From positions 62,001 to 126,000 of the forward strand of contig JAJZZN010000003.1 of NCBI GenBank assembly GCA_021797575.1: a DNA stretch of 64,000 nt, in the 5' to 3' direction. Source of the DNA: Microcaldota archaeon. GTDB taxonomy: Archaea > Micrarchaeota > Micrarchaeia > Micrarchaeales > Micrarchaeaceae. The notes under the pieces are model-generated. The model made no database searches and was not told where the DNA came from. It worked only from the letters and a program-made list of their open reading frames with translations. Position numbers and translations under genes: made by a program. Positions within the stretch are counted from its first letter, which is position 1; the number at the start of each line of letters is the position of its first letter. Shown piece after piece: positions 1-64,000 of this stretch.

Positions 1-1401
1 AGGCATTGCGGCATAATACATCGGAAGCATAAAATAGGCAAGGCCGCTTGCAAGCACCAGCACTGCCAGTATTGCAATCGGCGCCAGCATGGATCTAGGT
101 ACAGTCCTATATCCGAAGCTTGACAGGTAGCTGTCTTTCCTGGACGGCAGGTACAGCCAGCGGAAGATGTACACGCTTGATAGGAAGTCTATCGCTACCA
201 GTGCGATATATACGTACATGCTGCTGGCAGAAGTGTCTATCCCAAGCTTGCCGAAAAATCCGCCAAGGGGGAATATGCCCGCCAGGGACAGCACCCCTAT
301 GATCGTCGATATGTACAGCAGCTTGTTCGTCTTGAATCCGAAGTTGTAGGTCTTGTATATGTTCTCCTCTCCAGTAGCCTTCATTATCGAGCCTGCGCTC
401 ATGAACAAGAGCGCCTTGTAGAACGTCTGTACTACGAACAGCAGCATTGCTGCGAATATGGCGTTGAATCCCAAGGCTATGAACATCAGCGCCAGGTCCT
501 CCATCGTAGAGTATGCCAGTATCTTCTTTATGTGGTGCTCAGACAGTGCGTTCATAACAGCTATTATCGCAGTTATCAGGCCTATTGCGAGTATGGGCAT
601 GAGCATGCCGGCCTTTACATATAGCGGCAGCAGTATCGCGATAAGGAACACCCCCGCCTTAACCATGGTCGAAGAGTGGAGGAAGGCGGATACGGGCGTA
701 GGCCCTTCCATGGCATCGGACAGCCACTCATTGAATGGGAACTGCGCGGATTTCGTGAACGCTGCGACCAGTATAAAGGCGAGCGCTACCTTCAAGTAGA
801 CTGTGCTGCCTGCAATTGAAAGCAATGAAGATATGTTGAGCGTATGATACGCGCTCCACAGCACTATGATTGCGGCGAGGAACAGGATGTCGCCTATTAT
901 TATTGTGCTTATCGCCTTCCTCGCGGCATCAGGCACTACCTTCTTCGCGTACCAGAACCCTATTAGCAGGTAGCTTGTTATGCCGAGCATCTCCCACGCT
1001 ATGAACATGGTTACGAAGTTGCCCGATATCGCGAACAGCATCATCGCTGCGGCGAACAGGCTTATTTCGAAATAGTACCTGCTCTGCTCGCTCTTGGTGT
1101 CCATGTAGCCGAAAGAATAAAGGAAAATCAACGGCGTGACTATGCCTACCAAGGCGAGAAGCAACGCGTTGAGCGGAAGCACAGAAGTTGTTATGTTGAA
1201 CGAATAGCCCTGCAGGCTGAACCAGCTCACCCTATAAGTCCCTCCGACATAATAAAGGACTACTACGGCTATGATGATGAGCGACAGCACGCTGCCCGCC
1301 ATCGCTATGTACTTGGCAGCACGGTCGCGATGTATCGCCAATATTATCAGTGCAGCAGCTACCAGCGGCGCAACGCTCAGCAATGGCAATGCCTGCAACA
1401 T
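1..1401 (-). CDS. nuoL: NADH-quinone oxidoreductase subunit L (partial, C-terminus beyond window)
   Basis: Reading leftward from an ATG at 1401 gives 467 codons without a stop before the window edge, so the C-terminus is missing. The protein is a run of hydrophobic helices and is the antiporter-like proton-pumping subunit of membrane complex I. Family marks include SYLLIGFWY near residue 125 and the stretch SAFLHSSTMVKAGVFL, which carries the conserved trans-membrane lysine and histidine of NuoL/MrpA. It starts 4 nt after nuoK and is surely co-transcribed with it. NuoM and NuoN would be expected next, outside the window. Confidence 0.95.
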   Translation of the reverse strand, partial: MLQALPLLSVAPLVAAALIILAIHRDRAAKYIAMAGSVLSLIIIAVVVLYYVGGTYRVSWFSLQGYSFNITTSVLPLNALLLALVGIVTPLIFLYSFGYMDTKSEQSRYYFEISLFAAAMMLFAISGNFVTMFIAWEMLGITSYLLIGFWYAKKVVPDAARKAISTIIIGDILFLAAIIVLWSAYHTLNISSLLSIAGSTVYLKVALAFILVAAFTKSAQFPFNEWLSDAMEGPTPVSAFLHSSTMVKAGVFLIAILLPLYVKAGMLMPILAIGLITAIIAVMNALSEHHIKKILAYSTMEDLALMFIALGFNAIFAAMLLFVVQTFYKALLFMSAGSIMKATGEENIYKTYNFGFKTNKLLYISTIIGVLSLAGIFPLGGFFGKLGIDTSASSMYVYIALVAIDFLSSVYIFRWLYLPSRKDSYLSSFGYRTVPRSMLAPIAILAVLVLASGLAYFMLPMYYAAMP

Positions 1402-1405
1402 CAAT

Positions 1406-1705
1406 TCACTCCTTCAATTTCGAAAGCTTAGATACATCAAGGCTAACATCTGCCTTGACCATGTACTGGTAAAGCGATATCGCAACGACTACCTCTGCAG
1501 CGGCAATGGCCCATACTGCGAACAGCAGCAGAAGGATGTTGCCCGTGCCCAAATAGCTGAACACTGAAGCTGCCAGAAGTGCAGCAGCTACCAGCACTAT
1601 CTCTACCGAGAACATCATAACTATGAAGTGCCTGCTTGAGGATATCCCTGCTATGCCTATGGCAAACAGCATCAAGCTCAGGCCGAGCAGGTATATGAAT
1701 ATCAT
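1406..1705 (-). CDS. nuoK: NADH-quinone oxidoreductase subunit K
   Basis: This 99-residue protein has three membrane helices, the standard size for NuoK/ND4L, the small proton-channel subunit of complex I. Glu35 (in FSVEIV) and Glu71 (in AAAEVV) match the two intramembrane glutamates that are conserved in the family and needed for coupling. It overlaps the end of nuoJ by 4 nt and precedes nuoL by 4 nt, so translation is probably coupled through nuoJ-K-L. Confidence 0.95.
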   Translation of the reverse strand: MIFIYLLGLSLMLFAIGIAGISSSRHFIVMMFSVEIVLVAAALLAASVFSYLGTGNILLLLFAVWAIAAAEVVVAISLYQYMVKADVSLDVSKLSKLKE

Positions 1706-2172
1706 TTCTTGCCACCTATCCTTTTCATCACTATTACGGCGCCTATTGATACCGCGAATATGAATATTGCTACGAAGTAAAGGTATTGTATAGACGAAGA
1801 CATGTCTGCCGATATCTCGCTTCCTGTCAGCGCATTGCTGACAGTTGAGGAAGAGCCCAGCGCCACGAGCGGGTAGAGGAGGACCGCCGCCAGTACTACC
1901 GATATCACTGCCAGCCCTATGTACGAAGTGTGCTTGAAGCGCGAAAAGCTCCCGGAGGCTACGCCAACGAATATGTACGTCGATACTCCTCCTATCATTA
2001 TGAATAGCTGCAATATCGCCAGAAGGTCCTGGTCTATTAGGAGGAACATGATCGAGTTGGCAAAGAATACAGAGGCGAGGGCTATCGCAGCATGCAGTAT
2101 GTCCTTGAGCTTGAAAACCGCTATTACGGATGCAATCTCAAAGACTGCTACTATGAAGAAAATCAAATCCAT
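1702..2172 (-). CDS. nuoJ: NADH-quinone oxidoreductase subunit J
   Basis: About 156 residues with five hydrophobic helices; this is NuoJ/ND6 of complex I by its position between nuoI and nuoK and by the N-terminal helices followed by a polar loop. The ATG at 2172 (MDLIFFIV) is chosen over an in-frame GTG at 2184 because NuoJ proteins usually begin directly with the first membrane helix. The last 4 nt overlap nuoK. The sequence is divergent, as is normal for this fast-evolving subunit. Confidence 0.88.
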   Translation of the reverse strand: MDLIFFIVAVFEIASVIAVFKLKDILHAAIALASVFFANSIMFLLIDQDLLAILQLFIMIGGVSTYIFVGVASGSFSRFKHTSYIGLAVISVVLAAVLLYPLVALGSSSTVSNALTGSEISADMSSSIQYLYFVAIFIFAVSIGAVIVMKRIGGKK

Positions 2173-2199
2173 CAGGGCCAACACATAACCACACTAATC

Positions 2200-2565
2200 T
2201 TATTTCAAGTCCTCAGGCCTGAGCACATATTCCCTCCTGTCATATTTTTCGAAGCTGTAATCCTTGGATAGTATAAGGCATTTCGTAGGGCATACCTCCT
2301 CACACAGGTCGCAGAACAGGCACCTCTCCAGGTTCACTTCTGGCATCTTCTTTGTACCCTTATCCGTCTCCACGTCGACCATTGTTATCGTCTGGTTCGG
2401 GCATATGCGCGCGCACGCGCCGCAGCTTATGCAAGTCTTCATGTCAAGCTTGTGTATGCCCCTGTAGTTGTCGGCTATGGACTCCCTGTCCTCTGGATAC
2501 TGCAGCGTGCTCGGGCCACGTGCAAGCGCCTTGACCGCGCGCCCTATCGATTTTACGAATACCAT
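2200..2565 (-). CDS. nuoI: NADH-quinone oxidoreductase subunit I (2 x 4Fe-4S)
   Basis: A 121-residue ferredoxin-like protein with two 4Fe-4S motifs, CISCGACARICP at 45-56 and CLFCDLCEEVCP at 82-93, which match NuoI/TYKY (clusters N6a and N6b) passing electrons toward quinone. The N-terminal region LARGPSTLQYPED before the first motif is also NuoI-like. A TATA-like CATATAAAG near 2590-2598 lies about 25 nt before the ATG, so nuoI-J-K-L may have a promoter of its own besides read-through from nuoH. Confidence 0.95.
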   Translation of the reverse strand: MVFVKSIGRAVKALARGPSTLQYPEDRESIADNYRGIHKLDMKTCISCGACARICPNQTITMVDVETDKGTKKMPEVNLERCLFCDLCEEVCPTKCLILSKDYSFEKYDRREYVLRPEDLK

Positions 2566-2586
2566 TCAATCATCCCTACATGTCTG

Positions 2587-2603
2587 GCAAACTTTATATG
2601 CTA
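2587..2603 (-). promoter_or_regulatory. TATA box before nuoI
   Basis: On the minus strand the sequence AGCATATAAAGTTTGCC places a TATA element about 25-28 nt before the nuoI ATG at 2565. This predicts a nearly leaderless transcript for nuoIJKL, internal to the nuo group. Confidence 0.45.
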
Positions 2604-2632
2604 TCTTCCCTCATTCAGCACCAAATATACCA

Positions 2633-3670
2633 TCACTTGACAAACACCACGAAAGTTATGAGCACGTTCAGCAGCGACAGCGGCAGGAGGTATAGCCAGC
2701 CTGTGCGTATCACCCTGTCGAGCCTCATTCTTAGCATCGACGTCCTGAGCACTATTATGAATATTGTGACAAGCACCACCTTCAGTATCATCCAAAACGC
2801 AGCAGGCAGAACCGGTCCGAGCCATCCACCAAGGAACAGCAGCGAGATCAGCAGCGAGCCTACGAACATGCGTGTGTAATCGAGGAACAGCGCCAGGCCG
2901 TAGTAAGGCGCGCTCACATCTGTCAGCCATCCTGCTATAAGCTCGTTATCTGCTTCGCGCAGGTCGAACGGCGGCCTCTCAAGCTCCGCTAGCATCACCA
3001 CGAAGAACACGACCAGCCCTATTGGCATTAGTATGCCGAACCACATGCCGCTCTGTGCATTGACTATTGATATGAGATTGTAGCTGTGAGCTAGCATAGC
3101 TACTGCTACGACGACGAAGAGCATAGGCAGCTCGTAGCTCACCATCGTTATCACAGACCTCTGCGCGCTTATAGAAGCGAACTTGTTGCCGCTCGTCCAT
3201 CCCGCTAGGAACATTATCAGCGGCGAGAATGACAGCAGCAGGAAAACAACCAGGAGGCCCAGCGTGGCGTTTATACCTACGAAAGTGCCTGTTATCGGTA
3301 TGAATGCAAGCATCACAACGAACATCGCGTACAGCAAAGGCAGAACTAATCCGTAGAGCGGCTTGTCTGCATTGTCCGGCGTTATATTCTCCTTTGACAG
3401 GAGTTTAAGCACATCGGCCATGTTCTGCAATATGCCGAACTTGCCCACGTATGTCGGCCCGTGCCTGGAATGCACCCTTGCCATGAACTTTCTCTCGCCC
3501 CATCCAAAGAGGTAAACGAACCCCACTATCAGTATTCCTAGAAGTATGGCAAAGACTATGAAGGCGGCGAGAAGCGAGAGCGCCTCCGCATAGAATGCGC
3601 CTACGGAAGGCTTCAGCAACGCATATGCGTATGCAAATACCTGGCTTATGAAACCCGAATCGATATACAT
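2633..3670 (-). CDS. nuoH: NADH-quinone oxidoreductase subunit H
   Basis: A 345-residue membrane protein, the quinone-site subunit of complex I. The loop ERKFMARVHSRHGPTYVGKF and the segment ELERPPFDLREADNELIAG are diagnostic for NuoH/ND1, and the length is standard. It is the first gene of the minus-strand nuo group here. The next gene upstream is divergent, so the peripheral-arm genes nuoA-D that usually precede nuoH are not in this position. A 67-nt gap with a TATA-like site separates it from nuoI. Confidence 0.95.
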   Translation of the reverse strand: MYIDSGFISQVFAYAYALLKPSVGAFYAEALSLLAAFIVFAILLGILIVGFVYLFGWGERKFMARVHSRHGPTYVGKFGILQNMADVLKLLSKENITPDNADKPLYGLVLPLLYAMFVVMLAFIPITGTFVGINATLGLLVVFLLLSFSPLIMFLAGWTSGNKFASISAQRSVITMVSYELPMLFVVVAVAMLAHSYNLISIVNAQSGMWFGILMPIGLVVFFVVMLAELERPPFDLREADNELIAGWLTDVSAPYYGLALFLDYTRMFVGSLLISLLFLGGWLGPVLPAAFWMILKVVLVTIFIIVLRTSMLRMRLDRVIRTGWLYLLPLSLLNVLITFVVFVK

Positions 3671-3769
3671 ATGATTACCAAATGCCGCGCTTTTTTGCCT
3701 AAAGTGCTATAACATGCAATGCCTAAATTCTTTTGTGCTTGATCTAATAAATATAATTCGTGATTCTAC

Positions 3770-4036
3770 ATGGACCTTAGCGCTAACGCAAAGAGCATAA
3801 TTGCATCTGGGCAGGCAAGGATAAAAGTAAAGAGAGCCGGAATGCAGCAATACCAGGTGTTCAAGGTAAAGAGGGTAAAGATTGGCAATGCCGAATTCGT
3901 AGAGCTCTACTTAAACAGGATGCTCGATGCGAGCGAGCTCGCCCGCGTGGCGAATGAAACAGGGCTGCCTGTTGAGGCTGAAGGACGCCGTGCCTTCCCA
4001 GAAGGCAGCGGTGCAAAGGACTTCATAGGCCTATGA
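3770..4036 (+). CDS. Small basic protein of unknown function
   Basis: An 88-residue protein that I do not recognise. It is rich in Lys and Arg in its first half (ARIKVKRAGMQQYQVFKVKR) and its predicted beta-strand alternation followed by a helical, acidic C-terminal part could suit a small nucleic-acid-binding fold, but no motif proves that. It diverges from nuoH. A TATA-like AATAAATATAATTC at 3745-3758 lies very close to the ATG, so the mRNA may be leaderless. It ends 1 nt before the stop of the convergent surface-protein gene. Confidence 0.7.
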   Translation: MDLSANAKSIIASGQARIKVKRAGMQQYQVFKVKRVKIGNAEFVELYLNRMLDASELARVANETGLPVEAEGRRAFPEGSGAKDFIGL

Positions 4037-4037
4037 A

Positions 4038-5714
4038 TCACGGATAGCCCTCATTGGTCACGTTCAGCGCTCCATATGCGCTGCCAGTCCTGTTGTCAAG
4101 CGTGTAATTTATGTACAGGTTGTAGCTGGTCACAGCGCTCAGAAGCGGTATTGGTATATTGTAGCACTTCACGTCCTGGCTTATGCTTGAGTGCGGAGCT
4201 ATGGTGCGGTTTATCGTCTCGTTTGACTGCAGGCCCGATATGTAGCAGGCGTCGTAATTGAGCTTCAGGCTTGTGTTACGATTGTTTGTTATGTTCATGC
4301 CTGCAGTGTTGCTAGTGTAGTTGAATCCTATTATCCCGCATGATATGCCATTTATAGGTATGGAGCATGTGTTGTTGAAGGCGCTCCTCCACGGCAGGGG
4401 CGACTGGCTGACGTTCAATGACTTTATCAGGTCATAAGCATTAAGGTGGGCGTCAACCGCCTCTGTAGAGTTTACGAATGAGTACATCTCTATCCTGTAA
4501 TTTCTGGTCAGTTCCTCGGATTTGACTAGCGATACGGGGGCATTGATGCCAGCCGCCTGCAGTATATATACAGAACATACTGCACTGTTGTTCGAAAGCA
4601 AGCCGAAGCACTTCCCCGGATTGCTGTTGTTGGCAGCTGTCCTATTGATATAGCTTATGAATATTCCATAATTGTTCTGGAATATGTTGGAGCCTGATAC
4701 GCTACCGTTGCCTTCTCCAAAGGTATTGCCAAGGTACGAAAAGCCGGCTGCCGAGGTATTATAGAAGAACCTGCTCACGTGGTCAAGGAAATGTGCGGAG
4801 CGGTTCATCGCTGTGTACACCTCTGCGGAACGAGTTGGTGCATACACAGAGTTCAATGATGCGCATGTGGCGCTGCCAGCGGAATGGTAAGATACCATCT
4901 TTGTCCAGCCTCCCGAAAACGATACGCATGCGCTTGTGCCGTTGCCGAGATCAAACATTTGTGCTCCATCAGATTCTGAAATGCTGTTGTACCCGAAGCT
5001 GCCTAAGATTTTATCGATTACGCCAGGCCCTCCTGTGCCCTGGAGCCAAAGCGCGTATGCAGACGAGCTGTTTGAGTAGCGCACAGCCGCACCATGCACG
5101 GAGTTCAGAGTGCCATAAAGGTCGGACATGATGCTATTAATCACTGTTTTATTTGGAACCAGCAGCGAGTTTATCATGCTGACGTTATATTCGCTTGACA
5201 GCTCTGCGAGCACCGGCCCGGTATTCTGCATAAGGGTGAAATTGTAAGAAGATATAATGCCATTGTTCGGCATGGACGAATACGCCTGGCCAGACTCGTT
5301 CTGGCTTACATTCATTGTCACTGAAGCCGATGCAGCTCTTCTGTCAGGTATATCAATGACATGCCCTGGGTCGGCTATTGCCGAGAACGAGTATGTTCCA
5401 TTGGCCGTATAAGTGTAATTGGTATATATCACCGCGCTCTTGTGCGCAGGTATTGATGCGTTGTATAGGTGCAGAGCCGATCCATCGATGTAAAAGCCGA
5501 CGAGCATGTCGTGCACTCCATAGCTTCCTGTATTGTTTATCACTATGGTGAAGTCCGTGGTGTTGAACGGATACAGATTCGCACCGCTTGAATTGTACAG
5601 ATGTACAGATATGCTATACGCAGGATGTATCAATGCCGAGGCAAGCACGTATATTATGGCTATGACGATCACAGCCACTACAAGATAGAATATGACATTT
5701 CTGTTTAAAGCCAT
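4038..5714 (-). CDS. Membrane-anchored extracellular protein with CARDB-like N-terminal domain
   Basis: A 558-residue protein with one N-terminal hydrophobic helix (about residues 7-28) acting as signal anchor. The following 100 residues look like a CARDB/Ig-type beta-sandwich (DFTIVINNTGSYGVHDML...). The remainder is Ser/Asn/Tyr-rich with very many N-x-S/T sites, as expected for a glycosylated archaeal surface protein, and contains several cysteines. No catalytic motif is visible. It lies 4 nt downstream of the winged-helix gene and is probably in the same transcript. Confidence 0.75.
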   Translation of the reverse strand: MALNRNVIFYLVVAVIVIAIIYVLASALIHPAYSISVHLYNSSGANLYPFNTTDFTIVINNTGSYGVHDMLVGFYIDGSALHLYNASIPAHKSAVIYTNYTYTANGTYSFSAIADPGHVIDIPDRRAASASVTMNVSQNESGQAYSSMPNNGIISSYNFTLMQNTGPVLAELSSEYNVSMINSLLVPNKTVINSIMSDLYGTLNSVHGAAVRYSNSSSAYALWLQGTGGPGVIDKILGSFGYNSISESDGAQMFDLGNGTSACVSFSGGWTKMVSYHSAGSATCASLNSVYAPTRSAEVYTAMNRSAHFLDHVSRFFYNTSAAGFSYLGNTFGEGNGSVSGSNIFQNNYGIFISYINRTAANNSNPGKCFGLLSNNSAVCSVYILQAAGINAPVSLVKSEELTRNYRIEMYSFVNSTEAVDAHLNAYDLIKSLNVSQSPLPWRSAFNNTCSIPINGISCGIIGFNYTSNTAGMNITNNRNTSLKLNYDACYISGLQSNETINRTIAPHSSISQDVKCYNIPIPLLSAVTSYNLYINYTLDNRTGSAYGALNVTNEGYP

Positions 5715-5718
5715 TGCA

Positions 5719-6183
5719 TCACCGGTTCTTCAGTTCCTTGAGCGCGTATATTATTTTTTCCTTTATGGGATCGAGCATCTCGTTGAAATAGCTGTTCACC
5801 CAGGCCTTTTCGTCATACCTCTCGCCTATGCTCGGGTCGGATATGTAGTATTTGCTCTTCGAGTTCTTTATTATATTCGTCTTCTTGAGCTGCAGCAGGT
5901 GGTACCTCAGGGTCTTCTCATTTATAGGCCCCCACGACTTCTCTATGTAGAGAAGCAGATCGGACACTGTCGGATCCTTGTTGAGCTTGAACTGGAAGTA
6001 GAGTATGCCGTCAAGCACCTCTATTGCAGAGAGACGCGACTCACCTGGGTTTATGACTCCAAGCGACAGGGCCAGCCAGCGGACAAGAGACCTACGGGTC
6101 TCGGTGACTTCCTTGCTTATCCTTAGGTCCCTTAGCGTCACTTCGTTCTCTATGAACTTCGATTCGTTGAGCTTGGCAGGCAT
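5719..6183 (-). CDS. Winged-helix transcriptional regulator-like protein
   Basis: A 154-residue soluble protein. Residues about 60-120 form a likely winged helix: DPTVSDLLLYIEKSWGPI, then NEKTLRYHLLQLKKTNII as recognition helix and wing, then SKYYIS. The N-terminal 45 residues and C-terminal helix could serve dimerisation. It lies directly before the surface-protein gene and may control it; that link is inference from spacing alone. It could also be a KH- or nucleic-acid-binding adaptor rather than a repressor. Confidence 0.65.
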   Translation of the reverse strand: MPAKLNESKFIENEVTLRDLRISKEVTETRRSLVRWLALSLGVINPGESRLSAIEVLDGILYFQFKLNKDPTVSDLLLYIEKSWGPINEKTLRYHLLQLKKTNIIKNSKSKYYISDPSIGERYDEKAWVNSYFNEMLDPIKEKIIYALKELKNR

Positions 6184-6319
6184 AACATGACCTATATTGC
6201 CAACTAAGCTTTTTATTCATTATCATATATAATCATTTAGCAAAGTTTGCTTGTCATACATTTTGTGGAATGCGTTCGCTATGGCATAATGCTCTGGTGT
6301 GCGCGCATGGTGTATTTAC

Positions 6320-6679
6320 ATGCCTATAACAAACATAAACGTAAGATTCGACCCTGAGAAGCTGAAGGCCAACGCGAGGAACGAGGCCATGCTGGTGCTA
6401 GGAATAGAGAATACGGACAGCAGCAAGAACTACTGGTGCGAGAGCGAGGTATCTGTGAAGCCGCCGCTGAGCCTTGCGCACGACATAGAGCTGAACATGG
6501 GAAAGACGCGCGTTGGCATACTCAAGCCTTTGGGCAAGCTCGAAAAAAAGATAAAAATATACACCAGGCCGAACAACTTCCCGGACACGTACACGGTCAA
6601 TATAACCACATATGTCTACGACGAAGAGGGTGTAATAGCGGAGCGCATAGAGAGCAAGGCCAGCATCCCGTGCGTATAG
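6320..6679 (+). CDS. Small beta-rich protein of unknown function
   Basis: A 119-residue soluble protein from the ATG at 6320; an ATG seven codons earlier is possible but gives an unlikely MRAWCIY leader. Alternating hydrophobic strands (NINVRFDPEKL, AMLVLGIENT, IKIYTRPNNF, TVNITTYVYDEEG) suggest an Ig-like or CARDB-like beta-sandwich without signal peptide. I know no family for it. The unknown helical gene follows after 19 nt and the pair is likely one transcript with ppa nearby. Confidence 0.7.
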   Translation: MPITNINVRFDPEKLKANARNEAMLVLGIENTDSSKNYWCESEVSVKPPLSLAHDIELNMGKTRVGILKPLGKLEKKIKIYTRPNNFPDTYTVNITTYVYDEEGVIAERIESKASIPCV

Positions 6680-6698
6680 CCGGCAAAAGGGTCAATCA

Positions 6699-7283
6699 AT
6701 GGCAGAGAATCATGAAGTGCCCACCTGGCTCTACTGCCAGGACATACTCCTTAGCATAAAGGAAGAGCTGGTAGCCGAAGCGCTGGATACGCTAGAGCAG
6801 GAAATCAAGGAAAAGAGGATAGACATACAGGGCAGCATGGTGACTGCACAGGAAGGCAGCGAGGATGTAGAGAAGAAGATGTTCGTAATAGACAACCTTA
6901 GGCACAGGGCCGACGAGATACGCGAAAGGTACAAGAGCTACATGAGCATAAAGGATTCTGACAAGGCCAAGCTCGATCCGGAATTCGTGGGCAGGCTAGA
7001 ATCAATGAGGAAGTTCCTGCTGGCAGTCACGCAGATATCCATGCTCATGGACTATTCAGACGTATTCAACGAATGGGCCAGCAGCATGGACCGCGGCCCG
7101 AAGGGTGTTAAGCCTGCCGACCTCCTTGCCAGCACCATAGACGAAGACGGTAGGCGCGAGGCTATGGAATTTGCTTCAGGCAGCAAGAAGATAATGGAAT
7201 ACTTGGGAGAAGAGGACGCAGGCATAGTGAAGGAAGCAATAGCCTCGCATAAAGGAGCGAAGAGCAGCGGCGAATCTATATAA
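6699..7283 (+). CDS. Helical protein of unknown function
   Basis: A 194-residue, highly charged, almost wholly alpha-helical protein with no Cys-metal motif, signal peptide or membrane helix. Long heptad-like stretches (EELVAEALDTLEQEIKEKR; KKMFVIDNLRHRADEIRERY) suggest coiled-coil pairing. It follows the small beta protein by 19 nt and its stop codon lies inside the TATA element of the pyrophosphatase gene. No function can be assigned. Confidence 0.7.
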   Translation: MAENHEVPTWLYCQDILLSIKEELVAEALDTLEQEIKEKRIDIQGSMVTAQEGSEDVEKKMFVIDNLRHRADEIRERYKSYMSIKDSDKAKLDPEFVGRLESMRKFLLAVTQISMLMDYSDVFNEWASSMDRGPKGVKPADLLASTIDEDGRREAMEFASGSKKIMEYLGEEDAGIVKEAIASHKGAKSSGESI

Positions 7284-7290
7284 ACATTTA
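7275..7290 (+). promoter_or_regulatory. TATA box of the pyrophosphatase gene
   Basis: CTATATAAACATTTA sits about 30-35 nt before the ppa ATG at 7316 and overlaps the stop codon of the gene before it. The predicted leader is only a few nucleotides long. Confidence 0.55.
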
Positions 7291-7315
7291 TCTACGATAG
7301 TAATACAGTGATTGT

Positions 7316-7840
7316 ATGAAATTGGACGCAGGCAAGGATGCCCCTGAATCGGTCAACGCATTCATAGAGATACCAATGGGTTCAGGCATCAAGTACGAAT
7401 TTGACGAAGAGGCGGAAGCACTCAAGGTCGATAGGATACTTTTCACATCCATGGTGTACCCGCTCAACTACGGCTTTATACCTGGCACATGGGGCGAGGA
7501 CGAGGATCCGATAGACATAATGGTGCTGAGCGACATGCCATTTTTACCGGGTAGCTATGTCAAAGTGAGGCCCATAGGCGTGGCGCACATGGAGGACGAG
7601 AAAGGCAGGGACGAGAAGATACTGGCAGTGCCTGTAGATAAGGTTTACCCTAATTATTCAAGCATAAAGGACATAGGGGATGTCAATGCAGCCATAAAAG
7701 ACAAGATAATACATTTCTTCTCGCACTACAAGGAGCTGGAGAACGGAAAATGGGTAAAGATAACTGGCTTTGGCGATGCGGCTGAGGCAAAGAAGAAAAT
7801 AGCCGAAGCTATAGAACGCGCCAAGAGCAGGCAAAAATGA
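7316..7840 (+). CDS. ppa: Inorganic pyrophosphatase (family I)
   Basis: A 174-residue soluble family I pyrophosphatase, hydrolysing PPi to two phosphates with Mg2+ and so driving nucleic-acid, tRNA-charging and lipid synthesis. The N-terminal [14 protein letters not shown], the [12 protein letters not shown] segment and the signature [10 protein letters not shown] (Asp62, Asp64 and Asp67 bind metal) are all present, and the length is that of the hexameric prokaryotic enzyme. It has its own TATA box. Confidence 0.97.
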
Positions 7841-7865
7841 TGTTTAAGGTAGATAAGATGATATT

Positions 7866-8558
7866 ATGAAAACAAGCAATCCTTTTATGAAAGGGGTGAT
7901 GGCGGTATTCCATCCAGGCAAAGAGACTGCAGTGAACCTGGACCTATGGGGTTCGCTCAAGATATACTATTCGATGGCTATAATATCCATTGTGCTCGCT
8001 GCAATAGCGATAACGGTCATGTCAGCGCTCGGGATATATTCGAGTGGCGGCCTAAACCCATTTGGCAGAAGCATAACGGCGGTGATGCCAGTCAGCATCC
8101 CTGTAGTATCAATTGTGTCAGCGATAATAGGGATATTCGTAGCAGTGCCGATAATACTGTTCATAGTATCGATAGTGTACCAGCTCATAGGCAAGAACTT
8201 CCTTAACGCTTGGAAAGGAGGATACGAAAAGACCTTTGCAGCTGCGATGTTCAGCCTCATGCCTACACTGCTGTTCTACTGGGCGATAAGCATACCAGTC
8301 ATAGGCATATTCCTGGCTTTCATATTCGGCATATGGAGTTTCGTAGTCCTGGTGATAGCGTTGTCTTCGCAGCACAACATAGAGCGCTACAAGAGCGTGA
8401 TTGTAGTTCTCGTGGGCGAAATACTCTCGATAGCGCTGGTGCTCATACTGATGATGGTATTCGCTTTCGGAATATTCTCGGTGGTAGCCACCCCGTTTCC
8501 GAGCAATGTTACGGCAATAACTCCAGGAATAACATCAGGAATAGCCCCATACCCGTGA
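7866..8558 (+). CDS. Yip1-domain-like multi-pass membrane protein
   Basis: A 230-residue protein with an amphipathic N-terminus (PFMKGVMAVFHPGKET) and five or six membrane helices separated by short loops. The N-terminal phrase, a small Gly/Pro-rich loop after helix 1 and the helix count resemble the Yip1/YIF1 superfamily common in archaea, whose role there is unknown. It starts 25 nt after ppa and is followed by a lipid-synthesis-type membrane enzyme 33 nt on, so it may act in the membrane, but that is only context. Confidence 0.65.
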   Translation: MKTSNPFMKGVMAVFHPGKETAVNLDLWGSLKIYYSMAIISIVLAAIAITVMSALGIYSSGGLNPFGRSITAVMPVSIPVVSIVSAIIGIFVAVPIILFIVSIVYQLIGKNFLNAWKGGYEKTFAAAMFSLMPTLLFYWAISIPVIGIFLAFIFGIWSFVVLVIALSSQHNIERYKSVIVVLVGEILSIALVLILMMVFAFGIFSVVATPFPSNVTAITPGITSGIAPYP

Positions 8559-8591
8559 ACGCATAGGATTGTGCAGTGTAGATGATATCTC

Positions 8592-9233
8592 ATGAGAGCG
8601 GCAGACGAAACCACGCTGTTCAGGACAGCGCTGGTACTGGTTGTAGTGTATCTCATACTGATAAAGTTTCCATCCTACCTGACAATAATAATATTTGCCA
8701 TAGCGCTGATCCTAGACGCCTTCGATGGCTATTTTGCAGTATGGCAGGTGAGCAAGCACAAGGTAGGCATAGCAAGATACATGAAAGCTACCGTGCTCAA
8801 CAATAAGAAGGCCCACGAGGAGATAGTAGAATACAAGCACAGGGTCTCCGAGACCGCACGCTTCGGGCCAAGGATGGACATAGCCGGAGACCGCGTGGCA
8901 GAGTACTCGATGTGGGTGGTGTTCACATACCTGCACATAATACCGCTGATAATACTGCTTCTAATCATAGTCAGGCATTCGTTCGCCGATGCAATGATGG
9001 GTGCAAAGGGAACATCATCAAAGATGAAGTCCCCATTCGCAAGGGCGATATACTCATCAAACACTAGCCGTGCAGTGATAAACGCCCTCAAGTTCATAAC
9101 CTTCGCATACCTTATACTGGTTTATGTCAACAGCTATCCCATACTGATAGGGTACGTCCTTGTCGGTGCGCTGTTTACATTCATAATGCTTCGGGGCACA
9201 GCCGAAATATACGAGAGCGCAAAATCTCAGTAA
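8592..9233 (+). CDS. CDP-alcohol phosphatidyltransferase-like membrane enzyme with an insertion in its signature
   Basis: A 213-residue membrane protein. The family signature D-x2-DG-x2-AR-x8-G-x3-D-x3-D is recognisable but split: D42-x2-D45-G46-x2-A49 closes helix 1, then about 42 residues of charged sequence intervene where about 10 are usual, followed by G92-x3-D96-x3-D100. All four metal-binding aspartates are present; the Arg normally after the Ala is Val50. The family joins CDP-activated lipids to an alcohol headgroup such as inositol phosphate, serine or glycerol phosphate; the substrate here cannot be read. Confidence 0.75.
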   Translation: MRAADETTLFRTALVLVVVYLILIKFPSYLTIIIFAIALILDAFDGYFAVWQVSKHKVGIARYMKATVLNNKKAHEEIVEYKHRVSETARFGPRMDIAGDRVAEYSMWVVFTYLHIIPLIILLLIIVRHSFADAMMGAKGTSSKMKSPFARAIYSSNTSRAVINALKFITFAYLILVYVNSYPILIGYVLVGALFTFIMLRGTAEIYESAKSQ

Positions 9234-9305
9234 GCAAGTAATCTGTGGCAGAGTGCACTTTTTTAGCTTTTGACATATACAAAGCTATAGCGAATCCTTG
9301 CAGAT

Positions 9306-12053
9306 GTGGATATGATAGAATACCTGAGCAAGCCGTTCAGCGACGAGGAGAGCCTTTCATCGCTGAATCCGTACGTGCGCAAATGGTTCGAGGATAGCTT
9401 CAGCGAGCTCACACCACCGCAGAAATTCACTTTCAAGCTCATAGGCGAAGGCAAGAACGTCCTCGTCACGGCGCCTACGGGCTCAGGCAAGACAATATCG
9501 GGATTCCTGTCAATAATAAGCAAACTTTTCGACAAATCTCTTGCGGGGGATCTCGAGGACAAGATATACTGCATATACGTATCCCCGCTGCGGGCGCTGA
9601 ACAACGACATATACCGCAACCTAACAAAGCCACTGGAAGACATTTACGGCAGGATAATCAAGGAAAAAGGCGCCGGGATAATCAAAGGGAACATGAAGAA
9701 GGTCACGATAGGCGTAAGGACGGGCGACACAACCCAGCAGGAAAGGAGGAAACAGCTGCTCAAGGCGCCCAACATACTCGTGACCACACCCGAGAGCCTC
9801 GCAATAATAATAAACTCCAGGAAATTCATGGAGAACATGGACAAGCTCGAGTATATAATAGTGGACGAGATACACGAGCTTGCCAACAACAAGCGGGGGG
9901 TGCATCTCTCGCTTACTCTTGAGAGGCTGACGGAACTGATTCACCGCAAGCCCGTGCGCATAGGCCTCGGTGCAACTCTATATCCAATAGAAGAAGCGGC
10001 GAAATTCCTAGTAGGCGTCGAAAACGGCAAGCCGCGCGACTGCAAGGTCGTAGATGCGTCGTGGAGCAAGAAGCTCGATGTAGTATCAAAAAGCCCCGTA
10101 AAGGACCTGATATACACTGATAGCGATGAAATAGAGGACGCGCTATACAAAGAGCTTGACAAGGCGATAAAGAAATACAAGACCACGCTGATATTCACAA
10201 ACACTAGGAGCGGCACCGAGCGCGTGGTGTTCAACCTGAAGAAGCGCTTCAATTACGGCGAAGACATAGCGGCCCACCATAGCTCTCTTTCAAGAGAATC
10301 GCGCATGGAAGTAGAAGACATGCTGAAGAAAGGGGCGCTGAAGTGCGCAGTGACATCGACGAGCCTCGAGCTCGGCGTCGACATAGGCACGATAGAGGAC
10401 GTGATACAGCTAGGTTCGCCGAAGAGCGTTACGAGGGCCATACAGCGCATAGGCAGGGCCGGCCATTCATTCAAGGAGGTGGCCAAGGGCGAGATAATAT
10501 CAATGGACAGGGACGATGTTGTCGAATGCACGGTCATGCTTGATGCCGCCATGAAAAGGCACCTGGATTCGTTTTCTGTGCCTGAGAACGCTTTGGATGT
10601 GCTCGCACAGCACATAGTGGGCATGTCGCTGAACAGGAAGTGGAACGTAGACGATGCATATGCGGTCGTGAAGGGTGCATACCCTTACGCCACGCTCGAG
10701 AAGACCGACTTCATGGCGCTCATAAACTACCTGGCAGGGAACTACGTCAGCCTGGAGAGCAGAAGGGTATACGGCAAGATATGGTACGACGAGAAGGACG
10801 GCATGTTCGGCAGGCGCGGCAAGATGGCGCAAGTGATATATATGCTCAACCTCGGCACCATACCTGACGAGGTTGCAATAAACGTGCTTACCACAAGTAA
10901 GAAATGGGTCGGCAACATAGAAGAGGAGTTCCTCACGAAGCTGAAGCCGGGGGACATATTCACATTAGGCGGAAGGCTGTACAGGTTCGAGTACGCGCGC
11001 TCAATGAAATGCTATGTGACGGAAGCAAAGACAAGTGCGCCTACCATCCCTCCATGGTTCTCGGAGCAGCTTCCCCTGAGCTACGAGCTCGCCATTGAGA
11101 TAGGCAAGTTCAGGGCAGAATTCTCATCTATTCTGAAGAGAGGGAAGAGCTCAGCAATAATATCAAAGATATCCGAAATGCCCAGGCCCGCATATGAGTT
11201 CCTGTCAAAGCTGCCTATGGATGACAATGCAAAGGTTGCAACGTACAACTACTTCATGGAGCAGATTCTCTTTGCAAAGGCTGTGCCTACTAACAAGCTC
11301 ATTCTTGTGGAGAAGACTCATGATCCAGATACAGACAAGCAGTACATCATATTCCATTCCCTTTTCGGCAGGAGGGTCAACGATACCTTTTCAAGGGCGA
11401 TAGCAATATCGCTTGGCGAAAGGTATGACACAGACATAGGCATAATGGTCAACGACAACGGCTTCCTTATGACTTCCAGCGAAGAAGTCAATATATCGCT
11501 CAAGGCTCTTGGGGAAGCCATAGAGGGAGTGATTAAATCCGATATAACAAACGAGCTGAAGCTGAACATAAGGAGGACCGAAATGATGAGGAGGCGCTTC
11601 AGGCACGTTGCTGCGCGCAGCTTCATGATACTCAGGAACTACAAAGGGTGGAAGATAAGCGTGGGCAAGCAGCAGATAAATTCGCAGCTGCTGCTGAAAG
11701 CTGTAGAGGAAGTGGACCCAAACTTCCCCGTGCTTAAAGAGACGTACAGGGAGATACTGAACGACGTGATGGACCTTCCGAGGACGGTGCAGCTGCTCAA
11801 GAAGATGGAGAAAGGCGAAGTAAAATACAAGATGATAGATACGGATGTGCCATCGCCATTCTCGCACAAGACCCTCACATTCGGCCACGCAGATGTGATA
11901 ATGATGAAGAGCAAGCGCATGTACCTGCAGAAGCTACACGCATCAGTTCTGGAGCGCCTGGGCATGCCAGTAAAGAAGATTGCAAAGCAGAAGGGCAAAG
12001 ACAAGGGTACAAGGCCCAGGAAACCGCCTAAAACCAACAGAAAGCGTAGATAG
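9306..12053 (+). CDS. lhr: Lhr-family superfamily 2 helicase
   Basis: A 915-residue ATP-dependent helicase. Motif I APTGSGKT (56-63), motif Ia SPLRALNND, motif II DEIH (187-190), SLELGVDIG and motif VI QRIGRAGH near 380 are intact, followed by the long winged-helix and Lhr-type C-terminal region. Lhr proteins translocate 3' to 5' on DNA and are linked to DNA repair. The length is typical. The next gene, a calcineurin-like phosphoesterase, starts one nucleotide after the stop; this pairing is common for Lhr. The basic tail (KGKDKGTRPRKPPKTNRK) may bind nucleic acid. Confidence 0.93.
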   Translation: MDMIEYLSKPFSDEESLSSLNPYVRKWFEDSFSELTPPQKFTFKLIGEGKNVLVTAPTGSGKTISGFLSIISKLFDKSLAGDLEDKIYCIYVSPLRALNNDIYRNLTKPLEDIYGRIIKEKGAGIIKGNMKKVTIGVRTGDTTQQERRKQLLKAPNILVTTPESLAIIINSRKFMENMDKLEYIIVDEIHELANNKRGVHLSLTLERLTELIHRKPVRIGLGATLYPIEEAAKFLVGVENGKPRDCKVVDASWSKKLDVVSKSPVKDLIYTDSDEIEDALYKELDKAIKKYKTTLIFTNTRSGTERVVFNLKKRFNYGEDIAAHHSSLSRESRMEVEDMLKKGALKCAVTSTSLELGVDIGTIEDVIQLGSPKSVTRAIQRIGRAGHSFKEVAKGEIISMDRDDVVECTVMLDAAMKRHLDSFSVPENALDVLAQHIVGMSLNRKWNVDDAYAVVKGAYPYATLEKTDFMALINYLAGNYVSLESRRVYGKIWYDEKDGMFGRRGKMAQVIYMLNLGTIPDEVAINVLTTSKKWVGNIEEEFLTKLKPGDIFTLGGRLYRFEYARSMKCYVTEAKTSAPTIPPWFSEQLPLSYELAIEIGKFRAEFSSILKRGKSSAIISKISEMPRPAYEFLSKLPMDDNAKVATYNYFMEQILFAKAVPTNKLILVEKTHDPDTDKQYIIFHSLFGRRVNDTFSRAIAISLGERYDTDIGIMVNDNGFLMTSSEEVNISLKALGEAIEGVIKSDITNELKLNIRRTEMMRRRFRHVAARSFMILRNYKGWKISVGKQQINSQLLLKAVEEVDPNFPVLKETYREILNDVMDLPRTVQLLKKMEKGEVKYKMIDTDVPSPFSHKTLTFGHADVIMMKSKRMYLQKLHASVLERLGMPVKKIAKQKGKDKGTRPRKPPKTNRKRR

Positions 12054-12054
12054 A

Positions 12055-12807
12055 ATGATGCTTGAAGAGAACATAGAGCTCATAGACGGCAAACCGCTGG
12101 CGTATTTAAAGGACCTAAAGGCTCTGGCTCTATCCGACCTTCACCTGGGATATGAAGGCATGATGTCCAAGGAAGGCGTGCTCATACCTCCTGTCAACCT
12201 GAAACGCATAATAGAGATGGTGTCAGAGGCGATGGCCGGCAGGGACGTGAAGAGCCTCATAATAGATGGCGACATAAAGAACGAGTTCTCTACGGTTGAG
12301 CAGGCAGAATTCAACGAACTCTATGATCTGATAATGTTCGCAAGGTCAAAGAAGCTCGATATGATACTCATAAAGGGGAACCACGATAACTTCGTAGAGA
12401 GATACAAGGAACCTTTCAAGCTAAAGGTATACAGGCAGGAAGCAAGGATGGGCAGGTACCTGTTTTTCCATGGGGAAGAGATGCCTTCCGCGGTAGAAAG
12501 AGGCGTAGAATTCATGATAATGGGGCATGAACATCCTGCAGTGGGCATATATGATTCAATAGGGAAGCAGGAAAAGTTGAAATGCTTCCTGTACGGGAAA
12601 TACAAGAGGCGCAGGCTTCTCATACTACCCGCAGCCAACTTCTTTGCAGGAGGGACTGCTGTGAACATAGAGCCAAAGGAAAACCTCCTCGCTCCAATAT
12701 TCGAGCGCGTCGATGTAGATAAGATGCACGCAATAGTCCTGGGCTATGGTTCCACTATTGATTTCGGCACAGTGAAGGAGCTGAGAAAAGCAGCAGTACC
12801 TAAATAA
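12055..12807 (+). CDS. Calcineurin-like metallophosphoesterase (Lhr-associated)
   Basis: About 250 residues from the ATG at 12055, one nucleotide after lhr; an earlier in-frame ATG inside lhr is unlikely. The dinuclear-metal motifs are complete: SDLHLGYE, DGDIKNEF, KGNHDNF, and GHEHPAV near the end. This is the small archaeal phosphoesterase of the YfcE/SbcD-like group that is often coupled to Lhr and is presumed to act on nucleic acid ends. Translational coupling to lhr is likely. Confidence 0.9.
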   Translation: MMLEENIELIDGKPLAYLKDLKALALSDLHLGYEGMMSKEGVLIPPVNLKRIIEMVSEAMAGRDVKSLIIDGDIKNEFSTVEQAEFNELYDLIMFARSKKLDMILIKGNHDNFVERYKEPFKLKVYRQEARMGRYLFFHGEEMPSAVERGVEFMIMGHEHPAVGIYDSIGKQEKLKCFLYGKYKRRRLLILPAANFFAGGTAVNIEPKENLLAPIFERVDVDKMHAIVLGYGSTIDFGTVKELRKAAVPK

Positions 12808-12868
12808 TCCACAATCGATAATTGCAATGCCATTTATTCATATGCATTCGGCATAGGCGCATAGACAT

Positions 12869-13780
12869 TTACGGTGCACTATATCCTGAGTACCAGTTAC
12901 TGGTATATGTAATGCCATTAGGCACACCGTTGTTGCCGTTGCCAGAGTAATCGTTTGCGTTGCCGTTGAGAGGCCACCATCCCACAAGGCTCTGTATCTT
13001 TATGGGCGCACCGCCTATGCCTTCTTGGTATAGGGCCTTGATGTCGTTGGTAGAAAGAGCAGCGTTATAAATCTGGACGTTTGATATATAACCATTGAAG
13101 GGCTGCGGTGCGGCGTTGCACCCTTCACCGCCATTGCCTATGCTGAAGGCTGAATCAGCATTGAGGGAAAAACTGCCGCTGGTCTTATTAACACCGTTAA
13201 CATATGTAGATCCATATCCTGATTTAAATACACCTACGATGTTGTACCATTCACTTGCATTAATTACAGAGGGCCCATCATTGCCATCACATTGAAATCC
13301 TAAATATAGGTATGGGTAGGGCCCAAAAGCAAACGAAAAGACGCCGGTACCTCGATTATTGGGTTCACCAACGACCTCTATATTTGTGCCCGATGTTACG
13401 GATGGCGAAACGTATATCCATGCAGATAAAGTAAAAGCTGATATAGTATTAGGTATTATTATCGTATTCGTGCTTATTTGCGTAGTGCTGCCTCCGTTGA
13501 ACTGCGCCACATACTGTGGCAGCTCGCCGTTGCATTCGCCTGCAAGGGATATGAATGCTGTCGTGCCGGCGCCTTCAGGCCTTACAACCTGGCACGAACC
13601 AGGAGATGCCTTAGGCGCGAAGGTCAAAGGGTTGAAAACGCCAAGCTCGAAGAGCGCCGCAAGGACAACTGCGATGATGAGTATCGCCCAGCCGTATGTC
13701 ATGAGATATTCCATTGCCGATTGCGATGCAAACCTGTGATTGCTTCTGCTTTTGATAAAGCTTTTTCTAAAAGTTTTCAT
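12869..13780 (-). CDS. Secreted LamG-domain protein with class III (pilin-type) signal
   Basis: About 303 residues from the ATG at 13780. The N-terminus is a prepilin-type signal: a basic stretch, then SQSAMEYLMTYGWAILIIAV with the hydrophobic stalk helix, as cut by archaeal prepilin peptidase. After a Cys-containing linker comes a LamG/concanavalin-like jelly roll of about 190 residues (FTLSAWIYVSP, WYNIVGVFKSG, STYVNGVNK, GYISNVQIYNAAL, LVGWWPLNGNANDYSGNGN). LamG domains bind glycans or proteins, so this is probably a surface adhesin carried on a pilus-like stalk. Confidence 0.85.
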   Translation of the reverse strand: MKTFRKSFIKSRSNHRFASQSAMEYLMTYGWAILIIAVVLAALFELGVFNPLTFAPKASPGSCQVVRPEGAGTTAFISLAGECNGELPQYVAQFNGGSTTQISTNTIIIPNTISAFTLSAWIYVSPSVTSGTNIEVVGEPNNRGTGVFSFAFGPYPYLYLGFQCDGNDGPSVINASEWYNIVGVFKSGYGSTYVNGVNKTSGSFSLNADSAFSIGNGGEGCNAAPQPFNGYISNVQIYNAALSTNDIKALYQEGIGGAPIKIQSLVGWWPLNGNANDYSGNGNNGVPNGITYTSNWYSGYSAP

Positions 13781-13858
13781 GCACTCAATATAAAGCATGC
13801 AAAAAAAGAATAAAAAGGTTGCTTTACTCTGATAAACAAAAACCTTATGCAAAAATAA

Positions 13859-14053
13859 ATGCTTAACTTCAGATTACTGTTTGATTGGATGGAGCACAGG
13901 GAAAGGGTTGGCACGATGATTGCCGCTTACAGCCAGATGCTCGAGCGCCTGGAGAAGCACGATGCCGAGAAGGTGGATCCTTCAACCGCAGCAAAACTGA
14001 CAGATGCGTACGCGAAGCTGCAGCATTACACCTTCGTGCTGAAGAAACTTTGA
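13859..14053 (+). CDS. Small helical protein of unknown function
   Basis: A 64-residue protein, helical and soluble, with no motif I recognise. It is divergent from the LamG gene and ends 2 nt before the end of the convergent site-2 protease gene, so it fills the gap exactly. A later ATG (MEHRERVG, residue 11) is an alternative start. Coding status rests on fit and length only. Confidence 0.5.
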   Translation: MLNFRLLFDWMEHRERVGTMIAAYSQMLERLEKHDAEKVDPSTAAKLTDAYAKLQHYTFVLKKL

Positions 14054-14055
14054 CA

Positions 14056-15540
14056 TCATATATAGGCGAGCAGCGGCAGCGCGTTGAGCAGTATGCCTAT
14101 CAATACGAGCGCAGCGAGGAAGTTGACGAATTTTGCGTTCTTTATATTGGTGCTGTATATTCTCCACCCATCAAAGCCAGGAAGCGGCAGTAAATTTACC
14201 ACCCCAACTAGGAAATTGAGCATGAACGACAGGGCGAAGAGCTCATACAGGAAATAGATGATTGTGCCCAGGAAGCCGTTTGAGAACTTCGTCTCCTGTG
14301 CCAACGAGACCCCTATGAGGCCATGGCTGTTGGCTGTGAAATTATATGTGCCTGTATTTGTTGTAACTGTGACAGCCGAGCCCGGATGGTCCAAAGAGGC
14401 TGCAGCTTCGATGGTGCTGATGTTGGTTATTGCATGCCCATCCCAAGAAAGCACGTGCATGCCTGGCTGAAGTACGCCGTATGCCGGGTACCCCTGCACC
14501 GTCGAAACTATGTAGATGCCCTCGTTAGTCTCTATCATGGGCAGCAAAAACAATATCGTGCCGAGCATCAGCGCGAAGAACACTATCATCAGTATGAAAT
14601 TTGATGAAACGCCTGCAGCGAATATCTTCGTCTGCTCCAAGCCGCTGAGCTTTTCTACGCCTTTCTCGTCGGGCTCTACGAACGCCCCCATGGGTATGAC
14701 ACCAATCAGGAGCAGGCCTACAGATTTGAGCTTTACCTTTGCTTTCCTCGCCAGCACCCCGTGCGAGAATTCGTGCACTATGAGCAGTATCGCAAGCGCG
14801 CATATGCCTGCTACGAGCGGCATGTCTAAGCCAGGTATAACTGGATAAACGCCTGGTGCCTGGTGGCCCAATGCGGCTATCGGTGCAGAATAGTGCGTAA
14901 TGGCAATTGCTATGAAGTTAGCGGCGCTGTAAAGTATTGCAACGAATACGAACCCCGCAAAACCAAATATTATGCTTGTTGCGTCGAATGCAATCCCCTC
15001 ATAGTCTATGCCAGAGCTATGCGCGGCTGCGCTGTTCGCCACTGTGCTGTTGAGGTTCGGTATATGCAGGAACTGCAATGCAACAGTGAGGTAGGGCAGT
15101 ACGAGCAATAACACTGCAATCAGCGACACCATGCCGAATGCGTACAGCTTCTTGTTGATGTTGCCCTTGAGCAGAGGGTATGCGACTATACCGAACCCAA
15201 GCACTATGCCCCACAACGGCATCGAGCTCCAGAAACCGTCGTGCTTCTTAGAAATATTATCTATGGTTTTTATCCCATGCCTGCTGCCAACCATGTAGAA
15301 GAAGTTCCATCCGGGGAATCTCCCCAAGTACTTTATCAGGCTGCCTACGGCGAACAGTGAGATCAGAGCAAGGGCCCACTGGCCCGCTACGCCCAGCTGG
15401 GTCTCTATGTAGCTTAAGTATATCACTATGAACTCAATTATCACCAATGCCGCTATCACATAATTCCTTTTCTTGGGATCATGGATAACGCTGCCCCCTG
15501 CCTTTGCACTGTTCTTCACTCTCTCAGACCTGTTCGCCAT
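14056..15540 (-). CDS. Site-2 protease-like M50 intramembrane metallopeptidase
   Basis: A 494-residue polytopic membrane protein from the ATG at 15540 (a GTG three codons earlier is weaker). HEFSH at 256-260 gives the zinc ligands and catalytic Glu, and LPLPGFDG near the C-terminus supplies the third zinc ligand (Asp). A PDZ-like segment (YPAYGVLQPGMHVLSWDG) lies between them. Family members cut transmembrane segments of regulators or remnant signal peptides. The N-terminal four-helix region is long, as in archaeal S2P. Confidence 0.92.
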   Translation of the reverse strand: MANRSERVKNSAKAGGSVIHDPKKRNYVIAALVIIEFIVIYLSYIETQLGVAGQWALALISLFAVGSLIKYLGRFPGWNFFYMVGSRHGIKTIDNISKKHDGFWSSMPLWGIVLGFGIVAYPLLKGNINKKLYAFGMVSLIAVLLLVLPYLTVALQFLHIPNLNSTVANSAAAHSSGIDYEGIAFDATSIIFGFAGFVFVAILYSAANFIAIAITHYSAPIAALGHQAPGVYPVIPGLDMPLVAGICALAILLIVHEFSHGVLARKAKVKLKSVGLLLIGVIPMGAFVEPDEKGVEKLSGLEQTKIFAAGVSSNFILMIVFFALMLGTILFLLPMIETNEGIYIVSTVQGYPAYGVLQPGMHVLSWDGHAITNISTIEAAASLDHPGSAVTVTTNTGTYNFTANSHGLIGVSLAQETKFSNGFLGTIIYFLYELFALSFMLNFLVGVVNLLPLPGFDGWRIYSTNIKNAKFVNFLAALVLIGILLNALPLLAYI

Positions 15541-15637
15541 CAGAAACACACATTCATGCGCCGGCTCAATAGCATTCGCAAAGTTGGATAGTATCTATGC
15601 CAGCAACAATTGCACCAGCCATATAAGCATGCAACGA

Positions 15638-15653
15638 AAATATATAAAAATTA
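15638..15653 (+). promoter_or_regulatory. TATA box of the mbf1-fen operon
   Basis: AATATATAAAAATTAG lies about 70 nt before the MBF1 ATG; a GGGGTGG ribosome binding site directly precedes that ATG and decides the start at 15718. Confidence 0.5.
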
Positions 15654-15717
15654 GACCTGCAGAATATTGACATGTGGGTCTTAGGGATGAGAATTGCGGT
15701 GCAGATGGGGTGGCTAT

Positions 15718-16176
15718 ATGGAAGAATGTGAATTGTGCGGCAACAAGACTGCAAACATATATATTGTGGACGTGGAAGGCGTGGAGCTGCGCGTATGCGC
15801 CAAGTGCGCCAAGGGGAAGCATGTCATCTCCCAGGTGAATACGGAGGGGCATAGCCGGCTTGGGAAAAAGCCAATACCTACAAGCAGTGCAACAAAGCGC
15901 CATGAGGAAGCTGAGATAATAGATGATTACGGCAAAGTAATACGCGAGGCGAGGGAGCGCATGAAGCTCCCGCTCAATACGCTCGCGGAGATGATAAACG
16001 AGAAAGAGACACTGCTCTACAGGGTCGAGAACCAGAAGACCCTGCCAACCATTGAGCTGGCCAAGAAGCTCGAAAAAGCGCTTGGCATAAAGCTGGAGCT
16101 CGATGCGTCAAAGGCCGAGGACGCAAGGCACGGCGACAGGAAGGAGAGCGCAACCCTCGGAGAATTCATGCACTAG
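15718..16176 (+). CDS. Archaeal multiprotein bridging factor 1 (MBF1)
   Basis: A 152-residue protein with an N-terminal zinc ribbon (Cys4, Cys7, Cys27, Cys30), a charged linker and a C-terminal HTH_3 domain (YGKVIREARERMKLPLNTLA, then LLYRVENQKTLPTIELAKKLE). This domain order is that of archaeal MBF1, a ribosome- and TBP-associated factor. The GGGGTGG ribosome binding site fixes the start at 15718. Flap endonuclease begins 8 nt after the stop, so the two are one transcript. Confidence 0.9.
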   Translation: MEECELCGNKTANIYIVDVEGVELRVCAKCAKGKHVISQVNTEGHSRLGKKPIPTSSATKRHEEAEIIDDYGKVIREARERMKLPLNTLAEMINEKETLLYRVENQKTLPTIELAKKLEKALGIKLELDASKAEDARHGDRKESATLGEFMH

Positions 16177-16184
16177 GCCTTTTA

Positions 16185-17237
16185 ATGTCCGTCGACCTGA
16201 GCAAGCTGGTTTACAAGTACAAGATATCGCTAGACGAACTGAGCGGCAAGCGCATAGCCATAGACGCGTACAATATGATCTACCAGTTCCTGTCGATAAT
16301 AAGGCAGCCTGACGGCACTCCATTGACTGATTCAGAAGGCAATGTCACGAGCCATATGTCCGGGCTGTTCTACAGGACGATAGACCTGATAGACAAGGGC
16401 ATACAGCCCATATACGTGTTTGACGGCATACCTTCGGTGCTGAAGCAGAAGACGATAGCTGCAAGGATGAAGAGGAGGGAAGACGCGCTCGCAGCATGGG
16501 AGAGCGCCAAGGAGCGCGGCGAGATGGAAGAGGCGAAGATGCATGCGCAGGCGAGCACACGCATAACCAAGTATGTCGTAGAGACATCGAAAGAGCTGCT
16601 CGACCACATGGGCGTGCACTACATGGTGGCGCCCAGCGAAGGCGAGGCGCAGGCGAGCATAATGTGCAAGGAAGGGCTGGTATATGCAGCTGCGAGCCAG
16701 GACTACGACACGCTCCTCTTCGGGGCACCGCTAGTCGCAAGGAACGTCACGCTGTCAGGCAGGAGGAAGCTGCCCAGGAAGAACATCTATGTGAACATAG
16801 AGCCCGAGATGATGAGCCTTCAGGAAACCCTGAAAGCCCTGGGCATAACGCATGAGAAGCTCATATGGATCGGCATAATGCTAGGCACGGATTTCAACAA
16901 TGGAATAAAAGGCATAGGCCCCAAGACAGCGCTGAAGATGGCGAAGAGCGTGCCTTCTATAAAGGCGCTCGAGGAGCACATAAAGGAGAAGTACAATGCG
17001 GAGTTCGAGCTCGACATAAATGAAGTCATAGAGCTGTTTGACAAGCCGGAGGTGAAGAAAGTCAGCGAGCAGGAGATCCAGAAGGGCCTTGAGAAAAAGC
17101 CGGACAAGGAGGCCTTGACCAGATTCATGTGCGACAAGCACGGTTTTGATCCAGTCAGAATAGGCAAGTATGCGGACAAGCTGGTTTCTGACAAGGAGAG
17201 CCACAGGCAGATAGGGTTGGGTTCGTGGATGAAGTGA
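16185..17237 (+). CDS. fen: Flap endonuclease 1
   Basis: A 350-residue structure-specific nuclease that trims 5' flaps during Okazaki-fragment maturation and base-excision repair. The N domain holds Asp27 (IAIDAYNM) and Asp in YVFDG; the I domain holds PSEGEAQAS and SQDYDTLLFG with the other metal-binding acids; a helix-hairpin-helix follows (LGTDFNNGIKGIGPKTAL). The C-terminus QIGLGSWM (342-349) is a PCNA-interaction motif in which Trp-Met replaces the usual two aromatic residues. It follows MBF1 by 8 nt. Confidence 0.97.
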   Translation: MSVDLSKLVYKYKISLDELSGKRIAIDAYNMIYQFLSIIRQPDGTPLTDSEGNVTSHMSGLFYRTIDLIDKGIQPIYVFDGIPSVLKQKTIAARMKRREDALAAWESAKERGEMEEAKMHAQASTRITKYVVETSKELLDHMGVHYMVAPSEGEAQASIMCKEGLVYAAASQDYDTLLFGAPLVARNVTLSGRRKLPRKNIYVNIEPEMMSLQETLKALGITHEKLIWIGIMLGTDFNNGIKGIGPKTALKMAKSVPSIKALEEHIKEKYNAEFELDINEVIELFDKPEVKKVSEQEIQKGLEKKPDKEALTRFMCDKHGFDPVRIGKYADKLVSDKESHRQIGLGSWMK

Positions 17238-17324
17238 TGAAGGCAATCTGCGAAATCAAGGTTCGGCAAAAATGCAAAACAAATAAATATATTGGGAATG
17301 GTTAAATACTCACAAGGTGTACAG

Positions 17325-17837
17325 ATGCCAGATCAGAACCCCAAAAGCAATTCGGACAATGACGACAACCCTGATGACATAATAAAGTTCAGCAAGTTTA
17401 TTTCTAAAGTGATGACGAGCATCACGAAGAACATTTCGGACATGTCTGAGCAGGGCTCGAACCCGTACAGCTTCAACATAAAGATTGGCCCTGACGGAAT
17501 GCCCGTTGTCGAGAACCTCCAGATGGAGCCCAAGCCCCCGGAAGAGAGCAAGAAGGAAGCTATGAAGGAGCCGCTCGTAGACGTTCTGGACGAGGGGGAC
17601 GCACTCGTAATAGTGGCAGAGCTCAAGGGCGTAAGGAAGGAAGACATATCAATCTCGGCAAAGGCAGAGGAAATAACAATATCGGTCAACAACGATGCCT
17701 CTATATACTCCAGGAACATAGCGCTTCCTGCGCTGATAGACCCATCAAAGGGCAGGGCAAAGTACAATAATGGAGTCCTGCAGATAAGGCTCAAGAAGAA
17801 ATCTACAAAGGCATCTTATACAATTAAAGTAAATTGA
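17325..17837 (+). CDS. Hsp20/alpha-crystallin-like small heat-shock protein
   Basis: About 170 residues from the ATG at 17325, chosen because AAGGTG stands 8 nt before it; an ATG 11 codons earlier lacks that. The first 95 residues are polar and disordered. The last 85 form a divergent alpha-crystallin domain: PLVDVLDEGDALVIVAELKG, then VRKEDISISAKAEEITISV, then the edge strand GRAKYNNGVLQIRLKKK. It should act as an ATP-independent holdase. A TATA-like AATAAATATATTG stands at about 17280-17293. Confidence 0.88.
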   Translation: MPDQNPKSNSDNDDNPDDIIKFSKFISKVMTSITKNISDMSEQGSNPYSFNIKIGPDGMPVVENLQMEPKPPEESKKEAMKEPLVDVLDEGDALVIVAELKGVRKEDISISAKAEEITISVNNDASIYSRNIALPALIDPSKGRAKYNNGVLQIRLKKKSTKASYTIKVN

Positions 17838-17891
17838 ATATTCTACCGGTCATGTTTATTCCTTGAATACTTATTGTAATAAACGGTGTTA

Positions 17892-18011
17892 ATGATGCAG
17901 AAGACGGTGAAGAAATCAAACAGGAAAATAGGCAAGGCGTACAGGAAGCAGAAGATAAAGAAGCTGAAAAAGGCCAGCAGAAAGATTCTCAAAGCCCAGA
18001 GAAGAAAATGA
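17892..18011 (+). CDS. Very basic 39-residue peptide
   Basis: A short reading frame starts with two ATGs (17892, 17895) preceded by a GGTG motif and runs 39 codons to TGA. The peptide is about half Lys/Arg (KSNRKIGKAYRKQ, then KKLKKASRKILKAQRRK) and would form one amphipathic helix. It resembles small ribosomal proteins in composition but matches neither eL39 nor eL41 (eL41 lies at 61027). It stands alone between hsp20 and the symporter pair. Confidence 0.45.
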   Translation: MMQKTVKKSNRKIGKAYRKQKIKKLKKASRKILKAQRRK

Positions 18012-18089
18012 ACACCCTGGCATAACTCCTACTTTATTTGTTCAAGCTACACTCAACCTCTTGCTGTACTTGGTCATAAAATAACAAAT

Positions 18090-18099
18090 CTTTATAAAT
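18090..18099 (+). promoter_or_regulatory. TATA box of the symporter pair
   Basis: CTTTATAAAT is 33-42 nt before the DUF3311 ATG at 18132, which is also preceded by AAGGTG. Confidence 0.55.
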
Positions 18100-18131
18100 G
18101 TTGGCAGTTTTATTAAAACCAAGGTGCGAGA

Positions 18132-18356
18132 ATGGAGGGCAAGAAGGTTGTCGCTGCGATACTGATAATAATACCCTTCATAGCATATCTGGCTCTGCCG
18201 CTGTACAATACGGAATTCCCCGAAGTATACGGGCTGCCGTTCTTTTACTGGTACCAGATAATATGGCTTCCTATATCCGGCGTGCTGTTTTACATAGCCG
18301 CGGTTCTGATAGATAGCGGCCGCAAGAAGGCGAAAGGGCGCAGATCTTCAAGATAG
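18132..18356 (+). CDS. DUF3311-type small membrane protein, symporter partner
   Basis: A 74-residue protein with two membrane helices (VAAILIIIPFIAYLALPL and YQIIWLPISGVLFYIAAVLI) joined by a loop with PFFYWYQ, and a basic C-terminus. This matches the DUF3311 small subunit that is routinely found directly before sodium:solute symporters of the monocarboxylate type. The symporter starts 8 nt after its stop. The TATA box and AAGGTG site support the start. Confidence 0.85.
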   Translation: MEGKKVVAAILIIIPFIAYLALPLYNTEFPEVYGLPFFYWYQIIWLPISGVLFYIAAVLIDSGRKKAKGRRSSR

Positions 18357-18364
18357 GTGTTTGA

Positions 18365-19873
18365 ATGATAGACGCACTCACATTTTTGGTTTTCGTAACT
18401 CTGTTCATAGTATTCATAGTGATTGGCTTTCTGGGCAGGCTGTTCAGGAAAGGCGACCTGTCGAAGATAGAGGAATGGGGCCTTGGCGGAAGGAGGATGG
18501 GTACCGCACTCGTCTGGTTCCTCGTAGGTGCTGACCTATTCACAGCATATACATTCATAGCTGTGCCGTCGAGCATGTTCGCCGTCGGATCCCTCTACTA
18601 CTTTGCAGTACCTTACGTATCGATAACTTTCGCCATAGCCATGCTGACGATGCCTAGGCTGTGGAGATACGCCAAGAAAAGAGGCTATGTCACTGCAGCG
18701 GACTTTGTTAAGGACAAGTTCAACAGCAGGAACCTCGCAATAATAATAGCAGTCACTGGCATAGTTGCAGAGCTCCCTTACATAGCATTGCAGGTAGTAG
18801 GAATGCAAGCCATACTCTCGGCCATGCTCGCAGGGGTTGCGAACTTCGCCCTGGTAAGCGATGTGGCATTAATACTCGCATTCCTCGCAATTGCAGGATT
18901 CACGTACTTCGCAGGATTGAGGGGCGTGACATTGACTGCAGTCTTCAAGGACATACTGATATTCACTACTGTTATAGTGGTCATACTGGCGGTGACTTTT
19001 GCGGTAGGCGGCTTCGGCAAATCTTTCGCAGCGGTGCCAAAGTATGTTACTCTGCCTCCTGCCTATAGCACTGCTTACATAAGCCTGTTCGTGATGAGCG
19101 CCTTCGCATTATATCTATATCCGCACGCAATAAACGGCAGCCTTAGCGCGCAGGACGACAAGAAACTGAGGAGGAGCCAGGCGCTTCTGCCCATATACGC
19201 CATAGGGCTTGCATTCATAGTGCTGTTCGGTGTGATGGTGTATGCGGTGCCACATGCTATGGCGGCTTTGGATTCCGTGCCCGCTGCGAGCCGCGGCGTG
19301 CTGGTAGTGCCTACCCTAATAGCATCAACGATGCCGGGATGGTTCACGGGATTCGCCTTCCTAGGTATATTCATAGGAGGATTGGTTCCAGCAGCAATAA
19401 TGGCGATAGCTGTGGCTAACCTTCTCACAAGGAACATAGTGAAGGAGATAAGGCCGAAAATGACTCCGCACAACGAGACTAGGTCGGCAAAATGGATTGC
19501 TGTGATATTCGAATTCGTTGCTCTGGGTTTCGTATTCGCAGTGCCTGCTACATATTCGATACAGCTGCAGCTTCTTGGCGGCATCATAATACTTCAAACA
19601 CTTCCAGCAGTATTCATAGCGCTGTTCACCGACAAGCTCAATAAGTATTCCATAATGACAGGCTGGGCCGCTGGCATAATAACAGGCATAGGCTTGCTGG
19701 AATACGTGAACAACTATGGGCTGCTTACCAAGTCCCTGATATCGAGCCCGTTCGGCGCGATATTCATAGGTGCGATAGCGCTTGCAGTTAACCTGCTTAT
19801 CGTAGTGGTATGGAGCGCCATAGCACCCGGAAAGGCATCGAAGAGCTTCCTGCAGGCAACGAAGAACGTATGA
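18365..19873 (+). CDS. Sodium:solute symporter family transporter
   Basis: A 502-residue protein with about 13 membrane helices, typical of the SSS family. The early segment (EEWGLGGRRMGTALVWFLVGADLFTAYTFIAVP, residues about 36-68) is the SSS helix-1 region, and the later KDILIFTTVIVV and GLVPAAIMAIAVANLLTRNI stretches fit sodium-site helices. With the DUF3311 partner it resembles MctP-type monocarboxylate/amino-acid carriers; the substrate is not readable. A strong hairpin terminator follows. Confidence 0.9.
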   Translation: MIDALTFLVFVTLFIVFIVIGFLGRLFRKGDLSKIEEWGLGGRRMGTALVWFLVGADLFTAYTFIAVPSSMFAVGSLYYFAVPYVSITFAIAMLTMPRLWRYAKKRGYVTAADFVKDKFNSRNLAIIIAVTGIVAELPYIALQVVGMQAILSAMLAGVANFALVSDVALILAFLAIAGFTYFAGLRGVTLTAVFKDILIFTTVIVVILAVTFAVGGFGKSFAAVPKYVTLPPAYSTAYISLFVMSAFALYLYPHAINGSLSAQDDKKLRRSQALLPIYAIGLAFIVLFGVMVYAVPHAMAALDSVPAASRGVLVVPTLIASTMPGWFTGFAFLGIFIGGLVPAAIMAIAVANLLTRNIVKEIRPKMTPHNETRSAKWIAVIFEFVALGFVFAVPATYSIQLQLLGGIIILQTLPAVFIALFTDKLNKYSIMTGWAAGIITGIGLLEYVNNYGLLTKSLISSPFGAIFIGAIALAVNLLIVVVWSAIAPGKASKSFLQATKNV

Positions 19874-19898
19874 CACAGCAACAGAGCAGTGCATTTTA

Positions 19899-19921
19899 GG
19901 AGAGCTTGGCTCTCCATTTTT
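19899..19921 (+). terminator. Hairpin with T-tract after the symporter
   Basis: GGAGAGC TTG GCTCTCC forms a 7-bp stem with a 3-nt loop at 19899-19915, followed by ATTTTTC. It sits 26 nt after the symporter stop, so it looks like an intrinsic terminator. Confidence 0.7.
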
Positions 19922-19995
19922 CAATATCATGCTTTTCTTGTTTTTGTCTTGTCGTCGTATGGCATATAATCTGCGAATAGCGGAAGTGAGCAATG

Positions 19996-20004
19996 TTTAT
20001 AAAT
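19996..20004 (+). promoter_or_regulatory. TATA box of the MFS gene
   Basis: TTTATAAAT about 41-49 nt before the ATG at 20045; a GGTGGTG ribosome binding site lies 6 nt before the start. Confidence 0.55.
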
Positions 20005-20044
20005 TTATCTATTGATACGTTAAACATATCTTGGTGGTGTTGCA

Positions 20045-21442
20045 ATGGCTGAAGGATATAGCGATGAGCTATCCAACAAAGCTATAAGCTATCTAATTGA
20101 TAAGTACAGTCCTGCGGGCAACAGGATCGGTTGGCTGATGATAGCCTCGATATTCGTGGAATCATGGGACCTTTATTCCATATCATTCATACTGATATTC
20201 CTTGAGGGAATATTCCATCCATCTGCTCTTCTTCTAGGCCTCACTGCAGCAGGAACGCAGGGAGGCGCAGTGATAGGTGCACTGTTTGGAGGTTGGTTAG
20301 CCGATAAAATAGGAAGGAGGAGGGTATTCCTAACTACAATGGTAATATTCATAGTGTTCGGTCTCGCACAGGCGTTCGCGCCAGACATGGTTGTACTGGC
20401 AATAATCAGATTCATATTGGGCGTGCCGCTCGGAATGGACATAGCTAGCGGCTACACATATATAATGGAATCCATGCAGAAGGGCAAGCGCGAGGTAATG
20501 GGCAACCGCTGGCAATTCATGTTCGCCGTAGGAGAAATATCGGCGATACTGGTTGTTGCAGCGTTCCTCATAGCTGGCGTCTCGCCAAGCATAATGTGGA
20601 GGATAGTGCTTGGTGCCTCAGCAATTCCGGCATTGGCGATATTCATACTGAGGTACAACCTGCCCGAGAGCGCGATATGGCTCATCGGCAAGGGTCAGTA
20701 CGCAGACGCGAAGAAAGAGACAAGGAAGATGTACCACGATTCGCTCAACATGCTTCCAGATAAGAACTACCCGATACCAAAAGTCAATCTGTCTAGGTTC
20801 CTATCAGTGATACATAAGGACCGCATAAAGTGGAAGGCAACGATATACGGCTGGATAGCATCATTCATGCAGAGCACTGAATTCTCAACTTTCGCCTTCT
20901 ACATACCTGTGCTGTTCGTAGCTTTGGGCGTATCGTCAATACTGGGCACCGACCTTATAACCCTTGCCGTGTACATAATAGCAATGATATCCGGATTGGT
21001 AGGGCCCATGATACTGCCTAAGATAGGGCAGAGAAAGCTCAGCATATACGGCTTCAGCATGGTATTTGTGGCGCTGATCATCGCTGCGATAGCAATATTT
21101 GCCAAGCAGCTGATAATACTGCCGATAGCTGCAGGCATAATGCTATGGGGTCATTATTGGGATGCCGAGAACGTGATAACCATACCGTCTATGGTTGCAC
21201 CGCCAAAATACAAGGCAACGTCAAGCGGCTTCGCATACATGTTTGTGAAGCTGCCCGCATTCTTCTCCATATTCCTGTTCCCGGCGTTCTTTGACTACAT
21301 AGGAAAGGGCGGCGCTACGCTATTCACGGCGATATTCCCATTGATAGGTCTGCTGGCTGCAATATTCATACTGCCCGAGGTGTATGGATACAAGGAAGTC
21401 ATAGCAAAGACCATCAAGAGAGCGGTAAGTAGGAAGAAGTGA
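20045..21442 (+). CDS. Major facilitator superfamily transporter (sugar/organic-acid type)
   Basis: A 465-residue protein with 12 membrane helices. The MFS loop motif GGWLADKIGRRRVF lies between helices 2 and 3, with LGVPLGMDIASGYTYIMESM in helix 4 and the loop motif NLPESAIWLIGKGQYADA after helix 6, the last being characteristic of the sugar-porter subgroup. The substrate is unknown; sugar, aromatic-acid or phosphate-ester uptake are possible. It has its own TATA box, a GGTGGTG site and a long terminator hairpin that contains its stop codon. Confidence 0.9.
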   Translation: MAEGYSDELSNKAISYLIDKYSPAGNRIGWLMIASIFVESWDLYSISFILIFLEGIFHPSALLLGLTAAGTQGGAVIGALFGGWLADKIGRRRVFLTTMVIFIVFGLAQAFAPDMVVLAIIRFILGVPLGMDIASGYTYIMESMQKGKREVMGNRWQFMFAVGEISAILVVAAFLIAGVSPSIMWRIVLGASAIPALAIFILRYNLPESAIWLIGKGQYADAKKETRKMYHDSLNMLPDKNYPIPKVNLSRFLSVIHKDRIKWKATIYGWIASFMQSTEFSTFAFYIPVLFVALGVSSILGTDLITLAVYIIAMISGLVGPMILPKIGQRKLSIYGFSMVFVALIIAAIAIFAKQLIILPIAAGIMLWGHYWDAENVITIPSMVAPPKYKATSSGFAYMFVKLPAFFSIFLFPAFFDYIGKGGATLFTAIFPLIGLLAAIFILPEVYGYKEVIAKTIKRAVSRKK

Positions 21443-21480
21443 ACCCCACCTCACTTCTTCCCTTTTTCTTTTTTCTTTCT
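21432..21480 (+). terminator. Strong intrinsic-type terminator after the MFS gene
   Basis: GGAAGAAGTGA (21432-21442) pairs perfectly with TCACTTCTTCC (21451-21461), an 11-bp stem with an 8-nt loop, then a long pyrimidine tract of T runs. The TGA stop codon of the transporter is the end of the 5' stem strand. Confidence 0.8.
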
Positions 21481-21528
21481 TGTCCGCACAGTGCACCAAA
21501 AATAGGCCGTAGGCTGTATCAAAAAGCG

Positions 21529-22152
21529 TTAGCTTATGTCGATGTACATCTGGTCGTTGAATTCATATGCTGCTGATTCATCATCAAGGTTGAATGCCTT
21601 TAACATCTCCTCCTTATTGCCGAACTCCACTATCTGGCCGTTCTCTACATCCATCATGACTATTGATCCTCCGAATTCGTAATACACGTATATGCTGCGC
21701 GTGCTGTCCTTGGATACCACCACTACCTTCGATGAGGGATTACCCAAGGCTATCAGAATGCTGCAAAGGAGTATGCTCTTGTCAGTAACGTCGCCCAGCA
21801 TGAAGCGCAGAGTCTCCTCGGGCATGAGCCAGAACTCTATTGGCAATGCAGCATCGCCTATATCCTTCGAGACAAAATCGAAGGCCTTCCGCGCGGCATC
21901 GGGGAAATTTGCGTCATAGTCATAGCTGTCGAACTCCCCTCTAATGTCCATTGCCTTCCTCATGACCATAGAGGCCTTTGGCGTTACGAGCGTGGGCAGT
22001 TCAGCAACGGACAGCGCCTCCTTCTCCTCTATATAATCCTTGTACTTTGAGATGATAAGCAGATATATGTTATTGAGGCGTACGTACTTGTCAAGGGAAT
22101 CGCGCAGGCTCCCCTTTTCATTCCCGTCGCCTGGCGCATCCATGTTTTCCAT
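21529..22152 (-). CDS. Transglutaminase-like fold protein, apparently without the catalytic Cys
   Basis: A 207-residue soluble protein. Residues about 107-170 recall the core of archaeal transglutaminase-like proteins: a Trp-x-Pro-like segment FWLMPEETLRFMLGD, then VTDKSILLCSILIALG, then the strand pair SIYVYYEF and SIVMMDVENG. In active members a Cys is expected at about residue 122 (GDC-type motif), where this protein has Val. The likeness is by eye only. It is monocistronic between convergent transporter and ferredoxin genes. It could be a non-enzymatic scaffold. Confidence 0.5.
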   Translation of the reverse strand: MENMDAPGDGNEKGSLRDSLDKYVRLNNIYLLIISKYKDYIEEKEALSVAELPTLVTPKASMVMRKAMDIRGEFDSYDYDANFPDAARKAFDFVSKDIGDAALPIEFWLMPEETLRFMLGDVTDKSILLCSILIALGNPSSKVVVVSKDSTRSIYVYYEFGGSIVMMDVENGQIVEFGNKEEMLKAFNLDDESAAYEFNDQMYIDIS

Positions 22153-22276
22153 ATTATCGATAACCTATATGAAGTATAAAAAGCTTACCCAGAGCGGCAG
22201 ATGCAGCCCTGAAGCTATGATAAAGGTAAATGGAGATAAATATAACAAAGAAAAGAAAAATAGAAGAAGAAAAGCA

Positions 22277-22306
22277 GAAAGCGGTGAAAGATATGTAGCC
22301 GCTTTC
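22277..22306 (-). terminator. Hairpin terminator after the ferredoxin gene
   Basis: On the minus strand GAAAGCGG and CCGCTTTC form an 8-bp stem directly at the ferredoxin stop codon, followed by a T-rich tail (TGCTTTTCTTC and on). It ends the ferredoxin transcript. Confidence 0.65.
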
Positions 22307-22679
22307 ACTTGTATATGGACTGGTACTTGGCTCCCGTATCGTCAGTTATGTGTATGCATTCTCCTTCGCACTCTATAAGGCACGCCTGGCAGAGTATGCA
22401 CGCAGAGCCGTTTACGCCAACGGATATGCCGCCGCTCGTCCCATCATTGTCCTTGGCGAAATGCTTGTGGCCGTCCTGTACGTTCGCCCACTTATCATAT
22501 ACTGCCTTTTCTGTCACTCCCTTCCATTTCATCTCTTCAGGCGCATTATCGGAATTCGCGCCTTCTGCGTCTGGATTGTCAGGGGTTCCCCTGCCCTTCA
22601 TCTGGAACACCGCGACCGGGCACACATCAAAGCAGTGCTGGCATCCAGTGCACTTCGTCTTATCAACATATACATCCAT
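22305..22679 (-). CDS. Dicluster (2 x 4Fe-4S) ferredoxin with central insertion
   Basis: A 124-residue ferredoxin. CTGCQHCFDVCP (10-21) and CILCQACLIEC near residues 95-105 give two complete Cys4 sets for two 4Fe-4S clusters. About 70 residues separate them, against about 30 in compact dicluster ferredoxins; the insert is polar and holds GHKH and many acidic residues. Such ferredoxins carry electrons from 2-oxoacid or other dehydrogenases. It is monocistronic with a terminator hairpin at its stop codon. Confidence 0.85.
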   Translation of the reverse strand: MDVYVDKTKCTGCQHCFDVCPVAVFQMKGRGTPDNPDAEGANSDNAPEEMKWKGVTEKAVYDKWANVQDGHKHFAKDNDGTSGGISVGVNGSACILCQACLIECEGECIHITDDTGAKYQSIYK

Positions 22680-22781
22680 TTAACCACGTCATAAAACTAT
22701 ACCACTTTAAGGCTTTAAAACTATGCGTGCGCAAAGTAGACGCAAATACAAATATCTACTCTATGCGCGGCGCTTAGCCAA

Positions 22782-23084
22782 TCAGCCGAAAAGCCCAGCC
22801 AATCCTCCTGCAGCTTCCTCTTCGCTCTTCTTCTCGTCCTTCTTTTCCTCCTTCTTCTCTGCCTTGCCTGGTGCTGCTGCTGCCTGCTGCGGTGCTGCTG
22901 CCTGCATGCTCTGGGCGTTCTTTATCACTTCCTTTATATCGACTCCCTTCAAGGAAGAGACTATGGCCTTGGCCTGTGCCTCGTCCGGGTTCATTCCGGC
23001 AGCCTTTATCACTTCGAGGATGTTCTGCTCGTTTATCTCTTTTCCTGCTGCGTCAAGCAACAGTGCTGCATATACATATTCCAT
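22782..23084 (-). CDS. rpl12: Ribosomal protein P1 (archaeal L12)
   Basis: A 100-residue stalk protein that binds translation GTPases. The N-terminal dimerisation helices ([20 protein letters not shown]) lead into an Ala-rich hinge, a Lys/Glu stretch and the conserved C-terminal tail GGLAGLFG. The ATG at 23084 is chosen because GGTGA stands 5 nt before it; the GTG at 23091-23093 is part of that ribosome binding site. It is the last gene of uL1-uL10-P1, 11 nt after uL10. Confidence 0.95.
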
Positions 23085-23095
23085 ATCTTTCACCT

Positions 23096-23935
23096 TTAAG
23101 CGTTATCATTTCCAGCGCCCGCATTCAGGCTCGCAGCCTGGAGCGCAGCTGCACCGAGCAGCTTCTCGATTATGCCCTTGTCGTACAGCTTGTACTCTAT
23201 GCCGAGGTACATCGCGCTGCTGTATGCCTTGAGCAGCATGCTCCTTATTGTAAAGCTGTTGACTATATTTGCTGCATAGCTTATTGCTATTGCCTCTCCC
23301 AATGCCTTGGCGATGTCCTTGCTCAGCCCCTCTGGGGTTATGCTGAGCGCCTTCTGCGTGAACAGCATGCCGTCCGAGAATATTACCGATGGGGTTACGC
23401 TTGCCACTATTGGCTTTATGCCGAGTGTGTGCAGCGCCTTGGAAAGGCCCGTAGTTATTACCTCTCCCTCTTTAACGGTCTTGTCCTTGCCTATTACGAC
23501 TTTGCCCTTCTGTATCTGTACATCTATGCCTGCCTGCTTCAGCTCCGTCACTGCCTGCCCCGGCTGGAGCGTGGTCTCCCCGCTGCTTATCAGTATGTCT
23601 GACGGAGCCTTCTGGTTGGGCTTGGCCGCAAGCCTGAGCGAATTCGACTTGAACTCCTTGTAGAGCTCGAACGGATCTTTGTTGCTCATGACTATTGCTG
23701 ATGTGCCCTCTATGTACTTGACAAGGTCCTTCGACCTGCTGTCGCTCTCAAGTATCTTTATAAGCAGGTTCTTCCTGCCCATCACTACCTTTATGCTGCC
23801 GCGCATCCTGTTCTTAGACAGCTGCAGCAGCCTGTCAGGTATGTTGCTAACAGGCATTATGCCTATGGTCTTGTAGCCCTTGAGCTCTTTGCTCGCCGAT
23901 TCTACAAACTTTTCTTTCTGATCTCTTGTAAGCAT
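23096..23935 (-). CDS. rpl10: Ribosomal protein uL10 (P0), short form
   Basis: A 279-residue protein that anchors the P1 stalk dimers to 23S rRNA. The N-terminal rRNA-binding domain ([30 protein letters not shown]) and inserted domain II ([34 protein letters not shown]) are clear, then the stalk-binding helices. It stops at [18 protein letters not shown], without the acidic linker and GLFG-type tail that most archaeal P0 proteins carry. It follows uL1 by 7 nt. Confidence 0.94.
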
Positions 23936-23942
23936 AAAATCA

Positions 23943-24575
23943 CTACAATATCTTTATGGGCGTGCTCATTGTGAGCTTCATGTATATCGACCGCAGCGTG
24001 TGCTTGCCGAGCTGCTTAGTCAGCGTGTTTATAACAGCATCCACATTCTCGGTTATCTGATCTGTGCTCATCTTCTCTGTGCCTACCATGCAGTGCACAG
24101 TGGGCAGGTACTTGCCCTTGCTCCTTATGTATATGGACTTGCTCACGTTCTTTACCATCTCCTCGATGCTCGTGCCGACTATGGGCTTAGGCATCTTGTT
24201 CCTCGGTCCTAGAAACTGACCAAGCGCCTTGGCGATCTGAGGCATCAGGCTCGGCTGGGCTATCAGCTCGTAGCTGAGGAGTTCGTGCTGCTTTGACGCA
24301 TCAGTGGATATCGTGGCCAGCTCCGAGCTCTTTATCACCTTCACGCCCAGGGCATTCGCCTTCTCTATGATATCGAGGCTATCGGCAAACACCGCCACTC
24401 CTCCCCCTTTTCCCTTGCCGTTCGGCAACGCTATTGCGAGATTGAGCCTGTTTGCAGGCTTGCTGAAATCTACTCCTTTGAAATTGACTGCGAGCTCGAC
24501 GCTCTGGGCGAACTTCCTCTTGCCCTTATTTTCATTTATGTAGGCGTCAATCTTCTTCTTCAGATCTTCTTCCAT
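23943..24575 (-). CDS. rpl1: Ribosomal protein uL1
   Basis: A 210-residue L1 stalk protein, with the N-terminal strand KRKFAQSVELAVNFKGVD and the domain II core (LGQFLGPRNKMPKPIVG). The length is standard for archaea. GGAGG lies 7 nt before the ATG at 24575, and a small hairpin stands immediately before that site. A TATA box at 24641-24651 makes this the first gene of the uL1-uL10-P1 operon. uL11, which often joins this operon, is not here. Confidence 0.96.
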   Translation of the reverse strand: MEEDLKKKIDAYINENKGKRKFAQSVELAVNFKGVDFSKPANRLNLAIALPNGKGKGGGVAVFADSLDIIEKANALGVKVIKSSELATISTDASKQHELLSYELIAQPSLMPQIAKALGQFLGPRNKMPKPIVGTSIEEMVKNVSKSIYIRSKGKYLPTVHCMVGTEKMSTDQITENVDAVINTLTKQLGKHTLRSIYMKLTMSTPIKIL

Positions 24576-24586
24576 TGATATCCCTC

Positions 24587-24599
24587 CTGCATGATGCAG
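24587..24599 (-). promoter_or_regulatory. Hairpin before the uL1 ribosome binding site
   Basis: CTGCA TCA TGCAG on the minus strand can form a 5-bp stem with a 3-nt loop abutting the GGAGG site of uL1. L1 proteins of other archaea and bacteria regulate their own mRNA, so this may be an autoregulatory element; only its position supports that. Confidence 0.3.
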
Positions 24600-24640
24600 T
24601 GCTTGCGGGAAAACAAGTCAATTTTTATTTAGGTGGGAAA

Positions 24641-24651
24641 CCTATATAAAC
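24641..24651 (-). promoter_or_regulatory. TATA box of the uL1-uL10-P1 operon
   Basis: GTTTATATAGG on the minus strand, about 66-76 nt before the uL1 ATG, predicts a leader of about 45 nt containing the hairpin at 24587-24599. Confidence 0.55.
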
Positions 24652-24670
24652 ATTTGCGAATTTCCACCTT

Positions 24671-25279
24671 TTACTTGCTTTCTACCTTAGCCTCGAAATC
24701 CTCTACCTTGTATGTGAACTCCTCGTTGGCCTTTATGCTGCCGCGCTCCTTGAGGACCTCCCTTGCGAGCAGGTAGTACACGAAGGCTAGCGCCCTCCTG
24801 CCTCTGTTGTTCACAGGTATGAGGAGATCCGTGTATTTCGTCGAATTGTCCGTGTCGCTCAGCGCGATTATCGGTATGTTTATCTTGCTGGCCTCCTTTA
24901 TGGCCTGCTTCTCGTTCCTCGAGTCGCTTATGAAAAGCAGCGCTGGCTCCATGAAGTCAGGCCTGCCGGGGTTAGTGAATATGCCTGGGTTGACCCTTCC
25001 CTCCAGGAACTTGGCCCCTATGAGATCGGCGAACTTCTTTGCTGCGTATATTGCATATATCCTAGAAGCGGTTACGACAACCTTGTTCGGGTCGTATCTC
25101 GCGAGCATCCTTGCCGCTATCCTTATCCTTGAGTCTATGGTCTTGACGTCAAGCAGGTAAAGCCCGTCCTCGCGTATCTTGTATATGAACCTTGACATGC
25201 CGGGCGCTTTGACCTTCGTCGCGATGTGTATTCCTTCTTCTAAGTATTCGTTTTGGTTAACGAGCAATTCATCTTCCAT
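24671..25279 (-). CDS. rps2: Ribosomal protein uS2
   Basis: A 202-residue small-subunit protein. The core GIHIATKVKAPGMSRFIYK, RPDFMEPALLFISDSRNEKQ and IPIIALSDTDNS is typical of archaeal S2. The ATG at 25279 has AAGGTG 6 nt before it; a GTG at 25288 is part of that site. The tRNA-Pro 3' end lies only 13 nt before the ATG, so the mRNA 5' end is probably made by tRNA 3' processing. Confidence 0.96.
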   Translation of the reverse strand: MEDELLVNQNEYLEEGIHIATKVKAPGMSRFIYKIREDGLYLLDVKTIDSRIRIAARMLARYDPNKVVVTASRIYAIYAAKKFADLIGAKFLEGRVNPGIFTNPGRPDFMEPALLFISDSRNEKQAIKEASKINIPIIALSDTDNSTKYTDLLIPVNNRGRRALAFVYYLLAREVLKERGSIKANEEFTYKVEDFEAKVESK

Positions 25280-25292
25280 TTTATGCACCTTC

Positions 25293-25390
25293 TGGGGCCG
25301 CCGAGATTTTCAAGTGCTTTTTGAATTCCCGAAGGTTCTCGGGTCGCCAGCACCCCAAGCTGGAAGCCTACCAAGCTAGCAGACGGCCCC
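25293..25390 (-). tRNA. tRNA-Pro (anticodon GGG) with two micro-introns in the T arm
   Basis: Acceptor GGGGCCG (25384-25390) pairs with CGGCCCC (25294-25300), discriminator A at 25293. The anticodon arm CCAGC-TTGGGGT-GCTGG gives GGG, proline. The T stem CCGAG/CTCGG encloses 32 nt instead of 7. Removing 25326-25337 (12 nt, between positions 53 and 54) and 25307-25319 (13 nt, between 59 and 60) leaves TTCAAAT, a perfect T loop. Each insert follows bulge-helix-bulge geometry: helices CCCG/CGGG and TTCA/TGAA, three-nucleotide bulges, cuts after the second bulge base. A TATA box stands upstream. Confidence 0.85.
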
Positions 25391-25415
25391 ATTGATTATT
25401 ATTTTCAAACACTTA

Positions 25416-25427
25416 CATATTTATAAC
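25416..25427 (-). promoter_or_regulatory. TATA box of tRNA-Pro and uS2
   Basis: GTTATAAATATG on the minus strand, 26-37 nt before the tRNA-Pro 5' end, the right distance for transcription to begin at or just before the tRNA. Confidence 0.6.
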
Positions 25428-25446
25428 GCAACCATATTTTGTGCTT

Positions 25447-25650
25447 TCAGCTCTTGTTGCCCATCGTTATGAATTCGTCTATCAGCTCTATGTTGCTGAC
25501 GAACATGCGCCTGCAGCAGTACCTCTTTATTCCAAGGCTGTCGAGGACCTTTGCAGGGTCTTCGTGCTCCTTGTTCACTCTTTTGTCATATTCTTCCCAT
25601 TTGTCAGCAATCACTGCACCGCAGCTGAAGCATCTAACCGGCATCATCAT
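25447..25650 (-). CDS. rpoN: DNA-directed RNA polymerase subunit N
   Basis: A 67-residue Rpb10-like subunit. CFSCG near the N-terminus and YCCRRMF form the HX-type zinc-binding site of this family. The ATG at 25650 follows GGTGAT; the in-frame GTG farther up is part of that site. It comes right after uS9, the classic archaeal eL18-uL13-uS9-rpoN order. Confidence 0.95.
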
Positions 25651-25662
25651 TTTTATCACCAA

Positions 25663-26193
25663 TCATCTGTACGAAGTCTGGAACCTCGCCCTGGCCTTAG
25701 GACCGAGATACTTCTTTGGCTCTACCCTCCTGTTGTCATCTACAAGCACTGTCCTGTCGTATTTGAGGAGCTCCTTCCTTACTACATCGCCTTCGGAGAA
25801 TTCTGCAAGCGCCTTGGCTATTGAATTCCTTACTGCTTGGGCCTGCGACACCTTGCCGCCTCCCTCTACCGATACATCTATATCTGCCTTGTGCATTGCT
25901 TCCCTGGTCAGCGGCGATACGAAAACAGGCTCTAGCATGAGCATCCTGAGCTCCTCGGGCTCTATGACTGCTATAGGCACTCCGTTGACCCTTATCGAGC
26001 CGGCCCCCCTCATTATTCTTGCCCGGGATATAGACCTCTTCCTCCTTCCGCTTACTACTATTATCTTCTCGGAGTTCTGCGCCCTCTTTCTTGCAGGAGC
26101 ACGCTTCTTTGCCGTTTTGCCCTCAGGCAGCGCCTCCTCTGTGCGTATCTCCTGCGACGGCTCCTTTTCAACCATTATCTCGTTTTCAGCCAT
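25663..26193 (-). CDS. rps9: Ribosomal protein uS9 with N-terminal extension
   Basis: About 176 residues. The last 130 are standard archaeal S9 (IIVVSGRRKRSISRARIMRG, GGGKVSQAQAVRNSIAKAL, ending KARARFQTSYR with the C-terminal Arg that reaches the ribosomal P site). The first 45 are an extra acidic-then-basic extension (EEALPEGKTAKKRAPARKRA). The ATG at 26193 is preferred to a TTG at 26214 that overlaps uL13. Confidence 0.94.
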   Translation of the reverse strand: MAENEIMVEKEPSQEIRTEEALPEGKTAKKRAPARKRAQNSEKIIVVSGRRKRSISRARIMRGAGSIRVNGVPIAVIEPEELRMLMLEPVFVSPLTREAMHKADIDVSVEGGGKVSQAQAVRNSIAKALAEFSEGDVVRKELLKYDRTVLVDDNRRVEPKKYLGPKARARFQTSYR

Positions 26194-26210
26194 AATATCA
26201 ACTGCATCTA

Positions 26211-26678
26211 TCAATCATTTGCCCTCTTATACCCAAGCAGCTCTGACAGCTCCTTGACCGTCATCGTGTTGACGAACATCCCACGAACGTCTTTTGCTTT
26301 CGGTTCCTCAACCTTTGCGCCTTCGAACGCCTTGGGCACGCCTGCGAAGACGAGAAGGCGCCTGTACGCATCCTTGCCGTGTGGCTTCCTATAGGGTAGC
26401 ATGCCCCTTATGATTCTCTTGACCAGCATGTCAGGCCTCCTAGACCAATACGCCGAATGCTCTGGGTTTGCCTTCTCCTTCAGGTTTATCCTAGTGGTGT
26501 ACTTCTTAACTATATCATTCTTGTTGCCGCTTATAACCGCCTTCTCTGCGTTTATCACAGCAACCTTCTTGCCCTGCAGAAGGCTCTTTGCGGTTATGCT
26601 TGCCAACCTGCCCACCACTCTCCTGTCTGCGTCAATCACCAAATACTCGCTTGGTTTGATATCTCTCATATAAATCAT
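26211..26678 (-). CDS. rpl13: Ribosomal protein uL13
   Basis: A 155-residue large-subunit protein. VVGRLASITAKSLLQGKKVA and MLVKRIIRGMLPYRKPHGKDA are the family's core. Its ATG overlaps the eL18 stop by 4 nt (ATGA), so the two are translationally coupled; an ATG at 26669 is also possible. Confidence 0.96.
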   Translation of the reverse strand: MIYMRDIKPSEYLVIDADRRVVGRLASITAKSLLQGKKVAVINAEKAVISGNKNDIVKKYTTRINLKEKANPEHSAYWSRRPDMLVKRIIRGMLPYRKPHGKDAYRRLLVFAGVPKAFEGAKVEEPKAKDVRGMFVNTMTVKELSELLGYKRAND

Positions 26679-27040
26679 ACTATTATGTCTATTTTAGCCT
26701 TCTCCTTGTCGATGATGTTATACAGTTCGTTTATGCTTATTATGCTGCAGCCGGAATCGCGCAGCGCCTTCTCTGCACCATCGGAATACTCTATTGCGGC
26801 AATCCTCACTCTGTGGCCGAGCTTGCCCTTTCCAAGCACCTTCCCCGGTACAACAACCAGGTCATTCTCCTTCGAGTGCCTGCCTATCCTGTATATGTCG
26901 ACGCTGGCGCTGCTCCTCGCAGGCACTGCGACATTCTTGTAAATGCTCTTCCAGAAGCCCTTGTGCTTGCTCTCCTTCATGCCCTTGCTGGCAATGTCCA
27001 TCCATTCCTTGGTTGGGGCTCTTTCTATGTTAAGTTTCAT
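26675..27040 (-). CDS. rpl18e: Ribosomal protein eL18
   Basis: A 121-residue archaeal/eukaryotic large-subunit protein with the typical AVPARSSASVDIYRIGRHSK and VVVPGKVLGKGKLGHRVRIA segments. A GGTGAAAAG ribosome binding site precedes the ATG. Its start is 18 nt after the tRNA-Leu 3' end, the same placement as in the halobacterial S9 operon, where a tRNA-Leu is the first gene. Confidence 0.96.
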   Translation of the reverse strand: MKLNIERAPTKEWMDIASKGMKESKHKGFWKSIYKNVAVPARSSASVDIYRIGRHSKENDLVVVPGKVLGKGKLGHRVRIAAIEYSDGAEKALRDSGCSIISINELYNIIDKEKAKIDIIV

Positions 27041-27058
27041 AACTTTTCACCATAATCA

Positions 27059-27158
27059 TGCGAGGGGTGAGATTTGAACTCACGCAGCCACTAAAGGCAC
27101 AAGAGTTCTGATTTTCATCCTCAGTCTTGCGCATTTGACCATGCTCTGCCACCCTCGC
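27059..27158 (-). tRNA. tRNA-Leu (anticodon GAG) with a 13-nt intron
   Basis: A class II tRNA. Acceptor GCGAGGG (27152-27158) pairs with CCCTCGC (27060-27066), discriminator A at 27059. The anticodon stem is CAAGA/TCTTG, the variable stem GCC/GGC, and the T arm GTGAG-TTCAAAT-CTCAC. The anticodon loop holds 20 nt; removing 27106-27118 (13 nt, canonical 37/38 site) leaves CTGAGGC with anticodon GAG. The intron obeys bulge-helix-bulge rules (helix CTGA/TCAG, bulges GGA and AAC). It lies between rpoD and eL18 with 19 and 18 nt gaps. Confidence 0.93.
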
Positions 27159-27177
27159 ATATCAGCGTACATTTTGA

Positions 27178-27756
27178 TCAGCTTATCTTCTTCAGCTCCT
27201 TTTTTAGCTCTTTCGCGTCCTCCTTTATGCTTTCTATGGCCTTGTATGCTATCTCCTTGGGTGACATCTGGCCGAAGGTCTCTATGTAAAACTTGAATGA
27301 TTCATCGCCTACTGGCTCGAAGGTCACGAACCCGGGCTGGAACTTTGCATGCCTGGCCCCGCTGCCGAGCACCGCCTTGCCCTCTACCCTCAATCTCTGC
27401 CCATCCGCGAGCTTTATTATCGGTATGTTCCCGTTGGCTACGCGAACCTCCTTGTCAGAGCTCACGAGGTCCTTCGAGTATACTGTCCCAGGGCCGGATG
27501 CATCAAGTGTGAACAGCACCTCATCCGTCTCTGTGTATCCTTTTTGAGGCGTGGATATTGGCACCAGGCCTATGCGGTGCGCTATGTATTCGTCGAACAT
27601 GGCACTGGTGTTCTCATAGAACATTGCCTTGTCTATGGCGAAGCACTTGACCCTGTTCATTACGGCTCGCCTGAGCGTGTTCACGTAGTAATTGTCCGTG
27701 TCGCTCACTTCGAATTGCAGCGCTTTTTCATCGTCTTCTAGGATTTTTATCTTCAT
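27178..27756 (-). CDS. rpoD: DNA-directed RNA polymerase subunit D
   Basis: A 192-residue Rpb3/alpha-like assembly subunit. NTLRRAVMNRVKCFAIDKA is the dimerisation motif shared with bacterial alpha, followed by DEYIAHRIGLVPIST. The length and lack of a Cys-rich insert show that the Fe-S domain of some archaeal RpoD proteins is absent. It is the first gene of the rpoD-tRNA-Leu-eL18-uL13-uS9-rpoN group. Confidence 0.95.
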   Translation of the reverse strand: MKIKILEDDEKALQFEVSDTDNYYVNTLRRAVMNRVKCFAIDKAMFYENTSAMFDEYIAHRIGLVPISTPQKGYTETDEVLFTLDASGPGTVYSKDLVSSDKEVRVANGNIPIIKLADGQRLRVEGKAVLGSGARHAKFQPGFVTFEPVGDESFKFYIETFGQMSPKEIAYKAIESIKEDAKELKKELKKIS

Positions 27757-27870
27757 GAGGTCACTTCATAAAGGCATCGGCATGCGTGCCAAATATACAT
27801 AAACGTGTTGAAATGCATAAAACCTGCATATAAAATAAATAGCTTAAATAGCTTATATACAATAGTTTAT

Positions 27871-27880
27871 TTATATATTG
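27871..27880 (+). promoter_or_regulatory. TATA box of the unknown gene at 27953
   Basis: TTATATATTG lies about 75 nt before the ATG, predicting a leader of about 50 nt that begins in the GC-rich hairpin at 27886-27927. Confidence 0.45.
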
Positions 27881-27885
27881 TGGTA

Positions 27886-27927
27886 GGCGCAGCGGTTAGC
27901 GGAACAGGCACTAAGCCAAGCGGCGCC
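27886..27927 (+). other. GC-rich stem-loop in the leader of the 27953 gene
   Basis: GGCGC (27886-27890) pairs with GCGCC (27923-27927), and GGC-ACTAA-GCC forms an inner hairpin, in otherwise AT-rich surroundings. It could be a structured leader or a small RNA; no box C/D motif is present and it is not a tRNA. Confidence 0.3.
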
Positions 27928-27952
27928 CGCATATAAGCACACGAATGATTCT

Positions 27953-28570
27953 ATGAGTCTGGAGAAAGCGCTTGACGACGAGATAAAGAAGCCAGGGTTC
28001 GGCATGGCCAACTGCCACCTATCGTTCAAAGACCGGCCCCACATATCCAAGTCGAAGGTGGATATGTACGATGGAGCCACATACATAAACATAGGGGAGA
28101 GCGCTAGTGTAAGATATAGCGTTACCTCTGCAAGGTACATCGCAGCGGTGAACATTACCTACGATCTTTTGCTGAGCGTATATGACGTCGATACGAAAGA
28201 CCTGTTTGCAATGCGCGTACTTAAGCCCGTGCCTGATGTGTTCAAGGCGCTCGAGAAGCATGTCTCGGGGATCAGCCGCAACAAATACAAGCGCTTCGAA
28301 GCCAGGCTGATAGGCATGCAGAACAAGCAGGATTACAGCATACTGATGCCCATATTCAAGATACTGGGCAGGTACAATGTGCCAGTGGTGGAAGTTGACC
28401 TGTTCGGCGACCAGACTAGGCACATAGCATTGGAGGCATTACTGGGAGTAAGTTTCAACGTGTTGCTCCTAGACAGGATATATAGACCTGGGGAGCTCAA
28501 CAACCAGATGACGCAGGAGCAGCTCGAGGCGCAGCTCATGAAAAGCGCAGCACCTCAAGTCAAGAAGTGA
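27953..28570 (+). CDS. Conserved-looking soluble protein of unknown function
   Basis: A 205-residue mixed alpha/beta protein without signal peptide or membrane helix. Strands such as YINIGESASVRYSV and YDLLLSVYDV, then a helical part ending in a Gln-rich tail (MTQEQLEAQLMKSA), can be seen. I do not recognise the family. It has a TATA box and a structured leader, and its 3' end overlaps that of the convergent thpR gene by 11 nt. Confidence 0.65.
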   Translation: MSLEKALDDEIKKPGFGMANCHLSFKDRPHISKSKVDMYDGATYINIGESASVRYSVTSARYIAAVNITYDLLLSVYDVDTKDLFAMRVLKPVPDVFKALEKHVSGISRNKYKRFEARLIGMQNKQDYSILMPIFKILGRYNVPVVEVDLFGDQTRHIALEALLGVSFNVLLLDRIYRPGELNNQMTQEQLEAQLMKSAAPQVKK

Positions 28571-29117
28571 ATATGGCAGCTGTCAAAGTGCTGTATACGG
28601 GACCGCTTCCTGTCAAGACGCTTCTCTTCAACTCCAGCCCACTGCATTCGAAGCTGCCAAAGCTGCGTGCTTTTATGCTGTTCATCGCATCGCTAAGCGC
28701 CTGCAGTTTGCTTCTGTCAAGCCCTTTGAATCTTGCAAATGTGATATGCGGCGTGAACGCCCTGTCCTCCTGTGGTATGCCCGCACGCTCAAACAGGCTC
28801 CTCAGCTGCGTGTGAATATCCAACAGTTCACCAGCCCCATTGCGGATGCCTACAAACGCCACGCCTCTGCCTCTGGATTCAAATATGCCGCCTCCCTCTA
28901 CCGATATGTCGAACCGGCTGTGTCTGTATCCTCTTATTATGTCTGCAGCGTGCTCAAGCCTGTTCTGGTTCAAGTAGCCAAGGAAGTTGATGGTAATGTG
29001 CAGCTGCTGCGCATCCACGCCTCTAGCTAGGCCGTGCAGATCTATGCCTGATATGGCTTCCTTCACATCATCAGGTATGTCCACCGCTACGAACGCGCGC
29101 GTTTGGCTTTCAGGCAC
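28560..29117 (-). CDS. thpR: RNA 2',3'-cyclic phosphodiesterase (2'-5' RNA ligase family)
   Basis: A 185-residue two-lobed 2H phosphoesterase. The two catalytic H-x-T motifs are LHITINFLG (about residue 41) and PHITFAR (about 126). The family hydrolyses 2',3'-cyclic phosphates on RNA and in vitro joins tRNA halves by 2'-5' bonds. The start is a GTG at 29117 with GGTGATT before it. It begins 4 nt after the flippase gene on the same strand. Confidence 0.92.
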   Translation of the reverse strand: MPESQTRAFVAVDIPDDVKEAISGIDLHGLARGVDAQQLHITINFLGYLNQNRLEHAADIIRGYRHSRFDISVEGGGIFESRGRGVAFVGIRNGAGELLDIHTQLRSLFERAGIPQEDRAFTPHITFARFKGLDRSKLQALSDAMNSIKARSFGSFECSGLELKRSVLTGSGPVYSTLTAAIFTS

Positions 29118-29121
29118 AGAA

Positions 29122-30720
29122 TCACCGCATGAACTTTGACGAATATATGGCTAGCGCCTTAATGAAGAACCCGATAACAGGTATGCCGGTGCTCATCTTT
29201 TCGACCATGTCTACCTCTTCCCTACCTATACCGCCCAGAAGGCCTAGCAGGGCCGGGTACGCTATGAGCATGGCGAAGAATGCAACCACTATGAGCAGCT
29301 CGTAGTTCCAGCCAAGGAATATAAGCAGCACATAAAGCATGCCGGCAGCGATTGCGTTTGCCGCAACGGCGAGCAGCAGCTTCTTCACCTTCAGCTTGAG
29401 CTCGAAATACCTCACCATCAGCCGCACGAAGAATATATCACCAAGTATGGGCGTTATTAGGAACAGCAGCAGAACAGCGCCGAAGCCCTTGAATGTTGGT
29501 ATGAGCAGCGGTATCAATGCCAGCTGTATTGCTGATATGAGTATATTATACTTCATCATGGTCTTGACCTTGTTTGCCCCAACTAATGCCGCGCCTGCAT
29601 ATGCACTGAAAAGGCCTATTACCGTGCCTATGCCCAGAATGCGTATGTACATAGGCGCAAACGAGTACACGCTGCTGAAGGCCGTGAACGAGAACGGCTG
29701 CGCCAGCACCACTACCGCTACGAGCAGCGGCGCTACGAGTATGAACGAGAAGTACACGGAATTGCTGTATATCCTGCCTATGTTCTTGCTCCCCTGCGCA
29801 CCTGTGAAGCTGCTTGAGAATGCAGTCAGGAGCGATAGCGATATCGAGCCGGTTATTATGTCTATAAGCGATCCCAGCCTCGAAGCCACTCCGAAGTTGC
29901 CCAGTATAGCTGTAGTGGTGAATATGCCCAACACTATGAGCGCAAGGTTGTTCACAACTGTGCTGAAGAAATTCGATACTGTTATGGGCATGGAGAACTT
30001 TAGGAGCTTTTTCATGAATCCAAATGTCGGCATCCTGGGCCTTGCCCCCTCTATGACATACATGTATGCAAGCGCAACTATGAATGCCGTAGTAGAACCA
30101 AGTATGAGCCCTATGAGCGGGGCCAGCGCCCCGAAGCCTGCCAAGGCAAGTCCAATGCCTACAGATGCCTGCACTATCGCCATTGAGAGTATTGATACGG
30201 AAACGTGCTTGCCGTTGCCATAACCCACCAGCGCAGAAGATGTGCCTCCATACATCATCGTAGTCAATATGGATATCGCGGCTATGTCAATTATGAAGCT
30301 GTCCGCAGCATTATGAAATACGAGCATCGCAAGATACGAGCTGAAGAGCACTGTGACTGCAGCAAGCACAATGCCCGCTATGAAAAGTATGAATAGGCCG
30401 TTGGCTATATGCAGGTTTACATTATCATAGTCCTTCTTGTGCTTGTACTCCGCGATGAACTTGTTGAGCGAAGTACCTATGCCGAAATTGCCTACAGAGC
30501 CGAAGAAACCCGCTACGGCTATGGCGAGCGTATAAACGCCGTACACACTCGGTCCCAGTATCCTAACTATGATTATGAACGCTGCAGCCATCAGGAAGAA
30601 CGAAACTAGCTTTCCAAAAAGTATGAAGCTTGCTACTTTTGCCGCTCTGCTTCCTGTCTCGTATATGTCTTCTTGTACATCGTCCTTGTAGAGCTTTTCC
30701 ATCGAAGCCATAGCACTCAT
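29122..30720 (-). CDS. Polysaccharide/oligosaccharide flippase (Wzx/MATE-like)
   Basis: A 533-residue protein with 14 membrane helices of the MOP exporter superfamily, expected to flip lipid-linked sugars across the membrane. The N-terminal GKLVSFFLMAAAFIIIVRIL, LGPSVYGVYTLAIAVAGFF and NFGIGTSLNKFIAEY segments are typical of the polysaccharide-synthesis group. The ATG at 30720 is preferred to a TTG overlapping the previous stop. It follows the GT2 gene, suggesting surface glycan or N-glycan assembly. Confidence 0.9.
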   Translation of the reverse strand: MSAMASMEKLYKDDVQEDIYETGSRAAKVASFILFGKLVSFFLMAAAFIIIVRILGPSVYGVYTLAIAVAGFFGSVGNFGIGTSLNKFIAEYKHKKDYDNVNLHIANGLFILFIAGIVLAAVTVLFSSYLAMLVFHNAADSFIIDIAAISILTTMMYGGTSSALVGYGNGKHVSVSILSMAIVQASVGIGLALAGFGALAPLIGLILGSTTAFIVALAYMYVIEGARPRMPTFGFMKKLLKFSMPITVSNFFSTVVNNLALIVLGIFTTTAILGNFGVASRLGSLIDIITGSISLSLLTAFSSSFTGAQGSKNIGRIYSNSVYFSFILVAPLLVAVVVLAQPFSFTAFSSVYSFAPMYIRILGIGTVIGLFSAYAGAALVGANKVKTMMKYNILISAIQLALIPLLIPTFKGFGAVLLLFLITPILGDIFFVRLMVRYFELKLKVKKLLLAVAANAIAAGMLYVLLIFLGWNYELLIVVAFFAMLIAYPALLGLLGGIGREEVDMVEKMSTGIPVIGFFIKALAIYSSKFMR

Positions 30721-30725
30721 CGAAT

Positions 30726-31424
30726 TCAACGAAGGGCAGATCTCAGCACGTCAACCATGTGGTGCAATCTGAGCTTTGACCTGCCATATCTCCTTGCATG
30801 AAAGGTATTGTAACCTATCTCAGCTATGCTGATTCCAGGCCCGACCATCCTGAGCAGGTCGAGGAGCACTTTATAGCCTCCAGGTACGAATCCGTCAGGG
30901 TTGTCGCGTATGACCCGTTTGAAGATTGCAGCCCTCACGCCGAAGAACCCAGACATCGGATCACTCACTATGCTTTTCCTGCGCAGCATGAATATAAAGA
31001 TTGTTATAACAGTGATGCCTCTTGACAGCAGCATCCTATATGCCCCCCAGTTCTTTACCTTCCTGCGTATACCCACTGCTACATCATGTGTGCGAAGGGC
31101 ATTATACAGATATTTGACCATGTATGGAGGGTGCTGAAGGTCTCCATCCATAACGACTATGTACTTGGTATGCGCCATCAACGCCGCGTCGACCACGCTA
31201 GCGGTAAGCCCATGGTTCCTCTTTTTGCGCCTGTCTAGAAAGGTAACGCCTCCATACTTTCTTTTCATTCCGAGAACGATATCCCGAGTCGAATCTGTCG
31301 AGTTGTCGTCAGCGACTATTATGCTTACGCCGCCATACCTTCTTTTGAGCTCGGATATTAGCGTGCCTATGCTCTCCTCCTCGTTTAGCGTAGGTATGAT
31401 TATAGTCAGATTGTCATAAATCAT
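30726..31424 (-). CDS. Family 2 glycosyltransferase (dolichol-phosphate mannose synthase-like)
   Basis: About 232 residues from the ATG at 31424; upstream in-frame sequence lacks family likeness. IIPTLNEEESIGTLI, VADDNSTDST (39-40 bind nucleotide and metal) and VMDGDLQHPP (91-100) are classic DPM1 motifs, and DPMSGFFGVRAAIF follows. There is no C-terminal membrane domain. The enzyme should transfer a hexose from GDP/UDP-sugar to dolichol phosphate, feeding glycosyltransferases on the outer face. The flippase is next in the operon. Confidence 0.92.
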   Translation of the reverse strand: MIYDNLTIIIPTLNEEESIGTLISELKRRYGGVSIIVADDNSTDSTRDIVLGMKRKYGGVTFLDRRKKRNHGLTASVVDAALMAHTKYIVVMDGDLQHPPYMVKYLYNALRTHDVAVGIRRKVKNWGAYRMLLSRGITVITIFIFMLRRKSIVSDPMSGFFGVRAAIFKRVIRDNPDGFVPGGYKVLLDLLRMVGPGISIAEIGYNTFHARRYGRSKLRLHHMVDVLRSALR

Positions 31425-31625
31425 GCGGTAACCCTCAATTATCCTATATGTGTGCCTGCAACGCATATACGGGCAGGCGGATTCACTCGCGATACAAATG
31501 AATGCTAATAATCTTTTTATACATATATCAATATATGCTATCTGTCCTGCATATTCAATAAGCATGCGCATGCTGTTAATGCGGATTATATAATCAGGAT
31601 TATATCATCAGACTTTAGTGTTAAT

Positions 31626-34067
31626 ATGCCAGAGAACATGAGCCCTTCACCGGAACCCTTACAAAGCAGCCCTGCACAAGCATCGGGCCCTGCCGACATG
31701 CAGAGCAAGCCTGCTGGCAAGTATTCCAGCTACGTGCGGAAAGCGGTAAAGGACAAGATAAAGGAGCGCTACATATTCTCATTTGCAATATACTTGGTAA
31801 TAGCGCTTATAATATTTGCGCCCATAACGGCAAACATGTCCCATACCGCTCCAGGTACTGGTGGCGACACGTTCCAGAACCTCTGGGACATATGGTGGGT
31901 CGATTACGCTACTTTCACGCTGCACACGAGCATATGGTACACCAACCTACTTTACCCTCCATTGGGCTATCCACGAGGCGTCAGCCTTGCATACCAGACA
32001 ATGTCGCCGATAGGTGCTCTTCTATCACTGCCATTCCAGCTTGTCAATATAGTATTCGCATATGACTCCCTCTTTCTCATGAGCTTCGCGGTATCCGGGC
32101 TTACAATGTTCATACTTGCCGAATATCTTACAAAGAACAAGTATGCAGCATTCATAGCAGGGATAATATTCAGCTTCAGCGCCTTCCACATAGCAGAAGC
32201 ATTCGCGCACATAGACTGGATGTTCGTAGCGTGGGTTCCGCTGGCGCTGTATTTCTTCCTAAGGATACTTAACGGCGAGAATAACCTGCTCAACCAGATC
32301 AGCCTCGGCATAGCACTTGTCCTTGTCACCTTCATGGGAGACATCGAGCAGCTGCTGATGAGCACATTCATGTTCATAATAATCATACTAGCTTACTTGG
32401 TTTACTATGCATATGCAGCATACAAGGGCACGCATCAGCACAATCCCGTCGTTAGCCTTCCATTCTGGAGGTCCATGATTATTGCTATAGTGGTAACCCT
32501 AGTCATAGGGTCATTCGGCTTCATTCCAATAATAGGCGCTCTCACTTCGCATTCGGCATCAATAAGTACAGTAAACCAATACAATTCTCTATCCAACAAT
32601 GAAGCATACAGCGATAATCTCCTGTCATTCTTTCTGCCCAGCTTCTATAATGGGTTCTTTAACGGTGCTTCAACGTCATACTTCGGCATATACTACACGA
32701 ACGGATATGCCGACCCTACAGAGAAGATATCATATATTGGATACATAGCTATATTGCTGGCGCTCTATGGGATATACAGGCTTGGAATACGAAAGACCGG
32801 GTTATGGATACTCATTGCTGTTGTATTCGGGTGGATGGCGCTAGGTCCATACATACAGATCGGCTATTCGCCTCTTTCTTCGTCGCCATCTATAATGAGC
32901 TCCATAATAACAAATATCCCAGGCATATACCAGCTATACCATGGCCTACCGCTGTTCAATGTTGTCCGTGAGCCAGGCAGATTCGACCTCATATTCGAAA
33001 TGGCTGTAGCCATAATGGCCGCCTTCGGATTTAGCGAACTTGCAGCAAGAAGGTTCAAGACTATCAAGAGCACGCTCCTTGCCGCAGCCATAGTGAGCGT
33101 AATATTCCTAATAGGCAGCAACGGCATAACTTCTGGCAACGTTTTGCCATATGTTACCACTCCAGTGCACATACCAAAGGTATACTCAGAAATAGCAGCG
33201 GACAAGGCAAACTTCACTGTGCTTATACTGCCTGCACTGAGCGACCAGAACTCTATGGACCCAGATACTTTCATGGGCGAAGATACTTTCTATACGGCAA
33301 TAATGCACAAGCCAATAATAGGCGGCGACTTGACAAGGTCGAACCAGACAGAGGAGCTGTATCTGTTGAACCTTCCAATCGCTGTACAGGCGCAGAGCCT
33401 CGAGCTTGGCGCCGGGCTATACTACACCTCGCCAGTAAAAGAGAATTATACCAACGAAACGCTGCTGACATTGTACAATTACAATGATGGCCTTATGCTT
33501 GTCAACGGAGCTGGATTCAACGGCTCGCAGCTGAAATCCATGCTGTCATATGCATCAAGCGTATTCGGCCCTCCTATATCAGACAACAATACCTATGTAT
33601 TCTCAACATCAAATGCGATAAGCAACAGCGTTTACCGCAGCTTCGTAGCCTATCCCTTGCTGCAATACTGGGGAACCGAGAGCAAGCTGGTAGACGGCTC
33701 TTCGCAAACCTTCTGGGTGCCTATGGGCGGCGGGCCAATAGAAGTATACTCCCCATACACAAACACCACCGGCATAGCTAACAAAATATCCTCAGGCGCA
33801 GTCCAAGCGGTGAATACAACCATAAGTTTTGAAGCTATGTCATCTACGGTACCCATAACCATGGAAGTAGGCCGGCTTACATCTGGCGGCAGTGTGCAGC
33901 CTATAGCACTGCTGAACCTCTCAAGCTCCAAGCTGCTTGACTATACTGTAAATACAACCACTGAATCCGGCCCCGCAGCGCCTACGGCATTCGTATTCCT
34001 GAGCAAGACTCCTGGTTACAATTCGACCTCAATCCTGATTCGCAACATAACATTCAGCACGAAGTGA
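31626..34067 (+). CDS. Large multi-pass membrane protein, GT-C/YfhO-like
   Basis: An 813-residue protein: a Pro/Ser-rich cytosolic N-terminus of about 45 residues, roughly 12 membrane helices to about residue 500, then a 300-residue extracellular domain rich in N-x-S/T sites. The first outer loop carries GGDTFQNLWDIWW with acidic residues placed as in GT-C glycosyltransferases using dolichol-phosphate sugars. Divergent from a DPM-synthase-like gene and a flippase, it is probably a surface glycosylation enzyme; the activity is inferred. Confidence 0.7.
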   Translation: MPENMSPSPEPLQSSPAQASGPADMQSKPAGKYSSYVRKAVKDKIKERYIFSFAIYLVIALIIFAPITANMSHTAPGTGGDTFQNLWDIWWVDYATFTLHTSIWYTNLLYPPLGYPRGVSLAYQTMSPIGALLSLPFQLVNIVFAYDSLFLMSFAVSGLTMFILAEYLTKNKYAAFIAGIIFSFSAFHIAEAFAHIDWMFVAWVPLALYFFLRILNGENNLLNQISLGIALVLVTFMGDIEQLLMSTFMFIIIILAYLVYYAYAAYKGTHQHNPVVSLPFWRSMIIAIVVTLVIGSFGFIPIIGALTSHSASISTVNQYNSLSNNEAYSDNLLSFFLPSFYNGFFNGASTSYFGIYYTNGYADPTEKISYIGYIAILLALYGIYRLGIRKTGLWILIAVVFGWMALGPYIQIGYSPLSSSPSIMSSIITNIPGIYQLYHGLPLFNVVREPGRFDLIFEMAVAIMAAFGFSELAARRFKTIKSTLLAAAIVSVIFLIGSNGITSGNVLPYVTTPVHIPKVYSEIAADKANFTVLILPALSDQNSMDPDTFMGEDTFYTAIMHKPIIGGDLTRSNQTEELYLLNLPIAVQAQSLELGAGLYYTSPVKENYTNETLLTLYNYNDGLMLVNGAGFNGSQLKSMLSYASSVFGPPISDNNTYVFSTSNAISNSVYRSFVAYPLLQYWGTESKLVDGSSQTFWVPMGGGPIEVYSPYTNTTGIANKISSGAVQAVNTTISFEAMSSTVPITMEVGRLTSGGSVQPIALLNLSSSKLLDYTVNTTTESGPAAPTAFVFLSKTPGYNSTSILIRNITFSTK

Positions 34068-34071
34068 AACA

Positions 34072-34737
34072 ATGCAGCTGAAGATTATCGTAGACTCGAG
34101 GGAACGGAACACGGAACTGATATCGGCATTGGAGGATCGCGGAATAGAGGCTACAATAAAGACTATTGCCGTTGGCGATTATATAATATCAGACAGGGTC
34201 GGGGTTGAAAGGAAGACGGTATCAGATTTTGAGAACTCGCTGATGAATGGGCGGATGTTCGAGCAATTGACTAGGCTTAAGGGGGCATACGAACGTCCAA
34301 TACTGCTAATAGAGGGCAGCAGGGAGGATTTCAGGCTCAAGCAGAACGTAGTGCTCGGCGCAATAATATCAATGTACATAGATGACAATCTGCAAGTCCT
34401 GCTTTCCGAAGGCATAGACGATACGGCGGACATGCTCTTTTCACTGGCAAAGCATGAGCAATCCGAGAGAACAAGGATGCCTTCTCTTAAAGGCGGTGCT
34501 CATGCTTATACAGATTCAGAATACCAGGAATACATAGTGGGCAACATACCCGGCGTAGGGCCCAAGCTGGCAAAGGCGCTCCTGTCGCACTTCGGCAGCA
34601 TAAGCAATATAGCAAACAGCGACATAGAAGACCTCCTAAAAATAGACAAGATAGGCAAAGTGAAGGCGCAAAGGATACTGGACATACTGAACGTAGATTA
34701 CGAGGACGCAAAGCACAGGGTTGTGAATCAGAGGTAA
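34072..34737 (+). CDS. XPF/ERCC4-family structure-specific endonuclease (short form)
   Basis: A 221-residue nuclease. The ERCC4 domain has GDYIISDRVGVERKTVSDF, where Glu46, Arg47, Lys48 and Asp52 are the ERK-x3-D active site. A tandem helix-hairpin-helix follows (VGNIPGVGPKLAKALLSHFG and DKIGKVKAQRILDIL). The helicase domain of euryarchaeal Hef is absent, as in the short XPF of crenarchaea and Thermoplasmatales, and no PCNA motif is visible at the C-terminus. It cuts branched or flap DNA in repair. It starts 4 nt after the membrane protein. Confidence 0.93.
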   Translation: MQLKIIVDSRERNTELISALEDRGIEATIKTIAVGDYIISDRVGVERKTVSDFENSLMNGRMFEQLTRLKGAYERPILLIEGSREDFRLKQNVVLGAIISMYIDDNLQVLLSEGIDDTADMLFSLAKHEQSERTRMPSLKGGAHAYTDSEYQEYIVGNIPGVGPKLAKALLSHFGSISNIANSDIEDLLKIDKIGKVKAQRILDILNVDYEDAKHRVVNQR

Positions 34738-34879
34738 AACTACGCACTTGGACGACATGCACATATACCAACACGGCGCGCATACAAGTTCTAGATATAT
34801 TATGCCTTAACAATAAAGGAATATATAGGGTAGCAATAGGGCGAGGCATAAATAAAAACAGTAGGTATATGGCGATTAC

Positions 34880-35251
34880 ATGGTAAAATTAGAATTTAAG
34901 GACAGCGGCATAGAGATAGATTTGGAAGGAATCGAGAAAATTCTTGCAATTAAAAACCGATTATTTATACCGTATGGGCACATAATTAATGTAGATGACA
35001 ATGCAGAAAAAGTAAAAGCTTATTTAAGGGTCGGAGGAACCGCTTTGGGGCATCGGCACTACGATTATGGCAGGTTTATCACTAACGAAGGAAAAGGTTT
35101 CTATGTGATGAAAGACAAGGATAAAGCATTCGCAATACACTTACGAGATGAACCCTACAATGTCATAGTCCTCGAGCTTGACGATAATGCGAGTATGATA
35201 TCCAAGATAAACAAAGAAATAACAAAACACAAAACGACTCAACGATACTGA
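34880..35251 (+). CDS. Small PH-like domain protein
   Basis: A 123-residue soluble protein with alternating strands (VKLEFKDSGIEIDLEG, RLFIPYGHIINVD, FYVMKDKDKAFAIHL, YNVIVLELDD) and a closing helix, a layout like bacterial-type PH domains; the phrase IPYGHIINV is typical of those. The likeness is by eye. Its DNA is visibly more AT-rich (about one third GC over parts) than neighbouring genes, hinting at transfer or weak expression. Confidence 0.55.
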   Translation: MVKLEFKDSGIEIDLEGIEKILAIKNRLFIPYGHIINVDDNAEKVKAYLRVGGTALGHRHYDYGRFITNEGKGFYVMKDKDKAFAIHLRDEPYNVIVLELDDNASMISKINKEITKHKTTQRY

Positions 35252-35446
35252 TATACCATAGGTGACAGAAGTGCCAGACCCTCCGCTATTGCAGAAGGAT
35301 TCGAAAGAATTTATTCGTGGTAGTTTGCCAGCCATGACAGCCATACATGCTCAATGCAGGGTCGAGCTGCCAGCAATAATCAAGGATGTCAAAAAGCCGT
35401 ATCATGCCCAATATTCTTGGAGTTTGACTTCTAGACGGCATCTGCG

Positions 35447-35935
35447 TCAATCCTGCAGTCTTGAGACTGCCATCTTCTGCAAGATCCTTCTATTCAATAG
35501 TGCATAATCCGAGTCTATGCCGAATGTTTTCGCGACTTGTAGTTCTCTTTCGCTGCTAGCCCTGAATTTGGACAGTTTCACGAACTTCATTGCCGCATGC
35601 AGCGCACTGGATTTGTTCGATGCTACAATAAACTGCTTCGTATCTTCTATTCTGAACAGCCGTGTGGCAGTGCCTATCTGCCTGGTCATGGCAGCAAACA
35701 GAAGAAATTCAATATACAGCTTCTTCGATATATTGGTGCCTTCCGAAAAGGCTTCAATAGCATTGGCATAAGCGGCTTGCAGATGAAGCTCGTTTATAAC
35801 TTTGCTAATATTGAATACCTGTATCAAGGTAGAACCTGAATTCATGCCGATAATGCTGTTGACAAGCGCATCAGGACTCATTGCGGAGCTGCCTCGCAGC
35901 ACTTTCAACCTGTTGCCCTCAATCACTTTGTGCAC
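35447..35935 (-). CDS. cgi121: KEOPS complex subunit Cgi121
   Basis: A 163-residue protein. LIQVFNISKVINELHLQAAY, AIEAFSEGTNISKKLYIEFL and FAAMTRQIGTATRLF match the Cgi121/TPRKB fold, which binds the tRNA CCA end in the KEOPS complex making t6A37 on ANN-decoding tRNAs. The GTG at 35935 is chosen because GGTGATT lies 3 nt before it and a TATA box (TTTAAATA, about 35976) would start transcription near 35950; a longer ATG start at 36013 would precede that. It diverges from the TPR-like gene. Confidence 0.8.
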   Translation of the reverse strand: MHKVIEGNRLKVLRGSSAMSPDALVNSIIGMNSGSTLIQVFNISKVINELHLQAAYANAIEAFSEGTNISKKLYIEFLLFAAMTRQIGTATRLFRIEDTKQFIVASNKSSALHAAMKFVKLSKFRASSERELQVAKTFGIDSDYALLNRRILQKMAVSRLQD

Positions 35936-36006
35936 GCAATCACCAAAATGATAACATGTATATATATTATCGATCTTATTTAAAAACGTGGTTAGGAAGT
36001 GAAAAC

Positions 36007-37080
36007 GTGTCATATATAGACAGGATGAAGGTTAAAGACGCCGCAAGGGCAGAGAAATGCATCAAGGCAGCTAACAAAGCGCTGAAACATGACGAATATA
36101 TAGTTGCAGCAAGGAAATTTGAAGAGGCAGCAAGGTTGTGTATATCTTCTGGCGATACTGACAGATGCGATAAACTCTCACGCGCATCCGCTGCGCAATA
36201 CCAGAATGCGGCAGAGAAAGCATCATCGGAAGGATTGCAGCCTAATGTAATCGGAATATACTACAAGGATGCTGCGCGCATGCTTGGAAAAGTCAATAAA
36301 AAGACACAAACTGACAACGAGATGATAACCTCATTCTTGAAAAAATCCGAACAGCTCTTACTCCGCATAATATCGGATTCAAAAGAATCCAATGCCGCAG
36401 AAGTCACAGCCGCCCAAAGGGCTGATATAGTGCATCAATACAATTCTTTGAGCAGAGTGACTGATGACGAAGCCATAAAAAGGGAGGCCGAAAGAAAAGC
36501 GACTGAAGAGAAAATGAAAAACCTTATGTCTAATGCCACCATACCAAAAATATTTGGCATAAAACCTTCATTCGGTCTGGAAAAAGAGGCATTGGATCGC
36601 GGGGCGCTCCCTAAGGAGGAATTCATGAGGGTATTGAATACTGCAATAGGGGAGATAGATAAGGATGTGAACCTCAAGATATACGATATGGCCGCGTATA
36701 AAAGCCTTGAGACAGCCAAATTATCCGCGCGCAATGGTTATGATGAATCCGCGAAGGATATGGCAAAGAGGGCGCTGGAGCTTTACACTACTGCCGAGAA
36801 GATGCTCAAGAAGGATGATTATGTGGGTGCAGCCAAAATAAATGGGGGCAAAGCTAACGTTTATGGGTTTCTAAATCAAAAAGACGAAGCGGAGGCAGCG
36901 ATAAAGCGCAGCATAGAGCTATACATATCAGAATCCAAAATATATTCGTCCAAAAGGAAATGGTATGCAGCTTTGCCACCGCTAGAGCACGCCCAAAAGC
37001 TTGCCCAAAACTATAACCTTGATTCAATCCATCGGGATTTGAGCGCCATGATGAGCGGCATTAGAGGTAATATGAAGTAA
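36007..37080 (+). CDS. TPR/SNAP-like helical repeat protein
   Basis: About 357 residues from a GTG at 36007; ATG 36025 (MKVKDAARAEKC) is equally possible. The protein is all alpha-helical with repeated helix pairs such as ALKHDEYIVAARKFEEAARL and AKRALELYTTAEKMLKKDDY, VGAAKINGGKANVYGFLNQK, resembling TPR or alpha-SNAP-type solenoids. The middle (residues about 150-190) is charged and possibly unstructured. No enzyme motif is present, so it is likely an adaptor. It shares its divergent promoter region with cgi121. Confidence 0.6.
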   Translation: MSYIDRMKVKDAARAEKCIKAANKALKHDEYIVAARKFEEAARLCISSGDTDRCDKLSRASAAQYQNAAEKASSEGLQPNVIGIYYKDAARMLGKVNKKTQTDNEMITSFLKKSEQLLLRIISDSKESNAAEVTAAQRADIVHQYNSLSRVTDDEAIKREAERKATEEKMKNLMSNATIPKIFGIKPSFGLEKEALDRGALPKEEFMRVLNTAIGEIDKDVNLKIYDMAAYKSLETAKLSARNGYDESAKDMAKRALELYTTAEKMLKKDDYVGAAKINGGKANVYGFLNQKDEAEAAIKRSIELYISESKIYSSKRKWYAALPPLEHAQKLAQNYNLDSIHRDLSAMMSGIRGNMK

Positions 37081-37147
37081 TAAAAGGCAGAATCAGAAGA
37101 AAATTATTATATCCATCGATATGAGTAAATATATATGTGGTGATGAA

Positions 37148-37936
37148 ATGACCGAGACAAAAGATGCAAGAAGCAGGGATGCAGTGCCTGTGGGTTCTGC
37201 CAGGGATTATGATCCGGCAATGAACAAGTATCTTGTGATAGACAACGAACGGATAGTCAAAATATTGCGAAAGGCAAAGGTTGAACTGCGCTACAAAGGC
37301 ACAGGGCATATTGTTGCAGGCATAAAGCAGCAGATGGAGATGTCGCTCAATGATGAGGGTGCCGTAAAGCTGCCTGACAGAAAGTTCGCTAGGAATTCAA
37401 TGATAACGAATACGTCGACATGGAAGTTCAAGATACCACAGACCATAGTTACAAACTATAGGATATTCTTCCTTTATAAAAATGGAGAAGTGATGATACC
37501 TACAAATTCCATATCGCTGGTGTATAACCCGGAAGCCAAGCCCCTGCTCATTCAACTCTACCACGAGACCAAGGAGCACAAGGATGACCTGAAAGAGGCA
37601 ATTGACGCAGGCGACAAATCAGCGAAGAAAGCCCTCAAGGACATGAATGGCGCTGCCTACGGCAAAGGATGGAAAGGCAGGGTAGCGGCACGCCTCAACA
37701 ACCTTAGGGGATGGTGGGAGCTCAAGGAAGTCAATATGGATGGCAAGCAAGTGCAGCTTCAGCTGAACTGGGACACGCCGCAGCACATCGAGGGCGCAGG
37801 AATAAACACCATCGAAGCGATGAAGGCAACTATGGGTGCATCTTATCCGAACGTAAACCCGCTGTACGTGACGTTCAAGCTAAAGGCGAATGATGCCGAA
37901 GCGCTCTATTCCACGCTCAGGAGAGCGCTTCAGTAA
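37148..37936 (+). CDS. Unknown protein with a PH-like central region
   Basis: A 262-residue soluble protein from the ATG at 37148, which has GGTGAT before it; an upstream ATG at 37121 is weaker. The central stretch WKFKIPQTIVTNYRIFFLYK, NGEVMIPTNSISLVYN resembles a PH-like barrel, then a Lys-rich helical part (SAKKALKDMNGAAYGKGWKG) and a further strand-helix unit ending SLRRALQ-like. No known family. A hairpin terminator follows the stop by 15 nt. With the small PH-like gene at 34880 and the TPR gene it may form a functional set. Confidence 0.6.
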   Translation: MTETKDARSRDAVPVGSARDYDPAMNKYLVIDNERIVKILRKAKVELRYKGTGHIVAGIKQQMEMSLNDEGAVKLPDRKFARNSMITNTSTWKFKIPQTIVTNYRIFFLYKNGEVMIPTNSISLVYNPEAKPLLIQLYHETKEHKDDLKEAIDAGDKSAKKALKDMNGAAYGKGWKGRVAARLNNLRGWWELKEVNMDGKQVQLQLNWDTPQHIEGAGINTIEAMKATMGASYPNVNPLYVTFKLKANDAEALYSTLRRALQ

Positions 37937-37951
37937 GTGGTTTTGTTTTTG

Positions 37952-37970
37952 GGGCGCTAGCCCTTTTTTC
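37952..37970 (+). terminator. Hairpin terminator after the 37148 gene
   Basis: GGGC-GCTA-GCCC at 37952-37963 followed by TTTTTT. It separates this gene from the convergent 23S rRNA unit. Confidence 0.65.
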
Positions 37971-38021
37971 CTACATGCCTCATATTGCGGGCTTTCGAAC
38001 TTAGTGTCCTTTAGCGCTTTG

Positions 38022-38037
38022 AAAAAAACAAAACAAG
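38022..38037 (-). terminator. T-rich terminator of the 23S rRNA unit
   Basis: On the minus strand TTGTTTTGTTTTTTTC follows the processing stem by a few nucleotides; archaeal RNA polymerase stops efficiently at such T tracts. Confidence 0.5.
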
Positions 38038-38040
38038 AAT

Positions 38041-38059
38041 GGAGAAGAGCTTGCTTATA
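38041..38059 (-). repeat. 23S rRNA processing stem, 3' strand
   Basis: Minus-strand TATAAGCAAG-CTCTTCTCC is complementary to the 5' flank at 40899-40918, giving 19 base pairs with a single bulged T. Such stems bring the ends of pre-23S rRNA together for excision. Confidence 0.8.
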
Positions 38060-40898
38060 TATCAGGCTTTAGTAACGGTATGTTCACAGGTCGCCGAAGC
38101 TCCCTGCTTACGCACCCGTCCTATCAAAGTCGTCTATTGCGACCGCCCTAGTGCCTCGTTTCGGGTCGGGCTTCGTCCTTAGATGCTTTCAGGACTTATC
38201 CTTATGGCGCGTGGCTACCCAGCAATGCTTACACAACTGGTACACTAGCGGCGCCGATTCCTCGTTCCTCTCGTATTAAAGGAATCTTACCCTCTGGCAC
38301 TTACACTTCCAGTAGATATTACCGTACTGTCTCGCGACGTACTGAACTCAGCTCGCGTATGGTTTTAATGGTCGAGCAGACCAACCCTTGGCGGCTTGTG
38401 CACCGCCAGGATACCATGGGCCCATATCGATGTATCAATGCGCCAGGTCGATGTGGACTCTCACCGGCGACGAATCGGTTACCTCTAGAGTAACTTGTCT
38501 AATAGCTTGGAGCCCCATTAAAAGAGCTACCAACGTTCATTAAGCCCCTGTTTCCAGTCTGCATTCCTCGCTTTTCGGAATACAGTCAGCCCTGCATTTG
38601 CCTTTGTGCTTGACAGTGGTTTCCCAAACCACCTAAGCAGAGCCTTGGTTACTTTCGTTTCCTTATCGAAAGCAACCGTCCAGTCTAACTACCCACCTGC
38701 AGCTGTCCTCTTCCGAGTAAGCCATATGGCAAACTAAGAGTGGTGTTACATTGTCGCTCCGCCAACACCAAAGCGCTGGTTTCGACGCTCCCACTTACGC
38801 TATGCATAATCCGACATACGACAACAACAGGCTGTAGTCAAGCTTCATAGAGTCTTCATTTCCCACTGGAAGATCGTGGCATATTCACCACGTAGTGAGT
38901 TCACCGGACCCGAGGTTGGGACAGTGGAACAATCGTTACGCCATTCATGCAAGTCATCGATTAAATGACGAGGTATTACGCTACCTCAAGAGAGTCAGAG
39001 TTACTCCCGCTCTTTGCCAGCGCTTATTCCCCTTGTGAAGGGCTTTCACGTACTGGCGGTGAGCAGGCGTCACCCACTGTACTAAGCCTTTCGGCTTTGC
39101 GGTGAGTTGTGTTTTAGATAAACAGTCGTTGTTCCCTAGTCAGTGACATCTGCGCATACCGTGCGCAGACATAGCTTGTCGAAAACTTACGCTACTATTT
39201 TGCCGATTTCCCTAACCTCGGTTAGCTCCGTCACACCTTGGCCTATTAAGCCAGCAACACTTGTACTAGTTCTAGGTACGGGACAGCATGATCGTTGCAG
39301 ATTCCCTTTTCACTGTCTCAGGAAATCAGTCCAACAGTTCATTTAGCTGCTTCTCCTCATAACGAGACTCCGCAGCCGTTTGCACTTTCTTTCGGACATA
39401 TCCCCAAGCGTCAGAAATCTGCCTTGTGTTGCCACTCCTACATGCCGTGGGCTGGAATATTAACCAGCTTCCCTTTTGTCGCAGTGTGGTTGGCATGCGA
39501 CTTAGGACCGCCTAACTCTCCGCTGACGAGCGTTGCGAAGAAACCCGTGTGCTTTCGGTGTATGGGATTCTCACCCATATATGATGTTACTAACACCAGG
39601 ATATGCTCTGCGGCGCGGTCCATATGTCCTCTCGGACATACTTCTTGCCGCGCTGCACGCCCTCTTACCAGTACTTGCGTACTCTAGGGTCTCGGTACCT
39701 AATTTAGCCCCGTATATTTTCGGGCGGGAACGCCTCAACTGGTACGCTATTACGCGTTTTTTGAAGGATGGCTGCTTCTGAGCCTACCTCCCAGCTGTCT
39801 ATGGCGCTTCCACCCTTTGATACACTCAATTAGGATTTGGGGACCTTAACCTTAGTCACTATCTTTGCAGTCTCACGACGCTAGCTTACCCAGCGTCGTC
39901 GACTCCCGGGGTCTACGCAGCACATACATTCGGAGTTTGATAGGCGAGGGAGGCCTTTCGACCCCTTACCCGCCAGTCGGTAGCTCTACCGCATGTGCAA
40001 ACTCGCCCGGAGCTATCCTAAAGATACTTCAGAGGGGACCCGCTATTGCCACGTTCGAATGGTATATCGCCGCTACCCGCAACTCACCCAACAGGACATG
40101 CCATGACAGGTGGCAGGCCTCCACCAGGCGTTAGCCTAGCTTCGCCTTGGTCGCGCGTAGTTCACAGTGGCTTCGGGTCGTAAAAGAGTGACTTGACGCA
40201 TTTTCATACGCCGCGCCTCGCAATGCTGCGCGCTCTCGCTTTCGCTACGCATTTCTGCTCGCCACTCCAATACACTCCCTGGCTCTTGCTTCAAGAAGAA
40301 TGATAGAACACTGGTCCAGGCATGTCGCTAAATTTTTTCAAACCTTCGCTTCCACGCCCTTCGTCCCTTTCGTGCCCTACCTTCGTGTTACCACCTAGTT
40401 TCAGATCTTTTCAATCCCACGCGTGTGGGTTCTTTTCAGCTTTCACTCGCGCTACTTGTACGCTATCGGTCTGTAGTCAATATTTAGGGTTGGGGTTTAA
40501 TGGCCCCGTATTCACTCTACATACTCAAGCAGAGTTACTCTTTGCAGCAGCTTCCATCGCACTTTGCCTACGAGGCTGTCACTCTCTATAGCCACGCTTT
40601 CCAACGTGTTCGGCTCATGTCCTGGATAGCTTGTCGCTGCACCACATCTCCACGCCTTTTGCAAAGCAGGATTCAGTTTGCCCTGTGCGGGTTTCATTCG
40701 CATTACTAACCGCATCGCTCGCGCTTTCTTTTCCTGCGGGTACTAAGATATTTCAGTTCCCCGCGTCTGCATACATTTGCATGTACGATTCGGCAATCCT
40801 GGGTTCAAAGCCCGACTTGCGGCTACCCCAGGCTTATCGCAGCTTGCCACGGCCTTCATCGCTACTACAGCCAAGCCATCCCCTAGGTGGTGTTAAAT
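38060..40898 (-). rRNA. rrl: 23S ribosomal RNA (unlinked)
   Basis: The minus strand reads as archaeal 23S rRNA: near the 5' end, AACACCACCTAGGGGATGGC and GATGAAGGCCGTGGCAAGCT; at the 3' end, the universal sarcin-ricin region (AGTACGAGAGGAACGAGGAA at about 38260) and then GGGTGCGTAAGCAGGGAGC. End positions are placed by the flanking processing stem, giving about 2.84 kb, which is short-normal for archaea and leaves no room for a large intron. No 16S, 5S or tRNA is linked to it. A TATA box lies at 41072. Confidence 0.95.
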
Positions 40899-40918
40899 TA
40901 TAAGCAAGACTCTTCTCC
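40899..40918 (-). repeat. 23S rRNA processing stem, 5' strand
   Basis: Minus-strand GGAGAAGAG-T-CTTGCTTATA pairs with 38041-38059, with the single T unpaired. It directly precedes the 23S 5' end. Confidence 0.8.
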
Positions 40919-41071
40919 TCAAATCCGTCGTGAAGAACACGACTTCATCAATGTATCATGGCTGATAGCTTCTAAGTGTTGTATTTTCATAAAGCGCTGG
41001 CTCTCAAATACGCGACTCTAGAAAGCACATGCTGCCATAAATAGCACCAAAGGATATTTTAGTCAAAGAAG

Positions 41072-41080
41072 ATTTAAATA
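41072..41080 (-). promoter_or_regulatory. TATA box of the 23S rRNA unit
   Basis: ATATTTAAAT on the minus strand. Transcription would start near 41050, leaving a leader of about 130 nt before the processing stem; that leader (40919-41050) holds no gene I can see. Confidence 0.55.
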
Positions 41081-41152
41081 TGTTGCGTTGCAGGGCAGTA
41101 AAACCGGAATTGCAGCATTCATGGCGCAGCTATGCAATAATCCTTGTTTTGC

Positions 41153-41701
41153 CTACTCTGCAGTTCTGCTGTCGCGCTCCTTCTTATACGCATCCCTAAG
41201 CCTGTCGAATGATATCTTGAGCCACGGCACGTACTGGTCCGGGTTCGCCTTTATGTCCTCCTGCAGTTCTTCAAGGCTGACCCATTTGTACGCCATGACC
41301 TCGTCGGCATTCGGTTTCGGTTCCTGGTCAGAGAATCCTAGCACTACATGGTCAAATTCCCATTCAGTGAGCCCATTGCCCACAGGCGCTTTATATATAA
41401 AACTGAAAGCCTCGCGCATGTTGCAGTCCATGCCCATCTCCTCGCCAAGCCTCCTGTGCGCAGCATGCATTATGTCCTCTCCTGGAAAAGGGTGGCTACA
41501 GCATGTGTTCGCCCACAACTTCGGCGCGTGGTACTTCTTAGCCGCTCGCTGTTGCAGCAATGTCTGCCCCTTGGAATTGAATACAAATATAGAAAACGCC
41601 CTATGCAGTTTACCTCCGTTGCGGTGCGCCTCCATCTTGTCTTCTATGCCTACTTGGTTATCAGTCTCGTCAACCAATACTACTTTCTGATCATCGCTCA
41701 T
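41153..41701 (-). CDS. idi: Isopentenyl-diphosphate delta-isomerase, type I
   Basis: A 182-residue Nudix-fold enzyme that interconverts IPP and DMAPP for archaeal lipid synthesis. LHRAFSIFVFN, NTCCSHPFPGE with the catalytic Cys, the Nudix-like helix HAAHRRLGEEMG and TEWEFDHVVLG with the catalytic Glu are present. Most archaea use the unrelated flavin-dependent type II enzyme, so type I is notable. GGATTTAAATCC at 41730-41741 is a likely TATA region. Confidence 0.95.
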   Translation of the reverse strand: MSDDQKVVLVDETDNQVGIEDKMEAHRNGGKLHRAFSIFVFNSKGQTLLQQRAAKKYHAPKLWANTCCSHPFPGEDIMHAAHRRLGEEMGMDCNMREAFSFIYKAPVGNGLTEWEFDHVVLGFSDQEPKPNADEVMAYKWVSLEELQEDIKANPDQYVPWLKISFDRLRDAYKKERDSRTAE

Positions 41702-41774
41702 CTAATCACAGAATTAATTAATACATCCGGATTTAAATCCATATTATGCCACTTATGCATCTGACGTTGTTGGA

Positions 41775-42137
41775 TTACAGCAGCTTCAGCCCCATTGTGA
41801 ATTGGTCTATGTCCTTGCTGTACCACGGCCCTATGCCCAGGGCAGTCTTCGAGCCGGGGGGCAGCTCAGTCAGCCCCGCGTCGGTAACCAGCGCACAAGG
41901 TACCTTCTTGAACTTGAATGCATTGAACAGCTTAACCAGCGATTCCTCGTCGCTGACCTTCAGCACAATCTTCTTCTCGCCCGTATCAAGCCATTCCTTT
42001 GCTACTTCCTTGTCCATCTTCTCGGCCTCGAAATACCCCATCAAGGAAGCGTGCGCCGCCTGCGCAGCAATCTTCCCTCTGCTCATCTCCAGGTCGCTCC
42101 TTATTATTATCGTCTGCTTTATCGCATCCCTTTCCAT
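41775..42137 (-). CDS. pth2: Peptidyl-tRNA hydrolase 2
   Basis: A 120-residue Pth2 enzyme releasing peptides from peptidyl-tRNA. TIIIRSDLEMSRGKIAAQAA, HASLMGY, KIVLKVSDE and VTDAGLTELPPGSKTALGIG with the C-terminal GPW are all family hallmarks. A TATA element (GTTATATATAG, about 42157) lies so close to the ATG that the mRNA is probably leaderless. idi follows after 73 nt. Confidence 0.97.
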   Translation of the reverse strand: MERDAIKQTIIIRSDLEMSRGKIAAQAAHASLMGYFEAEKMDKEVAKEWLDTGEKKIVLKVSDEESLVKLFNAFKFKKVPCALVTDAGLTELPPGSKTALGIGPWYSKDIDQFTMGLKLL

Positions 42138-42240
42138 AATATCCCATCATCATAAAACTATATATAACATAATCAACAGCAACATCATCCGCGCGCCCCT
42201 GCGTGGTTAATCTTTTATTCTTTTCCTTTTAATGGATATT

Positions 42241-42402
42241 ATGGCTAAGCGCAAGGACAGCAGCGACCTCGAATACATAAGGTTGGTATGCGAGCACTGC
42301 GGCAAGGGGCTCGACGTTCCGAGCACAGTAACGGTGTATTGCTGCAATTCAAAGATGCAGGTAAAGGACAAGTATGCAATATCCTTGAAGGCGAAGATCT
42401 GA
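42241..42402 (+). CDS. 53-residue putative zinc-binding protein
   Basis: A short frame starting at the ATG at 42241 (an ATG at 42232 is also in frame) encodes a 53-residue basic protein. CEHC at residues 17-20 and YCC at 33-35 could form a Cys4 zinc site of ribbon type, and the ends are Lys-rich. It has no close family that I know; small archaeal zinc ribbons often bind RNA or ribosomes. It ends 10 nt before the convergent HIT gene. Confidence 0.55.
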   Translation: MAKRKDSSDLEYIRLVCEHCGKGLDVPSTVTVYCCNSKMQVKDKYAISLKAKI

Positions 42403-42412
42403 ACGCACGCGT

Positions 42413-42871
42413 TCAATGCTTGTGCAGCAAGCGCTCAATCTGATTACTTATGCTCTTTGCGAAAGCCTCCTCTTCTTCAGAATCCTTATATCTAAGCCGG
42501 GGCCATAGGAAGCCCCTAAGTCCGTCCCCAAACTTCCTTGGCACTATGTGGAAGTGGAGATGCGGAACGCTCTGGCTCACGTTGTTGTTTTCGATGATGA
42601 GAGTGCCGTCGGATTCTGTGCCCAGTTCTACTCCCTTGGATACGAGCTTCAGGTCGCTGAAGAACCTAGATATCGAATCGTCTTCCATGTCATACAGGTT
42701 GGCATAGTGCTTCTTCGGCACTAAAAGAGTATGCCCCTTAAATACAGGGCTCCTATCCAGGAAAGCAAAAACCTCCTCGTCCTCAAAGACTTTGGCCGAC
42801 GGCATCCTGCCGCTTACAATTTCGCAGAATACACATGCCTCTGTGCTGCCTATGTTCTTGCGCATTCGCAT
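42413..42871 (-). CDS. HIT-family nucleotide hydrolase/transferase
   Basis: A 152-residue histidine-triad protein. CVFCEIVSG holds a Cys pair typical of Fhit/Hint-like members with a zinc site, AFLDRSPVFKGHTLLVPKKH is the central strand and helix, and HLHFHIVP (104-111) is the catalytic H-x-H-x-H motif. The group hydrolyses nucleoside phosphoramidates or dinucleotide polyphosphates. Confidence 0.93.
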   Translation of the reverse strand: MRMRKNIGSTEACVFCEIVSGRMPSAKVFEDEEVFAFLDRSPVFKGHTLLVPKKHYANLYDMEDDSISRFFSDLKLVSKGVELGTESDGTLIIENNNVSQSVPHLHFHIVPRKFGDGLRGFLWPRLRYKDSEEEEAFAKSISNQIERLLHKH

Positions 42872-42956
42872 CAGTTATGATAAGGCAGTGTAAAGGCTAA
42901 ATATATTGACCAAGAGAATAGTATAAGCGTGCATACATCGCAGTCCATCGATGCAT

Positions 42957-42965
42957 CTATAAATA
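42957..42965 (+). promoter_or_regulatory. TATA box of tRNA-Lys
   Basis: CTATAAATA about 30-38 nt before the tRNA-Lys 5' end. Confidence 0.55.
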
Positions 42966-42994
42966 TCTTATCAGCAAATACCAAAACAATATAT

Positions 42995-43069
42995 GGGTCC
43001 GTAACTCAGTTTGGCCAGAGTGGGAGGCTTTTAACCTCTAAGTCGGGGGTCCAAATCCCCCCGGGCCCG
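42995..43069 (+). tRNA. tRNA-Lys (anticodon TTT)
   Basis: Acceptor GGGTCCG pairs with CGGGCCC (43062-43068), discriminator G at 43069. D stem ACTC/GAGT, anticodon arm GGAGG-CTTTTAA-CCTCT gives TTT, T arm GGGGG-TCCAAAT-CCCCC. No intron. The T loop has C where position 55 is normally T. The 3' end lies 3 nt from the end of the convergent M16 peptidase gene. Confidence 0.93.
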
Positions 43070-43072
43070 CTT

Positions 43073-44293
43073 CTAATACTTCTTGAGCACTATGGTGCTG
43101 CACCTGCCCGTATCTATGTAGCGCTTGGCGTATCTTTCGACACTCTGCACTGTGACCTTGTCAAGCGCTCTTCCAATAAAGAGCAGGTTTTTGCCTTTTA
43201 TCCCCTTGAGCTCCATGTCAAGCATGGCTGTAGCCATATCAACAGGGTTCTCCTTGAGCAGCTCGAAATCTATGCGCATGCCGTGCTTTACCCTGTCTAG
43301 CTCCTTCTTTGTGATCCCTTCATCCGTCAAGTTATTGCATTCCTCCAATATCTTCCTCTTGACAGCGCTGCTTTTGCCTGGCTCCGAGCCTGCGGAAGCC
43401 AATATATAGCCGAAGCTTTCATGGAACTCATATTCCACCCCTGGATCGTACGAAAGACCGCTCTTTTCCCTGACTTCGTCATATATGCGATTGTTAAGTA
43501 TCTCAGCCAGCGCTTTCAGGGTGATATACCTGATAACATCGCCCTTAGGCATTCCTCCAACATCGAAACCGATGCCGACCATCTCCCTGCTTATGTCCTT
43601 CCTCTTTATCTGCATATTCCTGATCGGCCGTGCTACCAGATCCTTCCTGCTCAGTTCGGTGCGCCCTCTGGTAAATGAAGACATGCCTTTTTTTATTATG
43701 CTGTATGCCTGTTTCATATCAACCCCTCCGCATATCGCCACAGCAGCATTGCCCGGGGAATAGTGCATTTCATATGCTCGGAGAAGGTCATTCCTGCTTA
43801 TCGCCCGCACAGACTCGCTGGTGCCGCTGGATATCACAGCCCTGCTCCTGTACAGCGCATACGGCATATTGTCATCAAGTATATCGTCAGGGTCATCCTT
43901 CCTTATGGCGAGCTCGTGCAATATGGTGCCAAGCTCGTTCGCCATGTCATTGGCAGGCAGCTTGGCGTTCCTTATCATATCGATCATAATATCCAGGGCT
44001 TTAGCATAATACCTCTTGTAAACTCCGGCTTCGTAGATCGTCGTCTCATAGCCTGTCTCTGCATTGAGGTCTATGCCGTACTCGCGCGTCATGTTGTTTA
44101 TATCAGACCAGTCCCTGTTTTTCGTGCCTTTGAATAGCATGTGCTCAAGGTAGTGCGCTACTTCCTTCTTTTCCAAGCTGCAGTCAATGGAACCGTAGCG
44201 GAACCCGAATGCGATGCCAACCTTCTCAATGGTGCTCTTCGTATAGATCAGAATCTTCAAGCCATTCGGAAGCACAGTCTCTTTGAAACCCAT
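43073..44293 (-). CDS. M16-family zinc metallopeptidase (insulinase/processing-peptidase type)
   Basis: A 406-residue protein from the ATG at 44293 (MGFKETVLPNG); an ATG five codons earlier is possible. The inverted zinc motif HYLEH (47-51) followed by MLFKGTKNR, and ILHELAIRKDDPDD with the third zinc ligand about 76 residues later, define an active M16 subunit. The C-terminal half is the second, inactive homologous domain. The family is sparse in archaea; substrate unknown. Confidence 0.92.
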   Translation of the reverse strand: MGFKETVLPNGLKILIYTKSTIEKVGIAFGFRYGSIDCSLEKKEVAHYLEHMLFKGTKNRDWSDINNMTREYGIDLNAETGYETTIYEAGVYKRYYAKALDIMIDMIRNAKLPANDMANELGTILHELAIRKDDPDDILDDNMPYALYRSRAVISSGTSESVRAISRNDLLRAYEMHYSPGNAAVAICGGVDMKQAYSIIKKGMSSFTRGRTELSRKDLVARPIRNMQIKRKDISREMVGIGFDVGGMPKGDVIRYITLKALAEILNNRIYDEVREKSGLSYDPGVEYEFHESFGYILASAGSEPGKSSAVKRKILEECNNLTDEGITKKELDRVKHGMRIDFELLKENPVDMATAMLDMELKGIKGKNLLFIGRALDKVTVQSVERYAKRYIDTGRCSTIVLKKY

Positions 44294-44397
44294 AATATCC
44301 AATCGCAATATGGGTTTTTAAAATGCTTCCAAAACCTTTGGATATGCCCTCCACCTAAACATTAAAATACTTATAATGCAGATACAAATTCGATAGC

Positions 44398-45198
44398 ATG
44401 CGCAAAAAGTTAGTCATAATAGGTGTAATAATATTAATCGCAGGAATTGTTGTAAGCGAGCTCGTAACCAACCTTGTGCAACCCCCATTCTACACAGAGA
44501 ATCTTACGGTAGCTGCGAATGGATATAGTTATATGGAGTTCAATTTTACCAGCTCCGATGCCCTATTCGTATTTGAATCGCTGTTCGAAGCCCCAATGAA
44601 CGTATATGTAATGAATACCTCCGCCTTCTCTTCGTGGGAAAGCAGCCTCAACAAGTCAACACCGCCCAACGGTTTTGCTGCAGCTGTGTCACTGGAGGGC
44701 AACGGGGTTGTCGGCATATACAAAAACATGTCAACATACCTATTGGATTATCCAATCAATTATACGAAGAACGTCGTCTACCTAGACAAGAACTTTGCCA
44801 AGAACAGCACCACTAACGGCAACCTGTCAATTTCTAACTCCAACGCGACATATTTCATAGTGTTCAACAACATGAACGGCAACGTTTCTAATTCCGTGCC
44901 GAATAAAGTAGATATACGGTACATACCGCCGCTGTCCATATCGAACCTGCAGAGCGACCATGCTGTAGTCAACTACGTCTACATATCGGGCGGTTCTTTG
45001 CTGGTTTCTCTTATACTGGTTGTAGCAGGTATCGTCATACTGGTAATAGGGCTTATAAAGAAGCCGAAGATACTCGCCGCAGATGTGCCAGAGGTATCAG
45101 GCAAGATATCAGCAGGCAAGCTTGACAGGAAGATAAAGGAGCGCGATGAACTGTACAAGAGCATAAAGGAAAAGAAGCAGAAGAAATCTAATGAGTGA
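44398..45198 (+). CDS. Membrane protein with extracellular domain, unknown
   Basis: A 266-residue protein with an N-terminal membrane helix (VIIGVIILIAGIVVSELV), an outer domain of about 170 residues with many N-x-S/T sites, a second helix (SLLVSLILVVAGIVILVIGLI, about 200-222) and a Lys-rich cytosolic tail with a coiled-coil look (KIKERDELYKSIKEKKQKK). No family recognised. It overlaps the XRE regulator gene by 8 nt, so the two are coupled. Confidence 0.7.
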   Translation: MRKKLVIIGVIILIAGIVVSELVTNLVQPPFYTENLTVAANGYSYMEFNFTSSDALFVFESLFEAPMNVYVMNTSAFSSWESSLNKSTPPNGFAAAVSLEGNGVVGIYKNMSTYLLDYPINYTKNVVYLDKNFAKNSTTNGNLSISNSNATYFIVFNNMNGNVSNSVPNKVDIRYIPPLSISNLQSDHAVVNYVYISGGSLLVSLILVVAGIVILVIGLIKKPKILAADVPEVSGKISAGKLDRKIKERDELYKSIKEKKQKKSNE

Positions 45199-45895
45199 AT
45201 GCATGGACGAACTCAAGGAGAGGATTGCCGGCGAAATAACGCTGTCAGAGAGCCCTGGCAGCACGATGAAAAAATGGCGCGAGCTCTTCGGCATATCACA
45301 AATAGATTTGGCAAAGCACATAAAGATAGCGACATCTACAATAAGCGACTATGAGAGCAACAGGCGTCTCAGTCCGGGCGTTGGGGTAATTAGCCGTTTC
45401 GTAGACGCACTCTTTACTATAGATGACACAAGGGGCGGGAATATAAGGAGGAGCCTTGAAACCGCAACTAACAACAAGCCCGAGAAAGTGCCATTCTACA
45501 CGTTGAAAGATTTCAACATTCCGATAAAAGGCACCGATTTCACTAGGATAATAGAGGGCAAGGTAATAGCGAACCCGAATTATCTTGACAACATAAACAT
45601 ATTTGGGTATACTGCATTGGACAGCTTGAGGGTAATACTCGAGATATCGCCGCAGGAATACCCGAAGCTCTTCGGCGCTACCCTCGAAAGGGCATTCATA
45701 TTCGAGAATGTATCTACTGGAAGGTCGCCAATGGTTGTAATACGCGTGGCACCCATAAAGCCGCGCATAGTTGTCATACAAGGCATAAGCACGGTAGACA
45801 AGCTCGCAATAAAGCTTGCCCAGATAGAGAAGATACCCCTACTTACCACAAAGCTAGAGATGTCCGAAATATATGCAAGGCTTGCAAAGATATGA
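45191..45895 (+). CDS. XRE-family HTH regulator with archaeal C-terminal domain
   Basis: A 234-residue protein. Residues about 24-75 form a Cro/XRE HTH: STMKKWRELFGISQIDLAKH, IKIATSTISDYESNRRLSPG. The C-terminal half (YTLKDFNIPIKGTDFTRIIE and on) matches in layout a domain seen with this HTH in many euryarchaea, whose ligand is unknown. It overlaps the preceding membrane protein and may act with it as sensor and regulator; that is inference. Confidence 0.85.
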   Translation: MSECMDELKERIAGEITLSESPGSTMKKWRELFGISQIDLAKHIKIATSTISDYESNRRLSPGVGVISRFVDALFTIDDTRGGNIRRSLETATNNKPEKVPFYTLKDFNIPIKGTDFTRIIEGKVIANPNYLDNINIFGYTALDSLRVILEISPQEYPKLFGATLERAFIFENVSTGRSPMVVIRVAPIKPRIVVIQGISTVDKLAIKLAQIEKIPLLTTKLEMSEIYARLAKI

Positions 45896-45909
45896 ACCTA
45901 ATCTAGGTA

Positions 45910-46647
45910 TCAGCCCCACACATCGGCCTTGACCTTGCTCTGGTCAACATTCAACGCTGTCAAGGCGTTCTTCATCGCTTTCACGAACTCAAGCGGTCCG
46001 CATATATAGACGGTGCGATCATTGAGGTCCTTTACGTATTTGGCTACCATATTGGAGTCTATATGGCCCTTCTCGCCCGTCCAGCCATCGTTTTCCTGCG
46101 GCCTGGTCACAGTAACTACCATGTTCATACCTAACCTTCTCCTGAGATCTTCGAGCTCTGTCTTCCTTATTATCTCGTTGGGGAACCTGACGCTGTAAAG
46201 CAGTACTATGTCCGTCCCGGACTTCTGCGCATCTATCTCCTTGAGCATCGACATGAATGGCGCCAGCCCTGTGCCGCCTGCTATGAACAGCACTTTCTTG
46301 TCCTGCGAAGGGATGAACCTGAACTGCCCGTATGGGCCTGTCATGTAATACACGTCACCCACTTTCGCGTCCTCGAGTTTCGATGTAAGTCTGCCATGAA
46401 CCATATGTATGAAGAAATCAATTGTCTCGGAATTTGGTGCAGAGGCTATTGAGAACGCCCTAGTTATCTTCTCATTCGTAGACTTGTCAACATACGTAAG
46501 CATCACGAACATGCCCGGGTCAAATGATAGAGTCGAACCGTCCTGGGCCTTGTACCTGAACACATCTACGTCTGGCGTATCCTTCAATATTTCCGTAAGT
46601 ACATACGGTTTTTGGTTTATCGATATATTGTGCGGCGATTCTGCCAT
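45910..46647 (-). CDS. Ferredoxin-NAD(P)+ reductase-family flavoprotein
   Basis: A 245-residue oxidoreductase. The FAD domain holds TRAFSIASAP (the R-x-Y/F-S type flavin motif) and the linker YMTGPYGQF; the NAD(P) domain holds LFIAGGTGLAPFMSML, YSVRFPNEII and the C-terminal YICGPLEFVKAMKNAL. There is no attached iron-sulfur domain, so it should reduce a separate partner such as the ferredoxin at 22305. The start at 46647 is used because upstream in-frame sequence lacks family likeness. Confidence 0.92.
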   Translation of the reverse strand: MAESPHNISINQKPYVLTEILKDTPDVDVFRYKAQDGSTLSFDPGMFVMLTYVDKSTNEKITRAFSIASAPNSETIDFFIHMVHGRLTSKLEDAKVGDVYYMTGPYGQFRFIPSQDKKVLFIAGGTGLAPFMSMLKEIDAQKSGTDIVLLYSVRFPNEIIRKTELEDLRRRLGMNMVVTVTRPQENDGWTGEKGHIDSNMVAKYVKDLNDRTVYICGPLEFVKAMKNALTALNVDQSKVKADVWG

Positions 46648-46740
46648 TTTACCACTGAAGTCTTGCGAAATATAACGGCAATTATGAAACCAACAAATAT
46701 TATACGCAATGTTTATTAGATTGTACTGGTTTATATAAAT

Positions 46741-47031
46741 ATGGCAGCAAGTGGGAAAACATCTGTGCATCGAAGTGTAAAGGTATACCTCGAAGAGCAC
46801 AACGATCTCATAGAGGAGATAAGCATAGAGGCAACCGAGCTGGAATTCCCGAAAGAACACGTGCCAATACTGGAGATGCACCTGATAGGCAGGAAGATGA
46901 CGCGCAATGACATAAAGCGTGCGTTAGCCGAAGTATACGAGGCAACTGGTAGCTCGCTCTCAAGCGAAGACGAAGAAGCCTTGGTGAGGTCCATATTGGC
47001 TGCGAAGAAGAGCAGCAGTGCCGCAGTATGA
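46741..47031 (+). CDS. Small helical protein of unknown function
   Basis: A 96-residue soluble helical protein. The first half is acidic (VYLEEHNDLIEEISIEATEL), the second has a helix pair with MTRNDIKRALAEVYEATG. No motif recognised. It is divergent from the flavoprotein gene and its end is 20 nt from that of the convergent hydrolase. A TATA-like AATATTATACGC lies about 35-45 nt upstream. Confidence 0.6.
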   Translation: MAASGKTSVHRSVKVYLEEHNDLIEEISIEATELEFPKEHVPILEMHLIGRKMTRNDIKRALAEVYEATGSSLSSEDEEALVRSILAAKKSSSAAV

Positions 47032-47051
47032 GGCATGTATGGATGCACAGC

Positions 47052-47789
47052 TTATTCAACAAAGTCAGCTATGATGCTTGCAACTTCCTCCGGATTCGTA
47101 TAGTGCGGATCATGACCAGCTCCGTCAATCATCCTGAACGAGCTCCCCTTGATGCCCGATTTGAGTATATCTGAATAAGATATGTCGACGACCTTGTCAT
47201 CGCTTCCCCAGATTATCATGCACTTGCATTTTATCTTCGAGAGCACAGCGCTATCGAGCCATCCGGAAGTTTCTGCATCTGCATTCATTATGCTCTCCAT
47301 CACATATCTGTCGTTGCCATTGATCTCAAGCAGCACCTTCAACATGCTCGCCTTGTACCTATCCTCATCGCCCCTGTCAATTATGTCAGTGAAATATTCT
47401 TTTATGCCTGCAGCATCTTCGAGCATGATCCCGCGCAGGCCCTCGTATTCAGCAGCATACCTAGCCGCAATCCACCCTCCATAGGAATGGCCAAAGAGGT
47501 AGCAGTTTGATACCCCTGATGAATCAAGGAATTCATGGACTGCCTGCACCTGCGTGTCTATGTGGTACGTTATGTGCGGCTTATCCGACTTGCCGTGTCC
47601 AAGCAGGTCAACAAGATATACGTCTGTGCTATCCGGTAGGAATCCTACGAGCCTCTTCCAGACGCGCGAAGACGCCCCGACCCCATGAAGGAATATCACT
47701 CGTTGCGCTGCGCCTTTGTGGTACTTGTAGTATATATTGCCTAAAGAGGTCGATGCATAGCCCTCATCAAAATCATTGTCGTAGTCCAT
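47052..47789 (-). CDS. Alpha/beta-hydrolase
   Basis: A 245-residue alpha/beta-hydrolase. The oxyanion segment VIFLHGVGASSRVW, nucleophile elbow GHSYGGW (Ser102), acid segment IIWGSDDKVVD and DGAGHDPHY near residue 226 make a complete catalytic triad. The start lies 10 nt after the E3 stop, so it is the last gene of the 2-oxoacid dehydrogenase operon. It might act on acyl esters or thioesters linked to that pathway; substrate unknown. Confidence 0.9.
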   Translation of the reverse strand: MDYDNDFDEGYASTSLGNIYYKYHKGAAQRVIFLHGVGASSRVWKRLVGFLPDSTDVYLVDLLGHGKSDKPHITYHIDTQVQAVHEFLDSSGVSNCYLFGHSYGGWIAARYAAEYEGLRGIMLEDAAGIKEYFTDIIDRGDEDRYKASMLKVLLEINGNDRYVMESIMNADAETSGWLDSAVLSKIKCKCMIIWGSDDKVVDISYSDILKSGIKGSSFRMIDGAGHDPHYTNPEEVASIIADFVE

Positions 47790-47799
47790 GCACTTGCCC

Positions 47800-49167
47800 T
47801 CAGTGCTTGTTGTCCCCGTAATAGAAATGTATCGGCCTCCCCATCGCGGCCTCCGCTGCTTCCTGGATCGCCTCGCTATATGTCGGATGCGGATGTATCG
47901 TATCCGCAATGTCTTCCACGCTCGCGCCCATCTCTATGGCAAGCGCAGCTTCAGCTATCATTGCGTTGGCATCATCTGATACTATCTCCACGCCTTTCAC
48001 TACCTTGTTGCTGTCATACGCTATCTTTACGAAGCCCTTTGTGCTGTTCAACGCTATCGCCCTTCCGAGGGCGCTCAATGGGAATTTTGTAACAGATATA
48101 CCTTCGCCTTCAATCGTTCCAGCTATGGCGATCTCTGGGTCGGAAAATATAACTGCAGGCACGACTATGTTGTCGTATCCAGAATTCTGGCCTGATGCGG
48201 CTTCCCCTGCCACAACCCCCTGGCGCATAGCCTTGTGCGCCAGCATCGGCTCGCCTACAACATCCCCTACTGCATATATGTTCTCGTCTGCAGTCCTGAG
48301 CGTTCCATCAACTTCTATGAAGCCCTTGCTGTTGAGCGTTACCTTTGTATTCTCCAATCCAAGCCCTTTCGTAAATGGTGATAGTCCTATCGCACCAACT
48401 ATAACATCAGAATCTATCTTTGTTCCATCGCTTAGCGTTATTGATGTGCTGTCGTATGAAGATGGGCTTACCCCTTTATGCACCTTTACGCCAAGGGCTT
48501 CCATGCCTTTCTTGACAAGTGATGTGGCCTCCTCGTCAAAATGGGACAGAACGTCAGATCTCGCTATTATGTGCACTTCCGTGCCAAGCTTGGCATAAAG
48601 CGTTCCGATTTCAACCGCGACATATCCTGCCCCTATTATGCTCATGCTCTTCGGTATGAAGTCCAGCATAAGCGCTTTCTTGTAATCTATTATCCTATCA
48701 GAGAACTCGAAGCCCTTCAATACCGTCGGCTCTGATCCAGTCGCAATTATGGCCTTCTTGAAATCAATCTCAACGCCATCAGTCAGCTGCAGCTTGCTGC
48801 CCGATATGAACGTAGCTTCTGCCTCGAAAACATCTATGCCATGGGCCTTGCAAAGGAACTTTACCCCGTTCTCCAGCTTGTCCGATACGCCCATCCTCCA
48901 TGCATACATCTTCTTGGGGTCTACCAATACCTTCCCGGTTATGCCGAACTCTGCAGAATTATTTGCATCATGCACTATGTCGGATATGTGTATCAGCGTC
49001 TTTGATGGTATGCAAGCATAGTTCAGGCAATGCCCTCCCATCTTACCCTTCTCAATTATCGCAACGCTCTTTCCCAGTTCGGCGGCTCTTATTGCCGCTA
49101 TATACCCTCCAACACCCCCTCCTATGACTGCAATATCCACGTCCTCAGGTATAGAACCCATGACCAT
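47800..49167 (-). CDS. lpdA: Dihydrolipoamide dehydrogenase (E3)
   Basis: A 455-residue flavoprotein reoxidising dihydrolipoyl-E2 with NAD+. VIGGGVGGYIAA binds FAD; GGHCLNYACIPSK holds the redox pair Cys47/Cys52; GAGYVAVEIG binds NAD; ENIYAVGDVVG is the second FAD motif; HPHPTYSEAIQEA carries the catalytic His-Glu. The ATG at 49167 follows the GGTG that overlaps the E2 stop codon, so E2 and E3 are translationally coupled. An upstream GTG is part of that site. Confidence 0.95.
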   Translation of the reverse strand: MVMGSIPEDVDIAVIGGGVGGYIAAIRAAELGKSVAIIEKGKMGGHCLNYACIPSKTLIHISDIVHDANNSAEFGITGKVLVDPKKMYAWRMGVSDKLENGVKFLCKAHGIDVFEAEATFISGSKLQLTDGVEIDFKKAIIATGSEPTVLKGFEFSDRIIDYKKALMLDFIPKSMSIIGAGYVAVEIGTLYAKLGTEVHIIARSDVLSHFDEEATSLVKKGMEALGVKVHKGVSPSSYDSTSITLSDGTKIDSDVIVGAIGLSPFTKGLGLENTKVTLNSKGFIEVDGTLRTADENIYAVGDVVGEPMLAHKAMRQGVVAGEAASGQNSGYDNIVVPAVIFSDPEIAIAGTIEGEGISVTKFPLSALGRAIALNSTKGFVKIAYDSNKVVKGVEIVSDDANAMIAEAALAIEMGASVEDIADTIHPHPTYSEAIQEAAEAAMGRPIHFYYGDNKH

Positions 49168-49176
49168 CAAAAACAC

Positions 49177-50403
49177 CTACAGCATTTCAAGGAACTCGGG
49201 GTCTTCCAGATAGCCCTTTATCGCATTACCGAATTTCACTGCCTCCGCGCCGTCTACAACCCTATGGTCGAAGGTCAGCGAGAAAGGCAGCACCTTGCCT
49301 ATGACTATCTTCCCGTCCTTTACTACCGGCATGTCCCTTATGAGGTGCACTCCGAGTATTGCAACATCGGGATAGTTTATCATCGGCACGGAAAGGTATC
49401 CCCCGCCCAAGCTGCCTATGTTGGTTATTGTGAACGATGTATCTGTCATCTCATCTATGCTTATGCTCTTGTCCTTCACCTTTTTGCCCAGCCTCTCTAT
49501 TTCCTGGGCTATTTCGATTATGCTCATCCTGTCTGCTCCTTTTACTACTGCAACCCTGAGCCCGTCATCTGCCTCAGCGGCCAAGCCTATGTTATAGTAC
49601 TTCTTCACTATTACTTCCTGCCTCTCCTTATCGTAACTGGAATTGAACCTTGGATTCTCCTTCAGCGCCTCTATTGTGGCTTTTATTATGAACGGCAGGA
49701 AAGTCAGCTTCACACCAGCATCCTTGGTCTTCTGCTTCTCCTTTTCGACTATATTGAACAAGTGCGTTGCATCTATCAGGTCCATATGTACTGCCCTGGG
49801 TATGGTCCATGAAAGCTCCATATTCCTGGCTATTGCCTTCCTGACCTGGCTCATGGGCTGCCTTTCTATATCCCCTTCGTGCGCCTCCTCCTTCACTTCC
49901 GAGAACTTAGGGACTGGAACGCTGCTCGCCTTTGAAGCGAAGGCCCTGACATCGTTCTCTATTATTCTGCCACTTGGACCTGTGCCAACGACTTTAAATA
50001 TATCAACATTCAAATCGCGCGCAAGCTTTCTGACAGCCGGAGTGGCAAGCACCTCCCTTGCTTCTGCAGCCGCCGCAGGTGCGACTGTTTTCTGAATAGC
50101 TGGCTTCTGCTGTGTTACAGAAGGAGCGTTATTCTGTGCAGCTGAGGCAGGTGGCAAGGATTTCAGCTCGTCTGCAGTGCCGAAATATGCAAGCATATCG
50201 CCAACCTTAACATCGGTGCCGGCTTTAGCCACAATCTTTATCAGCCCCGAAATGGGCGCGGGCAGGTTCACCACGGCCTTATCTGTCTCAACCTGCACCA
50301 CAGGCTGGTCCTCCTTTACTTCCGAGCCATCTTCTACAAGCCACTTCTGTATATGCCCCTCAGTTATCCCTTCTCCAACATCAACGAATTTGATTTCCTT
50401 CAT
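49177..50403 (-). CDS. 2-oxoacid dehydrogenase complex acyltransferase (E2)
   Basis: A 408-residue protein with one lipoyl domain (Lys42 in ETDKAVVN carries lipoate), an Ala/Pro/Gln-rich linker, a peripheral subunit-binding domain (TPAVRKLARDLNVDIFKVVG, then GRIIENDV) and a C-terminal catalytic core ending with HRVVDG (380-385), whose His and Asp are the acyltransfer residues. It forms the complex core. It sits between E1beta and E3; pyruvate or branched-chain specificity cannot be told from sequence by eye. Confidence 0.95.
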   Translation of the reverse strand: MKEIKFVDVGEGITEGHIQKWLVEDGSEVKEDQPVVQVETDKAVVNLPAPISGLIKIVAKAGTDVKVGDMLAYFGTADELKSLPPASAAQNNAPSVTQQKPAIQKTVAPAAAAEAREVLATPAVRKLARDLNVDIFKVVGTGPSGRIIENDVRAFASKASSVPVPKFSEVKEEAHEGDIERQPMSQVRKAIARNMELSWTIPRAVHMDLIDATHLFNIVEKEKQKTKDAGVKLTFLPFIIKATIEALKENPRFNSSYDKERQEVIVKKYYNIGLAAEADDGLRVAVVKGADRMSIIEIAQEIERLGKKVKDKSISIDEMTDTSFTITNIGSLGGGYLSVPMINYPDVAILGVHLIRDMPVVKDGKIVIGKVLPFSLTFDHRVVDGAEAVKFGNAIKGYLEDPEFLEML

Positions 50404-50419
50404 CTAAAGACCCTTAACA

Positions 50420-51385
50420 TCAAGCGCTCAGCAGCCTGTCTATCGCTGCGGATATCTTCTTCTCATTCGGTATGTAATAGTTCTCATATCCAGGCATCGG
50501 GTATGGAAAGCTTGCGGACCCGACCCTGATTATCGGTGCGCTCAAGTCGAACATTGCCTTCTCTGCAACCCTTGCAGCTATCTCCGCACCTACGCCGAAG
50601 CTGAGCACTGCTTCGTGCACAATCAACAGCTTCCCTGTCTTTTTGACGCTCTCCAATATAGTAGCTTCGTCAAGCGGGTTTATGGTCCTAAGGTCTATCA
50701 CATCAGCCGAGAGCTTTTTGTCCTCGACGACCTTGTTCACCACCGGCACCATGGTCCCATATGTCACTACCGTAAACTGGTCGCCTTTCTTCACGTAATT
50801 CGCTTTGCCAATCGGTACATCATATTGCTCTTCCGGCACATCCTGCTTGAACAGCCTGTACAGCTTAGTGGGCTCCAAGAAGAGTACCGGATCATTCATC
50901 TTCAGCGCCGATGTTAGCAGCCCTTTCGCATCGTACGGGTTCGAAGGCTCTACTACTATGAGCCCTCCCACATGCGAATAGAATGCTTCTGGGCTCTCGG
51001 AATGGTGCTCCAATGTCTTGACGCCACCGCTCACCGGAGTCCTCACTACCATAGGCACTGTAAGGTCACCCCTGGTCCTGCTCCTGAATCGAGCGGCATG
51101 GTTTATCAGCTGGCCGAATCCGAGGAACATGAATCCTGCAAACTGTATCTCGGGCACAGGATGAAGGCCAGCCATTGCCATGCCTATCGAAGCCCCTATT
51201 ATGCTCGATTCTGCGAGCGGTGTGTCCAATACCCTGTTCTCGCCGAACTTGTCTAGAAGCCCGTCAGTCACCCTGAATACTCCTCCATCCTTGCCTATGT
51301 CCTCGCCCAGCAGCACTATGCTGTCGTCCTTCCTCATTGCAAGATCCAATGCGTTGTTTATCGCGCCAACCATATTAATGTTCAT
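50420..51385 (-). CDS. 2-oxoacid dehydrogenase E1 component, beta subunit
   Basis: A 321-residue E1beta. NNALDLAMRKDDSIVLLGED, the segment GIGMAMAGLHPVPEIQFAGF-like region (IGASIGMAMAGLHPVPEIQF) and HHSESPEAFYSHV are characteristic; VIDLRTINPLDEATILESV begins the C-terminal transketolase domain. It forms an alpha2beta2 thiamine-diphosphate enzyme with the gene 11 nt upstream and starts oxidative decarboxylation. Confidence 0.95.
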   Translation of the reverse strand: MNINMVGAINNALDLAMRKDDSIVLLGEDIGKDGGVFRVTDGLLDKFGENRVLDTPLAESSIIGASIGMAMAGLHPVPEIQFAGFMFLGFGQLINHAARFRSRTRGDLTVPMVVRTPVSGGVKTLEHHSESPEAFYSHVGGLIVVEPSNPYDAKGLLTSALKMNDPVLFLEPTKLYRLFKQDVPEEQYDVPIGKANYVKKGDQFTVVTYGTMVPVVNKVVEDKKLSADVIDLRTINPLDEATILESVKKTGKLLIVHEAVLSFGVGAEIAARVAEKAMFDLSAPIIRVGSASFPYPMPGYENYYIPNEKKISAAIDRLLSA

Positions 51386-51396
51386 TCAACCACCAC

Positions 51397-52464
51397 TCAC
51401 ATCCAGAAGTTTGATTTGACCGCATCGTCCTCCTCCTCCTTCAAAACCTCCGGAATAAAGCTGTATACATTCTCAAACATGCTCTTCGGGTCGGGCTTGA
51501 AAGCCTCTGCCTTGGCAACCGCTTCGTCTATCCTCGCCATCTGTTCATCCGTGGCCTGTTTCTCCTTGGCATCATCCCAAAGGCCCTTTGCCCTGAGATA
51601 CGCACCCACCCTTTTCAGCGGATCCTTTGCCTTCCATTTGTCTACATCAGCTTCAGGCCTGTACTTCGAAGGGTCGTCAGAAGTTGTGTGCATGCTCATC
51701 CGGTATGTCAAGCACTCTATCACTGTCGGCCCGTCGCGTGCATGGTCTATCGCATCCTTTACCACCTTGTAGACCCCTATCACATCGTTGCCATCAACCT
51801 GCACCCCCTTTATGCCTGCCGCTATGGCTTTCTGGGCGAGCGTCTGCGCTGCAGACTGCCTGTTCCTTGGGACCGATATGGCCCACTGGTTGTTCTCTAT
51901 TATCGATATCATAGGCAGCTTGTTCACGCCTGCAAAGTTTATCGCTTCGTAGAAATCGCCTTCGGAAGTTCCTCCGTCCCCAACAAAAGCTACTACTGCT
52001 ACATCCTTATTTCTATATTTCTGTGCATACGCTATGCCGGCAGCATGCGGCATCTGTGTGCCTACCGGCACTATTACAGGAAGTGCGTTTATCTCCTTAA
52101 CCTTTGAGTTGCCCTCCTCATAACCCTTCCAGTACAAGAAATAGCTCTCCAGAGGCAGCCCCCTGGCGAGGTAGGCTCCATGCTGCCTGAAGTTCGGTAC
52201 AAGGATGTCGTCCTTCCTCATTGCGAACGCCGTGCCTATCTGCGTTGCTTCTTCCCCAACCAGCGGCGCGAACGTATCCGCCCTGCCCTGCCTCTGCAGG
52301 CTGAGCGTCTTTGCATCGAGGTTCCTTGCAAACAGCATGGATTTGTACATCTCAACAATCCTGTCATCGCTAAGATCCTGCGGATAAAGTGACTTGTCTA
52401 TTGCACCATTCTCATCCATCACTTGAAAATAATCTATTGAGCCTTCAAAAGCTTTGTTCTGCAT
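51397..52464 (-). CDS. 2-oxoacid dehydrogenase E1 component, alpha subunit
   Basis: A 355-residue E1alpha. The thiamine-diphosphate/Mg2+ motif GDGGTSEGDFYEAINFAG to ENNQWAIS is complete, and TYRMSMHTTSDDPSKYR is the phosphorylation-loop region of this family. It is the first gene of a five-gene operon E1alpha-E1beta-E2-E3-hydrolase. SD-like GGTT precedes the ATG and a TATA-like site lies about 35 nt upstream. Confidence 0.95.
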   Translation of the reverse strand: MQNKAFEGSIDYFQVMDENGAIDKSLYPQDLSDDRIVEMYKSMLFARNLDAKTLSLQRQGRADTFAPLVGEEATQIGTAFAMRKDDILVPNFRQHGAYLARGLPLESYFLYWKGYEEGNSKVKEINALPVIVPVGTQMPHAAGIAYAQKYRNKDVAVVAFVGDGGTSEGDFYEAINFAGVNKLPMISIIENNQWAISVPRNRQSAAQTLAQKAIAAGIKGVQVDGNDVIGVYKVVKDAIDHARDGPTVIECLTYRMSMHTTSDDPSKYRPEADVDKWKAKDPLKRVGAYLRAKGLWDDAKEKQATDEQMARIDEAVAKAEAFKPDPKSMFENVYSFIPEVLKEEEDDAVKSNFWM

Positions 52465-52496
52465 TTAACCACTCTATTCTATGACTGCCAATAAAG

Positions 52497-52508
52497 TAAT
52501 TTAAGTAT
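52497..52508 (-). promoter_or_regulatory. TATA box of the 2-oxoacid dehydrogenase operon
   Basis: AATACTTAAATTA on the minus strand about 33-44 nt before the E1alpha ATG at 52464. Confidence 0.5.
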
Positions 52509-52567
52509 TTGCGACCCTAATGGGTGTGCAAGATACAACGAAGCAGGACAAGCAAAGCGCGCTTGGT

Positions 52568-53191
52568 TCAAAGCGGGTCTGTGCTCTCCCTTATCTCTTC
52601 TATCGCCTTGTTGTCATGCGAGTATATATAGGGCGACAGGTCCAGGTCCTTCGGGCTCTTCTGCAGCTTCCTTGCATATGTGTCGTGCAGGTGCTTTCCG
52701 ACTTCGTCGCTGTATGCTTTCCAGTCTATTCCGAGCGATTCGACATACAGCTTCTCTATGCCATCCGCTATCTCATGCGCATAGGGGTATTCATACGCAT
52801 CATCCGTGAGCCATTTCTCTGTTAGCTCGTGGTGCCTGCCTATGCTCTCAAGCGTGCTGACCTCCTTTCCATTTATGTTCAGGTTTTTCGGGAAGTTCCT
52901 GTCAATGTATATGGTCTTGCCATCGTTTGAATAACCGCCGGTATATTTTATGTCATAGTCAGTGTTTATCTTTATTTCAGAGCCCAGCCTCTTGGTAAGC
53001 AGCTTACCAATCGTCGCCCCTTTATAAATGAGATTATCCGCATCGAGCTGTACTGTCTCTCCTTTCTGCAGAATCTGTTTCGAAGTCGCCCTTATGTATG
53101 TTGGTAGGACGTAGTTCAGTGCCACTATTATGTACTCTCCTTCCTTCTCCTCCTTATGGACCCTGTGCTCCACAACCGTGTAATCTTCCAT
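52568..53191 (-). CDS. Putative metallopeptidase-like protein (HHELTE / HEIADGIE)
   Basis: A 207-residue soluble protein. The N-terminal 50 residues are strand-rich. Then KTIYIDRNFPKNLNINGKEV leads to IGRHHELTEKWL (about 120-131) and YPYAHEIADGIEKLYVESLG (about 139-158). This order, Asp-Arg-x-Pro strand, His-Glu-x2-Glu, then Ala-His-x3-Ala-x3-Glu, recalls a poorly characterised metal-dependent family common near phage genes in bacteria. Zinc binding by the His/Glu residues is a guess. It is monocistronic, divergent from gatC. Confidence 0.6.
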   Translation of the reverse strand: MEDYTVVEHRVHKEEKEGEYIIVALNYVLPTYIRATSKQILQKGETVQLDADNLIYKGATIGKLLTKRLGSEIKINTDYDIKYTGGYSNDGKTIYIDRNFPKNLNINGKEVSTLESIGRHHELTEKWLTDDAYEYPYAHEIADGIEKLYVESLGIDWKAYSDEVGKHLHDTYARKLQKSPKDLDLSPYIYSHDNKAIEEIRESTDPL

Positions 53192-53272
53192 AAAACCTAG
53201 GTTCTATCCCTGTTAAAACTTATATATGTTTACCTGCCTGCATGCAAAGAGTCGCGTTCATGTACAAAAAGG

Positions 53273-53280
53273 TTATAAAG
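53273..53280 (+). promoter_or_regulatory. TATA box of the gatCAB operon
   Basis: GTTATAAAG stands 25-33 nt before the gatC ATG at 53305, predicting a leaderless or nearly leaderless operon transcript. A second TATATAT at about 53219 could drive an alternative longer form. Confidence 0.5.
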
Positions 53281-53304
53281 ATATGCAATCCTAAATGCAA
53301 TCAT

Positions 53305-53595
53305 ATGGTGGATTTTCAAAAGGTCGACAAGGGGATGCTTTCGCGCATATGCTCAAACGCAAAGCTCAATCTGACCAGTTCAGAAGAAGAAAGGTTTGTC
53401 TCTGAGATGGGCGAGATTCTAACTGCTTTCAGGGAGCTGGAAAGCGTCGATACAAAAGATGTACAGCCGGCATATCACGCTACAGAGATAAGGAACATAT
53501 GGCGCGATGACAAGGTGAAGAAGAAAAGCGTCGACATAAAGAAGAACACAGAGGCTTTGGAGAATGGATACATAATCGGGCCCAAGCTCGTTTGA
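53305..53595 (+). CDS. gatC: Asp-tRNA(Asn) amidotransferase subunit C
   Basis: A 96-residue GatC, the strap subunit holding GatA and GatB together. AKLNLTSSEEERFVSEMGEI, LTAFRELESVDTKDVQPAYH and the tail ALENGYIIGPKLV are family features. The ATG at 53305 gives the usual length; longer starts (53242, 53260) would add a tail with CNPKC. The gatA start overlaps its stop codon. First gene of the cluster for indirect Asn-tRNA synthesis. Confidence 0.92.
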   Translation: MVDFQKVDKGMLSRICSNAKLNLTSSEEERFVSEMGEILTAFRELESVDTKDVQPAYHATEIRNIWRDDKVKKKSVDIKKNTEALENGYIIGPKLV

Positions 53596-54998
53596 AAAGG
53601 GTGGTTATATTAATACGTGTAAAAACATTCCTGGAAGAAGTGAAATCCGGCAGCATAGACACAGATAAATTTGTCTCAGATGTTAAAGCTAGTTCTAGCT
53701 CTATGCAGGAGAAATACGCGCCCTTCATAACCCTGAATGAAGGTTTTGGCAAAGCAACGCCGCAGAAAGGAGCGCTGCAATATCTTCCTGTTTCTGTGAA
53801 GGATTGCCTATGTACCGAAGGCATAAGGACCACTGCAGGCTCGAAGATACTTGAGACATACGTGCCCAATTTCGACGCCACGGCAGTAGCGAAGGTGAAG
53901 GCAGCGGGCGGCATGATACTGGGGAAAACTGCTCAGGACGAATTCGGGTTCGGCACATTTTCTACAAACTGCGCCTACCAGGTGCCTAAGAACCCATACG
54001 ATCCTGAAAGAACTTGCGGAGGCAGCAGTGGAGGTGCGGGATGTGCTACTGCAGCAGCAGACTTTCCCCATATAGCAATAGCAGAATCTACCGGGGGCAG
54101 CATAACTGCGCCTGCCGCATTCACAGGCACTGTGGGCTTGACACCAACATACGGAAGGGTATCAAGATACGGCCTGATAGACTACTCAAACAGCATGGAC
54201 AAAGTAGGTGTAATATCCAAGGAGGTATACGATTCAGCCCTTATGCTTTCAGTAATAGCGGGGCACGATCCGCTCGATTCGACCAGCCACAACAAGGGCA
54301 GCGAAGATTTCACAAAGTATATCGGCAAGGATGTCAAGGGCATGAAGATAGGCGTGCCGAAGGAATATTTCAGCAGCATAGACAGCAACGTCAAGAAACT
54401 GGTGGAAGATGCGATTGCCAAGCTTGAAGGGCAGGAGGCAGAGATATCAGAGATTTCATTGCCAAGCACAAAATACGCGATTGCTGCATACTACATAATT
54501 GCAATGGGCGAAGCGTCGACGAACCTGGCCAAGTACTGCGGCATGCGCTACGGCAAGCAGGATAAAATAAGCGGCGAGTTCTCTGAATACTTCTCAAGCA
54601 TACGCTCCAGCGGCTTTGGAGAGGAGGCAAAGAGGCGGATAATATTAGGTACATACATGCGCGCCGCAGGTTTCCGGGATGCATACTATATAAAAGCGCT
54701 GAAGGTGCGCAGCCTACTGATAAAGGAATTCAAGGCAGCATTCAAGGGCGTGGATGCAATAGCGACCCCGTCAATGCCCATGCTGCCCCCAAGGTTTGAT
54801 GAGATAGCCAAGCTCTCGCCTCTGGAAATCTACAACATGGACAAGATGACCACCGCGCCCAACCTGTGCGGCTTCCCAACAATATCCATACCTGTTGGCA
54901 CATCGCAAGGCCTGCCTGTGGGCATGCAATTAATAGCTGATCACTTCATGGAGGGCAGGCTTATAAGCTTAGCCGCAGCTGCAGAGGTGATAAAATGA
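53592..54998 (+). CDS. gatA: Asp-tRNA(Asn) amidotransferase subunit A
   Basis: A 468-residue amidase-signature glutaminase subunit that releases ammonia from glutamine or asparagine. The Ser-cisSer-Lys triad is present: Lys70 in PVSVKD, Ser145/146 in GGSSGGAG and Ser170 in STGGSI. The start is a TTG overlapping the gatC stop (TTGA), or the GTG at 53601; no ATG fits. Ammonia is channelled to GatB. gatB overlaps the stop by 4 nt. Confidence 0.95.
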   Translation: MKRVVILIRVKTFLEEVKSGSIDTDKFVSDVKASSSSMQEKYAPFITLNEGFGKATPQKGALQYLPVSVKDCLCTEGIRTTAGSKILETYVPNFDATAVAKVKAAGGMILGKTAQDEFGFGTFSTNCAYQVPKNPYDPERTCGGSSGGAGCATAAADFPHIAIAESTGGSITAPAAFTGTVGLTPTYGRVSRYGLIDYSNSMDKVGVISKEVYDSALMLSVIAGHDPLDSTSHNKGSEDFTKYIGKDVKGMKIGVPKEYFSSIDSNVKKLVEDAIAKLEGQEAEISEISLPSTKYAIAAYYIIAMGEASTNLAKYCGMRYGKQDKISGEFSEYFSSIRSSGFGEEAKRRIILGTYMRAAGFRDAYYIKALKVRSLLIKEFKAAFKGVDAIATPSMPMLPPRFDEIAKLSPLEIYNMDKMTTAPNLCGFPTISIPVGTSQGLPVGMQLIADHFMEGRLISLAAAAEVIK

Positions 54999-56413
54999 GT
55001 ATAATGATAGGATTGGAAGTCCACTGCCAGCTCAACACTGAGAGCAAGCTCTTCTGTTCGTGCGAAGCGTATCCCAGGGATGCGCAGCCCAACAGCTCCA
55101 CATGCGAGATATGCCTGGGATATCCCGGCACAAAGCCCGTCATAAACAAGAAGGCCATAGACCATGTCATAAGCATAGGGCTGGCATTGGGATGCAGGAT
55201 AAACCCAGAATCATACTTCTCCAGGAAGACATACTTCTATCCTGACATGCCTAAGAACTATCAGATTACGCAATACGAAGTTCCTATAGCGTCCGAAGGC
55301 TCGATAGAGGTCAACGGGATGAGGATAAGGATAAGGAGGGTGCATCTTGAGGAGGATCCTGCAAGGATAGTATATGCAGACGGGAATCTTGAGACAGCAA
55401 GCCATGTGCTTGTGGATTACAACCGCGCCGGCACGCCCCTGGCAGAGATAGTGACTGAGCCTGACATGAAGAGCCCCAAGGAAGCGAGAGCTTTCCTCGA
55501 GAAGCTCTCAACGATATTGGAATACCTGAAGGTGTATGACCAGTCGAAAGGTGCATCGTTGCGAGTTGATGCGAACATTTCGGTTGATGGAGGGGAGAGG
55601 GCAGAAGTGAAAAACGTTACCGGATTCGAGAATGTCGAGAAGGCATTGAACTACGAAGCAGTTAGGCAGCAGAACATAGTGAGGCTGGGGAGGAAAGTAG
55701 AGAGGGAGACGAGGCACTTCGACGAGGTCGCAAAGACGACAAGGACATTGAGGAAGAAGGAATTCGAGGAGGATTACGGATACATATTCGACCCCGATCT
55801 TCCTGTGCTCGACATATCAGACGAGTGGAAAAGCAAAATAGAAAAAGGAATGCCGGAGCTGCCCGACATCATGGTGAAGCGCTTCTTAAAGCAGTACGGT
55901 ATAAGCGAGTACGATGCAAAGGTTATAGTTTACACTGGCAAGGATTTCGCATCATTCTTCGAGGACGTATGCAGGATATACAGCAAGCCGAAGGCTGCAT
56001 CCAGGTGGATGATAAACTACCTCCTCAAGAGCCTCAACTGGAGGTCGGAGCGCATATCGCAGTCAAAGGCATCGCCCGATACCTTCTCTGAGCTGCTCAC
56101 CATGATAGACAAGGGCGAGATAACAGAAAGATATGCCAAGGAGCTCATAAAGGAATATGTTGATACAGGCTTGCGCCCCTCAGAGATTGCATTGAAGTCC
56201 GGTGCAAAGCCCTCATTGCAGGGCCTAAGGGATATAGTTAAAAAGGTTATAAAAGATAATACCAAAGCCGCGTCTGAATTCGCCGCAGGTAAAAACGATG
56301 CGCTCGCATACCTGATAGGCGCGGTGCTCAAGGAGACAGGCAAGCGGGGAGATCCAAAGGAAATAGCGAGAATGATAAAAGAAGAGATATCAAATGCCTC
56401 TGTAGCTCAGTAG
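54995..56413 (+). CDS. gatB: Asp-tRNA(Asn) amidotransferase subunit B
   Basis: A 472-residue GatB, which binds misacylated tRNA and performs the kinase and transamidation steps. IGLEVHCQLNTESKLFC, CEICLGYPG, YFYPDMPKNYQITQY and RIRRVHLEEDPAR are hallmark segments; the helical and tail (YqeY-like) domains follow (LKETGKRGDPKEIARMIKEE). The C-terminal Ala-Ser-Val-Ala-Gln and the TAG stop are encoded by the first 18 nt of the tRNA-Asn gene. Confidence 0.96.
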   Translation: MSIMIGLEVHCQLNTESKLFCSCEAYPRDAQPNSSTCEICLGYPGTKPVINKKAIDHVISIGLALGCRINPESYFSRKTYFYPDMPKNYQITQYEVPIASEGSIEVNGMRIRIRRVHLEEDPARIVYADGNLETASHVLVDYNRAGTPLAEIVTEPDMKSPKEARAFLEKLSTILEYLKVYDQSKGASLRVDANISVDGGERAEVKNVTGFENVEKALNYEAVRQQNIVRLGRKVERETRHFDEVAKTTRTLRKKEFEEDYGYIFDPDLPVLDISDEWKSKIEKGMPELPDIMVKRFLKQYGISEYDAKVIVYTGKDFASFFEDVCRIYSKPKAASRWMINYLLKSLNWRSERISQSKASPDTFSELLTMIDKGEITERYAKELIKEYVDTGLRPSEIALKSGAKPSLQGLRDIVKKVIKDNTKAASEFAAGKNDALAYLIGAVLKETGKRGDPKEIARMIKEEISNASVAQ

Positions 56414-56468
56414 GTAGAGCGAGCGGCTGTTAACCGCTAGGTCGTAGGTTCGAGTCCTACCGGAGGCG
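56396..56468 (+). tRNA. tRNA-Asn (anticodon GTT), overlapping the gatB stop
   Basis: Acceptor GCCTCTG pairs with CGGAGGC (56461-56467), discriminator G. D stem GCTC/GAGC, anticodon arm AGCGG-CTGTTAA-CCGCT gives GTT, T arm GTAGG-TTCGAGT-CCTAC. No intron. The first 18 nt are in frame with gatB and encode its last five residues and stop. aspS begins 18 nt after the 3' end. It must be cut from the gat-aspS transcript, which would remove the 3' end of gatB coding sequence. Confidence 0.96.
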
Positions 56469-56486
56469 TAATATTTGGGTAATGTC

Positions 56487-57815
56487 ATGGAAGGCACAGA
56501 TGGCTGGTCGAGGACATGCAGGCTTGGAGAAGTAACTAAGGAGATGAATGGCGAGCCAGTCACGGTTATGGGGTTCGTCAGGGAGATACGCGACGTAGGC
56601 AAGCTCAAGTTCGTACTTCTTGCTGATATAACCGGCACCATGCAGGTAACATTCAAGGAAGGCACAAAGGCCTTCAATGCTGTAAGTGATATTACTAGGG
56701 AATCCGCTATAGGCGTAAAAGGCACGGTAAGCGCTGGAGGCAGGGCAGCATCTGGCATAGAGATAATACCGGACGAGATAAAAGTGTTTTCAAGGGCAGA
56801 ACCAAAGCTGCCCATACAGGTCTACGGCAAGACAGATGCGCTGCTTGATACAAGGATGGACTGGCGCTTCCTAGACATAAGGAAGCCGAAGAACGCGCTA
56901 ATATTCAAGGTGCAGACCACTATAGAAGCAGCCATGCGCGAATACTGGATAAAGCAGGGATTCATAGAGATACATTCGCCGAAGCTGATGGGAGCGCCGA
57001 GCGAAAGCGGTGCAGAGCTTTTTCCGGTGATATACTTTGACAAGACTGCGTTCCTTGCACAGTCGCCGCAGTTCTACAAGCAGATGGCAATATGCGCAGG
57101 CTTGGACAGGGTATTCGAGATAGGCCCCGTATTCAGGGCAGAGCCATCAAACACCACGAGGCATGCCACGGAATTCACCTCTGTAGACATGGAGATGGCG
57201 TGGATAGAGTCGCATGAGGATATCATGAAATTCGAGGAGGAATGGATTGTGCACGTGATGGGCAGGGTAAAGGAAGAGCATGGCGACGAGATAAAAGACT
57301 TGTACGGGCTAGAAGTTAACATACCAAGCACACCATTCCCAAGGATATCATTCAGGGAAGCCAAGGATGTGCTCAAGCAATCCGGAAAGGGCTCTAAGGA
57401 GGAGAATGACATATCCTCAGAAGAAGAAAAGGCAATAGGCGAAATGGCCATGGAAAAATATGGCAGCGAATTCATTTTCGTCAAGGAATATCCATGGAGC
57501 ATAAAGCCTTTTTACCACATGCGCAAAGAGGATGATCCATCAGTAACAAAGGGCTATGACTTGCTCTATAAAGGGCTTGAGGTGACAACGGGCTCGCAGA
57601 GGGAGCACAGGTATGATATACTGATGAAGCAGGCGAAGGAGAAAGGCCTGAGCGAAGATAATGTAGGGTTCTATACAGACTTCTTCAGGTACGGAGCTCC
57701 GCCGCATGGAGGCTTCGGCTTCGGCCTCTCAAGGCTGGTCAAGCAGATGCTTAATATAGAGAACATAAGGGAGGCGATGTTCGCTTTCAGGGACATGAAG
57801 CGCCTTTTCCCATGA
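56487..57815 (+). CDS. aspS: Aspartyl-tRNA synthetase, archaeal type, predicted non-discriminating
   Basis: A 442-residue class IIb synthetase from the ATG at 56487 (a TTG four codons earlier is weaker). An OB-fold anticodon domain is followed by the catalytic core with motif 2 FRAEPSNTTRHATEFTSVDM and motif 3 GAPPHGGFGFGLSRLVKQM. Compared from memory with the discriminating Thermococcus enzyme, Trp26 and Lys85, which exclude tRNA-Asn, correspond to Arg32 and Ala88. Together with gatCAB and tRNA-Asn next door, this suggests it charges both tRNA-Asp and tRNA-Asn with Asp. Confidence 0.95.
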   Translation: MEGTDGWSRTCRLGEVTKEMNGEPVTVMGFVREIRDVGKLKFVLLADITGTMQVTFKEGTKAFNAVSDITRESAIGVKGTVSAGGRAASGIEIIPDEIKVFSRAEPKLPIQVYGKTDALLDTRMDWRFLDIRKPKNALIFKVQTTIEAAMREYWIKQGFIEIHSPKLMGAPSESGAELFPVIYFDKTAFLAQSPQFYKQMAICAGLDRVFEIGPVFRAEPSNTTRHATEFTSVDMEMAWIESHEDIMKFEEEWIVHVMGRVKEEHGDEIKDLYGLEVNIPSTPFPRISFREAKDVLKQSGKGSKEENDISSEEEKAIGEMAMEKYGSEFIFVKEYPWSIKPFYHMRKEDDPSVTKGYDLLYKGLEVTTGSQREHRYDILMKQAKEKGLSEDNVGFYTDFFRYGAPPHGGFGFGLSRLVKQMLNIENIREAMFAFRDMKRLFP

Positions 57816-57881
57816 GCCGCAAGTCCTGCAATAATGGCAAAGCATAATAAATGTTGGCTAAAATAGTAATATGCTTATTGC

Positions 57882-57953
57882 GCCTCGGTGGTGTAGTGGT
57901 TAGCATACGAGCCTGTCACGCTTGCGACTCGGGTTCGAATCCCGACCGAGGCG
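57882..57953 (+). tRNA. tRNA-Asp (anticodon GTC)
   Basis: Acceptor GCCTCGG pairs with CCGAGGC (57946-57952), discriminator G. Anticodon arm CGAGC-CTGTCAC-GCTTG gives GTC; T arm TCGGG-TTCGAAT-CCCGA. No intron. It lies 66 nt after aspS; a weak TATA-like GCTAAAATAG at about 57857 may serve it. Its acceptor shares GCCTC and G73 with tRNA-Asn. Confidence 0.95.
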
Positions 57954-58013
57954 CCTTATTTTGCAGTCAGAAAAGCTGGTTCGAAAAGCCCATCATCTAT
58001 TCGTTAGAAAATT

Positions 58014-58598
58014 TCACCTTCTTGCAATCCTGTGATACCTGCCTGCCCTTTCGGGCTCTGCCACTTCCACCAGCCTGCTTATGAGCTCGTTCTCTGAATA
58101 CTTAGTTGTTCCTATCATACTGTAAACCATGTATGGGTCTACTCTCCTGAGCAATTCATAGCTGATGCGCACACGCTCCAACATAGACTCTAATGCTACC
58201 TCTGCCTTCTTTTCAACTATGAGCTCGTCGCATATATCGCGCAGTTTTACCTGTCCTCCATTAAAATTGTTCAGCCTGCGCGTCAGGCTTCCTTTGTCTT
58301 TGTCTGTTATCAATATCAAGTAATAAGCCTTTGATACGTCAGATTCCTTGAACAGCGTCAGCTTTTTTATAAACTTGTCGTCGAAAAACGCTTTGCCATG
58401 CGGTTCCAGCAACACGGCCTTGCCATTTACCTTTGCATCCTTTATGAGAAAATCAGGTGTGAATGTTATGGCCTTGCCGTAAAGGATATAGCTAAATACA
58501 ATTACCTCCCTCTCATAGCCTATGCCAAGTGCATCCAATATATCAGAAACCCTCCTCTCAAAATTACTCTCCCTTCTATCCTTTTCTGCATTTACCAT
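58014..58598 (-). CDS. Putative PD-(D/E)XK-type nuclease
   Basis: A 194-residue protein from the ATG at 58598, used because a TATA-like GGTATTTATTATTTC at about 58650 would start transcription after the longer ATG at 58643. A helix (ESNFERRVSDILDALGIGYE) is followed by strands with FTPDFLI (Asp49) and VLLEPHGKAF (Glu65, His67, Lys69), the layout of PD-(D/E)XK nucleases of the Vsr/RecB-like kind. The remainder is helical. The role could be DNA repair or defence; not provable here. Confidence 0.55.
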   Translation of the reverse strand: MVNAEKDRRESNFERRVSDILDALGIGYEREVIVFSYILYGKAITFTPDFLIKDAKVNGKAVLLEPHGKAFFDDKFIKKLTLFKESDVSKAYYLILITDKDKGSLTRRLNNFNGGQVKLRDICDELIVEKKAEVALESMLERVRISYELLRRVDPYMVYSMIGTTKYSENELISRLVEVAEPERAGRYHRIARR

Positions 58599-58742
58599 AA
58601 ACCCCCAGGGCCACAGCAATCCACGACCACAGCATTTCTTCAAGAAATAATAAATACCCTGTGCCTATTTTTATTTATACGTATGAAGCGTAAATGCAGC
58701 AGCATAGTGGTGTTGTGTAGTCGCACTGCTCTGTCTGCGTAT

Positions 58743-58816
58743 GCCCTTGTAGTATAACTTGGATAGAACACGGGCTTCCGGAGCCTGTGATCCGGGTTCA
58801 AATCCCGGCGAGGGCG
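58743..58816 (+). tRNA. tRNA-Arg (anticodon CCG)
   Basis: Acceptor GCCCTTG pairs with CGAGGGC (58809-58815), discriminator G at 58816. Anticodon arm CGGGC-TTCCGGA-GCCTG gives CCG; T arm CCGGG-TTCAAAT-CCCGG. No intron. A TATA-like TTATTTATACG lies about 70-80 nt upstream. Confidence 0.93.
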
Positions 58817-58909
58817 CTATGCGCAGAACATCTGGAATTGGCTTGCGGCAAAAAATGCGCACCCAAAATGTACGTGTCACGCGCTAGTCCATAATTCGCT
58901 GGATATCTG

Positions 58910-59830
58910 TCAATACCTCAAAACATGGAAAGGCAGTACGAGTTTGTCCTGTGCTACGCTCAGATATACGTCCGAAATCCATTTTACAAGCTCAAACGCG
59001 TGCTTTTTCTGCTCTGCTCCCATGTTTTCTTTCGAGCATTCCCTGTTGATTGGTTGGACCATGTTCATTACCTTGACCAAGAACTCCCTAACCCTGAGCA
59101 ATTCTGCGTAGTCCAGCCCGCCAGATTTGATGCTATCCAGATCTTTCTTCAATGCGGAGCTTGCATCTGCCAAAACTTTCTTTACCAAATCAATGACCTC
59201 TCCCCTCGGCGTATTGAATAGCTTTATTTCATCCATAAACAGCATGCGCGCATCGCTTATCCTTTCGAAGGCCTTTTCAAGGTCATCATCTAGTCTGCCT
59301 GTGTACTCCGAACCTGCCAATGTCTTCAGATAGATCCCGGTGGCAACATGGTATCCTAGCGGGGTAAGATAGTAAACGGTAGTGCCTGACTTGCACTCGT
59401 CAGCGCCCACTGTTGAACGTTCTACCAAGCCATGCAGCATATCTACGTCAAACCCTGCATCATCCAAATCGGCTGCATCATAACGGCTCGACAGATACTT
59501 TATATCGCCGTAATGCTTGAAGTGCGAAGCCAAATCATACTTTTTGAAATAATCCATTTCAAATCTGTATCCGTTGCGGTATACTCTCATAAGGAGTTCA
59601 AACTGCATCTTTGTGCTCTTGCTGCCATTCGACGCCTTTTCAATAATATCGGCAGCCAAGCCACCGAGCTTATTTGAGTAAGCTACAAGAGTCTCAGAAC
59701 TAAGGTCTTTGACTTTGGAATTAAGGTTCTCGCTCAGCTGGCTCTCCTCCATATCTGCAGATCTAGATGCATTACTTATTATCGCATCCACGCCCCCGTA
59801 TACATCATGCTTATTTTTAGCCGTTGCCAT
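58910..59830 (-). CDS. Soluble protein of unknown function
   Basis: A 306-residue, mainly helical, charged protein from the ATG at 59830, which has GTGATTTT before it and a TATA element (AGCTATATATATC) about 30-40 nt upstream. The middle (LMRVYRNGYRFEMDYFKKYD, then LHGLVERSTVGADE and TTVYYLTPLGYHVATGIYL) resembles a winged-helix unit with a wing hairpin. No signal peptide, membrane helix or catalytic motif. Could be a DNA-binding protein. Confidence 0.6.
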   Translation of the reverse strand: MATAKNKHDVYGGVDAIISNASRSADMEESQLSENLNSKVKDLSSETLVAYSNKLGGLAADIIEKASNGSKSTKMQFELLMRVYRNGYRFEMDYFKKYDLASHFKHYGDIKYLSSRYDAADLDDAGFDVDMLHGLVERSTVGADECKSGTTVYYLTPLGYHVATGIYLKTLAGSEYTGRLDDDLEKAFERISDARMLFMDEIKLFNTPRGEVIDLVKKVLADASSALKKDLDSIKSGGLDYAELLRVREFLVKVMNMVQPINRECSKENMGAEQKKHAFELVKWISDVYLSVAQDKLVLPFHVLRY

Positions 59831-59993
59831 AAAATCACAAGAAACCATGCCTATAGCCAGATATATATAGCTTGCGGACTTATGTGCATGCAGTGATGCC
59901 CCGCATCCAAAAAAAAGCGGCAAGTGACAGCTATTCACGCCAAAATAGCAAAGGAGGCCCCGGTCTCCAAAAAATCCCCAATGCAAGTTATGT

Positions 59994-60797
59994 TCAGCGG
60001 ATCTGCACCCTCTTCAGATCCCTGATTACTGTTGCAATCTCCTTTACCCTGTCCTCAACCGAATACTTGCTGAACCTGCCCTTGGTGTCTATGAATTCAT
60101 AATCCTTGATGTCTTTTGTCACTATGTCCGATATAATGAAGATCGCACCCGCCTCCACCTTCATTCCCTTCTTCCTGTAACTGTCAACTATCGCAAAGAG
60201 GGCTGCAGATTCCATCTCCACAGTCAATACACCTTTCTTTCCATAATGCCTGATTTCATCTACGGTCTCCATATACGGTGCATCTATGGTCCAGCTAGGC
60301 CCTGCTCTAAATTTCATGCCGTTCTTTCTCATAACCTTCACAATGCTCCTTGTGAATTCTTTCGTCGGGTACGCGTACATAGCTCCTCTGGCATAATGGT
60401 GTGAGACACCTTCGTCCCTTATGGACTTGGTGCATACGACGACGTTTCCGTGGCCGATGTCATCATTAAGGCTACCGGCAAATCCAACTATAAGGAAGCG
60501 CCTGACGCCCTTGGCTATCAGTTCTTCCGTTGCCACACCAGTTATCGGTGCACCGATTGGAAGGTATGCCATTATGAAGCCCTTCTCTCTGTTCAGGTAT
60601 ACGCCCAAGGAATTGAACATCTTGTCTTCGTACGATGCTATCCTCGTGCTTCCGAGGATCTTATCAATTCCCTTCCTTATCCCGGAAGAGTAGACCAGTA
60701 TGGCCGTATCTGGCATTCTTAACTTCATATTTCTGACGAAATATTGCGGGCTAACAGAAGGCCTTTTCGTGTACTTGCCCCTGTAGTGCGGAAACAT
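59994..60797 (-). CDS. Nucleoside phosphorylase (PNP/uridine phosphorylase family)
   Basis: A 267-residue enzyme that splits nucleosides with phosphate. VYSSGIRKGIDKIL, MAYLPIGAPITGVATEELIA, GFAGSLNDDIGHGNVVV and LTVEMESAALFAI (with the sugar-binding Met-Glu-Ser) are PNP_UDP_1 motifs. The ATG at 60797 is preferred to a TTG at 60809. The base preference (uridine or purine) is not clear. GC-rich hairpin GGAGGCC/GGTCTCC lies just after the stop at about 59953-59968. Confidence 0.92.
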   Translation of the reverse strand: MFPHYRGKYTKRPSVSPQYFVRNMKLRMPDTAILVYSSGIRKGIDKILGSTRIASYEDKMFNSLGVYLNREKGFIMAYLPIGAPITGVATEELIAKGVRRFLIVGFAGSLNDDIGHGNVVVCTKSIRDEGVSHHYARGAMYAYPTKEFTRSIVKVMRKNGMKFRAGPSWTIDAPYMETVDEIRHYGKKGVLTVEMESAALFAIVDSYRKKGMKVEAGAIFIISDIVTKDIKDYEFIDTKGRFSKYSVEDRVKEIATVIRDLKRVQIR

Positions 60798-61026
60798 GCG
60801 ATTACCCAATGCAAAATGCCTTGGTGCAAATAAGTATTTATCCGTTCTCTGCTATGCGCCGGATATGCGTTCCTGCATCATCTTAATTTAGCCGTACAGT
60901 ATTTGTTGGCTCAATTCCATTGTGCAGCATGCATTTTAGAAAGGCATATAAATATGAGTGCAAATAATATTCAGAGAATGCTGATTATAACTTCAAAGCA
61001 CAGCATATAATATCTAAGGTGTATTG

Positions 61027-61140
61027 TTGGGAAGCATACCCAGGAAATGGAAGAAGAAAGGAAGGATGCGCTGGAAGTGGCTCAAGAAGAGACGCAAGAG
61101 GCTCAAAAGGGCACAGAAGCGCAGAGTAGGAAAGCTCTGA
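61027..61140 (+). CDS. rpl41e: Ribosomal protein eL41
   Basis: A 37-residue, extremely basic peptide: [20 protein letters not shown] followed by [16 protein letters not shown]. The core [13 protein letters not shown] matches archaeal eL41, the smallest ribosomal protein, which forms a single helix at the subunit interface. An in-frame stop at 61015-61017 excludes an upstream ATG, so the start is TTG at 61027 (or 61024); the internal ATG at 61066 would give only the 24-residue core. It stands alone before the convergent secY. Confidence 0.85.
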
Positions 61141-61265
61141 TCGACTTTTGCTGTTGATTCTGAATGCTTAGCCTAGCTGCGCCCATCATTGCATGGACGC
61201 AGAAGAGAGTGAATAACATTTGAATAGCCCAAGGGCTGCCTACTTACTTGCTAGAGCTAAGCCGC

Positions 61266-61288
61266 AATAAAAAGGCGGCGAAAGCCGC
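61266..61288 (-). terminator. Hairpin terminator after secY
   Basis: Minus-strand GCGGC-TTTC-GCCGC (61275-61288) followed by C and TTTTTATT, 11 nt after the secY stop. Confidence 0.75.
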
Positions 61289-61298
61289 AACGCTATTC

Positions 61299-62765
61299 CT
61301 ACTTCGTTAACTTGTCCAGTATCGGATACGTATCGAATAGCCTCTCCTGCTCAAGCTGCTGGTACACCATGTAGATTATGCCTACGGTAAGGAGTATGCC
61401 CATGCCTGTGCCCATCGCTCCAGTGAGCGTGGCTACCGCTGCAAGCAGCCCTACAAATATACTTCCCAGTACGGTTACCGTGGGTATATACCTATTGAGC
61501 ACGTTCTCCACTATCCTCGGATCCCTCCTGAATCCTGGTATCTGCCAGCCCTGGTCGCCAAGCTGCTCGGCAACGTTCTTCGGGCTCTGCCCTGTCATCT
61601 CTATCCAGAACTTGCCAAAGACTATGCAAAGGCCTATCAGCACCAAGGTGTAGATTATTGCATGCACCCACTCAGGCACGAGTATGAACCCTCCGGCAGG
61701 CAGGTACAGCCTGCTCGTCTGAGTGAGAAGGAAGTTGAAATAGTTGGCATAGCCTCCTACTCCTCCATAGGCTGCCGAATAGGGCAGCGGGAATGAGGGG
61801 GATATCAGGTAGGTTATGCCTCCTGTCAGCTGCAGCGAAGTGCCTCCTGTTGCTGTGCCTACCGGCTGGTAGAACGCTATGAACTTAGCCAGTCCCGCCA
61901 GGCTTCCTTTGACTCCCGCAAGGAATCTGAACCACACTGTCATGCTGAGCTCTAGAGCTGACGCTAGTATGACCGGCAGCACGCTCACATACAGGAATGG
62001 TATGGGCAGCCTGCCGCCAAGGCCCCTGAGCTGCTCGAAAGACAGGGGCAGCTCGACCTTCGTCTCATATGCGTATATGCTTATCAGGAATATTATTATT
62101 GAGAAGAACAACGGTGCGAACACCAGCACTGTATTAGATATTGCCGCAGCACTGCCCGCAGCTATAGCAGATATTGCTTCGGGTATGAGTATCTCAGCGG
62201 TTCCCGCTACTATGGCGTATGACACGCCGCTAGCTATGAACATGTTTATGCCAGATGTTATGCCGTACTTGGTCATCAGCTCGTCCATGAACACTATCGA
62301 TATTGCGCCTATGGCAAGCTGCAGTATGACTATGCCTAGGAACGATGCAGACTCTACGGGCACGAAGCCTGTAACCGCATATATCACCGACTCGACTATG
62401 GCTATGCTGATTGCAAGAAGCTTCTGCAGCGCCTGGAAACGCGATTTGTCCTGCACGTTGTTCAGGTCCACCTTTATCAGGCCAGAGCCGTTTATGAGCT
62501 GCAGCAGTATGCTTGCCAGCACTATAGGGCCTATGCCTACAGTTATGACGCTGCCTATCTTTGCTGCGAACACTATGCTTATCAGTTCCAAGGAAGAAGA
62601 CACCGCAGCAACATTGACCCCATAGGCATCTATGTTGTATAGTATGAAATAGACGCCTATTATGACTGCAGTCCAGTACATCTTCTCTCTGAGCGAGAGC
62701 GGCCGTGCCGGTGGCTTAATGCTTGGTATAAATTTGGCTATTTTGTCCATGAATTCTAGAGCCAT
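61299..62765 (-). CDS. secY: Protein translocase subunit SecY
   Basis: A 488-residue channel protein with ten membrane helices through which Sec substrates cross or enter the membrane. Early YNIDAYGVN and SIVFAAKIGSVITVGIGPIV, then LINGSGLIKVDLN (plug region) and VYETKVELPLSFEQLRGLGG-like loop are typical of archaeal SecY; YGGVGGYANYFNF and GQSPKNVAEQLGDQGWQIPG in the C-terminal half hold the cytosolic loops that contact the ribosome. It follows a V4R protein by 19 nt and ends at a terminator hairpin. Confidence 0.95.
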   Translation of the reverse strand: MALEFMDKIAKFIPSIKPPARPLSLREKMYWTAVIIGVYFILYNIDAYGVNVAAVSSSLELISIVFAAKIGSVITVGIGPIVLASILLQLINGSGLIKVDLNNVQDKSRFQALQKLLAISIAIVESVIYAVTGFVPVESASFLGIVILQLAIGAISIVFMDELMTKYGITSGINMFIASGVSYAIVAGTAEILIPEAISAIAAGSAAAISNTVLVFAPLFFSIIIFLISIYAYETKVELPLSFEQLRGLGGRLPIPFLYVSVLPVILASALELSMTVWFRFLAGVKGSLAGLAKFIAFYQPVGTATGGTSLQLTGGITYLISPSFPLPYSAAYGGVGGYANYFNFLLTQTSRLYLPAGGFILVPEWVHAIIYTLVLIGLCIVFGKFWIEMTGQSPKNVAEQLGDQGWQIPGFRRDPRIVENVLNRYIPTVTVLGSIFVGLLAAVATLTGAMGTGMGILLTVGIIYMVYQQLEQERLFDTYPILDKLTK

Positions 62766-62784
62766 CGTCCGACCTCATAAGCAC

Positions 62785-63888
62785 TTATTTTCTATGCGCC
62801 TTCCTAGTATTGCGTACGCCCTGTGCGGCTTCCCTTACATCTATCGTGTATTTCCCAAACGAGCTTCGCTGCGTCTCAATGAGCCTCTTGCCCAGGTATG
62901 CGTTCAGCATGCCGTTCATGAAGTTCGAAGCGAGAGCAATCATGTCCTTCTTTGCCATCAGCCTGTCGAATTCCATGTGCAGCGACATCGGGGCGCTACG
63001 CTTAATAGTTATATTGCCAAAGTTTAATAAAGCTATCAATTCCTTGAGCCTCCTTATCCTTGCTGCACCGCCGATGCCTTCGTGCTCCTCCAGAAGCCTT
63101 CTCCCCAGCCCGCTTCCAGCTATATACGCTATGTCGCTGATTCCTTTCGCATATTCATTGTGCAGGAGCGATTCAGAAGCGAGGTAGTAATACTCATAGT
63201 TGATCGAGCCGTGCCTTCCATCATCCGCGCTGCCAATTACATAATTGGAGAATTCCCGTATCCATTCATCCGAGTCTAAGCGCTTTTCACCCATGCCTGT
63301 ACCTTCTACGAATATGCACGAATCCGAGCCATTGCTCCTGCACTCAGATTCGGTGAATGTCGTTATCCTCCTGTATTCATTACTCATAAAACCTGATATT
63401 ATGCCAGCTTCGAAAGAATGCATGTTCACCCCCAGCTTCATGCGCGGTGCATCAGCTATCTCAAATTCGTAACTGCCGCCCCTGAGCCTGTAAGATATAT
63501 TGGAATAGCCTGCGTTGCCAAAGAACTCCACCAGCATTGGCAGCATGGTGGTAGCAGCATTTCCAGCAATATGCTTAGCCGACCTGTATAATATCTCGCC
63601 CACCCTGAAGCCGTGTGAAAAATATACATCCCTAAGCTTAGGGGTTAGACTTGCCAATGCACCGGTCAGTGCGTACACCTGCCTGCTCACGCCTCCATTA
63701 CTGCCTCTGATTATATCCTCAAGCAGTGTTTCCTCATAGGACAAAGGTATTGTGCCCATACCCAATGGCTCTACAACTCTACTCATCTTATTTCTAGGTG
63801 CATGCCTGTGGGCGCTCCGTCTAATGCGCTTCGCCTTTCTATTAGGCGCCTTTTTAGTGCCTGCCTTTGCCCTGCTTCTTCTTCTCAT
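62785..63888 (-). CDS. V4R-domain protein
   Basis: A 367-residue protein. The first 40 residues are very basic (MRRRSRAKAGTKKAPNRKAK) and overlap the preceding gene by 35 nt; a start at ATG 63786 (MSRVVEPLGMG) would avoid that. Residues about 95-200 match the V4R (4-vinyl-reductase/hydrocarbon-binding) fold: HGFRVGEILYRSAKHIAGNA, SYEFEIADAPRMKLG and ESECRSNGSDSCIFVEG. The second half is helical. V4R domains bind small hydrophobic ligands or metals in regulators. Role unknown; secY is 19 nt downstream. Confidence 0.75.
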   Translation of the reverse strand: MRRRSRAKAGTKKAPNRKAKRIRRSAHRHAPRNKMSRVVEPLGMGTIPLSYEETLLEDIIRGSNGGVSRQVYALTGALASLTPKLRDVYFSHGFRVGEILYRSAKHIAGNAATTMLPMLVEFFGNAGYSNISYRLRGGSYEFEIADAPRMKLGVNMHSFEAGIISGFMSNEYRRITTFTESECRSNGSDSCIFVEGTGMGEKRLDSDEWIREFSNYVIGSADDGRHGSINYEYYYLASESLLHNEYAKGISDIAYIAGSGLGRRLLEEHEGIGGAARIRRLKELIALLNFGNITIKRSAPMSLHMEFDRLMAKKDMIALASNFMNGMLNAYLGKRLIETQRSSFGKYTIDVREAAQGVRNTRKAHRK

Positions 63889-64000
63889 GTTCCGGCCTCT
63901 TCAGGGCGCACTTCGGGTTTGCGAGCTTGTTTAGATAGTATGCCGCAAGCCCTATGTTTATCAGTATGAATGCAGTGAAAAGTTCCACCTGGTAGTTTAT
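63854..64000 (-). CDS. C-terminal fragment of a membrane protein (partial)
   Basis: The right edge of the window holds the last 48 codons of a minus-strand gene ending in TAA at 63854-63856. The fragment reads as the end of a membrane helix (LFTAFILINIGLAAYYLNKL) followed by a basic tail (KRPEHEKKKQGKGRH). It overlaps the long form of the V4R gene by 35 nt in another frame. No family can be assigned from this piece. Confidence 0.5.
   Translation of the reverse strand: MNYQVELFTAFILINIGLAAYYLNKLANPKCALKRPEHEKKKQGKGRH

Follow-up and report, generated by a model that had tools for sequence, protein, structure and literature searches.

The window analysed here, a stretch of 64,000 nucleotides from a Micrarchaeota archaeon, belongs to a MAG of 659192 bases in 34 contigs, estimated to be 76.8% complete. 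On its minus strand, at positions 25293-25390, it carries a tRNA-Pro(GGG) gene of 98 nt, in which two short introns are packed into the T arm. Read on that strand, the first half of the gene is GGGGCCG.TC.TGCTAGCTTGGTAGGCTT.CCAGC-TTGGGGT-GCTGG.CGAC.CCGAG and the second half is [AACCTTCGGGAA]TTCAAA[AAGCACTTGAAAA]T.CTCGG.CGGCCCC.A, where the bracketed elements are the introns. The acceptor stem pairs GGGGCCG with CGGCCCC, the anticodon arm CCAGC-TTGGGGT-GCTGG presents the anticodon GGG, and the gene does not encode CCA. The T stem CCGAG/CTCGG encloses 32 nt, and taking out AACCTTCGGGAA and AAGCACTTGAAAA leaves a T loop of exactly TTCAAAT. The 5' exon (nt 1-53 of the tRNA, window 25338-25390, delimited by sequence reading and by a covariance model match) holds the acceptor, D arm, anticodon arm, variable loop and 5' strand of the T stem. 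It is followed by a first intron of 12 nt at 53/54 (AACCTTCGGGAA, 25326-25337), a 6-nt exon TTCAAA (nt 54-59, 25320-25325), a second intron of 13 nt at 59/60 (AAGCACTTGAAAA, 25307-25319), and a 3' exon (nt 60-73, 25293-25306) with T60, the 3' strands of the T and acceptor stems, and A73. All these elements lie on the minus strand, and the joined exons form a tRNA-Pro of 73 nt in which the consensus form is restored.

The gene lies between two ORFs on the same strand. Directly downstream is one (24671-25288) that we take from its sequence to be ribosomal protein S2; it was matched in relatives, and among named S2 genes the closest match found, from Micrarchaeota isolate YP3.bin81, is 99% identical. 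Its start is likelier the ATG at 25279 than the listed GTG at 25288, since the latter overlaps an AGGTG that resembles the ribosome-binding site of S2 (window 25277-25290). AGGTG or CGGTG occurs within 30 nt after the tRNA in 33 of 67 relatives, so the tRNA and S2 may share a transcript. Upstream of the tRNA is a short ORF (25447-25662), presumably RpoN (RPB10); in relatives, too, the tRNA is preceded by the end of a similar ORF. The TATA-like TTATAAATAT is found at 25417-25426 on the minus strand, 27-36 nt upstream of nt 1 of the tRNA. Among 65 genes, TATA-like words occur within 50 nt upstream in 26, mostly near 29-36 nt, and at 50-100 nt in five, which weakly suggests that the tRNA gene may have a promoter of its own.

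The strongest evidence on the introns comes from the relatives, in which the orthologous tRNA lies between the end of the putative RpoN ORF and S2. The search for S2 covered 85 family genomes and succeeded in 79, of which 78 were used (G068, with an incomplete S2 match, was left out). The tRNA-Pro beside S2 is intact in 69 of the 78, an apparent remnant in two and absent in seven. A pattern identified 67 of the orthologues, G032 (both introns) and G035 (none) were added, and nine more cases, the two remnants and the seven absences, were assigned by eye. Five of the 69 intact orthologues have neither intron, four have only the one at 53/54, 30 only the one at 59/60, and 30 have both; the first intron is missing in 35 and the second in nine. 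The introns are real because all four states, no intron, one, the other or both, are found among the relatives at precisely these two sites. This bears out the sequence-only reading, which had placed two introns of these lengths at these sites from the window alone. The exons can be followed across the series to the letter. Twelve other genomes share the spliced tRNA of the window, including G036, where the 59/60 intron is the only one present. Likewise the gene of G042, which has no intron, is the same as the genes of 11 genomes with the 59/60 intron once these are spliced; the comparison set the T loop as TTCAAAT throughout, and the one exception, TTCGAAT in G014, affects none of these identities.

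Both segments are thus very probably introns of the archaeal bulge-helix-bulge (BHB) kind at 53/54 and 59/60. In 200000 shuffles of the 32-nt loop, TTC[A/G]AAT never coincided with the two 4-bp helices in register, and we regard the relatives with zero, one or two introns at the same sites as a stronger test than this. The excess over a 7-nt loop is 32 minus 7, i.e. 25 nt, and could be read as one intron of that length, a reading to which we give almost no credence: by eye, no removal of 25 nt leaves a T loop starting with TTC, and species with either intron alone refute it. A chance match and a pseudogene were rejected as readings of the window gene, and a split or permuted gene is unsupported, all exons lying in order within 98 nt. 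On the S2 tree, parsimony requires at least seven changes for the 53/54 intron and at least six for the 59/60 intron, among which gain and loss are inseparable because 33 of the 74 inner branches of the tree are open.

Selection on the introns can be read from their pairing. In the window, both have the predicted features of a BHB, i.e. a 4-bp central helix, 3-nt bulges and a predicted cut after the second bulge base. The central helix of intron 1 pairs CCCG (nt 48-51) with CGGG, and that of intron 2 pairs TTCA (nt 54-57) with TGAA; these helices, already drawn in the sequence-only reading, stand, with four of four central pairs in both window introns. Of the 29 distinct introns 1 in the family, 28 keep CGGG, and of the 48 distinct introns 2, 45 keep TGAA. 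The introns vary widely outside the positions that pair with exons, apart from a near-fixed AA as the last two bases before the 3' cut (27/29 and 46/48, respectively). The first inner pair adjoins the 3-nt bulge and no exon dictates its bases. It is Watson-Crick in 25 of the 29 distinct introns 1, against 9.9 when re-dealt, and in 45 of the 48 distinct introns 2, against 33.4, and none of 5000 re-deals reaches either value. With one intron per genus the figures are 14.2/17 against 5.5 and 20.9/23 against 14.2. At the same level the second inner pair holds in intron 2 (14.0/22.9 against 7.3 re-dealt) and does not hold in intron 1 (7.5/15 against 4.8, with 7.8 in a slid control). For the third inner pair of intron 2 there is no clear excess over re-dealing (13/34 against 9.2; one per genus, 4.6/17 against 5.1). 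Judging from this covariation, both introns are selected for the 4-bp central helix and the next inner pair. The window introns have one inner pair each, some relatives have five in a row, and by their predicted shape the former are closer to bulge-helix-loop than to strict BHB.

Archaeal introns in the D, T and acceptor arms (PMC4033280, PMC6379350, PMC12397907) as well as broad-specificity EndA (PMC6379350, PMC12397907) are described in the literature. The window genome encodes one EndA, of 388 aa, whose residues 7-388 match chain 7-387 of the ARMAN-2 EndA 4fz2 (E 5.8e-163). The catalytic Tyr-His-Lys of the ARMAN-2 enzyme, given as Y236, H251 and K282 in an excerpt of PMC6379350, is conserved at all three residues when counted along this alignment. 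By this match the protein is an epsilon2 (three-unit, ARMAN-2-type) splicing endonuclease, full length in one chain, and the link to ARMAN-type splicing drawn in the sequence-only reading stands. An RtcB ligase gene is also present.

The two introns are so close that their removal may be ordered. The central helix of intron 1 takes nt 48-51, and nt 49-51 belong to the T stem; hence the intron 1 helix and the T stem are mutually exclusive. We folded 29 of the 30 two-intron genes with RNAfold (G032 was left out). The fold with the intron 1 helix beats the one with the T stem and the intron 2 helix in 26 genes, the median margin being 6.0 kcal/mol; the converse holds in three, all from g26. At 37 C the T stem forms with a median probability of 0.01 before splicing, 0.68 after loss of intron 1, 0.00 after loss of intron 2 and 0.77 in the mature tRNA (0.01, 0.53, 0.00 and 0.63 at 55 C). 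Removing intron 1 raises it by more than 0.2 in 22 of the 29 genes at 37 C and in 18 at 55 C; removing intron 2 does so in two, and in none at 55 C. Intron 2 has the T stem as its outer helix, so on this folding model we consider it probable that intron 1 is removed first, that the exons are then ligated and that intron 2 follows.

The proposed course would be as follows. In the precursor, nt 48-51 would pair with CGGG of intron 1 and thereby occupy bases of the T stem. Intron 1 would then be excised by the epsilon2 EndA and the exons joined by RtcB, upon which CCGAG would pair with CTCGG to form the outer helix under TTCA/TGAA. Intron 2, now with its full motif, would be excised second. Joining before the next cut would keep the 6-nt exon from being lost, and the T-arm-dependent steps, pseudouridine-55 formation and end processing, would come after splicing. 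In Cyanidioschyzon merolae, cmPus4 is reported not to form pseudouridine-55 while a T-arm intron is present (PMC9602550), and this supports placing the T-arm steps after splicing.

One might argue instead that the introns are real and their order free, EndA taking intron 2 first, or either of them, by accepting the TTCA/TGAA hairpin on its own as a relaxed motif. Removing intron 1 raises the probability of the intron 2 central helix in only 12 of the 29 genes, since the hairpin of intron 2 can form without that step. The argument for an order is therefore one about the outer helix only, since RNAfold does not show the central helix of intron 2 to need the removal of intron 1. In the lowest-energy fold of the window precursor the two hairpins coexist, and the central helix of intron 2 has a probability of 0.68. 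The three g26 genes fold better as T stem plus intron 2 helix, ARMAN-type EndA accepts relaxed motifs according to sections of PMC6379350 and PMC4033280, and the four species with intron 1 alone imply that splicing of this intron is possible in a T arm that is mature in all other respects. Yet, as long as intron 1 is present, intron 2 would be without its outer helix, the median T-stem probability being 0.01, and we regard a free order as unlikely. In the same lowest-energy fold of the window gene, A52 and G53 pair with UU of intron 1, which makes a hairpin of 6 bp with the loop AACC and covers the 5' cut of this intron; A58 pairs with the U ahead of UGAA in intron 2, so that the 5' bulge there is partly closed as well. 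With these folds counting against it, the removal of intron 1 before intron 2 remains for us the probable order.

ARAGORN on the window and Rfam at its gathering threshold both missed the tRNA-Pro(GGG) gene while reporting other tRNAs; the gene marks a kind of tRNA overlooked by both finders applied to the window. We built a covariance model from 19 tRNAs, of which 18 are spliced or intronless forms from the family and which include the spliced form of the window gene itself. This model finds the gene at full length with 81.2 bits (G000:C21:87293-87390, i.e. window 25293-25390), a match that is partly by construction because the gene's own spliced form sits in the model. With that reservation the model aligns to the gene over its whole length. 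The sequence-only reading had named another intact tRNA-Pro(GGG), with this copy silent, as a refuting result, and no second one was found in the 76.8%-complete assembly with Rfam, an anticodon-arm pattern or the covariance model. The 29 Rfam tRNA matches in the genome, which do not comprise the window gene, include Pro(CGG) as the sole Pro; the anticodon-arm pattern, with up to three mismatches, matches only the window gene; and the five covariance model matches at 1e-9 are the window gene, Pro(CGG) and three Gly. The absence is not final, given the completeness of the assembly. The gene is predicted to work, and it is probably the only tRNA-Pro(GGG) of the genome.

By eye, we observed arm introns in other tRNAs of the same genome (L168 at G000:C3:16844, L028 at G000:C21:128398 and L029 at G000:C14:6523), among which are a tRNA-Ala(GGC) and a tRNA-Arg(TCT) with 59/60 introns and a tRNA-Gln(CTG) with what is apparently a D-arm intron. 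Within the window, ARAGORN in intron mode calls the minus-strand stretch 27059-27158 (L023) Phe(gaa); by eye it is better read as a tRNA-Leu(GAG) with a short intron in the anticodon loop.

Could the window gene be decaying or silent, with another tRNA reading CCC and CCU? The exons are perfect in the window genome and no other tRNA-Pro(GGG) was found there, so that we hold this very improbable. Elsewhere in the family such a course seems to have been taken. G083 (L103) has lost the 5' part of its S2-linked tRNA-Pro and kept only the 3' part; nearby, on the opposite strand, is a divergent tRNA-Pro(GGG) without introns, by which the S2-linked gene has apparently been replaced. G084 has just a 3' scrap of the gene, about 200 nt from a contig end. 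The seven genomes without the gene beside S2 belong to g13 and g24, and five of them (G030, G031, G070, G071, G072) carry elsewhere an intronless tRNA-Pro(AGG) (L230, L231, L235, L239, L241). In G028 and G029 only Pro(CGG) and Pro(TGG) were read, the loop TTTGGGA in these two and in G030 being read as TGG. In the single-contig G070, no GGG appears among the six model matches, which are the AGG, CGG and TGG tRNA-Pro and three tRNA-Gly.

The anticodon AGG recurs in the sister family f2, where the orthologous intron-bearing gene has it (L253-L264, L301, L315 and the pattern matches), in 61 of 79 genomes by pattern, against 0 of 85 in the family of the window. The pattern misses the gene of G209, which also reads AGG, and does not catch the g13/g24 genes, whose tRNA body differs. 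Anticodons with A34 are described as missing in archaea in the consulted parts of PMC8007984 and PMC11066159, with one exception in those of PMC8450103, a tRNA-Arg(ACG) thought to have been transferred. According to PMC11066159, AGG without inosine decodes CCU and CCC to a similar extent. Among 14 genomes searched for the deaminase family PF00383, it is present in 6, including the window's own and some of g13/g24, and was not found in the three AGG genomes of L063, L067 and L074, taken as f2 from sequence. The AGG genes bear on whether archaea really exclude A34 anticodons.

An exact pattern places the two-intron T arm of tRNA-Pro in 41 of the 301 phylum genomes, spread over 26 of 126 genera and four families; it has no match in a reversed control, and of the 30 two-intron genes in the window's family it overlooks 3. 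Relative to the sequence-only reading, it is the rarity of the arrangement that changes. At the class level we queried 80 genomes, of which 75 had an S2 match and 30 had loci that were looked at, one with 15 nt upstream. The gene is intronless in G122 and G189, has only the 59/60 intron in G172 and G173, carries longer T-loop inserts in G169, G170, G179 and G183, and has introns at 32/33 and 53/54 in G174-G178. Most other loci showed no tRNA-Pro in the stretch viewed, often only 120 nt. G184 has three introns, at 37/38, 53/54 and 59/60, and G181, a 73%-complete MAG, has a tRNA-Pro(GGG) with four BHB-type introns, at 32/33, 37/38, 53/54 and 59/60 (L251 / L327, G181:C117), which leave the anticodon on a 5-nt exon. 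In G181, G184 and G177 the central helix has four of four pairs in eight of nine introns, the 53/54 intron of G181 having three of four, and the inner pair is missing in two of the nine (59/60 of G184 and 53/54 of G177). The G181 gene also has 31 additional nt inserted in its 5' acceptor strand, and the would-be central helix of this insert has only two of four pairs in either register. Portions of PMC8450103 and PMC4033280 give three as the maximum number of introns per tRNA, and the phrase 'four introns' was not found among the matches listed for the literature on archaeal bulge-helix-bulge tRNA genes.

The intron kind, the enzyme type and the forced splicing order are already known. ARMAN-1 and ARMAN-2, from the same phylum, have BHB and bulge-helix-loop tRNA introns at noncanonical positions, which an epsilon2 EndA cleaves, and multi-intron tRNAs are listed for both in the consulted part of PMC4033280. 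The window gene or an ARMAN orthologue may already be listed in that literature. The present case differs in having two minimal introns in one T loop, separated by a 6-nt exon, and in that their presence and absence was followed over 69 orthologues. Thermoproteales are rich in multi-intron tRNAs, and two or three introns can be so close that one must leave before the second BHB forms, as described in parts of PMC8450103, the main text of which does not contain the words Micrarchaeota and ARMAN. A forced order, which we consider probable for the window gene, is described there for another phylum and another EndA type. The tRNA-Ile of Cyanidioschyzon merolae resembles the window gene in having several introns (in the D, anticodon and T arms), one of them in the T loop; yet this is a eukaryote with one intron per arm. 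The window gene is a further example of this known kind and comes with an unusually complete comparative series. With none, either or both introns, and identical exons in several cases, this series provides one tRNA body on which one can test in what order splicing proceeds, what the outer helix contributes and what short introns cost.

Tentatively, with slightly more doubt than belief, we put these elements together: an intron hot spot with gain and loss at fixed sites, a splicing relay, up to four introns and gene replacement. If this is true, the S2-linked tRNA-Pro of Micrarchaeota would be a hot spot of repeated gain and loss of BHB introns at fixed sites, in which the removal of intron 1 would build the T stem that exposes intron 2. 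Some lineages would have escaped the intron-laden gene by replacement, including by the A34 tRNA-Pro(AGG). The four introns of G181 would exceed the three given as the maximum in the consulted parts of PMC8450103 and PMC4033280, and bear on how many introns one tRNA can carry. The four-intron gene and the tRNA-Pro(AGG) may matter more than the window gene itself.

Follow-up and report, generated by a model that had tools for sequence, protein, structure and literature searches.

A putative cassette for tRNA-dependent asparagine synthesis, with its own tRNA-Asn, beside AsnRS in a micrarchaeal genome

The window, a stretch of 64,000 nucleotides from contig JAJZZN010000003.1 of a Microcaldota archaeon, carries on its plus strand the gene order gatC-gatA-gatB-tRNA-Asn(GUU)-aspS-tRNA-Asp, as originally predicted from the letters and now borne out by profile searches, ARAGORN and Rfam. 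The equivalogs for all three GatCAB subunits are found together: gatC (53305..53595, with the frame also open from 53242) matches TIGR00135 at 56.4 bits (cut-off 47.1), gatB (54995..56413) lies above the cut-offs of both NF004012 and TIGR00133, and gatA (53592..54998), at 454.7 bits against TIGR00132, slightly below the cut-off of 481.1, is the best gatA match. In an alignment to Aquifex GatA (3h0l), the catalytic Lys-Ser-Ser motifs VKD, GGSSGG, and STGGS are intact. The tRNA-Asn, 73 nt long and here called type A, occupies 56396..56468 by Rfam (ARAGORN pads the ends to 56395-56469); at 73.8 bits it is the top-scoring of the 29 RF00005 tRNA matches in the genome, and its anticodon stem differs by compensatory changes from that of the same-genus genome G330. 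Behind it lies aspS2 (56487..57815), an archaeal-type AspRS gene above the cut-offs of NF003483 (540 bits) and TIGR00458 (459 bits), for which the ATG at 56487 is a more likely start than the TTG at 56475, from which the frame is also open. The tRNA-Asp(GUC) (57882..57953), was called by ARAGORN and Rfam, and no other tRNA-Asp turned up in the genome. The 4-nt overlaps of gatC/gatA (TTGA) and gatA/gatB (ATGA) and the 18-nt spacing from tRNA-Asn to the aspS ATG, both part of the original prediction, are correct on the coordinates; a further 66 nt separate aspS from tRNA-Asp. Beside the cassette, on the opposite strand, are genes for pyruvate dehydrogenase-type E1 alpha, E1 beta, and E2 (49177-52464, minus strand), and elsewhere in the window an RF00005 match at 27059-27158 (minus strand) marks an intron-bearing tRNA missed by the default ARAGORN scan.

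A gatB of this kind occurs in 22 of the 85 genomes of the family, and 21 of these cassettes are assessable, one being left out because its contig breaks off inside gatB. Comparison of the gene order in these relatives finds tRNA-Asn directly behind gatB in 20/21, starting anywhere from 18 nt before to 33 nt after the gatB stop; in G306, no tRNA-Asn lies in the 126 nt between gatB and the contig end. In the bacterial control, tRNA-Asn is within 500 nt of gatB in none of 75 loci. The linkage is not chance. The aspS gene follows directly in the window genome, G115, G014, and G013, while other relatives have gatCAB-tRNA-Asn without aspS; in G014 (L039:9290-12046, plus strand) asnS comes after the cassette aspS, so that genes of the direct and indirect asparagine routes adjoin. 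Several Aenigmatarchaeota also have tRNA-Asn 7-45 nt behind gatB, and in the GatB tree, in which several supports are moderate, Aenigmatarchaeota and Bathyarchaeota group with this family rather than with the other families of its phylum, a placement consistent with transfer of the cassette from one archaeal lineage to another. Members of the class that are more distant (L050:5714-5791, L051:6063-6177, L055, L044) have a tRNA-Asn, often intron-bearing, upstream of gatC and not behind gatB. A different, long-branch gatCAB adjoins a bacterial-type AspRS in the sister family f2 and in some f1 genomes (L063:3662-5449, minus strand, TIGR00459 596 bits; similarly L057, L059, L061, L062, L066, L069, L072-L074, L077-L080, and L082), apparently a separate acquisition; Thermus is the reverse case, an archaeal AspRS having been taken up there.

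The cassette gatB does not stop before the tRNA, a feature absent from the original prediction. Its last six codons, GCC TCT GTA GCT CAG TAG (ASVAQ*), are positions 1-18 of tRNA-Asn, an overlap of 18 nt, with the TAG stop (56411-56413) at tRNA positions 16-18. Genome-wide, none of the other overlaps among the 27 tRNAs involves a supported upstream gene, the sole one being with an unsupported 119-aa ORF. The stop lies inside the tRNA in 10 of the 21 assessable family cassettes, in two reading registers: TAG at positions 16-18 (the window genome, G330, G042, G317, and G017), and TAG as U8-A9-G10 (G115, G014, G320, G135, and G319). One Bathyarchaeota locus (L175) has the first register and the same gatB end, NASVAQ*. 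A candidate overlap in G016 (L045) was ruled out by an in-frame TAA before the tRNA. Since the register differs among near relatives (the window genome against G115 and G014), it has either originated more than once or persisted across changes of frame.

For promoters, we built a TATA-like model from the 26 tRNA genes of the genome other than the cassette tRNA-Asn and used leave-one-out scoring. The cassette tRNA-Asn has the lowest score of the 27 tRNAs, −5.2, at the low end of the scores from coding sequence, whereas all others score at least 0.2; relatives show a mixed pattern. aspS2 has no TATA-like box, while gatC and tRNA-Asp each have one; that of gatC (GGTTATAAAGATA, 53270..53282, plus strand) is identical in the same-genus G330, and its position implies an almost leaderless message. 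Lacking the box of the other tRNAs, tRNA-Asn probably arises by processing of the gatB message. The pattern points to gatCAB-tRNA-Asn-aspS as a single transcript, and so fits most of the unit originally proposed; tRNA-Asp, with its own TATA-like box, probably lies outside it as a separate transcription unit.

Cutting the tRNA from the message would leave gatB without its stop codon. One could read this as a regulatory switch, in which the 5′-end cut of tRNA-Asn would strip the stop, ribosomes completing gatB would prevent the tRNA from folding and being cut out, and each transcript would serve as gatB message or as tRNA-Asn source, never both; GatCAB levels would then be coupled to the availability of the substrate tRNA. 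We consider such a switch decidedly unlikely. The fixed position of the overlap in two registers asks how one archaeal transcript can serve as a complete gatB message and also give rise to a mature tRNA.

The genome (659 kb, 34 contigs, 76.8% complete) encodes a second route to Asn-tRNA. The original prediction had read the cassette as a route used where AsnRS is missing; a search for asnS instead finds one on contig C22 (L003; TIGR00457 430 bits, cut-off 342.6), with the archaeal-type AsnRS 1x54 as the best PDB match. It is 70-78% identical to the AsnRS of relatives and similar in GC, which rules out a contaminant and marks the gene as resident. A second AspRS (AspRS1, L002) is on C28 and a second, different tRNA-Asn (L086) on C8. 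Directly upstream of the resident aspS is an intron-bearing tRNA (L103, C28:13206-13324, minus strand) that ARAGORN assigns to Ser, with a spliced anticodon CAT. Asparagine synthetase was found neither by PF00733 nor as a short AsnRS-like gene, and the profile search for GatE, proposed with the original prediction, likewise found none; both absences are weak in a 77%-complete genome.

Of the 146 genomes compared, 27 are without AsnRS and 119 have it; GatB occurs in 20 of the former and 28 of the latter (p = 1e-6, phylogeny ignored). In the 77 genomes of f1 and f2, a strong AsnB never occurs with GatB (0/35 vs. 7/42; Fisher p = 0.014, phylogeny again ignored), and no convincing asparagine synthetase was found in the cassette-bearing relatives. 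Most family genomes without GatB also have no asparagine synthetase, so their asparagine may come from a host.

The two tRNA-Asn genes belong to distinct types. Type A, that of the cassette, is 73 nt long with the D-loop AGYAGGTA; type B, the resident one, is 72 nt long with the D-loop ARYGGTA and mostly the acceptor stem GCCCGAA. The phylum sample includes 47 f1 genomes. Of these, 12 carry type A, always together with a gatCAB of this kind, and about 40 carry type B, the anticodons having been verified in a subset; seven genomes have both, and five have type A alone, three of these without AsnRS. Within the family cassettes, none of the three AsnRS-lacking genomes has type B. A role of type B as a tRNA for AsnRS only fails in the sister family f2 and in G041. 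Compared with the genome's own tRNA-Asp, the type A acceptor stem is alike in 12 of 14 bases and type B in 6 of 14, a suggestive resemblance that would suit charging by an AspRS. Both tRNA-Asn of the genome begin with G1-C72 and neither carries U1-A72, the bacterial GatCAB signature; this bacterial rule may not be applicable to archaeal GatCAB.

The cassette AspRS, of 442-446 aa depending on the start codon, is of the archaeal type without the GAD insertion (best PDB match 3nel/1b8a), and in our tree falls in the AspRS2 clade, apart from the resident AspRS1. At positions 26 and 85 of the anticodon-binding domain (T. kodakarensis numbering), which we take to be the sites separating discriminating from non-discriminating enzymes, it has R/A and AspRS1 has H/K; the known non-discriminating enzymes 1wyd and 1n9w both have H/P, and the discriminating 3nel has W/K. 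The claim that the enzyme lacks the residues excluding tRNA-Asn thus holds for Lys85 of the discriminating T. kodakarensis enzyme, replaced here by alanine, but R26/A85 fits neither W/K nor the non-discriminating His26/Pro85. Loss of Lys85 in the cassette enzyme and its retention in AspRS1 are in line with a split of labour. As a clean classifier, the two residues fail: AsnRS-lacking genomes show no consistent Pro85 or loss of Lys85, and G031 and G138, without AsnRS, show only a Lys85-type AspRS. Ala85 alone is no proof of dual charging, since G107 combines AsnRS and an Ala85 AspRS without GatB, and G131 has an AspRS2 (L344, contig C7) without GatB, with no gatCAB or tRNA-Asn nearby, in a genome with AsnRS and AspRS1. 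In G016 (94% complete), which has GatCAB and no AsnRS, the sole AspRS is of the AspRS2 type with E/G at 26/85, and it must charge both tRNAs if the genome is complete enough.

We believe that the cassette is probably a self-contained system for tRNA-dependent asparagine synthesis beside the direct AsnRS route. A single promoter before gatC would drive gatC-gatA-gatB-tRNA-Asn-aspS2, and tRNA-Asn would be cut out of the message. AspRS2 would load aspartate onto type A tRNA-Asn and onto tRNA-Asp, and GatCAB would amidate the aspartate on the type A tRNA to give Asn-tRNA, a source of asparagine without asparagine synthetase, and this supply would be its purpose. Resident AsnRS, AspRS1, and type B tRNA-Asn would form the direct route.

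That the cassette is instead a relic or replacement, with the direct route doing the work, AspRS2 serving as a spare enzyme, and GatCAB retained by accident or used only now and then, appears fairly unlikely. AsnRS and AspRS1 are indeed present, several genomes show no AspRS other than an AspRS2-type enzyme, and in G131 such an enzyme occurs without GatB; intact GatA motifs, linkage to tRNA-Asn in 20/21 cassettes, and compensatory changes in the tRNA stem all argue against this reading. Still less probable, and in our judgement very unlikely, is a GatCAB that makes Gln-tRNA because GatDE is missing: GatE was indeed not found in this 77%-complete genome, but it is near-universal across the other genomes of the phylum, so its absence here is probably an assembly gap; moreover, tRNA-Gln (L100) begins with A1, the archaeal GatDE-type pattern, and the tRNA to which the cassette is linked is for Asn, not Gln. 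A cassette acting as the only source of Asn-tRNA, as in AsnRS-less archaea, does describe some relatives, namely G016, G031, and G138, which have GatCAB, type A tRNA-Asn alone, and no AsnRS match, but is extremely improbable for the window genome, with its resident AsnRS and second tRNA-Asn.

On the favoured reading of a self-contained cassette beside the direct route, genomes already able to charge tRNA-Asn directly have gained an indirect asparagine route as a single compact gene unit that includes a tRNA of its own. The reasons for maintaining two routes, and the possible reservation of a tRNA type for one of them, thereby become accessible to experiment. Neither the enzymes nor the pathway is new. 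The tRNA belonging to the cassette, its linkage in several archaeal lineages, and the gatB stop codon within it seem not to have been described before, and we found no paper in the open-licence literature searched that describes the cassette or the gatB-tRNA-Asn overlap.

Archaeal GatCAB is an Asp-specific amidotransferase (PMC9499178), and the GatCAB and non-discriminating AspRS of Methanothermobacter and Sulfolobus resemble the present system in this Asp-specific GatCAB and in an archaeal-type AspRS without the GAD domain (PMC9499178); those archaea have no AsnRS, whereas the window genome does. Clostridium acetobutylicum has redundant direct and indirect asparagine routes with an extra AspRS and GatCAB, as here, but it differs in being bacterial, in T-box riboswitch control, and in having asparagine synthetase (Saad et al. 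2012, 2013, as cited in PMC4206432). The Asn-transamidosome of T. thermophilus (PDB 3kfu) is built of the same three components, with GatA, GatB, and AspRS2 homologous to those encoded in the cassette. The closest likeness is to the dual system of Deinococcus radiodurans and Thermus thermophilus, in which AsnRS and a discriminating AspRS stand beside GatCAB and a second, archaeal-type non-discriminating AspRS2, asparagine is made on the tRNA, and the indirect route supplies it (PMC4206432). The window genome shares with these AsnRS, two AspRS, and GatCAB, and may also resemble them in having no asparagine synthetase, none having been detected in the 77% of the genome that is available. Unlike them, it has a tRNA-Asn with G1-C72 in place of the bacterial U1-A72, the host is an archaeon, and a tRNA-Asn distinct from the resident one is part of the cassette, lying between gatB and aspS, with gatB ending inside that tRNA.
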